NCBI RefSeq assembly: GCF_008831285.2
Contig: NC_045141.1
Coordinates: 3,613,224 to 3,677,223, forward strand
Length of the DNA: 64,000 nt
DNA from: Nymphaea colorata
Lineage: Eukaryota; Streptophyta; Magnoliopsida; Nymphaeales; Nymphaeaceae
Direction of reading: 5' to 3'
Part shown: piece after piece, positions 1 through 64,000 of the stretch
Position numbering within the stretch: position 1 is the stretch's first letter
How the letters are laid out: each line of letters starts with the position of its first letter
Made by a program: the position numbers and the translations under genes
The notes under the pieces: model-generated
Databases searched by the model: none
Seen by the model: the letters and a program-made list of their open reading frames with translations, nothing else
What the model was told of the DNA's origin: nothing

Positions 1-309
1 AATATCTCCCAAATCGATGAATCCTTGGTTATTTTTGATGAAAATGTGCAAAATCTCTCCCTCCTACATCTCTTGGAGTTTGTAAATACAAGAAGGGAGA
101 GAGAGAGAGGAGCGTTTAAACTTTAAAAAATAAAAAATTTTGTGTTTTAACCCGTATCGTACGATACGGGGGTGTATCGCACGTATCGTGCGATACGCGT
201 ACGATACGCACACGTATCGCGTATCGAAGATGTATCGCATAGGTTTCTTTGACCTATACGATATGTATCGTACGATACGCGTCCGTATCGTACGATACGG
301 ATAACATTG
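1..309. mobile_element. Right-hand part of a palindrome-rich MITE-like element (second copy of the 2336-3037 family)
   Basis: Positions 150-300 hold repeated self-complementary blocks built on GTATCGTACGATAC. The right end reads ATAACATTG at 301-309. The order of landmarks (AATCGATGA-type motif, CCCTCC, a purine-rich GAAGGGAG stretch, an A/T run, then the palindromes) matches the right half of the element at 2336-3037. The left end lies outside the window. It sits in intron 4 of the CK2 alpha gene. Assignment to a hAT-type family is inferred from the better-preserved copy. Confidence 0.55.
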
Positions 310-8127
<7,818 letters not shown>

Positions 8128-8128
<1 letters not shown>

Positions 8129-8199
8129 TAAATCCAAGCGATCAACGGGTAGGCGGACGAGGATGCAACCACGGCCACCAGCAGCGCCACCGCCACCAT
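8128..8199 (-). promoter_or_regulatory. Upstream ORF whose stop overlaps the CK2 alpha start (TAATG)
   Basis: On the minus strand an ATG at 8199-8197 opens a 23-codon frame ([20 protein letters not shown] and three more residues) ending in TAA at 8130-8128. The final A of that stop is the A of the CK2 alpha ATG, giving TAATG. The frame differs from the kinase frame. The uORF start context is weak (T at -3, G at +4). Such an overlap could allow reinitiation or restrict translation, if the transcript starts upstream of 8199, which the sequence cannot show. The peptide is hydrophobic and signal-like, but I assign it no function. Confidence 0.5.
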
Positions 8200-9319
8200 C
8201 GAGTGTTCCCTGTCTTCGCTTCCGTCGTGTGGGAGCGCTCGGTGGCGGTCGGCCTGATCAGGAAACCACAGGCAAGAAAAGAAACATAATTTCAATTAGA
8301 TCCCCGATTTCGCATTCAATTGCTGATATAGACAATACAATTTTTTAATTTTCCATGGATTAGGTTCGATTTAGACATAGCCCACACCGAGCGCGACACA
8401 TTGAATTCCCGTGGGCCGGGCATTCAAGTCGATGCTTCATCCCACGACTCTATTTGGTGGCTCTCATGGTGGGGCCCACAGAATGGACGACCATTCGACC
8501 CTTTGATGAAACCGCTCTTATTGGATCTATGCACCCCTTGCGATTCGAACACTACAAATTGGTGTACGGTGGGTTGGATGCTGCCACGTAGTTTCAGATT
8601 TTGATCACCAGATGAGAGTGGAGGGACGATGAATCATATTAAAACTTAAATGTCATAACTGCCTCACTGTCTTCAATACGAGAGAAAATGTGGTTCATGT
8701 CTCTACATTTAGATCATTCTGAAATTGGCCTCCATAAATGGGTGTATCAATAGGCATGTTTATGCATCGTTTCGCTTCATACCAGCTAAGCAGAGAAAAA
8801 ATTATCCTGTGAAGATCGCAAACCCCTCTTAGAATCCTAAACTTGAGAAGAGTGTAGACACCTCTAAAAAAATAGCCCTAAATGCCTAAAGATCTATTAG
8901 ATTATCATCATGGTTCTCATGCTCAAAGTTGATCAGTTAACTTTGACAAGGCATTTAACTTTATTTTGTAGGTTGTGCGATATTGTATCTGATCGCATGC
9001 GAATTACGATAGTGTGTGTTGACTGTGCAATAGTATGTGAGATAGAATACGTGATAGGTGTAATTGTATGCACGATACCATTTGCATTTGTAAGATAGGT
9101 TGTGGGATTATATATGTGTGATGATGTGTTTTCAATGCAAAGAAATGTGAGTGCATTCAATGGCACAATGTGTTGTTTTTGTACGATGTGCTCAGGCACT
9201 ACCATAAGGACATATTGTGGAGTGTGCACTTTGGTGGGGTGCTGGATAATGGCTGGTTCACCGCGTTCTAGAGGCCTGTCTATTCTCTCGCAAGAAATGG
9301 GTTCCTACTCCTAGACAAA
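8200..9319. other. Upstream region of CK2 alpha and intergenic DNA, no gene seen
   Basis: 8200-8270 is GC-rich and would contain the CK2 alpha 5' UTR and core promoter on the minus strand. I see no clear TATA box. Beyond about 8350 the DNA is ordinary intergenic sequence. 8960-9120 has many short purine-pyrimidine alternations (GCATGC, TGTGTG, TATATATG). The open frames are short and unrecognised. Confidence 0.4.
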
Positions 9320-9790
9320 CACATGTGTCTTCCATGGATTTGAGATTACCATGACGTTAGAGAATGTTGCAATACTAGCAAGCATAAACTGTCATAAGAA
9401 TGCAGTTGTAGGGACCTCCAAGTCCAATATGAGAAACAGGTGCAAGGAGCTACTTACATTCTGGCACTGTCTATTTGGAAATGGGAAGTCAACAATGATT
9501 TATATGATCCACCTCCACGAGAATGAACCAATACATCAATGACCCATCATCACAAAAAACTAACAGAGTATTGAAGCAATTTTTTCTTTATTTTGTTGCA
9601 ATGTTGATGTTCAGTGATAATGCTAACACGAGAATTAGCTGGAGTACTTGCAATTCCTCGTGAACTTAGCTGCAGTTGAAAACTATGCATGGGGTACAGT
9701 AATGTTGGCTCATTTATTTAGCCAGCTCCATAGATTTGAACATGGCACTCAATACGTTGGAGGATTTTAGCCATTAATATATGTATAGAT
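9320..9790 (+). pseudogene. Remnant of a plant mobile domain (PMD / MAIN-like) protein
   Basis: Two separated blocks resemble the plant mobile domain. FHGFEITMTLENVAILASI at about 9333-9395 matches the conserved motif where a Thr-Leu-x-Asp-Val-Ala-x-Leu core follows a Phe-rich start. VENYAWGTVMLAHLFSQLHR at about 9676-9735 matches the Tyr-Ala-Trp-Gly core helix. Stops and frameshifts lie between and after them. PMD proteins occur as host MAIN-LIKE genes and as cargo of Mutator-like and Gypsy elements; this piece is too short to say which. The match is by eye only. Confidence 0.5.
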
Positions 9791-12029
9791 TACATTGAAC
9801 AATCTATTGCACACACTATCCTCTTAGTGCACGATTTGTGTTTAAATACATAAATATGTCACCTTTACAGGCCTAGATGTGGAAACTTGTACTTTCTTTG
9901 CAACCGAGGTTTGTGCCTCCAAATGCTAATGGTTTCCCAATAACGACACCATTAATATATTGTACAAGTTTATTATTGTGTTTCAAATTATGCCAAGAAA
10001 ATAATGGAGGGGCTAACGATCGACAGGTACAGTTGCACATATATATCATGCAATAGCGGGGATGCGATAATTACTAAATTCATACTTGTTTTATGTACAT
10101 GTTATTTGGAGACCGTATAGGGGGGAGAATATGAGGAAATGTCAGTATGCTCCAAAGCCACCAGAGGAACACAATGTGAATAGAGAACACATAGTTTTCA
10201 ACGTAGACAGGATGGTCGAGTTCTGATTACCATTGAATTAGAGGACTAGGGGATGGGAGGCATTGAGGGACGTCCCTATGCTGGCCAAGGGTTCACACTA
10301 GGTACCACAAGCTTTGCTGGCAAAGAGCGCAGTCACGTCCTGTCAGGAGCTGTAAGACCCCTAGAAGGGGCTACATTCAACAATTGATGTTGATACCACA
10401 TAACCCCCCAAGCTCACTTATTTCTCTCAGGTTCCTGCCCTAGCTATAGATCAGTTTAGTGGCCTTATTCTTTGCAACACACCCAAGTTTTGTCATCCTC
10501 CATCGCCTATGTATGTTTCTTCCTCAAGCCAACCTCATCCATTGGATGCACAATACGAGGAAATCAATAACTCTATTTGCATCTTATTAAGTTTGTTGTA
10601 AGAGATAAGGAAATTGAATGAACATGTGTAAGTTATGCATTAGAGATGAAGCGATGGAATGATACGAAATAAATACAAATGACTTTTGTACCTTCAATTC
10701 ATTACTGTGTAATATTTGAATAACTAGTCACCAAGTATTGTGTTTGTTTTAGATTTGTCTGAAATAGGTTAATCTCTACTTGGTTTGGAAGGGAAGACAC
10801 TACAGTCGTACACACTACATGCACTGACACTGTTTAAAATCAAGAGGATTGATGAGTGTATAGTGCTCACACATAGTATCACACATTAAATTACACAGTA
10901 TAGTGTACTATGTATCATAAATTATATCACACACTACAAGACATCCAATCATATACTTGTCAAATTTGACTCATTAGTATGATATGCAAGTTTTTTTCAT
11001 GTTTGTTCTATAATTCTTTCTTGATATACAATCCCACTCCTAACTGTTCCTTTCCCACCTTTAATGTTATGTAGGCCACTACATCCAAACACATCTTCTC
11101 TTGAAAATGAGGTACATCTTCTTGCAAAGAAAGAACACTCCATTTTTAGAACGATCACAGCTTTAAACTGGTATCTTAATTCAAACATTTATACAATTAA
11201 ATCCAGGTTCCCTGCCACATTAGCCTGCCTCAAAATACTTGAGGATGAATATTCTGCAATCATAGCCATTGTTTTATTGTGGAACTTCTGTCTTATGGAG
11301 AAATCACTAGGATTGCATGTTTATCCCCAATTCATTATCCAAGAATCCTTTCATGTGCACCAAGTCAACATATACACTTTTGTGTACGTTCATTGAATCA
11401 TAATACAACATAACACTGTTTGGAACATGGATAACATACAATACCCAATGATTGCACTCTCCCTACAAGGTATGGAGGATAATATGCAAAACAAAAGGAA
11501 TAATGATGTTACATGAGCAAATACTAAGTTTAGTTATTATATTAATCAATCACTTGAGCACAGACAACTTCAAATGATGTGAATAGGTTTGGATCATGGA
11601 AAATCATCTTTTAGCTTGTGGAAAACCAGAACCAAAGGGCAACTGCCAGATTGTACACTATACACTATAACAAACGAGATATACATGAATTGACTAGCTA
11701 TCACACAACTCATTATCGATAAAGTACAAATTGGAAAACCTTATACCATGGTGAATGGACCGAGCACACAGCGGGTTTGATTTTCTGGTGATTATTACTT
11801 TAACTCTACTACTTTGTGTACAACTTATAAGAAGATCTGAAATAATATAAATGAGTGAATCAAGTATTGTACGAAGTAATGGAGGATGAACATTTATGAG
11901 GGTGTGTATGAAACTATTGAACCATTTGGCCCAGACCATTTACAATTTATTGTATATGATCTCTTAACAAACAACCTTTTCTGTTTTGAATTAATTGCAA
12001 TCCGCTTTACTATCACACTAGCAATCCAA
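9791..12029. other. Intergenic DNA, nothing recognised
   Basis: Mixed sequence with short open frames only. Around 10780-10960 the motifs ACACTAC and TCACACA recur in both orientations and could be the edge of an old transposon, but no matching second end was found. 10130-10600 may be a continuation of the broken PMD-type frame; I could not match it to a family. Confidence 0.3.
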
Positions 12030-14056
12030 AACTCTAGGATTTAGACCAAGGGAATTTTTATGAATTTCTCCAAATTTCTCTAGGTTGATGTTTTTTAGAA
12101 GATTGAAATAGAGATGGAAATAGCTTGGCTTTTGTAGAATTGATTTGAAAATGGTGAGATATTTGGAAATTCATATTTTCAAATGATTTTTGGTGAGAAT
12201 CGGATTTCTCTTGGGGCTTTGGAATTTGGCCAAAACACTTGTTTTGAAACTAGGGCCTTCTTTTGAAACCCAACTAGATGAATTTACTGATTGTTGATTT
12301 CTGAAATCATATAGATTTCTGAAAATTTCATAAATGAGATAAGTTGAAACAAGCCCATTTTGCTTGCTTTATTCCACTTTAGGGTGGATCATACCCATGA
12401 ATTGAGTAGATCCAATCCTTGGTGGAACCATTTTGGCAAGGTTGTGAGATCTAATCTATCATGCATTCAAGAGAACATCCATGCTTCTTTCACTCTCTCT
12501 CTCTTTGCATTCATTCATTCAATCATATAGATGAAAGGATGACATTCTTGCCCAACCCATGGTGGTATTCCTCCAATATTCCACAAATGAAATCTCTTTA
12601 AATATGATTTGAAACATCATTTTCTGATTTTTGAAAACAGAATTTTAGCTCAAATGGGTTAGGAAGATCGTGGGAATGCATTAAGATGTACATTTTCTTC
12701 ATATCCATCCAGGTGGACATCATTCCCAGCTTTTAAGAATATAAGAAATCTCAGCCCAAATCCACAGTTCGTTTGTCATTTCCATCCATCATTCTCATGA
12801 AGAGGCAATCATGGAACGTCCACCATTTCCAGCAAGATAATGCTTAGGAAAATGCTACAAATCATGAGAATTGGAATGATAAAAATCATGCATGAAAGTC
12901 ACTGTTGTAGGACAGTAAGATAGAGGCCTCATTGAGTTAGATAGCTTGGTGAAAACCTCAAACCATGGGACTGGTTAGGGTCTTGATCATGGTGACAAAT
13001 CACTAACATTTGGCAAGCTAAAAATTAACTTGCTAGTTCTTAGTGAATAGCAGAAATGAAACCCATTGGTTTGGGTGTTTTGAACTCTGGTTTCTTAAAA
13101 CTTGATGGAAGGAGGTGTTGACTTCACCAAGGCTGCTGATAGTGGAGTTGTTCTGACCCTGTTAGCAGCCTGCAACTTTGTGGTTGCCAAAATGAGGTTC
13201 AGTCCTCATTCTTTTGAAAAAAAAATCAGGCATGCTCGACAATATAAATAATTACATGCAAGTTGGAGAGGTAGCTGACCTGATTTTCTGGAAAATTTGA
13301 AGCAAACACGAGCTAGAATGTCGTCCAAAACAAGGGAGAATAGGGTTGCCAAGCTGGACTTGGTGTTGAAGCTGGAACCAACTTGGACAAAAGGGGTGGC
13401 TAGTGAGTTGAATCACCTAGAAGTAGCCCACCTTGGTGGAACTCGATTTGAAGACACCTTGAGCAGCTAGGTGGTGTTGGAAGGAACAAGCTTGTGAGGC
13501 ATTTTGCTGGCGTTGCCTTGAGCAAACGGCTGGCTGGAGCAGCAAGTTGCTTGATTGAAGACCGGTTGGGTTGAGTTGCTTTTGGGAGCTGACCAAGCAG
13601 AGTCGCCTTGAGCTGGTGGGTTGATTAGGCTGAAATGCCTAGGATGGGAGAGTGACTAGGCTGAGACGCCTCAAGTAAAGGGGCCGTCTAGGCCAGGCTC
13701 GGCTGGACTAGGATGTCTCAAACAGAGACATCAAGCTACTACTTTGAAGCTAGTATGAATCAAGTTGGTAAGGCCTAGCTCGATCACAGTTTGGTGGGAA
13801 TGACCAGTTGGAGAGTTGGATCAACATTGATGGGATTGTGCCATGCTTGAAAGTACTTGGGCAGGTGACACCTTAAGTAAGGAGTCGACTGAATCAAATT
13901 GGGAGATAACGTCCTTGGGAAGAGGTCGGCTAGGAGTTGGGGTGCTGAATCAAACTTTGAAGTGCTTGGGCTGATGGAGAGGATGGCTGGAAGAGTTGAT
14001 GCCCACAGTTGAAGTGCGTCCTTGTGACTGCTAGGAACTAGAGCAAGGAAGCTTAA

Positions 14057-14098
14057 GAGAGCTTGAAAGAGTGGCATGAGAGCTTGAAAGAGTGGCGT
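14057..14098. repeat. 21-bp tandem duplication
   Basis: Two copies of a 21-bp unit beginning GAGAGCTTGAAAGAGTGGC, differing at one base, head to tail. Confidence 0.9.
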
Positions 14099-14140
14099 GA
14101 GAGAGATGCTAAGGGTTCTTAGCTGCTCCTAAGAGTGGGT

Positions 14141-14147
14141 TTATATA
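14141..14147 (-). promoter_or_regulatory. Candidate LTR TATA box
   Basis: Minus-strand TATATAA followed, after AACCCACTCTTAGG, by a pyrimidine-rich stretch like the R region of plant LTRs. Supported by context only. Confidence 0.35.
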
Positions 14148-15965
14148 ATCTCTTGAGAAGCCAAGGAATCATGGAGCAATCTCCATGATTTTGGCATAGG
14201 GACGAAGCAATGGTTGCATGCAATGGCACATTCTCCCTTGCCAATCAGCTCTCTAACTTTGACTTCTTTGTCTATCTTCCTTAGTTTGAAAATCAGACAA
14301 GCATGGAATAGCTGTCTGTTTGCATCCCAAAATTTTTAGTTTGGTTTTGGAGTGCTCCAGAAAAATGAGTTTTTGTTTTGAAATAAGAAAGAAGGGGACT
14401 CGCCCGTCGATACGAGGGCCGACCGTTCCCAGCACCTTTACCGGGGGTAATCAACCCAAGGGCTATGTTTATTATTGATGCACTTCGTTTAAACTTGAAC
14501 ATCTTTTTGATTCTATATGCGGTGTAGAAAAATATTGAAAGTTTGATGTTTCAAACTTTTGAAAAGGTTCTTGAAGAGTTGCTTGAGAATGTGAAATGTT
14601 TTAGGAAAACTAGAAGGAAATCGTTGTGAATATCATTGGAAAACTTGAAAAGTCATTTTGAAATCATTTTAGTGTTCTCTTAAGACTTTAAGTAGGCTTG
14701 AGATTTTGCTCTAATTTGGTTTCCACCTAGTTAGAGCTCCATCTCATCTTGCTTAAATTCTTTTAGAGATGTGTTTGTACTCATTTGTGATATTGAGTGG
14801 AAGTGAATGCATGGATGCATCAATCGTAAGATGAATGAAAGAAAAATGACTCATTCCTACCACAACATTCATCTAAGGCATTCCTACCATAACATATATC
14901 TAAGATTTTTGTTTTTATAGTTATCATATATATGAAGGAAAAGTTTTTGAAAATGGATTGGGGTTGTAGACCATCAAGCATGAATCCAATATTGGATCAT
15001 TACTTGGTTTGTGGTCTTGATAAAGTCGGTAAATGAAAAATTAAAATCTTACATAGTAAGATATTGAAAGAATGGAAAAGATGAAGGACTACATCTCAAG
15101 AGGGATATAGAGAAAGAAAAATATCTTAAAAATCATAAAATCACATGTTTTGAAAAAGAAAGATATGTGTTTGTATACATATATGAAAGCTTATGAAAAT
15201 GATATTTATATCAAGTAGAGAAGAGAAGATCATTTTAGAAAGAGAAAGAGAAATTTTAAAATGGCATACACGTACATATATATATTTATATATACGTATA
15301 CGAGAGTTTATAAAAGTATGTTAAATCATAGAAAGAGAAGCAACAAAGAAAGATATTCATGTGCATGCATACGTATATAACATGTATATACACATACGTT
15401 TTCATGAATATGAAAATCAAGGAATGATTTGAAAATAGCCGACTTCAAATTTTGATATAGGCCGGAAGGGAGCTTGGACTCATGCAAGAGCCTAAGCTAA
15501 GTCTCCAAGGCCGCATTAGAGAGATTTCTTTTGAAAATATTTTGAAAAATATGATTTATATAAAAACATAGAATGTTATGATTTAGTTTGCCACAAGAGA
15601 TATATTTCTTCCACCGTTGGGTATGAAAGGAAACAAATCATACAATAAGATGCTCATTAGGGTTCTTAATGGGATGATTAAAAGAAAACTAACATGAAAT
15701 GTTATGCAAATGCATATTAACATGTACAGATTCGTAAGGGTTTTCCCCGGGTTGGACAAGTCCCAACCTCAAAAATCAATATGAAAATAAAAAATCCCCA
15801 AACCATACTCTCATTCTCACCCTACATTCACATATAGAGGGAAAACCAAACAACTATGCATGGGTGATACATGGACAATATTCAAGGAAGGAAAGAAAGA
15901 GAGAGAGAAAGAGAGGATGATAAGAAGAGAAAGATTCAACTAGGAATGAGGGCATGATATAACTA

Positions 15966-16241
15966 TGAAATAAAGGATTATCTCATCTTTCCATACTCCC
16001 GGTGCACTTGAGCATAGCCTCTTGTCTCTAAAAAGAGGTTGAGTGCTATCTCCTTTGGCCATGGGAAGATAAAGATGAGAAAAAAATGAAGAAATGAAGA
16101 CAATGCTATATTCAATAGAAGGAAAAACATGATTCAATCATGAAATGAAAGATTATCTCATCTTTCCATGCTCCCGGTGCACTTGAGCTCTTGTCTCTAA
16201 AAAGAGGTTAAGTGCTATCTCCTTTGGCCATGGGGAGATGG
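15966..16241. repeat. Direct repeat, two units of about 100 bp, period about 176 bp
   Basis: 15966-16071 and 16142-16241 share ATTATCTCATCTTTCCAT, CTCCCGGTGCACTTGAGC and the block ending in TTTGGCCATGG, with few substitutions and a 5-bp deletion in the second copy. It lies within the LTR-like region. Confidence 0.8.
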
Positions 16242-16529
16242 GGAGATGAAGAAGAGAGGAAAATGAAGAAAAAAAGAGATGAAATATTGATTACATACCT
16301 CTAGTGAGAATAGCTTTTGGAAAAATGAACACCCTAGACTGAAGATCCCATTGAGTGAAGCTCCAAGATGATGACTCCAAGAGGGTTGTGGCTTGCTCCA
16401 AGTTGGAGAGGAGTGGAAAGAGAAAGAGGGAGAGAGAAAAAGCTCAAGAGAAACCCTAAGTCTTCAAGTGAGAATACTCTAGGGTTTCTCCCAAGGCCAA
16501 CTCTTGCCCAAGAGGAGGGAAGTGAGGGG

Positions 16530-16537
16530 TATTTATA
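16530..16537 (-). promoter_or_regulatory. Candidate LTR TATA box (TATAAATA)
   Basis: Minus-strand TATAAATA followed by CCCCTCACTTCCC and, further on, AAACCCTAG and pyrimidine-rich tracts. This is typical of an LTR U3/R junction, and it lies about 1.7 kb inside the LTR start at 18208. Confidence 0.45.
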
Positions 16538-16579
16538 GAGGATTTTGGAGCCAAAACCCTAACTTTGAATTTTTTTGAC

Positions 16580-17150
16580 CTAAAAAGACTAAAATCACCC
16601 TCTAAAAGGAGACTTTTTGTCAAAAGGAAAGGCAAATGAGTCATATCCACCCAAAAAGACTAAAATCACCCTCTAAAAGGAGATTTTTTGTCAAAAGAAA
16701 GGACAAATTGGTCTTGTCCACAAAAAAGACTAAAATCACCCTCTAAAAGGAGACTTTTTGTCAAAAGAAAAGACAAATTGATCTTGTCTACCCAAAAAGA
16801 CTAAAATCACCCTTTAAAATGAGACTTTTTGTTAAAAGAAAGGGCAAATTGGTCTTGTCCACCCAAAAAGACTAAAATTACCTTCTAAAAGGAGGTTCTT
16901 TGTAAAAAAGGAGGGGTAAATGGGTCTTGTTTACCAAAAAGGCCAAAATTACCCTATAAAAGGAAGTTCTTTATAAAAAAAGAGGAGCAAATGGGTCTTG
17001 TTTACCAAAAATACCAAAATCAACCTCTAAAAGGAAGTTCTTTATAATAAAGGAGCGGTAAATGGGTCTTGTTTACCAAAAAGACCAAAATCACCCTCTA
17101 AAAAGAGACCTTTTTGTTAAAAGGAATGACAAATGGTTCTCAAATGCTTG
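16580..17150. repeat. Minisatellite, about 8 units of about 70 bp
   Basis: The unit is recognisable by AAAAAGACTAAAATCACC, then CTCTAAAAGGAGACTTTTTG, then a purine stretch and GGTCTTGTC. Copies begin near 16583, 16654, 16724, 16795, 16864, 16935, 17007 and 17078. Units near the 17-kb side are more diverged. It lies in U3 of the LTR-like region, just upstream of the minus-strand TATA at 16530. Confidence 0.88.
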
Positions 17151-18208
17151 ATTTGGATTTGAACTTGGGTTTTTGGATCTAATTTGGATTTGGATTGTGG
17201 CTTTGGACCAATTTAGATCCAAAAATTGTGTTTTGTGTTCTTAATAAAAGAGATTTGGGGTGATTACACCGTCTCTTCATGTCAGCTATAGAAATTTGGA
17301 CTTTGACTAACTAGTTAGTATTCAAGAAAGAAAGAAGAAGAAGAAGGGGGAATGCCTTTATTGGTTTGTTCCCCTTAAACTCGACAGGAATTTTTTGGTT
17401 CTTTTGGGGACCAGTTGGAAGGGGATGCCCAAATGGGCTGTCTTAATTTTTTTGGTTAATTTTAAAAGCCTTGTTTCAATTTGATTGAAATTGAAACTAG
17501 GGAATGGGGTAAGCCTTTTTTGGTACTTTCCTCTTGTTTTTTCAGAAATTCCACATGAGGATGAAGAAAGACTTAGTCTTTGAATGCCTCCTTGCTTATT
17601 CATTATTTTGAAAACCAATTAATTAATTTGAAAATTTTTTAATAGAGTATGCTTGCTTGAGCCACTCTTTATAGGTCATTGTTGATCTAATCTCAAGCAA
17701 TGTATCATGACAAATCAATATTGAAAGAGCCTTTTGGTTCATTTGAATTTGGAATGGATTAACTCGATCGGGTTTGATCTGAGCTAAATTCAAATTGGGA
17801 TTCTTGTGAATTGTTTTCCCAAATAGTTTTTAAGAAAATTGAGGAAATCTTCACTCTAGGTAATTCATCCTAGATTTTTCTCGAAAGAAAATATGAAGAG
17901 AGGGAGAGAGAAAGAGAGAGAAAAAAAGTCCCACTGACTTATTTTTCTCTTTTTGTGTTGGAATAAGATTTTAATGACCACCAATGAAAATGATCTTGAT
18001 TGAAAATTTAATTTTTAGATCTTGATTTGCATCGATCTCAAACTTAAACTTGAAAATTTGCCTAAATTTGACAAAAATTCTAATTTTGCAAGTGGTTCAT
18101 AGACATGGATCTAGGATTGGATTGGGTAGACATCGACTCCAGTCGAGAATTTTCTTGAAAATTTTCGAAATTTCTATTGAAAAAAATGGGGAAAATTGGG
18201 GGTGTAAA

Positions 18209-18230
18209 TAGATGTCTCTCTTTGCTGCTG
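18209..18230 (-). other. Polypurine tract of the minus-strand Tat-type element
   Basis: The minus strand reads CAGCAAAGAGAGACATCTA directly before the LTR start. The plus-strand element at 38278 has nearly the same junction (AGCAAAGAGGGGCATCTA). The likeness of these two independent junctions supports both boundaries. Confidence 0.65.
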
Positions 18231-19309
18231 AGTAAGTTGGAGACTTTGCTTAGCAACAAAGATATGCACAACAAATTTTTACAACTTGATTTGAAAGTTT
18301 GACTCTTGGGCATTGAGTATTGCTATCTTTTTTTGAAGAGCAATTTTTGGGGCAGGAGTTTTAATGTATAATTTTTTCCTCTATGTCATGGGAAACATTG
18401 AAGGGAATTGATATTGATTAGAGAAATTTTGTAATTGCAAGATGTTTTTTCACTTGTCGCCCCGAGGACTTAGTACTTTGTGTCTTATGTTTCTTGGCAA
18501 AGTGCTTTTTTGCTTTTGTTTTTGCCTCTTTTTGGCTTTGCTTTTGCATTTTTTGATTTTTTTTCTTTCAAGTTACACTTCACTCTTTGGGGGGAATACC
18601 TCACTACCCCAAAAGCTACTATAGAGTTCCACCACTTTTGTACTTTTGTATATTTTTCTTTGTGCAACATCATGCCTAATGGGCTTCCTACTAAACCCTT
18701 ATAGCAAGTTTTGGGTTGGTAGTTCCTAGACCAGTTGATCTTAGGGTTCTAGGTGTAAAACACCCCTCAGACTTACTTTCTCGAGTCCAAAACACTTTAG
18801 GAGGCTTGATGTAAGCAATGTTCATGGATTGCCTTTAGCTTCACTGTGTAAGCATAGGTTGTATCCGCAACAGCTGCTATGAGCATTGAACCAAAGGAAC
18901 TTCTACACTCAACCCGAGTTCGTCACTCAACTCATTCTATTTGATAGTTTTTTTCTGACTTGCCAAAGTCTTTCGAGCTACAAAGGCTTTTCCACTGTGA
19001 TGTCTTGTGCTAGACCTTTAGAAATTGTTTTGCTTGTCAAGATCAATATCAATTTCTAGACATTGATCCCTCAGTTTTGTTGGCATTTCTTGTACATTGC
19101 AAGCCAATGCCCTTTGTGTTAGCTCGTTCACAGTCAACATGCAAACTTACTCTTGGAATTTGAAAAATATTTGTAGAAATGGTTTTGAAAAAATTATTTG
19201 AATTTCATTTGGGAAATTCATTTGGAAGGAACTTTTTGTTCAAATGTTGATGATTTTAAATTATGCATATATTCAAACATAGCATTTCTTGAGGTGTAAT
19301 GCATTGATT
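18231..19309 (-). other. 3' untranslated spacer between pol and LTR of the Gypsy remnant
   Basis: No domain is recognised. Long spacers between pol and the PPT are usual for Tat-lineage elements. It includes a T-rich stretch (18440-18670) whose open frames look like composition artefacts. Confidence 0.45.
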
Positions 19310-21870
19310 GGGTTGAGGATTTTCACCCCATCAGTGTCAATAAGTCGATACAAGTTGTGGGGGAAGAGCTTCCTTCATGACATAAGGTCCTTTTCAATTG
19401 GGGAGATCATTTGCCTTTGGGCATGCCCCTATGATGAGCTATAGATTAAAGGACTAGATCATTCACTTTGAACTTTCTTTTGATGACAGATTTTGCATAG
19501 TGCCGAGCTACCCTTTTGCGGTAGGCTTCAGCATGTTTCATAGCTTGTAACCTTCTTTCATCAAGGAGATCGAGCTATGTCAATCTCTTTCGTTTCTATT
19601 TACTTATGGGGAGCTTGATTATGGCAACAAATTTCATTGTTGGTTTTTGAATGTGTAATAGGAACACCATCTCTATTCCACATACTAATTGGACCTGTGT
19701 GGTGTATGTGGGTGTCCAAATCGTGGTTTGATATGCCCAAAGTGCATTGTGTTTTTCTTATGCCAATCTTGGCCTACATCAACAGACCTTCCTAAGTCAC
19801 AAATCAAAATCTTGTTAGTTTCTTTTGCATGTCTATTACTCTGGGAGTAATATGGGAAAAAAGTGAAGTTATATTTGATATTTTTGATGGAGACTATGCA
19901 TTTTCTCATTCTTAGAATGAGTGTCGTTGCCTGAAACAATGTCATGAGGAATGTCGAATCTGCATAAAATGTTTTGGTGGATGAATGACACTAAATGTCA
20001 TCCTTCAACTGTTTTTAGAGTGACGTTTTGAAGCAAGAACATTGATTAAGTAGACCATGCTGAAGCCCCACATCAAGAAAGGTCCTGGTGAGCTAACCAA
20101 ATAGAGGTAAACTGCTTGGGCATGTATTGAAGGTGCATGCAATTGACATTTAATGTACTTCTTTACAAATTGGTAGCAATCTTTTTGTATAGTAGACTAG
20201 TAGTATTCAGCCCTAATTATTTGTTTGACTTTGATACCCTACATGGTCTTCACAAATTCCTTCATGGTTCTCTTGGATAATTTATAGTGCTTCTTGTTTA
20301 TCAAGATGTCAAGCATATTCTGCATTGAATCCTCTTCTGTAGAGAACTCATGCGAGAATAAAATCTATTGTAGATATATATATCTCAATGCCGTTCATGC
20401 TTTAGAGGACATTTCTGGTAGAAATGTCCCATTTTATGTAACATTTAATGTTTTGATACTATGGTGCTTCTTCACTTTTTGTTTAGAGCACCAATTCTAA
20501 TATGATGTATGCAGATTGTTCTAGTTTTTCAACCTCGAAAGATCTGAATGATTTTTCAAGTTTAAAAGTGATGGTGGAGCCTAAGCTAGCTAAACAATCT
20601 ATGATTGAGTTTAATTCTCGTTTGATATGTGATAATTGACATTTCTTGAATTGCTCTATGAGCGATGTTGCCCATTTTTAATAAGGAATCAATGTTTGAT
20701 ACTTAACTTGCCAGTCATCATTGACTTGATTGACAACTAAGAGTGAGTCTTCAAAGACATGAACTCATCATACTTTGGATTTGATGAGCATTTTGAAACC
20801 TTCAATCAACGCTTTGTACTCTGCCATGTTGTGTGTACAAGAAAAGTTTAATTTGAGTATGAATCAACTCATTTTTGGAGTGATGAAAAGTATTCTGATC
20901 ATGGCTCTCTCGATGCCTTTGGAGTCATCAAAGTACATATTCCACAACTGATCTTGTTCAATCATTACAATCTGTTCATCTGGGAAGTCATCATTTATTT
21001 GGAATTCTTCTAATAGGGGGAACTCTGCCAATTGATATGTAATGGCTTGTCCATATTGATTCTTGTGATACATAGTCCAGATTGTACTGTATCAATAGGA
21101 CTTGTCACTTGGCTATCATCTCATTAAGAATGGTTGTTCAAGGATATATTTGAGTGGATTAAGTTTAGATAAACTTTGTACTTCATAGTATAGAAGGTAG
21201 TATCTTAATTTTTAACACATCCAGACAAATGCTAAGCGTGTGTTCTCCATGTGAGGGTAATTCTTTTTGTATTGTATGAATGTTTTGTAGACATAGTAGA
21301 TGGAATATTATATAATCCATTCTTGTATTGTGCCAGTAAGCCATCACAAGCTGAGTGATTAACTGTGATGTATAGTAATAGTTGTTTGCCTAAAACTAGG
21401 GCTTTAAGTTTGAAGGATCAAGGAGATACTTCTTGATCTTTTAAAATGGTTGTTGGCGTTCGAGACTTCATCCAAATTTAACTCATTTTCTTATGAGTTG
21501 ATTGAATGGTTTGCATCTCATAGCCAAATTAGATATCAGTCTCCAAACTGATTGGATTTTACCTTACGAACTGCACAACTCTTTTACATTAGTGGGTGGT
21601 GGCATATTAATGGTTGTCTTTGCTTTAGCTGGGTCCATTTTGATCTCCTTTTGCTGACCATGAACCATAGAAATTTTCCATATTCTACCCCAAACATGCA
21701 CTTTTACAGGTTTAATATAAGTTTGTATTGTATGAGTTTCCAAATACTTGAGAAAGGATATTCAAGTAATTATCTCCTATTTTTTATTTGATTAGGAAAT
21801 TGTCAACATAAGCATCCATACGGTTCTGCATTTGATAATGTAAGAGGGTCATAACTGATCACATTGGGAT
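19310..21870 (-). pseudogene. Tat-type Gypsy pol remnant (RT, RNase H, integrase)
   Basis: Read on the minus strand from the right: RT palm AYVDNFLIK (about 21800; the YVDD box is changed to YVDN), then MDPAKAKTTINMPPPTNVKE, the thumb/connection, KNQYGQAITYQLAEFPL, RNase H motifs MAEYKALIEGFK and SLLVVNQVNDDWQVKYQ (about 20840-20690), then integrase pieces (CQLHA zinc-finger part, DWHKK, and the C-terminal KHAEAYRKRVARHY, FKVNDLVL near 19560-19440). RNase H before integrase is the Ty3/Gypsy order. The many stops and frameshifts mark an old dead copy. The 5' half (gag, protease, RT fingers) is absent beyond about 21870. Confidence 0.88.
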
Positions 21871-22999
21871 CTGCACAAAGTCAAAGTAAGGAATCTTGTG
21901 AAGTTGGTTGAAGAATGACCTCATTTTCCCCTTCAAAACTCAAAAATTCAAATTTTATGGGTAGTAAGAAATTTGGGATCAGCTTGAGGTCATGTCAAGC
22001 TGAGAAATGCTCTAGTTACTCAAATATTAGGCAATTCTCAGAAATTTGATGATAATCCCCATTTTTTAGTTGAGAGTGACAATAATTAGGGACAAAATGG
22101 TCACTTTTGGTAATGGCGACCTAGGTGATCTAGGTCTAGGTGATCAATGCTGATGTAAAGTATGCTTACATGGTTTAGTAGTGACCTTTGTTCTTGAAAC
22201 TTGGTTTTTGAAAACCAATTTGGAAAACTCATGGTGAAGCATAAAATGGTCAATTGGACTTGTGATAATTTTAGGTGTTCATACTACTACTGAAAGGAAA
22301 AACTTAAGCTAAAAATGTTCTCTAAAAGATAAAACTTTAGTGCACAGAAAGTACGAGTTACAAGTCATATAAGCTGATTGCATTTTTTTATCATTAAATC
22401 ACTCCATCATCCACCTGTCCAATGACTAACCAAACACTTGCTGCTAGGGCTGCAATGCTCTTATGGTGAAAATGTTTACAGCTGGAAATAGGCAATGACA
22501 AAATCTATGCAAACATTCAACACACATGAAGATGTGAACAACCAAAAATATATGAATCCCATGGACTTGTGTCATCACACATACACAATGATTGATTAAC
22601 CGGAATGCAGCCAAAAAAAAAAAAACTTCCCCTATTTTAACCCTACTTTGCTATTTTCTTGGATGTGATTGCTTTTTCATTCCAAATATAATTGTAGAAA
22701 AACCAACACTTGTAATATAGGATAACCATGAAGAATATGAAGAACTTGACGAAAACTTGAATGATATAGTTTTCTAAGAGGATTGGTAGTATATGGTTAT
22801 TGAACCTAAAAACAACTTTCACAACCATAGAATGTTTCATGTAAGCAATTGCTTGACCTGAATTATATAAGAAAATATTCTTCAAAACAATATTTATTTG
22901 ATTTAGTTCATCAAATGATTTAGTGAACAGAATATTTTGTTGAGGGTGATCTAGAAAGCGAGAGAAAAAAAAGTAATCGACAGAATGAAGAAAGAAGCG
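21871..22999. other. Unassigned DNA between the Gypsy remnant and the LINE
   Basis: No domain or terminal repeat recognised. It may include further decayed RT sequence just right of 21870. 22600-22920 is A/T-rich. Confidence 0.3.
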
Positions 23000-25640
23000 C
23001 CAAAGTAAAAAATGGAGTTTGACGACCCTACTGTGCTCCCTCCTCTAGGATTTTCAGAAGAAAACATTCATGGCAGTGGAGATCATGATTAGGGAAAAAT
23101 CATTGTGAGACCAAGGGCTTGGATGAACCTTCATGGGCAAGCATTGTAGCCAGTAGTGAGACGAAGATGATCAATGTCTCCCTCCATTAGAAGTTGTTGA
23201 AAATCAAGGTTGGCCAAGAATTGTGATCCCTAATGCAGATTATCTATGGATGGCCAAGGCTTTTGAGTGGTTGGTAGTTGACTGCTTCATCAGTGTTTCA
23301 TCAAAGGTAAGCATTGATTACAGATTTGCATTTCAAGAGCTCTTTTGCTTATGGAAGGGTAGGGTTTCAGTCATGTTTACTACTTTAGCAGAGTTGCTTC
23401 CTAATATGTGTTGCTAAAGAAAAAGAAGTTGATGTAGCAACGATGAGAAGATCTTGGGAGAAAATCCTAGTGACTAGTAGATCGAGAGTAGGAGTGATTG
23501 ATCCTCAAGTTAGGTGGGCATTTTGATGCCCCCGAGAACAAGAGACATTGGAATTTCGGATGGTGCTAGGCCTCCTACTTGATGGAATCATTCTGATTTT
23601 GGAGAATGAGGATCTCTTTGCTCCTCATCCAATCACGGTCTCTCGACCATTCAAGGCCAGCATTACCTGACTTCAAGGAGAAAATTTCTTTTCATGCTAT
23701 TTTCATTTAAGTGGTCCCATTCCGTGTCCCATCCTAGGAAGCATTACTCCCTTTCTTTTTTGGTAACCAGTGAGCTATAGCGATGGTACTCTCTGGGAGA
23801 GGATATAGTAAGTAGATCGAGAGGTTGTTCTGTCCCTTGTCCCCGAAGATGGATAATATGTTCTCATACAATGTTGCTCCAATTTGACCTAGCTGGAGAG
23901 CAATTCCAGTCCATGGCAGAGATCGCCCCCTCTTCCCAATAGGAATGGAAATTGACCCTTGCCCTGGCCCCCTTACTCGTCCACCCAACCAAGTCAGGCA
24001 GCAAGAGGAAGAAGAGGCTCGAACATTCAGACCAAAAGAGTCAATCAGGCGCCGTTATCAGGTGCTATACAACGACGTGGTATTCCTTGAGCTTTGGCTT
24101 GAGCACTTTGAACTCTCCTCGACATTGATTGGGCTTTGCTCATGACGTGACATGACACAGAATTCAAAGTTGTGGCTGGACCCTGGCTTGTCAAAAAGAC
24201 TGGATTTGACTATCAATCTTCGTCGAGGACCAAACCACAATCTTGAGTAAAAAAGAGAAGCCTAACAGAGGTAGTGCGACTGTCTGCAATTGCATCTGCA
24301 TAGGTTGGACTCATAGGTTTGGAAGTCGCTTCTCTTTGGGTTCACCTCCATGGTCTACACCGATTCTACAAAATCACTGTGCATTTTAGGGTGTTGCAAA
24401 GAGCCTTATGTGGCAACTAATTGAGGTTGATGGAACTACAAGTGAGGTTTTGAGGAGTGTATTTGCATGAACATGGACGGATACAATGTTGAATGCTCCT
24501 CTCATATTAGAGGTAGAGCTTGAATTAGGGAAAGATCTAAAAATGCAGGCACTTGTCATTGAGGGAAGAATAAGGTTCTACCGAGCATATGAAGTGAATT
24601 TGCATGGCCTAACAATGCCAAAGAAACTCAAAAAAGAAGTACAGAAAAGGCTGTATTTGTTCCAATGAGAAGAAAAAGAGCAAAGGCCAAATCGGGTGAG
24701 GGTTCTATAGGAGAAAACAGATCTCAGATCTTGTAGGAGGTGGGTGAACCAATGGAAGATGGGGCTGAAATGACTTTGAGATTGTAGAAGAAGCTCCTTC
24801 GGATTTGTCAAAAGCCTAGGTGGATAGAATTGGTGATAGCTCTACAGCAAGAAAAAGAACATTCGCAAAAATGCTTCGTCTAGGGGATGTTCTATTGCAA
24901 GTTCTGGGTGAAATTAAGAAAGAGGGGTCTCATAATGCATTTGGGCGCAAATAGAGCCATGTGAGATGGGCGTGAAAAGTGAAAGTCCCCAGCATTTCAA
25001 ATTCAAAGCAAAAGGTGAAAATGGGGATCAATTGATCAGCTTTGTTGAAGCCAATCCTGGGCCTTCTAAGAATGAAGTTAAAGGGAAGATAGCGAGGGAC
25101 TCTTTGCTATAGATAGACAAAACCAAGAAAGGCATTGCAGTAGATAGACAAAAACAAGAAAGGCAAGGCAAGGGGTAATAGAGAAGCAAAAGGTAGAGAG
25201 GTCTTGCAAGATGTCAATAATAAAAGTGTATGCTTCCTAGACTTGTTAGAAAGTATAAAGGGGTAAGGAAGCACCTTTCCTTGGAATAGGAGTTCGGGGA
25301 GTCTTCCTCCAGGATTAATGGAAATGTTTCCCATCTAAATGGAAGTCCTACTTGAAAGATTCAAAGTCTGGCACGAAAGGCTGCCCAGGCTAAATTGTGG
25401 AGGCTGATCAATGACTTGTGCCTAGCAGTTTTCTTTATTTTTGGTCCAATGATGATTGTGGCTAGGTTTGAATTGTGGAAGAAGAGGATCGATAGGTATG
25501 CTGTTGCTGCAAATGGAAGGAGAATAATGGCTTGGTGCATGTGATCGCAAGCTAGGATCCTACAAGAATAAATGGGAGAGTTGTAATGACATTTCCAAAA
25601 GTTGGTTTTCATCAATTTCTCAATGCTGAAGGAAGGGGAG
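23000..25640 (+). other. Possible 5' part (ORF1 region) of the LINE, not recognisable
   Basis: It lies directly upstream of the LINE endonuclease and is continuous with it in base composition. Open frames on the plus strand are short and broken, and I could not see a zinc knuckle or another ORF1 domain. Calling it LINE ORF1 rests on position only. Confidence 0.3.
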
Positions 25641-28600
25641 CAGGCCATGATTGGTAGTCTATATTTTGTCTATCCTTAGCCAAAACCTTCTGCCTAGGCT
25701 ACAAGCATTGATGATGAGTGACAGGGATGCATGTCTATTGATGGGTGACTTTAATGCTATGCATGAAAGAGGTGATAAGATACGGAGGAACCTACTGTTA
25801 TATCTTACCATGTGTATAATAAACTCATTTGAGACTGTCACCTCATGGAGTTGGAAGACCAAGCAAAGAGGAAGTTTACTTGGTCTAACAATCATAGAGG
25901 CGAGAAGAACATTGTGTTGACTGGTAGGTCATTAATGCATATTGGAAAGAAAAGTGGATGGAAGGCAATCATTAAAGGTTCTTTCAAGGACTGTTTCATA
26001 TCACTGCCCACTGTTATTTTTTGTAGAATGTGGACAACAATTTTCATGGCGGTTTTTCTCTTTTAGATATTTTGACCACTGGAGTAGATTGGTAGAACGA
26101 AAGAACATTGTTTAATTGGCCTAGAACCAGATTGATTGGGACTGCCCAATGATAAAAGTATTGTGTAAATTGGAGAGAACTCACAATGCTTTGCCAAAGT
26201 GGGGCAAACTATTTTATGGGGACATGGTAGTGATAGTTTTCAATTTGAAGAAAGTGGTAGACATGAATCAAGTGAAAGTAGAGATGGGGAACAAGAATGC
26301 GATCAGCTGCTATAGGAGGAACTAGCCTTGATGCTGGAAGAAGAAGATGATATGCTTAGACAAAAAGCAATGGTCAAGTGGTTGTAGGGAGGTGACCAAA
26401 ACCCAAGATTCTTTCGTGCCATGGTAAGAGAGAGGAAAGTGAAGAACTCTAACTCTAAGCTGGAAAAAAATGGTGTGATTTTAGTAGCTCTAGAAGAGAG
26501 TTGAAAGGCATGTACAAATTTCTTTCAAGACCTGATGGGCAAGGAGGAAGGCTCAAGAGAGATTTTGGAGATCTCTACACTGGTCCTTGTGTGTCAGTGA
26601 TAGAAAATGAAGCCCTTAACCAACTTCTTTTAGCTGAAGAGGTTAAGATGGCAAGTTTCAATAATGATGGATTAAGTGCACCTGGTATTGATGGTTGCCC
26701 ATGCTCATTTTATAAAACCCACTGGGAAATTGTTGGTAGTGATATCAATGCCGCAGTCCAAAATTGCTTCATTGGTAGCAAGATAGTTAGAAACTTTAAT
26801 AGAACAATTGTAGTGTTGATCCCTAAGGTCCCCAATGCAATAAGTGTTCAGCAATTCTTGTCAGTTGCATTAAGCAATTTTTTGTACAAAATATTGACCA
26901 AGGTTGTCGTCAATAGGATGAGATTGATTGTTGATAGGATAATCAGTAGTGAGCAGTTGGCATTCCTTCCAAGTAGGAAGTTGTATGAGAATGCAATCCT
27001 TGCTTATGGAATTGTATGACAATGCAATCCTTGCTTATGGAATAGTCCAATCTATGGATAAAGCAATAGGAGGGGCCTACGTCTAAAACTAGTCATTGGC
27101 AAAGCTAATGACAAAATGAATTGGTCTTTTTTGAGGAAAGCTGTAAGTGTTAGTGTTCAATGAAAGATGGATTTGCAGGGTTATCAAGTGTGTCAATATA
27201 ACCTTAGCTTTTGTCATAGTGAACTGACGAGATTGGAGAATTTTTTTTATATGTGAAGAATCTTGAGGCTGGTTGATCTGTTATCACCACCACTTTTTGT
27301 TATTGTGATGGAGGTCCTACATCATTCTGTGATGAGAAGAGTTGAATAGCACCTGATCAAGCCTCCTCTAATTCATGGTTTAGGAGTGTGCCCATTCATG
27401 CTAAACTTTGCTGACAATGTTAGAATTTTCTATGGAGGGGAGGATAATTTAGTCCAAGAGCTTCATTTTTTCTGTGACAAGCTTTAGGAAAAGGTGAGGT
27501 TGGGAGCTAACCCTATGAAATTTGTTATCGTCCCTTACAACATGGTAAACGAAGTGACAGTTAGAATTGTTACTACCTTCCGATGAACTTTTGAAGAACT
27601 ACACCTAAAATATCTTGGTCTCCCAATATTTTGAAGAAAAATGTTGGTGTCCTATTGTGAAGAGTTGATTGTCAAGGTGGATCAGCCACTTGCATCTTGG
27701 AAAAGAAATTTCCTATCTTATGCAGGCAAAGTGTGCTTGATTAAGCACATCTTGCTTTACATCATCAAATTCCAGAGCGGGTTGTTTAAATTGTCCATGA
27801 AAGGGGTTGATCTGACTATGACAAATTTTCTATGGGGGGATACGATGGACCGAAATGGAGCAACTTGTCACTTGGAAGAATATTTGTGGTCTGTTGATGA
27901 TGATGGTGGGGGCGTTGTTAGATTATAGGAAATGAATAAGGCCAGTCTTGGTAGATTGATGCCGAGAATTTGTCAAGGTCAGCAACTATGGACTCATGTA
28001 ATCCGTAAAAAGTACTTGAGATTCCATAGTTTGTGGTCATTAAAGTACTGTAATAAGGCTTCGTATTTTCTCAAAGAAGCTAGATCAGGTGACATAGTGG
28101 AAATGTGAAGTGGTAGGTAGGGGATGGAGAAATCAAATTCTGGATGGGTGACTAGGTTCTAGCTGCTTGTATAGTCTGATCTCTTTTGAGAAGTATGAGG
28201 CTTTTAAATCTAGCCAATGAATAAGAATTAGAGAATTTGTTAGCTCTGAGGTCCAATATGGGTCCAAGCTTCAGAGGTTTTGCTCAAATTTTCAAATCTC
28301 CACTCCTTTGGTTTCAAATGGTTGTGATTCCCTTCTCCTAAGGAAACTATGGGCAACTATGATCTTAATGTTTTATGGGGTATGTGCAGAAAGAAGGATG
28401 ATAAAGTGTTATGGCATAAATGGGTTTTGGGTAGACGAATGCCACCCAAGAGCCCAATGGTTTGTATACGTGGCCACTTGGGGAAGATTAGCCACCTCAT
28501 CTAGGCTTAAATGAAAGGGTTGTTCTGGCTAATCGATGTTATGTCAATCATCAATGTGAGGAAAATGTATATGCACTTATTTTTCATGTGTGCCTTGGCT

Positions 28601-28790
28601 AACAATATCTGGGATTGGCTGCATCAGAAATTTAAAAAGCAAAGGAAACCTCACCTGGAAATGAGGAGAGAACTTCAAATATGGTTTGCCAATAGACACA
28701 AACATGCTGGCTTAATGTTTACTGGCATACTTCATACCATCTTGTCATTTGGAATTTATGGATGATTTGAAGTAAGTTTTTGGTGGATAA
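25640..28790 (+). pseudogene. Plant L1-type LINE ORF2 remnant (endonuclease, reverse transcriptase, zf-RVT)
   Basis: The endonuclease part shows ACLLMGDFNAM (25730-25765) and KFTWSNNHRG (25870-25900). The RT part (26500-27930) shows SAPGIDGCPCSFYK, RTIVVLIPKV, EQLAFLPSRKL and PPLFVIVMEVLHHSV, then FADNVRIFYGG where the family has a second catalytic Asp, then LKYLGLPIF, LASWKRNFLSYAGKVCLIK and NFLWGD. A zf-RVT-like tail (28300-28700) has HLFFMCALANNIWDWL. Several stops and frameshifts break the frame, and a 31-bp tandem duplication lies at 26981-27042. The copy cannot encode active enzymes. No poly(A) tail or target duplication was found. Confidence 0.87.
26981..27042. repeat. 31-bp tandem duplication in the LINE RT
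   Basis: Two head-to-tail copies of a unit starting TTGTATGA and ending CTTGCTTATGGAA, with one mismatch. The 31-bp length shifts the RT frame. Confidence 0.92.
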
Positions 28791-30009
28791 AAGATGGGGG
28801 GTTTTGAGGAACTGATGATGAAAATTTGGAGATGCTATGAGGAGCATTACAGATTCTATCTTAAAAATTCCCCTGAAGGTCTCAAAGCATGAGAAATTTG
28901 GATGAAGATAGGCATTATTGCTGAAGACTGGCCTTGTTTGCCTGAAGATGCTATGTGTATTCAAATGGCAGTTTGTTGTATTCAAATGGCAGTTTGTTGA
29001 TCTCATGGAGAAAAACAAAACTTGTAACACTGATATCTATCCAGTCAAATGTGAACTTTTTTAGGGCATTCCTGAGAGACTAAAAAGTGACTGTGTAATT
29101 GGATAGGGAACATGGATGTAATCTTGAAAGAAGTTAAGGTTAGGCTAGTCAATTACTAATGTAAAGATCAAGGATATTAATCAATATTAGGATTGTTGAC
29201 CTCTTAATTACCAAATTAATAATGATTAAATTAGTTGATTGCCTAAATAAGTTCTTAAATTTACAGATTAATCATTGATTAATCGTGATTAGCAATGTTA
29301 ATAATTGGGATTTAAATGACACTTAAACAAAAGACTAGGGTGGAAAAGAGGTTTATTAATGATAGGATTAATGACGTTAAACTAGGATTAAGACCTACAG
29401 ATTCGCTAAGTTAATGATGGATAAAGAAAATTAATCTAGAATTGGGACACCTTAATTACATGTTAATGTCTGATTAAGTTAGCTAATCACATTATTGAAT
29501 TAGTTAGACCATTCTTAACTAATATTTAACCATAATTGACAATATTAATCACCTTGATCCATATTATGGACTTAGATTTGGACTTGGATGGGTCCAAGAT
29601 CCACCCAACATCCCTTCATGTGGGATGGTGTGCACCATTTTTTGCTCCAAAATAAGAGTTGGGGTGAAAGAGAGACAATGAGACGGAAGAAAAAAAAGAG
29701 AGTGACAAATTGAGGGGGGAAGAGTGAAGCTAGGGAAGAAGCTAAGTTGTACGCACATGCACGCAAGTAGTGGTGAGCAGAGCATGGTCGAAGAAGCATA
29801 TACATGTTTAGAGGAGAAAAATCACTGGCACATTCTAATTTTGGGGTTTCTCTTCAATTAATTTCACTTAATTTGAAGATCATGATTATTTGACCGTTGC
29901 AAGTAGCACTTTTTTTTTTCATAAATCATGCTCCCTTCGTACGTGACACCGGTTCCATGGTCTTGAATTGAAAAAAGAGCTTAACTATTGAGATTTTGCA
30001 TAGGGATTT
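28791..30009. other. AT-rich spacer with a TTAAT-dense block, no gene
   Basis: 28957-28998 is a 21-bp tandem duplication. 29150-29570 is unusually dense in TTAAT/ATTAA words with short inverted pairs (for example GATTAATCATTGATTAATC). 29600-29830 is purine-rich on the plus strand. No ORF of interest. Confidence 0.4.
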
Positions 30010-33000
30010 TGTGAACACCCAAAATTTTCATAAGTTCAAATGACTATTTTACCCTTCAACCTAAGTTTTCAAATTCCAAGAACAAAGGCTATTTCTGAAC
30101 CAAACAAGCACATTTCATTTCAGCATTGAGCACCTAAACCTAGATCACGGTCACTCAAGCTAAAAAATACCATTTTACCCCTATGTCTTGGCATCTTGAC
30201 TTGAAAAGCAAGAATTTTTGCCAATTTTTTGAGAGTTGCCTAACATTTGAGCAATTAGGCCATTTCTCACCTTTACATGAACTCAGGAATTGTTAGAGCC
30301 AGCACATTAGAGTTATCTCACCTCGAAGTCAACTCTAGCTCAACTAGATCATTGAAACCAAGCACCTGCCAAATCTGGAGCGCCAAGATCATGTTGATCC
30401 AAATTGAGTTGAATGTAAGCTCTTATCAATCCTACAAAGTATTTCCTTAGTTACACTTTTCGAGGCCCTGGAGCTCTTTCTCTCCCGTGAGCTGAAACCA
30501 AGCTAAGATCATGTTTCGTAGTTTGGTTTAAGTTCATTCATCTTGGTTTGAGATCAATTTAGTTCTAAGCTCTTTCTCTTTCTTGCTTTCAAGCGTTTGA
30601 GCTGAATTTTGAACTCAACTTGATAAAGTGAGCTAAAACCGAACTATGATCATGTTTGTCGAGCATAAATCACTTTTTCCTTAATTTAGTTTGAGCTCAT
30701 TCATCCTGGTTTGAGTTCAATTCAGTTCTAAGTTATTTCTCTCTCCTATTTTCAATGGTTTAGTTGAATTTAAGTTCAACCCAATAGATTGAGCTGAAAC
30801 CGAGTTATGATCATGTTGGTCATGTATAAATCAAATCTTCCACTAGATTTGTTTGAGTTCTTTCTTGTAGTTTGAGCTAAATTGAGTTCTAAAGGCTATG
30901 AAATTCATTCCTAGTACTTGCTGCACTCCGTAAACTACTATTGAGCTCAATTTAGTAGAATTAGATCAAATTTTCCAATATCTTAGCATATCCATATAGC
31001 TAAGCAGCTTATACAAGCACCCTCAAATCAACACTAGATTTTTATGGCCCTGCATGGTATTCCTTTATAAGTATGACATTTACAACTTTAATTAGATTTG
31101 ACTTTTAGAAAAATCTGAGTGGAAGCTTTGAGTAAAATTTTGACCAAAGCTGATAAAACAGAAAGCTTATAGACTGGCTCAGTCAGATTGAGAAAATTCA
31201 TCCAGAACTCTAGAATTATATACACAGATAAAATGGTAATTTTTCTTTTGAGCCATATTCTTATGCATAAACATAAGGCATAGCTACATATACATTGGTT
31301 TATGGTTCTCTTTGATTTCTAGAACCTTGGTTCAAACCAATCTCCTTATTTGAACTTGCTTCAGCAAAAAAATCACACACATGGGTATTTTAGTCATTTT
31401 CACTATTCACATGAATCTGCTAGAGCTCAGCCTACCCCAATTTCTCACTAAACAAGGTTTTCCAAAAATAGCACTCAATCTGAGCCTAGTAAACCTACAG
31501 CTAGCCTGTGTCTGAACCTAGTTTTCAAAATTTAACCTAGCCCAGGTTGAACCAGGTCCAGGCTCATGCCATTTTAGATTTCAATTAAAAATTCATGACC
31601 AAGATTTCATATATGGATCTCATATCCAAGCCTCATATCTGAGATCTATTTTCATAGATCTGGATTCATGATTCCAAATTTTAAATCTCAAATATCAAAT
31701 CATGATCTATTTCTCATTATCATATCTGGATCCATCTTCTACAATTTTCTTAAGATCTGGACACTGATCTAAGTCTCAGTATCAAACCCATATCTTGGAT
31801 CCACATATGAGGTTAATGCACATTGTATTTAAAAAATGTAATGTGATCTTTTCACACCACATTTAATGTCAATTCACACAAAAGGACTTGAAACGTGTCA
31901 AATTCTTTAATGAACACACTAACACTGACACAATTTGAGCCAGTATCCATATGTTGTCGAAATTAACTTTTTTTTGTTCCATATTTGTTTTAAATGATGG
32001 TTTCAATGTGTGTTTTCTCCATGCCCAATGTCAATCTCAACTCTTTACCAAGAATTGATCAACACTTCTCCATGCACAGACAATGACACAACAAACATTT
32101 TTCTAATTGAAAACACATTTTACATTATGGTTTTGATGTTTTGAGAGGAGAGAGAAGGACAAAAGTTTAGTCCATACGACAAATCCCAAGATGGTTGATC
32201 TTCTCCTCTCCTATAAATAGGGACTCACCCCCTTCTCTCTTCACACCATGAGCTTGCCTAGAGCCCATATAATCTGGTAAAACTCCATAGTACTCAAAAG
32301 GTTTACCTCAAACAAGTTAAATTTTAGTTTTTGGGTTTAGGTCTTGGTTTGGGCTGCATAAGCACTCAACCTAGACCCTACCAGGCTCAGTACATAGTTC
32401 TGGTAGTAGGCTCACACAAATCTCTAGGTTTAGGTTATTTTTGTCATTCCGCTTCATTTTTTTAGTTGCAATTTAGTTGCATCTTCTTTAAATGATTTAA
32501 AAAACCCCAGGTTATATTGGCGTGGAGTCCAAACCTAGTACAGCTCTTTAAGACCTGGCCCAGACCTCTTTGAGAGCCTACTACCTATAAACCTAGTCTC
32601 ACAGCCTAGATTCTACCTTAACATCCATCCATATAAGATGAATGAAATCTATATCATGAATCATATGGTTTGATTAAAGCTAAACAGATTTACTCTAATT
32701 AAACATATCCCCTTGTAGTTTCAAACCTAGCTTACAATTCTTGGATTTTAACTCAAAAGTATTGGATTCAAACTATGAAACTTATGTTGATATAAACCTT
32801 GATATTAGGCCCAATTGTAGCACACTTAGGTTTGGATCCCAAGTATTGGATTTTATATCTCAAGTATTAGAGTTTGGATCTTAAATTATAGTTATTGCAT
32901 TATGAACCTAAGTTTTTGGGTCACAAAGCTTAATTTGGATCTTGGATCTTAGACACAAGATTTTGAATCAGATTCTAAACAATAATCCTTGATTTTAATC

Positions 33001-34672
33001 CTGGTCAATTCCCATAGAATTAAACTCAAAATAGGATTTTAAATCATGATAGTTACCAAATTTGGATCCACCTTGTCCTATTTTGAATTTTAGAAGATTA
33101 AATTGTAAACACAAGATCAAGTTTTACTGGTTTTCTGACTTTGAAGCTAGCATCATGAATTTTGAACTTTCATATCATATGATATTTTCGGACCTCTATA
33201 ATATCTCATTTCAAATTTAGAACAAGAATTATATAATATCTCTTAGATTATGATTACAATTTTTGAATTCAGGTCCAGTTTTCTCCAGATAGTCCCATGT
33301 CCTACACCCAAGTCCCAATAGAGACCATCAATATGATCTAGTTTTGCATGCATCATATTATATTTAGAACATCAATTTGTATTGATCTATGATGATGTGG
33401 ACATAAGCAATATATGATATTCTCATTTGTTCATCAGTCTATTTATGAGTTTTTTAGATTTTAAAGCATGCTTTAGGACATGTTTGGTTTTCATAGGTTT
33501 TGGATGACATTTAGACTTAGAAAGTGCAATGCTTAGTCTAGCCATTGGTTTGATTACCTTGGTAAAGGTGTCAAAATGGTCAGACCATGTACCGACAGGT
33601 CAGATCCCATCTCTAAGAAACAAAGGTGAGTATAGGTATGTTATCTCATTTATATAGCCTACATGTAAGATTTAAACATGCAAAGAAAGTGGTGATCGTG
33701 ACAAGACCTGTCACTATTTAACTAGATAAAAATATTCCAATTTCTATTTTTCAAATGTCATCTCACCCTTAGAGCCACTTAGGTACCCTCATTTATTTGA
33801 TGTGCATATTTTTGATGTGTATTAAGTCTTAAAATTGAGGGAGATTTTCCATGTTCACATAGATATAGGATTACATACTACTTCTCTCAATTTGTTGTTT
33901 GAAAACAATGTTTGCTTCTTTCCTTGATTTTAGCCTCCATCTTAGGTCAGATTGCCTTAGAGCCAACTAATTGTGTATTTGCCTACATATTTTAAAATTT
34001 TCCCTCACCTACATATCCCGGTCAGTATTTTGTAGCATACTCCATGTATGCATTACCTCAGGATGGCTCAATGGTAGGACCAACCCACTAGAGGCAAGTA
34101 TTGGCCCCCTCTCCTAACCCGTATTGAGGCATTAGCCCAACATATTGATGAATGATCAAGGGGAATGAAAACCCTTAACCTTTAGAACCACATTTGGAGG
34201 AGTCTACACCATATACTTTGGACTTCTTCTCCTGGTATCTAGGCAGATCTAGTATACGAAACAACTGATGATCTCAAATCTTAGACATCTAGTTCTAGGT
34301 GACCAAGCTTATTTCAAACATCTGTATAATAGAGTTGTGTTATTAGGGGGTGTTGTTTAATGAATTTTGTGTGTATTGTTTGATGACATGTTTTTTTATT
34401 TTACATACATCACATTTGATCAATACTATGCACAAAATTTTTCATTAAAAACTGAATAGATTTTTCAAAAGAACCCTTTGTTTCCTATGTCAAAATCATC
34501 TAGAATTGTCCTTTCTTTTGTTGTCCTGTAGGGTCCCTTTAACCTATCATGTTCAAAATTATCACATAGTCAAACCCTCCTACTGGGTCGACCCTAACAA
34601 GCACAGTCTCATTACCTAGTTCGGTCATCTTCCTATTTTATTTGTGGTTTCTTGTATGTCTGTTTTCTGACA
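30010..34672 (+). repeat. 5' LTR of the LARD-like element, about 4.66 kb
   Basis: Starts TGTGAACACCCAAAATTTT. A TATA box TATAAATA lies at 32212-32219 in CTCTCCTATAAATAGGGACTC, and the same block is in the right LTR (40346-40353). Similarity to the right LTR is clear from 30010 to 33008. The last 1.66 kb has no counterpart in this window because the right LTR is cut short. The end at 34672 is inferred from a terminal CA followed by a PBS-like TGGTCC, so it is less certain than the start. Confidence 0.65.
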
Positions 34673-34786
34673 TTTGGTCCTACAATGTCATTATCTTTTA
34701 TCTAGGTTTTATTCCTCCTCATGATTCCCCTTTTATTCTTGGACTCACTGTCATCCTTCAAACATCAGGTATCACAAGCACTCATT

Positions 34787-35930
34787 ATGGCCCCACAAGA
34801 TCACAAGGCAAAGAGGAGAGATAACCAAATATTCAAGAAGAAATGGAGAATCCCCAATTGACCACACTCTCATGTTGGTGATTTAAAAGATGATACAGTA
34901 GATGAAGAACAATAGAATGGCCATCGGGCCAAGCAACAATAACGTGGAAGGCTTAACCATGACTAAAGAGTTCAAGGTCTCCACCATGCATATGACAGAC
35001 CCCATTCAATCTTGGATATAAAAATGGAGAAAACTAGTTGGTGGATCCGAAGCAAAGGCAAAGTGTCCTACTCCATGTGAACCTTCTATGAAGGTCTACA
35101 TAATGAGGACCTTGAGGGATTTCCATGCAAATTCAACAAGTTTGAAGGTATCTATCGCCCTCATATGCATTTGTCGATCTTGTTTGGTAAATGCAAAACA
35201 TTCAGGGACAACAACAAGGCCTTATTTATTTGTTTCCCATGAAACCTGGATGGAATGCCACTCAATGGTATCTAAAAACTGATGAGGTGGTCAATGCCTT
35301 CATAACAAAATATGAGCCAAATCTTTCTATTGTGCCAGCGATTAATACTCTCATTAACCTCTAACAAGATCTTGAAGAATCAGCTTGTGATTATACTCAG
35401 AAGTGGCAAACAACAAGCCTCCAACTCAGAACCCAGATGCCCGAGGTCCATGCCCTCATTATGATTCTCAAGGGATTATAAAAGCATCTCTAGTAACATC
35501 TCATACAATATGAATATGAGAAGTTTTATGATTTAACAAAGAAAGTGAACATGATTGAGACAACCATGAGAAATGGCTATCTCAAATCATAACTTGAGCA
35601 AAGCAACAAGAAGCCGAACACAGCACAAGCACACACTGTATTTGCAGTAAACCACAAGTCAGCACTATGCAAAGCTAGTTGATAATGGACAAGAACACCA
35701 ACAAGCAATCTAAGACACCTATATCCAAATGTGACAGCAAGAAATATCTAGGTTGGAAAAATAACATAAAATTCACCAAACTTGAACAAAAGGGCGAAGA
35801 AATTTTGGAATACTTGAGAAGAAATTTTGGAATACTTTCTCACAAAAGGGCTTGCAAACTCCTAAAGGTAGCACAACCTACAGAGATAAAAGGGAAAAAT
35901 AAGCAACAATTCTATTGACAATGGCCTTTT
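34787..35930 (+). pseudogene. Decayed Gypsy-type gag of the LARD-like element
   Basis: A plausible start is ATG at 34787 (MAPQDHKAKRRDNQIFKKKW), soon ended by TGA. Further on, FITKYEPNLSIVPAINTLINL, ESACDYTQKWQTTSLQLRTQ and the following helices (35310-35600) match the capsid part of plant Gypsy gag, where an Arg/Lys-Trp core sits in the same place. Stops interrupt it at several points. 35796-35839 contains a 22-bp tandem duplication. No zinc knuckle and no pol domain follow. Confidence 0.65.
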
Positions 35931-38259
35931 GGTGGAGGAAGTGATGTCTAAAGAAAATGTTGGTGTCTAAGTTGAACTTGCTATTGTGTTGTTTTGGTGT
36001 TTTCCCATGCACTGTAGGGATAGGTCCCCTCTACAATGTCTTGAGCAATAAAGGTTGATTCCACTTTCATATCCAAGCATCTTTGCATTCTTACATGCAA
36101 TTTATTTCTTGGTGGTCTGACTTCTCTTATGAACTCATGCATTCTCTTAACTGCCCATCATACTCGGGCATTTTTTTCTTTAACATGAAGACTACAAGTT
36201 GCATACCAATCCAAGGAAATGGCCACAAAACATTTTTCAACAAGAAAAATTCCAGACTATTCAAATTTAAGAACAATCCATCAAGTGTGCACATCCAAAC
36301 CAATTTTTCAGGTTTTGTGATATTTTCAAGAACCTCAAGTTTTCAAGAATTTGATACATAATTTTTCAAATTTTACACATTGGTGCAGTCAGGTCTTTCA
36401 AATTTTGCACCTTTGTGACAAGTTTTTCAATTTTGCACTTTAATGAATACAAGTTTTTCAAGTTCACATTTCAATGCCTGCATGTTTTTCTAATTTTGCA
36501 CTTCTGTGTGCTAAAGCTTTCCAATCACATACAATTTTTTCATTTTTGCACTTTAGTGCTCACAAGCTTTATAATTTTGTCAAACAATAGACTTCAATCT
36601 TCCAAGTTTTCAAAATGATTATGTGCTTTGTACAACATTTCGTGTTTCAACACATGATTTCGCACTTTGGTGCATATTTTCATGCTTCAGTACATATAAG
36701 TTTCAAATCTTTACAAGCATCTACAGTCACACAGGCATACAAGCACTCATATTCGTAGAGACACCTACAAGCATCACACATTTGTATGAGATCCACAAGC
36801 ATACAAGCACTCGTATTCATACGAGACCCACATGCATACAAATACTCATACATTCGTATGAGACACACAAGCATGCAACTTCTCATAATTGTGCGATACC
36901 CACAAGCATACAAGAACTCTCATTTGAATGTGAGATTTCACACTTCAGTGCATATTTTCACACTTTAGTACACATTTTCACGCCTTGACACATAGAAGTA
37001 TCACATGATTTCAAGTCTGCTAAACATTTGTTATAAGTTATCATATTGTATTTTGCAAGCACTTAAGGACAATAAAATTCAACCAATGATTTGATGACCA
37101 TTGAAAGATGAAACTTTTGACAAGACCATATTATAAGCCATGAAAAAAGCTCAAGGACATAGAAGGAATTGAAAGTCTTATAACTGGCTTTGACCCCTAA
37201 ATGCAACAAGGGCTTACCAAGAATCAGTCAAAGAACAAAAGATTGAGTTGACCTAAGCAAAGCAAGCAAGATGTGCAAAAATGAGCATTGAGAAATTGGC
37301 TCAGGGTAAATTTAGCCATTCCAATGGATAAGCACTCAAAAGTACCTAGTAGGTGTAAAGCTGATTTGTATCTTTTCTGTGAAATTATATGATCCATGAA
37401 CGTTTGCATGTCTTATAATGCCTTTTGAGCTCTAATAAATAAATCCGATGGGTATTCTACACCTTAGTTCAACTGGTCTGGGAGCTACAAACCCAAAAGT
37501 CATTACAATGGTTTAGTGGAAAGCAAGATAGATATAACATTGCACACGACAAAACTATATAAACATCAAAGTGATGGAGCCTCATAGTAGCATGTAGTGT
37601 GGTGGGCAATTTCCCTTGCAAGTGAAGGTTGACCTAAAACATCAAGAACACAACAGAAATGAATAAAAATAGAAAAAATGGCAAAATTCAAGGAAGATTC
37701 AAAACATGCAAAATGTTTGCCTAGAAAGCCAAGGTCCATCAAGTAAAAAATTTCTTCTTCTTACAAAGGAAGTCAGGACAGTGAAAATTCTTGCATTAAG
37801 AAACCCTGACATAGAGAGCAACTATTTTTAGCTTTTGGAAATGGAAGAACAGTAGTTTCAAGTAAATCTCATAACATCGGCTAAAAGCTTTTGTCGTTTC
37901 AGCAAATGAACCATACAAGTCTTTACAAGGAAAAAGAGATACAAGCACTCACATTTTTATAAGAGATTTCCATGCTTTGGTATACACAAGCATACAAAAA
38001 CATGCAAATCAATGCATGAATTTCACAAGCGTTTTACAAGTCTACAAATATTTCATAAGCACTCATGTTTTTATGCAAGATTTTTGCGTTTTGGTGCATA
38101 CAAGCACACAAGCACATGCACTCCAATACAAAAATTTCACTAGAATTTCAAACATTTTCACAAGGATCACACTGATATTCAAAAGCCTAATTTCAAAAAT
38201 TTCATCATTTCTAGGGATGGTGTTCTGTCTTTGCCGTTAAGCACGTTTTTTTTTTGTTA
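35931..38259 (+). repeat. Non-coding internal region with degenerate repeats
   Basis: Two repeat styles alternate. One (36300-36700) is TTTTCAA..TTTGCACTTTRGTG, about 60 bp. The other (36720-36945) is about 50 bp, built on CACAAGCATACAAGCACTC and an ATTCGTATGAGAC-type block, in four copies. Related blocks recur at 37930-38130. The open frames on both strands follow the repeat and are not believable genes. Confidence 0.65.
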
Positions 38260-38277
38260 GTAGCAAAGAGGGGCATC
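38260..38277 (+). other. Polypurine tract of the LARD-like element
   Basis: AGCAAAGAGGGGCATCTA lies directly before the right LTR start. The LTR then reads TATGAACACC against TGTGAACACC in the left LTR. Confidence 0.7.
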
Positions 38278-41200
38278 TATGAACACCAAAAAAATTTCAC
38301 ATGTCCAAATGACCATTTTATCGTTTACTTTGAGATTTCAAATTCTAAGAACAAGGGATAATTCTGAGCCAAACAAACACACGACTCAACATTGAGTACC
38401 TAGACCCAAATCACCCAGGTTACTTGAGCTAAAAATGATCATTTTGCCCCTGCATCTTGGTTATCCTGGAAAGCAAAAGTTTTTACCAAATTTCTAGGAA
38501 TTGCCTAACATTTGTGTAGTTAGATCATTTCTTACCTTTACAAGACCTCATGAGTCATTAGAGTCAGCTCAGTAGCGTTATCTCATCTCAAATTCAGCCC
38601 ACTCTAGTTCAACCAGCTCATTGAAACCAAGCACATGCTAATTCTCATGCACCAAGACCATGTCAATCCCAACTGAGCTGAAAGTAACCTCTCTACAGTG
38701 CATAAATATTTCCTTAGTTAATTTGTTCTACAGGCATTGAAGCTCTTTCTCTCTTCTATTTTCATGGGTTTGAGCAAAATTTGAGCTCAACCCGATAAAG
38801 TAAGTTGAACTGATATAAAACCATGTTTATCATATATAAATCAATCTTCTTTTAGCACGGTTTGAGTTTATTAATCCTAATTTCAGTTCAATTCAGTTTT
38901 AAGCTCTTTCTCTCTCTTGTTTGTAGGGGTTGAGCTGAATTTGAGCTAAAGCTGATAGAGTGAGCTGAAATCACCAAGCACTCTCAGCTCCACTAGTGAA
39001 AATTTAAAAACAAAAAGAGATTTTCATGGTTTTCCTTGATTTGCTTTTAGAAATATAATGTCTATGGTTTGGTAAATTTTTTAACTTGAATTTTAGAACA
39101 ATCAAAGAAAAAATTTTAACCAAAGCTGATATAGGAGTAGGCCCATAAGCTGGTTCAGTCAAATAGAGAAAACTCATATGGATCTCAAGAATTGCACATA
39201 GGGGTAAAAAGGTCATTTACATTTTGAGTCGTGCTTTTCTGAATAAACATAGGATATATGCCATGTATACCTTGGTTTAGGATTTTCTTTCATTTCCAGA
39301 AACTTGGTATAAACCAATCTCCTTATTTGAACCTATGTTAGCTCAAAATCACACACATTATTTGCAATCATGCACAAATTTTTGATAAAACCTAATTTAG
39401 GAGCCACGTGAACCTAAATTTGCCTTTTGTGTATATTCTCATGAATCTAGTAGGCTCAAGCCCATGCTCACATCTCCACAATTGCTTACTAGACCAATGT
39501 TTCCAAAAATAACACTCTGGTTGAGCCTGATAAACTTGTGCCCAATAAACCTGTGTTCAACCTTGGTCTGAACCTAGTTTTCAACAGTAAACATAGCACA
39601 TAAATAGTCCATGACATACAACCAGAACCCACCTAGCCCAGGTTGAGCCAAGTCCAGGTTCATACTATTTGAGATTTGAATTCAGATTCTCAATCTAGAT
39701 TGCATATCCAAGTCCAATTTCTATATTTAGATCCCATATCCAAATCTCAGATCTAAAATCTGTTTTCATAGGACTAGATTCATTATCCCACATTTCAAAT
39801 CTTAGATATCAAATCCTGATCCAGATATCATTTTCATATCTAGATTCATCTTCTAGTATCAAACCCATATCTAGGAGTCACATGTGAGCTTACGCATTAT
39901 ATTTCAAAAATGCATCATGATTTTCTCACGCTATGCTTAACATCAATTTACATGAAAGGACTTGAAACATGTGAAATTCTCCGTGAGCACACTGGCTCAG
40001 ATGAAACTGGAATTGGTAGCCATAGATGATTAGTATGAACATTTTTCTGTTACATATCAATTTTAAACTATGGTTTTAATGTGTGTTTTCTCCACTTCAT
40101 ATTCTCGCATCGTTTGTTCTCCTCACTCAATGTCAATCTAAATCCTTTATCAAGAATAAATTAGCACTTCTCCATGCATCCATTGCTTCCTGTGGAATCA
40201 AATTTGGTTCACGGACAATAATTTAGCAAACATTTTTCTAATTGAAAACACATTTTACAATATGGTTTGGGGTTTTGAGAGGAGAGAGAAGGAACTAAAT
40301 TTTAATCCATATCACAAATCCCAAAGGGGTTGACCCCTTCTCTCCTATAAATAGGGGCTCAGCCCACCCCACCCCTCTTTCACACCTTGAGCTTGTCTAA
40401 AGAAGCCCACATAATCTGCTAAATTTCAGTTGGGTTCTCAAAAGGCTTGGATCAAATAAGTTAAATTTTTAGAGTCTTTGGTCTAAGCCATGGTTTGGGC
40501 TGCATTAGCTCTTGAACAAGAACCAACTAGGCTTGTGCAGACGTCGTGGAAGCAACCTTTGCTAGGTATCTATGTTCAGGAAATTTCTTTTTCCTTCCTC
40601 TTCTTTCCTTATTTGCAATTTAGTGTTCTTCTTTCTTTCCTTTTCCTTCATGCATGTTTTAGCTTTCTTTTTTGCTTTTAGCATTCTTAGTTTAGTTTAT
40701 TTTCATGCTTAATTCCTACGTTTTCTTTATTTGCTTACATAATATTTTAGTTTAGCTTATTTGTTTTACTAGGATAGATTTAATTTAATGTCTCTAGGTT
40801 ATGCCAGGGTCTTATTTGTTTTTCTTTATTTCCATAGTTTTTGCTTAAATCATGCATGTAGAATGCAGTTCTTTTATGCTTTCACCAGTCATGCATTGCA
40901 CTATTTTGTTTTAATATGATCACCTTGCACCCACATACACCCCTTGTATGAAACCATACCAGATGAGCCTAATAACATACATGTGGCATTAGCCCATATA
41001 TGTACAAACCTGAATCCAACTTGGTCCTCTGACATGAACCCTTTCAAAATCATAGTTTTCTCTAAAATATTTTCAAAAGCAGCTTCTTTAAATGATTTCA
41101 AAAACCTTAGGTGATGTAAGCATGATGTCCAAACCTCGTTTAGCTCTTTAACATCTAGCCTAGAGCGGCCTTAGAGCACTATTTGTAAACCCAGTTTCAC

Positions 41201-41681
41201 TGCCTAGATTTAGTAAACTTCCTTAACATCCATCCATATAAGACGAATGAAGTCTATATTATGAATCATATGGTTTGATTAAAAACAAAAAAAATTACTC
41301 CAATTAAACATGTCCCCAGGTAGGATCAAACCTAGTTTAGGCCAAATTGAACCTAGTCCCTTTGACCGACCTACCCTTAGTCTACTTGGATCTTGTACCC
41401 TTAGTCTACTTGGATCTTGTACTTTAATTCAAAAGCATTGGGTTCAAAATTGTGAGCGTTGTGTAAACCTTGATTTTAAACCCAATTTTACCATACTTAG
41501 GTTTGATAACAAGTATTGGATTTTAGATCTCAAGCATTGGATTTTGGATCTCTGATTACAGATATTGGAATATGAATCTCAGATTTTGGATCTCAAATCT
41601 TATATTTTGGATCTTGGATCTCAGATCCCATATTTTGGATCAGATTTTGAACAATAAGCATCGAAATTTAACCCTGGTCAA
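38278..41681 (+). repeat. 3' LTR of the LARD-like element, truncated
   Basis: Collinear with 30010-33008: the AACACC start, the repeated GAGCTCAA/AAGCTCTTTCTCTC blocks, the TATA region (40346-40353) and the GGATCTCAGAT-rich tail. It holds about 500 bp (roughly 40550-41080, T/C-rich then mixed) that the left LTR lacks. Similarity stops at 41681, about 1.7 kb short of the inferred full LTR. A 24-bp tandem duplication lies at 41372-41419. Confidence 0.75.
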
Positions 41682-44590
41682 GAAGCATTTGACACATATC
41701 TCAAATAAGCTTGTGACAAATATTATTGCATGATGATGACATATGATAGGTTGTGAGGATCGGGTGTCTATAGTTGAGACTCTAGATTCTGATATAAAAT
41801 GTAGCATGACATTTCTGATAGCTCAAGTGAGAGCTGAATGAAGTATGACTATGAGATATTACTCAAAGATATAGAATGCTAGTGAGCACTAATCTGTCAT
41901 CAAACTAGAATTGGATATTTACGATCATATGGGACTTGTGATGATTATGCTTCCATATAGGGTCTTTTGTTGTTTATTTATTGTAAACCCATGACCTGAG
42001 CATGGGTATGGAGCAGGCAATAGCCTAGCACTAGATTTTTACTATAGTGCAGACTATACGATTGGAAAGCAATCGAGCCCACCATAAAAAGGGATCGAGT
42101 GGACGACGTAGGGGTCCAAGGCTATCGTAGTATGGACTTTCCCTAGATGTGAGCATTATTATTAAGTGATCCTCTCCCAAACTATAAAAATAGTTAGTTT
42201 TTGTCTCACATTGGTCATGGAATGTAGGATTTCTATTGCTGTAACATTGCTAAGCTATGTAAACATGAGAACTGTGAGGGTTTGTGTTAAACACTCAAGG
42301 TCGAGCAGAAAAAAACATGTTTTTTTACCGACGCACAAAGAAAATATCTTGTTACTGATGAACAAGATATGGAGGAATTGTCCATATGTAAAATCAGAAT
42401 TATCGATACGGGTCTTTTCCGTGCCAATTGGTTAGGTAAGTGTGTGTGTGTGTGTTTATTTAGTAGATTGTGTTGTTGCTACCCTGCATCTACAAGTTAT
42501 GTTTATACTCCTCTTATGGCATGACTAATCATCATATAAACATTATACAAATGATATCTGTTGAGAGCGCATGATTGATCCCCATTGGACATTGTAGTAA
42601 TAGCCACACCTTTGTCATTATTAGGAAGGTCACATTGAATCTCCATCTAATTGTAGGAGAACCTAGAAATTAGATTGTAATAAGTTGTTGTACTAACATT
42701 TTTATATTTTCCCCTTTTCATATACTCTCTAGGTAAGTGATTACATCCATGAGGTGGGATTTCCATTAAAAAACAGTAGAGATCTTGGGAGAGTGGTCGC
42801 TGTCAACATTTTCAATTGATGTATATTAGATATTTATAAGATGTAAAGCAAACCATGTGCTATTGATTGGGGTATGAGTTATATGTATCCCTATACACAT
42901 ACGATGCATTATATATGACATTTCACATATGCTTATACAAACTTTCCTTTTGTGTCTTAGCTGAAATTTAATATTAATAATTTCCACTAACATGCACAGG
43001 ACAGGTTGTGCCACACGCCAACTACACAAGCAAAAAAAAAAACATTTTCACTTTCACAACACCTTAGAACATGAGTTATTATGTGTCTTTTTGGCAGCAC
43101 CACAGTATTTGATGGTCCATCTAATTGAGCTAGTCCTTTCATGAATTCTGCCTGTAAAGGACTTTTCTAAGATAAAATACCATTAGACATGGATATAAAT
43201 AGTTAGAATAAGTTGGCAAGCTTAGAGCTATTTGAACAGATCTTTGATCAACATATTCAGCACTCATCATGTGTGTTCACATGAAAACTTCAAATCTACT
43301 TGGCTCTGATCCATCTTCTTTCTCTGCTATCTAGAATGTAAAAGGACAAAGTAACATTTTTCTTTACAATACTGACTAAATAAATAAATAAATAAATAAA
43401 ATGGAATGTAAAGCTCCATAAAATTCGTCAATTACCATTTCTTCACAAACATGTGCAAGACTTTTGTTGTCCATGGTGTGAAGATATTTTAGCTTTGCAT
43501 AACTATCCTTATGTTTCTTACATTGTTTCTTCAATTTGAAAAAAAGTCCTCATGTTAATAATATATATTAATATGTTAATAATATATATTATATAAGTAA
43601 AAGCAATTGTATTGATAATAACTTCCTTCATCATATTCTTAAAAGTCTACAGGTACAACCAATTGGTTTGGCGCAACCCTGGGATTGCAATCTTTAAGTT
43701 GGATTTCATAGCTCTCATGATTGTTACAATGTTCTCTTTTAAGACTGCAGTTTCATTCTCTTCATTTTTTTGTAAGAGTTTTCAACATCCACCTCTTAGT
43801 GGACTTATGAATCTTGAAATTTTGTTATATAATAAATATTGAAAAACAAGTATTTTAAAATTATAAGTTACTTCTACAAAAGCATAAACATATACCTTGA
43901 CACAAGAGTGTGTCCTTTTGTAAATCTCTGGTATCTCCTTCTAATTTTTGTACATAAGAAGTGTTAATTAACTACTTAATATAAGGAGTCCCATACACTT
44001 TGACAATGTGCTTGCATTTTTACCAATTGGTTGATCAAGATAATGGTGATAAACAATGAACTTTTCACCATCAGACCATGATTGGGTTCATGTTCTATTT
44101 TCTCTTTACTACTATGCTATGTCTTATAAAACAAAAGTGCAAAATAATAGCATGGATGTAAATAAATGTGAGAAAATTGACAGTTTGTAATAATTTAAAA
44201 AAATTAAGTTATAGTTAAACATACCAATGAAGAACCTCCACGGTCTGCTTCTACAACAAGGATGACCATGGTTTTAGGTTTGAGACACATTTAAGGTAAG
44301 AGATTGAAATTAATCATAGAACCAATCAATATATATATATATATATATAACACTTAGCTACTCAATATTAGCAAGTCGCATATAGACATGATATTTTAAA
44401 AATTTATTTAGTATGTTATTTAATAAAATTATTCAATATTTTTAAATTCTCCAAATCTTTGATTACAAACACAATTTTCAAATATCATTGTTTTATAAAT
44501 GTCTTTTCGAACCCAACATTTTCTTCTTCCTCAATTGTGACAGCATTAATGTACAATATATGACCGACTATGCAAACACATGATGGTATC
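41682..44590. other. Unassigned AT-rich DNA, possibly the 3' half of a CACTA element
   Basis: No gene recognised. Around 42290-42360, CACTC..AAAAAAACATGTTTTTTTACC and CCGACGC resemble the subterminal style of plant CACTA ends and would lie downstream of the transposase remnant to the right. That link is weak. Simple repeats: (GT)n at 42440-42456, (AAAT)n at 43378-43400, (TA)n at 44330-44350, and a 21-bp tandem duplication at 43552-43593. Confidence 0.35.
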
Positions 44591-44599
44591 ACTAGAATT

Positions 44600-46300
44600 G
44601 GTTTGGTCTTCTTCCAAAGTCAAGCCATTGTGCAAATTAAAAATTTTCCTGGTGACTGTATTGATGACTAATGTCTAAACTAAATCAGTGGGATCATTTA
44701 CATAAAATGCTTCTTTTGTGGATGATAATATAAAAGGTTTATCATCCATGCAAGTGGTGAGATATTTACAACTATGAACTCCATTTCACCCTTTTTTTTG
44801 TCTCTACTATGTGACCAATGAACAGCAAATCAATCGCACTTCAAGAAAACAACTAACATAACAACTTTATTTTAACACCATATTCTAATTCAATAAGATC
44901 TTTCAAGATGCACCATAACAACTAACATCTCATGAAATAAGATGTTTATCCTTAAAGCTTGAAAAGCTTGACATTCAAGCTGGGACAACAACATTACTAT
45001 TTAAAATTTTTTATTTAATTTGATATCTTTTGTATGAAATATAAAAAATCATTAATGATGAACCCACTAAACATTTTTACGTTTCTATGAGGGTGTTGAG
45101 AGTCATATAACTTATTCAGGAATTTGATTGGATTCAACTGCATGCAGTTTTGAAACCTACATGACGAAATGTTGATTAATAAAAAATTGGCATACTTATT
45201 ATTGATCTCACTTATATGTGTCATATTCTTTTACGTGCATTTCAAACCAATCAGCAAATAAAACTTTGGTGATTCAATTTTGTTTTCATATTAATTGAAT
45301 ATGTTGCTTGCATAAAAATTAACATTTTCAAGAAATGTTGAACATTTAACTTGATATGAGAAATGTAACTTTATCAACAACATATGACTTATGAATAGTG
45401 CAACAAAAACACTATTGGATAACATGCATTGATGTGACTGTCTCATTGTAGTGTAGTTCAATGAGAAATTTTCACTGTTTTCTTAAGACATTCTCTCTTC
45501 ATAACATTATAGAAATTTCACCTTTTTTTACACTTTCAACCTCATCATTTTCCTTTTAGCTGGTTGAATTGTATTTGAATATCTTTCAAATATTTAAAAC
45601 AAAATGGCAAAGACTCATCAGCAAGATATTCTTTAGTAATGGATATTTCTAGATGACTCTTTTTACGCACATAACTTAAGTCTATGTAAGTGTCTATGCA
45701 TTGAAAAGATCATTTTCAAAATAAATAACCAAAAAATAATTTGACAATTTGATAAAAAAATAAACTAAGATATCACCTCTCAGTGAAATACATCCATCGA
45801 TATTGAACTGGTTTGTCCAATCTAACAACTAGTGCTAAATGAATTGTAATGAACCTATATCTCAAAAAATGATGGCGGGAAGATTCTTTCCAAGTGACAC
45901 AATATTAACATTATTTGATCTTTTATTAATTTCATTTTCACTCTAGCCCAACTTTAATATTCAAATCCTTGAAAACTCTACATAGTTCTATGAGTACAAA
46001 ATTGTTCTTGTTGGGCAATGATTTGTGAACAACCAATGGTAGAAACTGGTGCATCAAGATGTGACAATCATGCCTTTTAAGTCTTGAAATATTGTGTGCT
46101 TGCAATTGAATACAATGTGATATATTCACTTAATATATGTCTAGAAGTTTTACGTTTTGGAAAACTTACCAAAAAATATCTTTTTCATTCTTACTCATAG
46201 TAAATCATGTAAGAAAAAACATTACTTTATCTGATCCAATGGCTTGTCTGAAGGCTGTGTTTTATGTTTATATCATTCAAGTCCAAACGAGAATTTGCAA
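44600..46300 (-). pseudogene. CACTA (En/Spm) transposase remnant, DUF4218 region and C-terminus
   Basis: Minus-strand order: SKNEKDIFW, then LKRHDCHILMHQFLPLVVH and FVLIELCRVFKDL (46130-45960), FPPSFF and VQYRWMYF (45890-45780), ITKEYLADESLPFCFKYL (about 45650-45590), then HPHRNVKMFSGFIINDF (about 45105-45040) and the C-terminal block with VFLKCD, AFYVNDPTDL (44860-44690). These follow the TNPD-type transposase C-terminal half in order. Several frameshifts and stops make it non-functional. The catalytic N-terminal half is not recognisable to the right. Confidence 0.82.
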
Positions 46301-47850
46301 TGTCTTTTGTTTTTTCCATCATTATCCAGTAGAATGCCAATTATTTTTTCACATATATTTTTCTCAATATGCATCACATCTGTTTTGTAACAAAGTAACT
46401 TCTCTTTGCAATATGCCAACTAACAAAAATGTTTTTCTTCCAATTATATAGCAAAATATGCTTGAAGAACATTTTCTTTTCTTTCCAAACTTGTTCTCGA
46501 TATGTGCCACCTGATTCAGTTCATCAGATCTTGAAAGAGGAATAACAAAGGCTTCATTCAACTTTACTCCTTGTTCTATTAAACCAGATCAGTCTTTCTA
46601 AACTTCTTTTGAGTGTTAGCAGTCACTTCAAGAAAACAGTCTATCAGCCTTGCAGTTAAACCAGCTTGGGTGACATTTGCCTGAATGAACTTTGCTTTCT
46701 TGAAGTAGTGGTGGTAGGGTGACTCGTGGGTGTTTCCATTGTTTCCATTATGAGGTCGGATATAAAGAGTGGTCAAACACGGAGACTCCCCATCTCCGTA
46801 AACATTTCATCCACCAACAAGGGAGATTTCACCATTTGAGTGGTTGGTGAGATTATTGTGTCGGGATGGATAGGCCAAATCACAGTAGCCACAACAAAAC
46901 CTGCCAACACGTGAGGGGATACGGGCAAAGGGAAGGTTTTGCTTGAGGTTCAGTTGGTCTCATCATAGTTTGCACCATATTTTTGAAACATTGTGAATTG
47001 GCAGACCTGATTTGAGTCGTCCTTTTTTTTCCCCTCCCTTCAAGGGCTGATTTGAGAGTCTTAAAAAGTTGCCCAAATTTTGTTCATGAGTCGGCAGAAC
47101 CGGTCAACAATCAGGTGATTCATGCAGAATTGCTGAATTTTACCCCTCTCCAAAATTGCATTCCAACCTCGATTGTTCTTTTTTCTCATCTTGTATGATG
47201 AGTATTTGGAGTCTGATTCAATTGTTCTTTTTTCTCATCTTGTATGATGAGTATTTGGAGTCTGATTGCTAAAGACTGAAGCATAGTAGCGAACTAATAG
47301 CTGCCTTTGACAGTCAGTCTGTGCCATAAGCTGCCTCCAAGATCCACACTGTTGTTCGGCAGTACATTTTCAACATGGCATAGTCCACCACTGCTGCTCA
47401 ATGGTCAGCACCAAACCATGTTTTCCCTTATTTGTTTAACTCTTTGTCATAAATGTCATTCTTGGGTTTTGAAATATGAGGTTCGCTTCGAGTATTTTCT
47501 GTTGAAGTTGTGTTTCTTAGGAACATCTTGATCAAATCTCGGAAAAATAAAAAACCTAAAGATTAGTTAAAAATAAAATAAATGAGAAACTAATAAAAAA
47601 AGACATTTAAAAAACTATACAAATGATAAAAATAATGTTTTAATGATGAAAAAAATGATGATAAAAACTTCATTTAAGTTTAAATTTGAATTCACGATGA
47701 GATTGATGTAAATGAGTATAAAAATGATGATCATTGTTTTTTTCCCAAAAAAAATGTTTTACTAAGGTTTTTATCGTTTTTCTTAATTTTCTCGTTAGTA
47801 TCATTTTTGTTTTTTTAAAGATCATCATATCTGTGACAATGGTTTAACTT
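46301..47850. other. Unassigned DNA
   Basis: Short frames without recognisable domains. It could contain the decayed N-terminal part of the CACTA transposase. Apart from the 49-bp duplication at 47172-47269, no structure stands out. Confidence 0.3.
47172..47269. repeat. 49-bp tandem duplication
   Basis: Two head-to-tail copies starting ATTGTTCTTTTTTCTCATC and ending GTCTGATT, near-identical. Confidence 0.93.
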
Positions 47851-47968
47851 TATTCTCAACATTGAAAGTTTCTTTTGATTTATTGCTGACAACCATAAGG
47901 GTGGGCATTTATTCTCAACATTGAAAGTTTCTTTTGATTTATTGCTAACAACCATAAGGGTGGGCATT
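47851..47968. repeat. 59-bp tandem duplication that includes the left end of the MITE
   Basis: Units start TATTCTCAACATTGAAAG at 47851 and 47910. Each unit ends with ACAACCAT plus AAGGGTGGGCATT, which is the target site plus the first 13 bp of the MITE at 47956. The duplication therefore postdates the insertion. Confidence 0.9.
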
Positions 47969-48243
47969 GGGCCGGGCAGGGCCGGCCCGATAGCCCGGTT
48001 CTCGGCCTGGCCCATTTGAATTTTAAAAATTAATTTTTTTAATTATAAAATAATTTTTTAAAATATAAAATATATTTAATAATACTAAATATATATTTTC
48101 AAACAAAAAAAATTAAAAAATATATATTTTTAATGTAAACAGGCCGGGTCAAGCCTTCGCCGGGCCGACCTATCGGGCCCCGCTCAGGCCAGAAAATTCC
48201 CAGCCCAAGCCCGGGCCCAACGGCCCGGCCCATTGCCCAGGTA
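47956..48243. mobile_element. hAT-type MITE with GC-rich ends, 288 bp
   Basis: Perfect 8-bp target duplication ACAACCAT at 47948-47955 and 48244-48251. Ends are AAGGGTGGGCATTGGGCCGG and, inverted, TACCTGGGCAATGGGCCGG. The GC-rich arms (GGGCCGGGC) enclose an extremely A/T-rich centre (48010-48130). It resembles a widespread plant hAT MITE type with GGGTGGGCA tips. Confidence 0.88.
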
Positions 48244-48251
48244 ACAACCAT

Positions 48252-49021
48252 CATGAATAGTCCGGCAAGGTGGGCTCTTGACCCTCTCTTTTTTTTGCTT
48301 TCTTTCTTGTCCTCACCTCGGAAGGTGGAAGAGAGGCAAGGAGCCCTCTTTTGTTCTAGCTTGTCCATACGGACTCTTGTCTTTGAAGACAGGTAGCACA
48401 TTAAGGATTGTATGCATAGTAATTTTTCTTTTTAAATTTTTCATTACCTTTTTGGGTGAGCAGGACTATCGTCTAACTGTAACCGCCGTAATGACAACAA
48501 TCTTATTCTTGTTCAAATTAGAGAATTTCCGGATGTTACTAACACTTTCAGGATTAATCTTCAATATGCATGTGGTATGCCCCTGCAGGTTCACTTGCAT
48601 GACGTGACAATATTGTATTTGATTATTGACTTATGTTATATTATATATCTTGTGTGTCCTGCTTTATTGGGTTTTTTTATGTTTATATCATTTTTTTAAA
48701 TATATATCAGCATACAATTAATCTTAAAATTTTTCCTTGATCGATATTTTCAATTGTTATTTGATTTTTTAAATTTAAAGCACATTATTTAGTCAATCCT
48801 ATATTCACAAGCTATCCTGATTCCCGTATGATCCACCGATAACTGAATCATTTGTGTTTCCAATTTCATTGGAGATTCCATTTTGATAACGTTGGTTTAA
48901 ACACGTCCAACCGTTCCTTTTAGGCCCAGGGAGCCTGTCAGGCAAGCCGACTGGATTGCTCGAGCAACCTCAACTGTATGCACTCGACACCGGAATCCAC
49001 AAATTCGGGCGATAGAAGACG
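48252..49021. other. Upstream region of the formamidase gene
   Basis: No other gene. 48620-48780 is A/T-rich (for example TATATTATATATC at 48637-48650) and may include promoter sequence, but I cannot choose a TATA box. 48900-49021 has a higher GC content and is probably 5' UTR. Confidence 0.4.
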
Positions 49022-52000
49022 ATGGCTCCCAGTACCCCAAGGTTGGTGGTGCCCATAGATCCGAAGAAGAAGCCACGGGAACAGAAATTGCCACTCCATA
49101 ACCGCTGGCACCCAAGCATCCCCCCAGTTGCGGACGTTATGACGGGGGAACTGTTCAGGGTTGAGATGGTAGACTGGACTGGGGGCAGCATTGGAGATAA
49201 CGATTCAGCGATGGATGTCAAAAACATAGATCTGTTCACAGTAAGTAGACAATAAACTTGAAAGTTTTCTGTTGCACGGTGTTTGTTGACGACAAAGACT
49301 TGGTGCTGGCCATGGCTCATTGGGGTGTCAGTAGTCATGTGGAACCCCATCCTACTGAAAATGGGATGCCCTTTGTTATCATTTACTGGTGTCCACCACA
49401 GCTGGCGTTTATTGTGCACTAGGTGAGTCAGTCGACCAACACATACTGGCAGGCAGATTCTTCGTCCTGAAAAAGGAAAATGGAAAGCCAACTAGTTATT
49501 GCATTTTCTAATTTGGAATTTTCCGTTACAACATCCTGAAAGAGTTTTATTTTCCCTTGTTGTAGAAAAATTATCTGGTCTGTGGTTATCCGTTATAAAT
49601 ATCTAAGATTTTTTGTTCTAGCTCTTTGGTCTGCAACAGATAGCCATGAAGGAAGTTACCTTCTCGGCTTAAATTTGTACCATTACGACTTAAATTGCAC
49701 CTGTTAATTTTAACACAACTTAAAAAATGCTGGGTATTCATTGTACTGTTTGCAGGGGATGAGCTAGTAAACTATCCACATGAAAGTTCCGTAAGAGTTG
49801 CTCCGTGAGCTCTCTGGTGGTTCTTACAGGTTTAAACTCCCCAAAGAGTATTTGAATCAGTTTCATTTCACCTGATGAATGCACCACTCATTCTTCCTGA
49901 GCCCTTGCAAAATACTTGTGTCTTCCTAGTCAACATTACTAGCATGAATAACCTTATGAAATTTCATTCATGCATAAGTTTACAAATCGTATTTCCTCTG
50001 TTCAAGTGCTATTTGGTATGGAATTTCTTCAGGTACATTATCTTAGTGGCCCATGTAGGGTTATTGATGTGGACGGAATACCGGCCAAGCCCGGTGACAT
50101 TCTTGCCGTAGAAATCTGTGATTTGGGCCCTTTGTCTGGAGATGAGTGGGGCTACACAGGCACATTTGACAGAGAAAACGGTGGAGGCTTCCTAACTGAT
50201 CACTTCCCCTGTGCAACCAAAGCAATTTGGTATTTTGAAGGGATTTATGCACGCTCACCTCATATACCAGGTAGAACGATGTGAATAAAACTCATACACC
50301 TTATGTGATAACAACATATGGCTTAGAAACTTTAGATTTTTTATTTTTAAATAGAAAATAAAAGAGTCTAAAATGGATGTGATATATGTTGAATAAGTTG
50401 TGTTCAATTGTGCATGTCAGGTGTTCGCTTTGCAGGTTTAACTCACCCTGGCATAATCGGCACTGCACCATCGAAGGAACTCCTTGACATATGGAATGAA
50501 AGAGAAAAGGAACTACAAGATAATGGCTTCAATCGTTTGCAATTATGTGATATATTGCACACACGACCACTTGCTAATTTACCAACACTCAAAGGTTGCT
50601 TACTCGGAATGGTAAGATTCTTGCCATTATCCATAGCAAATAACGAGGCAGGTGAAATGTTAACCCTGTTTTGTTTCCCTATTTTGATTGTTTAGCTTTG
50701 TGGTAAATTGTAGCACCTTTACAAACATCTAACACAAATCAAGTAATCTTAACAAACTGGACTAGAAAAACATAATTTGATTGGACAGTATTTATAGATT
50801 CAAATGAAACAAAAGGTCCAACTCTTGTGCACAATAATTTACTGTTTAACAAGTGCTATACTAGGCAGATATGTAAAATAAGACCCCTGTTTCTCTTTCT
50901 GTTCCCTTAGAAAGGCTATAACACTTAGGCCCCATCTGATGCACAAGAAAAACACTGTGCAACGTGGAATTTTTTTCAAGTTTGTACAGTTTTCCGATGC
51001 AGCATCAAACATAGGGAATTTTACCCTGCATTTTTCATTGAATTCAGAAAAATTTTCCACGCAAAAAAGTCGGATCTGACTTTTTTCCATGAAAAATTCT
51101 TCCCTCCGTACATTGATAATTTTACCATGCAAAAAACTTCCTTTGCATCAAACAGGGCCTTAAGAAAAAAAAAAAAAGCAAAAAGGAAACGACAGTCCGT
51201 AAAAGATGAATTTCTTAAGCAAATCAATAAATAAGCCTCAGTGGTGGGCTTTAGGAGCCTTAGCTTAAGCTTGTGTTCAGATCGTTGAGCTGTAAATAGT
51301 TCTCCAAATTTGAGATTAAATGTTAAGTCAGCAACACTTCCAGATGCTGCTTCCTCCCATTGCACGTTTCATGAGGATGATACACTCTTGGCCTTTCTGA
51401 AAATTGAGCAAGCTGGAGCCAAACCCTTGTTTTCGTTGGAAAATCCAGACTTGTCCATATCTTTGGGTCATATTTACCTCCCAAGGTAAATACAAGTATG
51501 GACTAATAGTTAATAAGCCAACATATGTACAAAAAGGCGTACATGTACACATTGAAACACCTCTGTCATGCCAACAGTATCTATTTTAGCATGAAAGCAA
51601 ACAGGTGTTCTACTGCAGCAGACATCACTGTCCTTCATTATTAGAAAAACCTTAAAAAACATGGACCAGTTGTCTCACACATTTCAATGATGGATACTTG
51701 ACATGCACATGAACTGATAAGTACCTATATGCTGTGCAGACCGAAAAGTGCACAGAGAAATATAGCTTATGCCAACCATTTCTATGTTTTCAGTGACTAA
51801 TGCCAGTGCTTTCAACATGGACATTCACCAGTGTGCCTCATGAACTTGATGAATCTCTACAAAGCACATGCTAGACAATCAACCGGCAGAAAGAACCATG
51901 TATAAGTGGCCAATTGAAGTAACTTAACCAAGCAATTCCAGTCAAGGAAGTTAACTGTTCTTTTCTCTTTACATCAACCTGTATAAAACTGTTCTTTTCT

Positions 52001-54343
52001 CTTTACATCAACCTGTATAACACAATTTGGCATTTGGACACAAAAAACTGTCTTCTCATCACTGTGTATCTAACTTCTGTGTTATTTAGCCGTGTTATAC
52101 TGCAGAATTTTACAATATCCTCTCTGGTTGGCAAGTTTGAACAGACCGTCCCTTGTCAGTAGGCACTTTTTGTTACAATGGCCAAACATGAATATTTTTG
52201 TTACTGGAACCCTGCTCTAATATGACTTTTCACAATATTTTGGCACAGAAGCATGAAGAAAAATATCCTTAATGCATTTGTACAGATCAGAGAAGGAACA
52301 AAGGAATGGGAAAAGATTGCACGTGAGGCTGCAAGGACAATACCAGGAAGGGAGAATGGTGGAAACTGTGACATAAAGAATCTCAGCAGGGGTTCAAAAA
52401 TATACCTACCTGTATTTGTCGAAGGAGCGAATCTTAGTATGGGAGACATGCATTTCTCCCAAGGAGATGGTGAAGTTTCTTTTTGTGGGGCAATTGAAAT
52501 GAGTGGATTCTTAGAGTTAAGGTAATTTATTTTATCTTAAAAAGAACACACATGAGATATTCAATAGATGAAGTGGCATTTTATGAAAGCATGCCCTCTT
52601 TTCCAATAATTTACTGTGAGTTCCTACTATATTTCATGTCCGACAGCATATATAAATTTTTCATTATTAAAAAGAGATCAGTAGTTGATATCAATTTGTA
52701 AATCCACGAAAAAATTATCTTTCTTGTTTTCTCGTTCTTGTCACACAAAAAAACATAATTTGACAGTCAAATTTTCTATCTGCACCAGGAGGTACCTCAA
52801 TAAAATGGTCGAGGGCTAAGTATATGTCTCATCTCAAACTTTTGATAGCCAAATGGAAGGAAATAACCCTAGTGACTTTGACCTTAAAAATCTCTGTTAA
52901 GATAGTGCACTTTTTTAGTCCAGCCAAAATGGCATAAACTTATGGTTTAAATATAAGCGCTGTAAATGGAGATGATCCTGAAGACCTGTGAATCCAAAAG
53001 GTCCTCGATGGTCTGTTTGTTTGTGAATTATGACTGCAATATCTCCATATTTTGATAAGCTTGACCCACTTAGATTTTGGTCCAGTACTACAGATTTTCT
53101 TTATTTAAAACAGTAAGTTTAGTATCTTTGTCTCACTAACCTTTGTATGGCAACTTGAGGGTGACAAGTTCTTGTCAGCTGTTTTCTTGTGTAAAGCATA
53201 TCACTGTTTTTGATGCTAAATAACTGAATTTTTGGCATTGTAGATGTGAAATTATAAGGGACGGGATGAGGAAGTATCTCACACCAATGGGTCCAACAAG
53301 ACTTCACGTAAATCCAGTCTTTGAGATTGGTCCAGTTGAACCCAGGTTCTCAGAATGGCTTGTATTTGAAGGTATAAGTGTGGATGAAAGTGGAAAGCAG
53401 CATTACCTTGATGCAACTGTTGCTTATAAGCGAGCTGTTCTCAATGCTATTGACTACCTCTCCAAATTTGGCTACTCGAAAGAGCAGGTTTGCTTTAATT
53501 CATCCAGCTGCAGGCCTAAAAAAAAATGCTACATATGTTCCACTTTGAAGCTTGAAAACTACTATATTACAGTTTGGGATGTGTTTTCCTTACGAATAGA
53601 GCCAAGAACAACATCAAAATAATAAATAAACATGGGATACAAATGAAACACAGAAAACTAGGCAAGTTACCTCAATCTGGAATCAGAAAATTAATGCAAC
53701 ATAGAAACTACTAGCCAGAGCTAATAATAATAACTGCTATAAGTGACGGCCTTGTAAATATCATATAAGCATTATAATATATATCATACAATTACCAGAC
53801 GTAATGAAAATGTAAGAAACAGATTGCATCTTTATGAAATTTAGCAGGTAAGTAGGAGCCGTGTGAATTTGAGCAGGTAAATGAGTAAAATTAACAGGTT
53901 TAGAGGTGATCAACTGTAGCCAGATGAACATTTCTTGTGGAATAATTTCGCATGATATATATATGTTTTCAACCTCTGCTAGTGTTATCTTCTCCTCTCC
54001 TGCTGCCCATGTGAAGGAAGGATCTCAGGGATAGTGGATGCTCCAAATGCCGTGGCTACACTTGCCATACCCATTGCCATATTTGACCAGGTACTTGCTT
54101 CTCCTTCTATGGTAGTTTCTCTTGACTCAATTTCCATTGCATCTGCCTAAACAACATGAGATTTGTGGAATCACTTTGAAGGAAACATGCATATTGACAT
54201 GACTGACTTTATGAATCTTGCAGGATATCCGACCAAGAAAACAAGAGGTGCCTAATGGACCCAAAGTGATGAAGAGGCCTGACGTCCTCAAATGTACTTA
54301 CCATGGAAGCCTTCCAATTACAAGGAACCTGGCCACAGAATGA
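49022..54343 (+). CDS. Formamidase (acetamidase/formamidase family), complete, seven exons
   Basis: Hydrolyses formamide or short amides to the acid and ammonia; probably cytosolic, as no targeting signal is seen. Coding exons: 49022-49240, 50033-50270, 50421-50611, 52286-52521, 53244-53487, 53983-54090, 54224-54343 (stop TGA at 54341). All junctions are GT..AG and phases close exactly: 1356 nt, 451 aa, the usual length of plant formamidases. The start MAPSTPRLVVPID is the family's N-terminus. Landmarks: HYLSGPCRVIDVDG and GGGFLTDHFPCATKA (exon 2), GLTHPGIIGTAP (exon 3), RENGGNCDIKNLSRGS and the signature GDMHFSQGDGEVSFCGAIE (exon 4), NPVFEIGPVEPRFSEW (exon 5), LLLSCCPCEGRISGIVD (exon 6). No stop or frameshift. 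Intron 3 (1674 bp) carries a Tourist-like MITE. Exon 6 begins with Cys where I recall Val in relatives. Confidence 0.96.
50928..51159. mobile_element. Tourist-like MITE (PIF/Harbinger type), 232 bp, in formamidase intron 3
   Basis: Flanked by a TTA target duplication (50925-50927 and 51160-51162). Terminal inverted repeats are GGCCCCATCTGATGCAC and GGCCCTGTTTGATGCAA. The interior holds further inverted copies of TTTTACC..TGCA-type words. TTA/TAA duplication and a GGCC..GATGCA tip are the marks of Tourist MITEs. No coding content. Confidence 0.85.
51953..52020. repeat. 34-bp tandem duplication in formamidase intron 3
   Basis: Two head-to-tail copies beginning AACTGTTCTTTTCTC and ending CAACCTGTATA. 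Confidence 0.93.
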
Positions 54344-56029
54344 CATGAATGTCTGTCTATGCTTTATTTGATTGTAGAATGAGCTTAATTATGTCCATTG
54401 TTTTGATAGCACATACATATGGTTAGATGTGCCATAGTGCTGATCTCAAAGGTGGCTATGAGGCAAGACATCGAATTGTACTAGATCCTCCTTTGACGAC
54501 ATGCGTCATCCTTACACATGTTTTGACTTATTAGTTTATTGCATGTTCGGTGTACCATTACCATCTTGTAGTGCCTTCATGCTTTGCTACCAAAGCATCT
54601 TTTCATCTACTTATTAATTGGACTTGCAATATTTTATCTTTTTAGGAAAGAAGATCCTTTGACTTAGTATAGCAGTAGATTGAGGATGGAAGAGGACACC
54701 TTACCCATCTGAAACCCAGTACCTTTTTTTCTAGTAAATCATCAGGAAGCTAATTGGACAGACTTCCTGCAAGGCTAGCCCAAGAGTCATACTTTTGGGT
54801 ATTGACCTGAAAACCTCCTTCTGCTTGAAGGTCTTCAGTCCACATCATTATCCTTCTAATACTGAAAAAGTAAGAAGAACATTCTAACTAGTGATGTCAA
54901 TGGATTGGATCCCCATTGGATATCTGACTATAAATCGAATATGGAAACAATTTTAGATTTGATTAAGAAATCGGATTGAATTTGGTTTTAAGAATTCACA
55001 TCCAATCAGATTTGGATTCAAGCAAATATCCAAACGGATAATTAATTATGACGTAAACGTAGATATCAGAATCCAATCTGAATCTGGGTGTCCGATAAAG
55101 AGTTTAGATATCTAAATCCAGCAAGTAATATATGATCCAATCTGGAGTTTATATATCTGAATCCGACAAGTAATATTGGGTCAATGCAATTAGTTTCAAT
55201 TGAATCCGATAAATAATATTGGGTCAAGGCAATTAGTTTCAATTGATTGGTCCGGTGTGATTTGAAGCTGGAACCTGCTACAGTGTTAGGCTCTTTAGCA
55301 AAACTCATAGCTAAAGGGAAAACTTTTAGATGCTATAAAAAAACAAATGTAAATTATAGAAAAGTTCATGCCCAAATGATTAGATCTATCATAAGGAGCA
55401 CTTATCTCATGAAATCATTGGGCATTTTTCCATTTGAAACCAAACTGATTCAAATTAGAACATCAACAGAACCTATGTCAACAAAATTTAACTTGATGAG
55501 AATGAAAAAAACTAATATTTTCTAAATAATTTTAACATAAAATACTATTAAGAAACAAAATTAATTGTGTAAGAATAATATGCATATGAGACAAAAATTG
55601 ATATCTCAAATTAGTTTTTTTGTTTTGCAAACAATAGGTTGGATTAGTTAATTAAACAAGTGCACTCCATCAAGTGATTGGATCATTGGATCAAATAAAC
55701 TGCATGACAATTAAATTAATTAATGAAAATAAAAATAAAATTGATGGTGTACAAAATATTTAAAAGTAATACTCAATCAAGAATCATGCTAAAACTTGAA
55801 ATTCTTTATAAATTGAAAACTAATAGTATAAAAGTAACACTAATATGAAAAAGAGAATGTTATGGAAACAAGATTAATTAACCAATTAAAGATTAAAAAA
55901 ACAAGCCTAATATTCAGATCAAAATCGATCCTGCAAAATCGAAGGAAATCATACCAAAACCCTTCAATATTCATGAGCAGAGTGCAAAATGTTATATTAT
56001 ATGAGTAATTTTATTAATAGTCAATAGCT
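54344..56029. other. Downstream of formamidase, intergenic, with a short degenerate repeat
   Basis: The first few hundred bases would hold the formamidase 3' UTR; no clear polyadenylation signal was chosen. At 54893 GATGTCAATGGATTGGATCC resembles the tip of a plant hAT-type repeat, but no matching right end was found. 55075-55250 has three to four imperfect copies of a 50-bp unit with AATCCGA and AAGTAATATTGGGTCAA. Confidence 0.4.
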
Positions 56030-56930
<901 letters not shown>

Positions 56931-58120
56931 AGTGGGATTTGGGTTCGAATTGGATTTTGAATTTAAAATTCAGATTTGGATTTCAAATGTAGAAGTCAGA
57001 TCCAGATATGGTATAGAATTTGTTCATTCTTATTTCAATCTGAAGCTTAACCTAATTAGCCTGTTAGGTGGTCTGACCAGTGGAGAGTTTACTACTGATC
57101 AAGGGAGAAGTGATGAAATTTTATACTACAAATTAATGATTAGGTCGATATATAGAATCCGTCCATAAAGATATCAAAATCAGTCCATAAAGAGAACAAA
57201 ACTCAGTCCTTAAAGATATCAATTAAATCAAGTAAATTAACTGTTGTCAATTATACTAGACCCCATGGTTCCATCACCAGATTTGGTCTTTAAACTCGGA
57301 AGAACGTCTAACTCTGTCAAGAATTACCAAAACTCTGCCAGCAATGATGCAAAATGGCTTAAAATCTAGGTTTTCTAACACAGCATTCAAATAACCAGAA
57401 CAAGAATAAATAGAAAGAAAAGAAAACATACTCTTCACAGAAAAAGCAAGATTTTTATCAATTTTTTATTCACAAACGAGAATGATGCCGGTTTTCAGGA
57501 AAGCCGCCCGACGGAAACAGTTTTGGTGTTTTGAATCAAAACCTGGTCGAATATTGATGGTTTCGATCGATTTTTGCCTCTAAATTGATGCAAACTCGAT
57601 GACGAAACTCTTGGAAGCAAAAGACCCAATAACCAGAAAATCCGGATTTTGCGTTAATTCACAGCCAGTAGGACACAGCTGGGGTGAGTTTTGATTCAAA
57701 TTCGATCAAATGTAGGTTGTTTCCGATCGAACTGTTATTGCAAATCCTTGTAAACTCGATCCTAGAACATCTTAAAGAAAAATGCCCATCACATCCGACC
57801 AAAAAGCTCATATTTTTCAATAAAAAATCATACAGTTACCGCCGGTTGCAGAAAGCGAAAACCGGTGAAAGCTTGATGTTTCCGCCAATGGAAGCCCGTT
57901 TATGTTTGTGATTAATCCTCATGAAATTGTAAACCAGGCTTCCCACTATATAATCCATGCTTGAAAATTTTCTAAAATATCTGCCCTCTGCACTTCCAAG
58001 GCACCATTCATCACAGGGACCTCTCACCAGCGTGGTGTGGGGGTTGGGGTGGGGGGAGAGAGAGAGGGAGAAGAAAAGGAGAGAGAAGAAGATCCTTACC
58101 TCTCCTCTCACCGGCAGGTG
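56931..58120. other. Left flank of the Copia insertion, no gene recognised
   Basis: 57150-57240 has three copies of a CAGTCCATAAAGA-type unit. 57510-57860 holds two diverged direct repeats of about 180 bp (GAATCAAAACCTGGTCGAA against GATTCAAATTCGATCAAAT, each followed by TTTCGATCGA or TTCCGATCGA and CAAACTCGAT or TAAACTCGAT). 58040-58090 is purine-rich. Together with 63373 onward this was one continuous sequence before the Copia insertion. Confidence 0.4.
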
Positions 58121-58125
58121 GAAGA

Positions 58126-58652
58126 TGTTGGATAACGTAATGCGGGCCCTAAATATAACTCAGCTACAAACTCGAATTTATACGGAGAAAATTCAGCAGA
58201 GTCTCGACGTCCAAACTAATACTCAATAAATATTACAAAAGAGGGCCTAAGAAAACTCACCTCGGCTCACGCAGTGAGCTAACACACCCAACGCCCTTGA
58301 AGCTTCAACACTCAAGTTCACGAAGTGAACACACTAGCACTCACCAGCTCACAAAGTGAGCACACACTAAAACTCAACCCAACTCACAACGCTCAACCCA
58401 ACTCACAATTTTTCACACACTCTCACCATGGCCCAACGTCCCTATTTATAGGGAGAGAAAGTCGGTGGATGAAGCTTCCACCGACTTCCACATTTACTTT
58501 TCTTTATTTTATTTAATTATTATTTTTCTTCTTTAATCATTACATAACCACCGACTTAAAATTGAGACTCTCACCGACTTTACAAATGAAGAGGCTACAA
58601 GCCTCTTGAGTCATCTCGACTCTTCCAAGAGAGTCGGTGATGACTCTCTACA
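58126..58652 (-). repeat. 3' LTR of the young Copia, 527 bp
   Basis: Plus strand begins TGTTGGATAACG and ends GACTCTCTACA. TATA box on the minus strand (TATAAATA) at 58450-58443. Differs from the 5' LTR at two sites (the AAAATTCAGC and GGGCCTAAG positions). Confidence 0.97.
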
Positions 58653-61600
58653 ATCTCCCCCTCATTACCGACTCTCTACTTATGATTCTCAACATTCTTC
58701 GAAGTTTTACGAATGTCTGTACTGGTAAGCCATTGGTAAAGATGTCAGCGACTTGATCTTCTGAAGCAATTGGCTGCAACTGAATCTCTCCTTTGAGTAC
58801 CTTCTCTCTAATAAAGTGATGCTCCACCTCTATATGTTTCGTTCGAGCATGGAAGATAGGATTCTCTGCAAGTCTGACTGCACTTTGATTATCGCAGTAG
58901 AGTCTTACTGCATAATCCACGTCTTGTTTAATGTCTTTCAGCAGTCGCATCAACCACACACATTCTTGTGCTGCTTGAGATGCTGCTCTATACTCTGCTT
59001 CGGTTGTAGATAGTGAAACTGTTGGCTGTCTTTTACTACACCATGAAATCGCACCACTTCCAAGACTGAATGTATATCCAGTGGTTGATCTTCGTGTTGA
59101 TAAGTCTCCTGCATAGTCCGCATCACAATGACCAACAACTTGACAAGTTGTCCCTCTTTCATAAAGTATACCAAAGTCAAGAGTTCCTTTGATATACCTT
59201 AATATTCTTTTTACTGCTTCTAGATGTGTCTTCCTTGAAGTTTGCATAAACCTGCTTACAACACCAACTGCATAGGCAATGTCTGGTCTTGATAATGTTA
59301 AGTAGATTAGGCTTCCAACCAGTTGTCGATACATAGTAACATCGTCCACCCTGTCTCCTTCATCAACTCTAAGTTTTGCATTTATCTCAATTGGTGTTGA
59401 GATAGGTTTGCAACTGAGCATACCATACTTACGTAGTAAGTCATGAGCATACTTCTTTTGACTTAAAAATAGTCCTTTAGATTCATAATCAATTTCCAAT
59501 CCAAGGAAGTGTCGCAACTCTCCCAGCTCTTTCATTTCAAATCTCACCGTGAGATGTTCACGAATGAGATTAATTTCTTCATTGTCATCTCTAGTGATAA
59601 TTAAATCATCAACATAAATTAACAAGATAGTAAGTTTCGTACCTCTTGTCTTGATGAAGAGACTTGAATCTGCTGAAGAGACTTGAAATCCACTAAACAC
59701 CAAAAATTCAGCTATTTTCCCATACCATGCTCTTGGTGCTTGTTTCAGTCCATAGAGTGCTTTTCTTAACTTGCAGACGTAGTCTGGCTTGTTTGGAGAT
59801 TTGAATCCTTCAGGTTGCTCCATATAGATTTCATGGTCGCGATCTCCATATAAGAATGCATTTTTCACATCAATTTGCCATAGCTTCCAGGATTTGCTTG
59901 CAGCAATGGCTATCAGAACACGTACGGATGTGATTTTCGCAACAGGACTAAAAGTTTCTTCAAAATCAATATTATACTGCTGAGAAAATCCTCTCGCGAC
60001 TAGTCGAGCCTTATATCTATCAACTGAGCCATCTGTCTTTCTTTTTATTTTGTAAACCCATTTACAAGTAATGGGCTCTACTCCTGCAGGCTTTGGTACG
60101 AGCTCCCAGGTTTCGTTATGCTCCAATGCCTTTATTTCATCTTTCATTGCTGATTGCCACTTTTCAACATCTTTTGCTTCTTCAAAAGAAGCTGGCTCGA
60201 TCTCCCCCATGATGGCACAGTCTGCATCTACATACTTGGGATTTGGTTTTGGTATTCTTGTTGATCTTCATAGTGTCATGGGTGTTTTTTCTGGCTCTTC
60301 AAATTGTGATGGTCTTTCTTCTTCTGCACTTCTTCGTTGGACTGGACTGACTCCAGTTCTCCATGGATCTGCACGTTCTTCTCGTCTTGGACTATGTTCA
60401 GGCATCTGAACTGGCTTCTCTAGTTGTCTTACTTCTATGTCTTCAGACTGAGGCTCTCCTTGATTCATCTCAAACTGTATTTTGTTTTGAATGTCTCTTT
60501 CAAGAACTGGAGAGTCTGGAAGCGTCTTCTTCTCTTCTGACCACCACGATGATGCTTCATCGAAGATGACGTCGCGAGAAACATAAACTTGTCCTGTGCT
60601 AGGATTAGCACATCTCCATCCTTTCCGATATGGGTCATATCCGACAAAGACACACCTCTGTGCCTTTTTGTCGAACTTAGTCTTGTGCTGCTCAGATATA
60701 AAAACATAACAAACACAACCAAATACTCGAAAATAACTCACAGATGACTTCTTTTTATAAAGCATTTCATATGGAGACTTGAAATTAAATCTTGGCATTG
60801 GTAGTCGATTAATTACGTGTACAGCAGTGCTGACACACTCGGCCCAAAATCTTGGTGGCATGTTCTTTGCATGCATCATGCTTCGACACGTTTCTGCTAT
60901 GTGGCGGTTCTTCCGTTCTGCCACTCCATTTTGTTGAGGCGTATAGGCGCATGTAAATTGCCTACGAATACCATGTTGCTTCATGTATGCCATGAACATG
61001 TCTGATGTATATTCGCCACCATTATCGGTTCGTAGGCACTGAATTCTATGCCCAAGTTCATTTTTCACCATCTGGTGAAACTCCTTAAATTTTTCAAGTG
61101 CTTCAGACTTTTCTTTCATAAAATAGACCCAAGTATACCTTGAAAAGTCATCAATAAAAGTGATAAAATACCACTTACCTCCAACTGATGGGTCTGGTAC
61201 TTTGCCGAATACGTCTGAATGCACAAGCTCGAATGGCGCTTTAGCTCTATATTTTGATTCTTTGTATGGCCTCCTGGGCATACTTTATCTGTTCGTACCT
61301 CAAGCTTGGGCAGACCAATCAACTGCCCCTTATTAGACATCTCCCGAAGTTTGTTGTATCCAACATGAGCAAGTCTCTCATGCCAGATATCTGCAGTGTC
61401 ATGCTTCTTTGCTTTGTCAATATATGCTGTTTCTGCTGACAATACATATATTGACTCAACTTTTCTTCCTTCAAACACGGGAGTTCCTTGAACATCTTCG
61501 TCTTTATAAACTTTCACATCATTTGGACCGAACAAAACATAGTGCCCTAAAGCTGTTAGTTGTGGCACAGACAACAAATTTTTTGTCATTCCTAGAACAT

Positions 61601-62792
61601 GGTAAACGTTCCGTAAAATCCGGTCTTTACCGAAGTTGGCTACAACCTCTGCTTCTCCAATATGTGCCACCGGGAGCTTTGTGTTGTTAGCAGTAACAAC
61701 AACTCGATTTCCATCATATTCTTTCATACTTACAAACTTGCTCTCATCACCAGTCATATGATTTGAGCATTCAGAATCAATTATCCAATCAGTTTGATAA
61801 TTGATCTTCTCTTCTTTTTCTTTTACGGGTTTTGTATGAGCGGAATTGCATCTTTCTTGTGTAATATCCTCTTTAACCTCCATTGAGTACAGAAATGATT
61901 TTTTCTGTACAACTTCATTAGCTCCTCCATTTTGCTTACTTGTCATGACTGCATTTCCTTCATTTATTCTGACTCTGCAGTCACGAGCAATATGACCCAA
62001 TTTCCCACATCTAAAACATTTCACTTTTGGTCTCCACTGCTGTGTAGTTTCTCTTGTTTTCTTTTCTATATTTTTCTCTTTCTTTTCAGCAATATTCCTA
62101 CTTGGAGACCGAATGACTGGCTTAGCTGGCCATCGTGATCTCTGACCCTTACTAAATAAAGCTTCCTCATTATTTCCTTTGAGAGAAAGCCCGACCATTT
62201 GCTTCGCTAATGTTTCTTGATTGATCAAGAGATTTTCTAACTCCAACAAAGTTGGTTGAACTGGCCAGCCTTGAACACCAATTATAAAACTACCAAATTC
62301 TGGACGAAGTCCGCGAATAAGTATTCTCCGCATACGGGCCTCACTAATTTTAGACTCAGGGTCGATTTGAGATATCTCTCTACAAATATTTTTAACCTTC
62401 ATAAAATATTCTGCTATCGACATGCTTCCCTGAGTTAATGTAGCTAGATCATTTTCTAATAATTGTAGGCGGGCATCATTAGCTCGAGAAAATAGGGTTG
62501 CAAAAGCATCCCATGCTTCTTTAGGAGTCGTAGCATCTCGTATATGCTCTAATAAATTTTTCTCGATTGATACCTTAATTGCAAATAAAGCTTTTCCTGC
62601 TTTGATCATCCATTTCTTCTTCGCTTCCTCGTCGACAGGAATATTAGTGTCTGATCCCAATACAATCTCCCATAATTCTTGTCCTAGAAAATACGACTCC
62701 GTACAGGATTTCCAATAGCCATAATTACTATTGTTAAGTTTCTCAATATTGTTTAATGCAACCGCTAATGCCGCTATAACTTCAGGATATAT
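58648..62792 (-). pseudogene. Copia gag-pol, nearly full length but broken
   Basis: Gag with a CCHC knuckle (CFRCGKLGHIARDC, about 62020-61975); protease with WIIDSECSNHMTGD, where Glu (codon 61772-61770) replaces the Gly of the D-S-G active-site motif; GAG-pre-integrase, then integrase (HSDVFG, FIDDFSRYTWV, RTDNGGEY, GVAERKNR), RT ([28 protein letters not shown] intact), RNase H ([20 protein letters not shown]). Lesions: the frame near 62792 opens after TAG with no ATG before Gag; a small deletion at about 61264-61283 shifts the frame and removes the second Cys of the HHCC finger; a TGA at 60270-60268 stops the frame before RT. The frame ends with TAG at 58650-58648, three bases inside the 3' LTR, after reading through the polypurine tract. 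Confidence 0.95.
58653..58663 (-). other. Polypurine tract of the young Copia
   Basis: Minus strand GAGGGGGAGAT directly upstream of TG-TGTAGAG at the 3' LTR start; it primes plus-strand DNA synthesis in this family. Confidence 0.85.
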
Positions 62793-62826
62793 CTATTCCA
62801 ATAAATCGGCCCTCGGACAGAACCTC

Positions 62827-62838
62827 GCTCTGATACCA
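62827..62838 (-). other. Primer binding site, initiator Met tRNA type
   Basis: Minus strand TGGTATCAGAGC, two bases inside the 5' LTR end, complementary to the 3' end of plant initiator methionine tRNA as usual for plant Copia. Confidence 0.95.
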
Positions 62839-62840
62839 CT

Positions 62841-63367
62841 TGTTGGATAACGTAATGCGGGCCCTAAATATAACTCAGCTACAAACTCGAATTTATACGG
62901 AGAAAATCCAGCAGAGTCTCGACGTCCAAACTAATACTCAATAAATATTACAAAAGAGGGCTTAAGAAAACTCACCTCGGCTCACGCAGTGAGCTAACAC
63001 ACCCAACGCCCTTGAAGCTTCAACACTCAAGTTCACGAAGTGAACACACTAGCACTCACCAGCTCACAAAGTGAGCACACACTAAAACTCAACCCAACTC
63101 ACAACGCTCAACCCAACTCACAATTTTTCACACACTCTCACCATGGCCCAACGTCCCTATTTATAGGGAGAGAAAGTCGGTGGATGAAGCTTCCACCGAC
63201 TTCCACATTTACTTTTCTTTATTTTATTTAATTATTATTTTTCTTCTTTAATCATTACATAACCACCGACTTAAAATTGAGACTCTCACCGACTTTACAA
63301 ATGAAGAGGCTACAAGCCTCTTGAGTCATCTCGACTCTTCCAAGAGAGTCGGTGATGACTCTCTACA
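62841..63367 (-). repeat. 5' LTR of the young Copia, 527 bp
   Basis: Same length as the 3' LTR with two substitutions. U3 is the right part (63166-63367), TATA at 63165-63158, and R/U5 lies leftward with three short hairpins (see findings). Confidence 0.97.
63158..63353 (-). promoter_or_regulatory. Copia LTR promoter: TATA box plus five ACCGAC (DRE/CRT-type) cores
   Basis: Minus-strand TATAAATA at 63165-63158 in CCCTATAAATAGGG. Within 190 bp upstream, ACCGAC or its complement occurs at 63176-63181, 63195-63200, 63265-63270, 63288-63293 and 63348-63353. Four of the five continue as ACCGACTT, fitting the RCCGACNT site bound by plant CBF/DREB1 factors. The first two form a palindrome, GTCGGTGGA..TCCACCGAC. 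The 3' LTR has the same five sites (58461-58638). Stress induction is inferred, not shown. Confidence 0.6.
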
Positions 63368-63372
63368 GAAGA

Positions 63373-63650
63373 TGCACAGAGGAAGAGCTCGAACATCATT
63401 GCGAGGTCGGTACCCCTGCCATGGCAGATTAAATTGATCGATCATCAGCAGAGCTGAGAGAAAGCTTACAGTGAATCGATAAAAGGAGAGAGCCAGATCG
63501 GTTGGTTTTGTCCCTCTCTGAACTCATCCGAAGAAAGGAATGTCTTCAGTTCCTTCTCTGGTCCATCTCTGGGGAAAAATGGAGATGAGAGAACACCGTG
63601 GCCGGTGGGGCCAGGAGGGAGAGCAGAGATGAGAGGAAGCCACTCAAGAA
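63373..63650. other. Right flank of the Copia insertion
   Basis: GAAGATG on the left continues here as CACAGAGGAAG. Mixed sequence, purine-rich from 63470. No exon or domain recognised. Confidence 0.4.
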
Positions 63651-63983
63651 GGGAGCGTTTGAGTGTGGGAAAAAAAATTGGAGAGAAAGCTAACAGCAGA
63701 ATACCGTCACTGAGAAAGGGAGCGTTGAGTGTGGGAAAAAAATTTGGAGAGGAAGCTAGCAGGAGAATACCGTCACTGAGGAAGGGAGCGTCTGAGAGTG
63801 GGAAAAAAAGATTGGAGAGAAAGCTAACAGCAGAATACCGTCACTGAGAAAGGGAGCGTTGAGTGTGGGAAAAAAATTTGGAGAGGAAGCTAACAGGAGA
63901 ATACCGTCACTGAGGAAGGGAGCGTCTGAGAGTGGGAAAAAAATTTGGAGAGGAAGCTAACAGGAGAATACCGCCGCCTTTGG
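63651..63983. repeat. Tandem array, five units of 66-68 bp in an alternating A-B pattern
   Basis: Units start with GGGAGCG at 63651, 63718, 63784, 63852 and 63918. A-type units have GATTGGAGAGAAAGC or AATTGGAGAGAAAGC and CAGCAGAATACCG; B-type units have TTTGGAGAGGAAGC and CAGGAGAATACCG. The order A-B-A-B plus a mixed fifth unit suggests a duplicated 133-bp dimer. Because 67-bp units break the frame, it is unlikely to be coding. The array may continue past the window. Confidence 0.93.
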
Positions 63984-64000
63984 GGAAGGGAGAGAGAGCA

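Follow-up and report, generated by a model that had tools for sequence, protein, structure and literature searches.

The U3 promoter of a Ty1/Copia retrotransposon family carries an array of ACCGAC cores that recurs in diverged copies with a selection-like pattern of change and a regular spacing to the TATA box, while ABRE, W-box and MYB motifs are nearly absent from the same region. We consider it fairly likely that the family has spread by means of this U3 array of DREB sites, which host DREB activators would bind under stress and which selection would have retained.

The window copy and its ACCGAC cores

The element lies in the window, the 64-kb stretch of DNA that was analysed, in which a search against Rfam returned no matches. 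It is oriented on the minus strand because its TATA box, TATAAATA, is located on that strand (58450–58443). Its paired TG...CA LTRs are flanked by a target site duplication of 5 bp, and its integrase is positioned 5′ of the reverse transcriptase together with a Copia-type gag and an RVT_2 domain, all of which are characteristic of Ty1/Copia (Table 1). The candidate primer binding site resembles a complement of the initiator tRNA-Met. The pol of this copy is broken, as the gag and integrase ORFs are out of frame and an in-frame stop occurs at 60268–60270. An intact ORF, and with it autonomy, is absent from the window copy; membership of Copia is assigned by sequence and does not need one. The earlier note had correctly described a young Copia element with two LTR differences: in this recently moved copy, the 527-bp LTR pair differs at two positions, 58193 and 58247, both of which are outside U3.

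Table 1. Features of the Copia element in the window (positions are those of the window; strand "." denotes features given without orientation).
Feature	Position	Strand	Details
Left target site duplication	58121..58125	.	GAAGA; read from sequence
3′ LTR	58126..58652	-	527 bp, TG...CA termini
TATA box of 3′ LTR	58443..58450	-	TATAAATA; 5′ LTR repeat at 63158-63165
TATA-proximal ACCGAC	58461..58466	-	counterpart in 47/57 aligned copies
ACCGAC, left arm of proximal inverted repeat	58480..58485	+	counterpart in 16/57 copies
Middle ACCGAC	58550..58555	+	counterpart in 45/57 aligned copies
ACCGAC of part of the family	58573..58578	+	in 25/57 copies; gap in 28/57
Distal ACCGAC by LTR start	58633..58638	-	counterpart in 44/57 aligned copies
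ORF: reverse transcriptase RVT_2 and pol 3′ end	58648..60267	-	in-frame stop between RVT_2 and integrase ORFs
Polypurine tract	58653..58663	-	GAGGGGGAGAT in element sense; read from sequence
Sixth ACCGAC, internal	58667..58672	+	adjoins 3′ LTR, end of pol ORF
ORF: integrase core and SH3-like domain	60268..61284	-	stop at end; frame differs from gag ORF
ORF: gag, zinc knuckle, Pol beta-barrel domain, GAG-pre-integrase	61116..62792	-	
Candidate primer binding site	62827..62838	-	read from sequence
5′ LTR	62841..63367	-	527 bp; 2 differences from 3′ LTR
Five ACCGAC cores of 5′ LTR	63176..63353	.	starts 63176, 63195, 63265, 63288, 63348
Right target site duplication	63368..63372	.	GAAGA; read from sequence

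All ten coordinates previously reported for the five ACCGAC/GTCGGT cores per LTR are correct, with the 5′ LTR set displaced by +4715. As had been claimed, RCCGACNT is matched at four of these five positions, the exception being 58633 (ACCGACTC). The ACCGAC sites of the window are a non-chance cluster. Outside the element, ACCGAC/GTCGGT is found six times in 58,759 bp of the window, and therefore about 0.02 occurrences are expected in 190 bp, a lower expectation than the 0.1 or so given earlier. The proximal ACCGAC and the TATA box of this copy are 16 bp apart, start to start.

Persistence and rates of change across the family

Searching with element sequence from beyond the LTR yielded 40 copies (the internal-query set), and the U3 alignment contains 38 of them. 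This alignment comprises 57 rows, four of 61 loci having been dropped because they had no anchors; L018 had already been set aside because its LTR pair was mis-called. The 57 rows correspond to at most 56 elements, because the rows L044 and L045 come from a single element's LTR pair, and some of the copies have common flanks; a repeat test without six duplicate or same-element rows retained 51. For the R-U5 and site-flank counts, 15 of 77 LTR sequences were dropped for missing anchors, leaving 62. The copies have common ancestry, and some are segmental duplicates as judged by their common flanks.

Free variation of the sites among family copies, which the earlier note had set against its own proposal, was not observed: the U3 of 39 of the 40 internal-query copies contains ACCGAC (138 sites in 6,867 bp), L062 being the one with none. 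Three to six sites per U3 are present in 30 of these copies and only one in five, and a site is found 15–18 bp upstream of the TATA box in 29. In the 57 aligned U3s, the distal, middle and TATA-proximal sites of the five-site array have homologous counterparts in most copies, whereas the remaining two (58480 and 58573) are confined to part of the family (counts in Table 1). ACCGAC occurs 197 times in these U3s, whereas 20 shuffles averaged 2.6, and GCCGAC occurs twice; matches to RCCGACNT number 127, in 54 U3s. The R-U5 region of 58 of the 62 LTR sequences contains no ACCGAC. The sites are usually preceded by C (216/235) and followed by T (210/235). Genome-wide, the ACCGAC-TATA unit was found 92 times, and neither its GCCGAC form nor the reversed pattern was found at all; a transition-tolerant pattern matched 102 times, hence 10 variants. 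With several DRE/CRT cores 5′ of the TATA box that are retained in copies, U3 has the make-up of a DREB-regulated LTR promoter.

The DREB-type sites in the family promoter are probably held by selection, given the persistence of homologous sites, their fewer changes between elements and on internal branches, and the ACCGAC-TATA unit that lacks a GCCGAC form. Rates of change within and between elements were counted without indels. Between the 5′ and 3′ LTRs of 19 elements, 18 of 525 positions changed at sites and 63 of 2916 elsewhere in U3, an excess that is not significant (p = 0.085). Between elements at 15–20% divergence, 7.5% changed at sites compared with 17% elsewhere in U3, and the site/other ratios across 10–25% divergence were 0.54, 0.44 and 0.44. 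Site change was not lower between elements below 10% divergence (ratios of 1.40 and 0.97), and the ratio at 25–30% was 0.77 (two pairs). Internal/terminal changes according to Fitch were 6/30 in site columns versus 293/305 elsewhere for the 57 U3s (p = 1e-4), 5/29 versus 275/321 after removal of the six rows (p = 3e-4), and 6/23 versus 201/259 in the internal-query set alone (p = 0.019). When 165 six-column blocks were ranked by fewest internal changes, the three sites placed 5th (proximal), 29th (distal) and 33rd (middle). The GAGTCA, TATA box and TCCCTA blocks of U3 are conserved to a degree equal to or above that of the ACCGAC sites.

Alternative readings and candidate regulators

It is highly improbable that the founder had the motif by accident and that its copies have inherited it passively. 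All copies share an ancestor, and the number of sites declines with LTR age (rho 0.69, 27 elements), as it would under passive decay; however, between elements at 10–25% divergence the rate of change at the sites is roughly half that of the rest of U3, which is not the case within elements, and random block triples matched the sites in 0 of 5000 draws for the 57 copies and 1 of 5000 for the internal-query set. The ACCGAC/GTCGGT words could also have been retained for their part in hairpins, formed by either RNA or DNA, instead of as protein sites, which we regard as quite improbable. U3 and its internal flank fold with a z of -5.05, and the polypurine tract is bracketed by inverted repeat arms: of 52 loci, 41 have AGAGTCGGTAATG on the upstream side and 31 have AGTCATCACCGACTC on the downstream side. 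In the proximal left arm, the inner stretch GGTGGA shows conservation (one internal change), and the distal and middle sites could pair, the commonest pair being present in 301 of 328 cells. Yet the left arm of the proximal hairpin reads GTCGGT in 16 of 57 copies, whereas its right arm reads ACCGAC in 47; its outer pair is disrupted in 38 of 56, and compensatory changes amount to one cell per stem in the two stems tested. An RNA hairpin is judged insufficient as the cause of conservation at the proximal site.

The preferred reading is that the U3 promoter carries an array of DREB-type sites, with the core ACCGAC usually in the context C-ACCGAC-T. In most copies one site is placed 15–18 bp 5′ of the TATA box; another is at the LTR start and a third between them, with extra sites gained and lost across the family. 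DREB-type AP2/ERF activators of the host (DREB2 and/or DREB1/CBF) would most likely bind the array under dehydration, salt, heat or cold, leading to transcription from the LTR. Lineages that lose sites would leave fewer descendants, and it is proposed that the sites are held for this reason. DREB protein binding, stress induction and the identity of the stress are predictions from these sequence patterns, which suggest that the family depends on host DREB stress regulators.

Expression that is developmental or constitutive, driven by a different AP2/ERF, ARF, R2R3-MYB or bZIP factor, is an unlikely alternative to DREB control. The CCGAC core is common to several AP2/ERF proteins, and TGACTC, which we take to be a bZIP-like motif, occurs in 55 of the 57 U3s, so another factor may matter. 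ARFs prefer TGTCGG, yet GTCGG on the other strand is preceded by A in 210 of 235 sites, and TGTCGG occurs five times in the 57 U3s. The MYB-type motif ACCWAMC is absent from these U3s, and the CpG, which is dispensable for MYB, is retained. The same U3s contain one W-box and no ABA-type ABRE (ACGTGKC 0; ACGTG in 1/57, U3 scored alone). The earlier note had also proposed a cold- or drought-inducible element; the narrower form of this, a cold-inducible element driven mainly by CBF/DREB1, seems to us doubtful, and "cold-inducible" is not supported as stated. The RCCGACNT matches given above suit CBF/DREB1, and excerpts of the literature report an LTR site bound by apple CBF2 (PMC6445120) and name the citrus Tcs family as cold-responsive (PMC6762207). 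Against this, ACCGAC outnumbers GCCGAC by 197 to 2 and the GCCGAC-TATA unit does not occur genome-wide, while DREB2A is described as preferring ACCGAC and DREB1A as accepting A/GCCGACNT (excerpt of a review, PMC4625044). The tomato element Rider, moreover, carries a CBF site and does not respond to cold according to an excerpt of PMC6762207. Cold is not singled out here because the near-exclusive use of ACCGAC suits DREB2 and CBF alike and because Rider is cold-insensitive.

Implications and comparison with known elements

It is conceivable, though we advance it tentatively, that the promoter of this Copia family, whose LTR ages imply divergence over millions of years, has come to depend almost entirely on the host's DREB regulon, and that at least 65 insertions have seeded the genome with ready DREB-responsive promoters. 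As the ACCGAC-TATA unit never takes the GCCGAC form and U3 lacks an ABRE, the family would be an ABA-independent stress sensor. Should stress induction be demonstrated, DREB signalling would be linked to insertion bursts, and the family would provide the genome with numerous candidate promoters for stress-responsive expression. In the excerpts of the studies cited here, stress motifs of LTRs are argued from presence and enrichment; the present family provides a comparative test, of change within versus between elements, that points to a motif needed for spread.

LTR elements with DREB sites are a known kind, to which this family adds strong conservation of the cis-elements; a search of the literature on DRE/CBF sites in LTRs, made without a family name, found no mention of it. 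ONSEN is a heat-induced Copia of Arabidopsis with heat-shock sequences in its LTR. Here, the heat-shock motif GAANNTTC occurs 19 times in 18 of the 57 U3s, which is above chance (shuffles: mean 7.4, maximum 11) but in a minority of copies, and conserved heat-shock elements of the ONSEN type are thus absent. The likeness to ONSEN is one of logic, a host stress factor acting on an LTR motif array (excerpt of PMC6762207).

Excerpts of the same paper describe Rider, also a Copia, as an element whose LTR combines a CBF site with several dehydration-responsive elements, the cis-elements being enriched over copies (PMC6762207). Rider is induced by drought and ABA, and its R region contains CE3 and an ABRE-like element (PMC6762207). 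In the present family, no ABRE occurs in the 57 U3s, the region that was scored. Maize TE families tied to cold, heat and salt responses are likewise enriched in A/GCCGACNT, but their sites were counted over consensus elements, and the excerpt describes no fixed promoter architecture (PMC4287451). The redTE at MdMYB1 of apple is similarly an LTR element with a DREB/CBF core, GCCGACTT, bound by MdCBF2 in EMSA (excerpt of PMC6445120). The excerpt describes this one core, whereas the present family never has GCCGAC before the TATA box and carries three to six ACCGAC in most internal-query copies (30/40).

The Copia element and its ACCGAC array

The window spans C4:3613224-3677223 in an assembly of 407.8 Mb, and the two long terminal repeats (LTRs) of its Copia element are unlike only at positions 58193 and 58247. 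At assumed substitution rates, two differences over 527 bp suggest an age of roughly 0.15-0.3 million years. Pfam places gag, zinc knuckle and a pre-integrase domain first, integrase next and RVT_2 last. In the assembly this copy is not intact: its gag and integrase ORFs are in different frames and a stop falls between integrase and reverse transcriptase. The acetamidase/formamidase ORFs are located approximately 4.5 kb from the element.

Features of the window, with coordinates along it
Feature	Position	Strand	Details
Copia element	58126-63367	minus	two 527-bp LTRs
Target duplication GAAGA	flanking the element		read from sequence
Polypurine tract	beside 58653		Copia element; read from sequence
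Primer site	beside 62840		Copia element; read from sequence
Tandem repeat, 33 bp	58318-58389 and 63033-63104		LTR part downstream of TATA
Inverted repeat, 15 bases, one mismatch	58629-58643 / 58662-58676		either side of the polypurine tract; outer arm within end of pol ORF
Tandem array, 66/134 bp	63641-63973		starts ~270 bp from the insertion
Second Copia reverse-transcriptase fragment	4726-5316	minus	RVT_2, 6e-41
Direct-repeat array, 71 bp	16511-17147		141-nt windows 60-90% alike to reference copy
Acetamidase/formamidase gene, exon-like ORFs	49952-53622	plus	PF03069 in 4/4 pieces

An earlier note described an ACCGAC (DRE/CRT-type) array in the U3 of a young Copia, and this observation was confirmed: all five cores (58461, proximal; 58480; 58550, middle; 58573; 58633, distal) are present, in both LTRs. 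Outside the element, ACCGAC is found 6 times in 58,759 bp of the window, so that about 0.02 would be expected per 190 bp. In the sense of the element, from the LTR start to the TATA box, the sites are oriented +, -, -, -, +, and the last starts 16 bp before the start of TATAAATA. The 33-bp LTR tandem repeat contains small palindromes of the TCACTTTGTGA type. Across 52 loci, the inverted repeat at the polypurine tract has its upstream word AGAGTCGGTAATG exact in 41 and its downstream word AGTCATCACCGACTC in 31.

Family copies and the promoter unit

Genome searches returned at least 41 matches with an LTR-edge query (58400-58900), at least 40 with a U3 query, and at least 41 rows with an internal query without LTR sequence (58760-59300), the last row being the second piece of one locus (at least 40 copies). 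LTR pair identity ranges from 99.8% down to 85.4% in the 27 elements with both LTRs. Among the matches listed, ACCGAC occurs in the U3 of 39 of the 40 internal-query copies; 30 copies carry three or more sites, and in 29 a site lies 15-18 bp upstream of the TATA box. In an earlier set, partly overlapping these copies, 62 of 77 LTR sequences were divisible into U3 and R-U5; at least one site is found in 62/62 U3s and none in 58/62 R-U5 portions, in a set that was found partly by U3 sequence and is biased to intact U3s. Three pairs of loci (L034/L035, L038/L041 and L045/L046) look like segmental duplicates instead of separate insertions, because flanking sequence is common to both members.

Genome-wide, ACCGAC lies 7-11 bases upstream of CCTATAAATAGGG in 92 occurrences (65 places with 6-kb grouping), counts that are weighted to copies with an intact TATA box. 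Neither the reversed pattern nor one with GCCGAC in place of ACCGAC before CCTATAAATAGGG occurs genome-wide, and a transition-tolerant pattern (AYYRAC) occurs 102 times, which implies 10 transition variants. Two or more matches occur at 27 places: in 9 of these the first two lie 3.3-3.54 kb apart, in 15 they lie 4.6-4.83 kb apart, and the remaining 3 show spacings of 374, 1494 and 4338 bp, so the promoter is common to shorter relatives as well. Copies L011 and L012, which have the promoter in common, show LTR spacings of 3.3-3.9 kb (as in some promoter-pattern matches) versus the usual ~4.7-4.8 kb, and such relatives are perhaps non-autonomous derivatives.

Conservation of the sites

The LTRs of one element diverge unconstrained after insertion, whereas comparison between elements covers time in the active lineage. 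Within elements (19 pairs), differences fall at 18/525 site positions and 63/2916 other U3 positions; the sites thus change at least as fast as other U3 (difference p = 0.085), which might reflect CpG. Between elements, sites change relative to other U3 positions at ratios of 1.40 and 0.97 where divergence is under 10%, 0.54, 0.44 and 0.44 at 10-25% (at 15-20%, sites changed 7.5% versus 17% for others), and 0.77 above 25% (2 pairs). On a tree built leaving out the site columns, internal/terminal branch changes number 6/30 across the 18 site columns versus 293/305 across the other 152 (p = 1e-4), 5/29 versus 275/321 with six duplicate or same-element rows dropped (p = 3e-4), and 6/23 versus 201/259 in internal-query copies only (38 aligned; p = 0.019), all p values assuming independent changes. 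Random triples of six-column blocks matched the sites in 0/5000 draws with all 57 copies and 1/5000 with the internal-query set. Other U3 blocks, namely the TATA box and GAGTCA at the beginning of the LTR, are conserved equally or more; ranked among 165 blocks by fewest internal changes, the proximal site is 5th, the distal 29th and the middle 33rd.

Sites kept for pairing, in RNA or DNA structure, would offer an alternative to protein binding. Sites facing opposite ways are able to pair, U3 folding exceeds that of shuffles (z -5.05), and the inner part of the proximal hairpin, GGTGGA, is conserved. However, the right arm of this hairpin reads ACCGAC in 47/57 copies and the left arm GTCGGT in only 16/57, and compensatory changes amount to 1 cell per stem, which together argue that pairing across the full hairpin is not the feature conserved at this site. 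At the distal site, the inverted repeat around the polypurine tract could be a second constraint.

Candidate binding factors

As protein-binding sites, the ACCGAC cores are best inferred, from their sequence, to be candidate DREB-type sites. Their context is C-ACCGAC-T (preceding C in 216/235, following T in 210/235), the 57 U3s scored contain no or almost no ABRE, W-box or MYB sites, and a review states that DREB1A accepts A/GCCGACNT and DREB2A favours ACCGAC (PMC4625044); the pattern therefore fits DREB proteins, without singling out cold.

DREB/CBF sites in LTR elements are a known idea, as published reports describe them in tomato Rider, which combines DREs with a CBF site and is responsive to drought and ABA, with no response to cold in that account (PMC6762207), in an apple LTR element whose GCCGACTT is bound by MdCBF2 (PMC6445120), and in stress-linked maize transposable elements enriched in such DREB-type sites (PMC4287451). 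What this family contributes beyond that idea is comparative evidence. The earlier suggestion of a cold- or drought-inducible element is supported in part: DREB-type sites are the best inference, and the sites do not point specifically to cold. Heat-shock elements are present in 18/57 U3s, and TGACTC, a bZIP/GCN4-like word, in 55/57 (85 occurrences versus 7.3 in shuffles).
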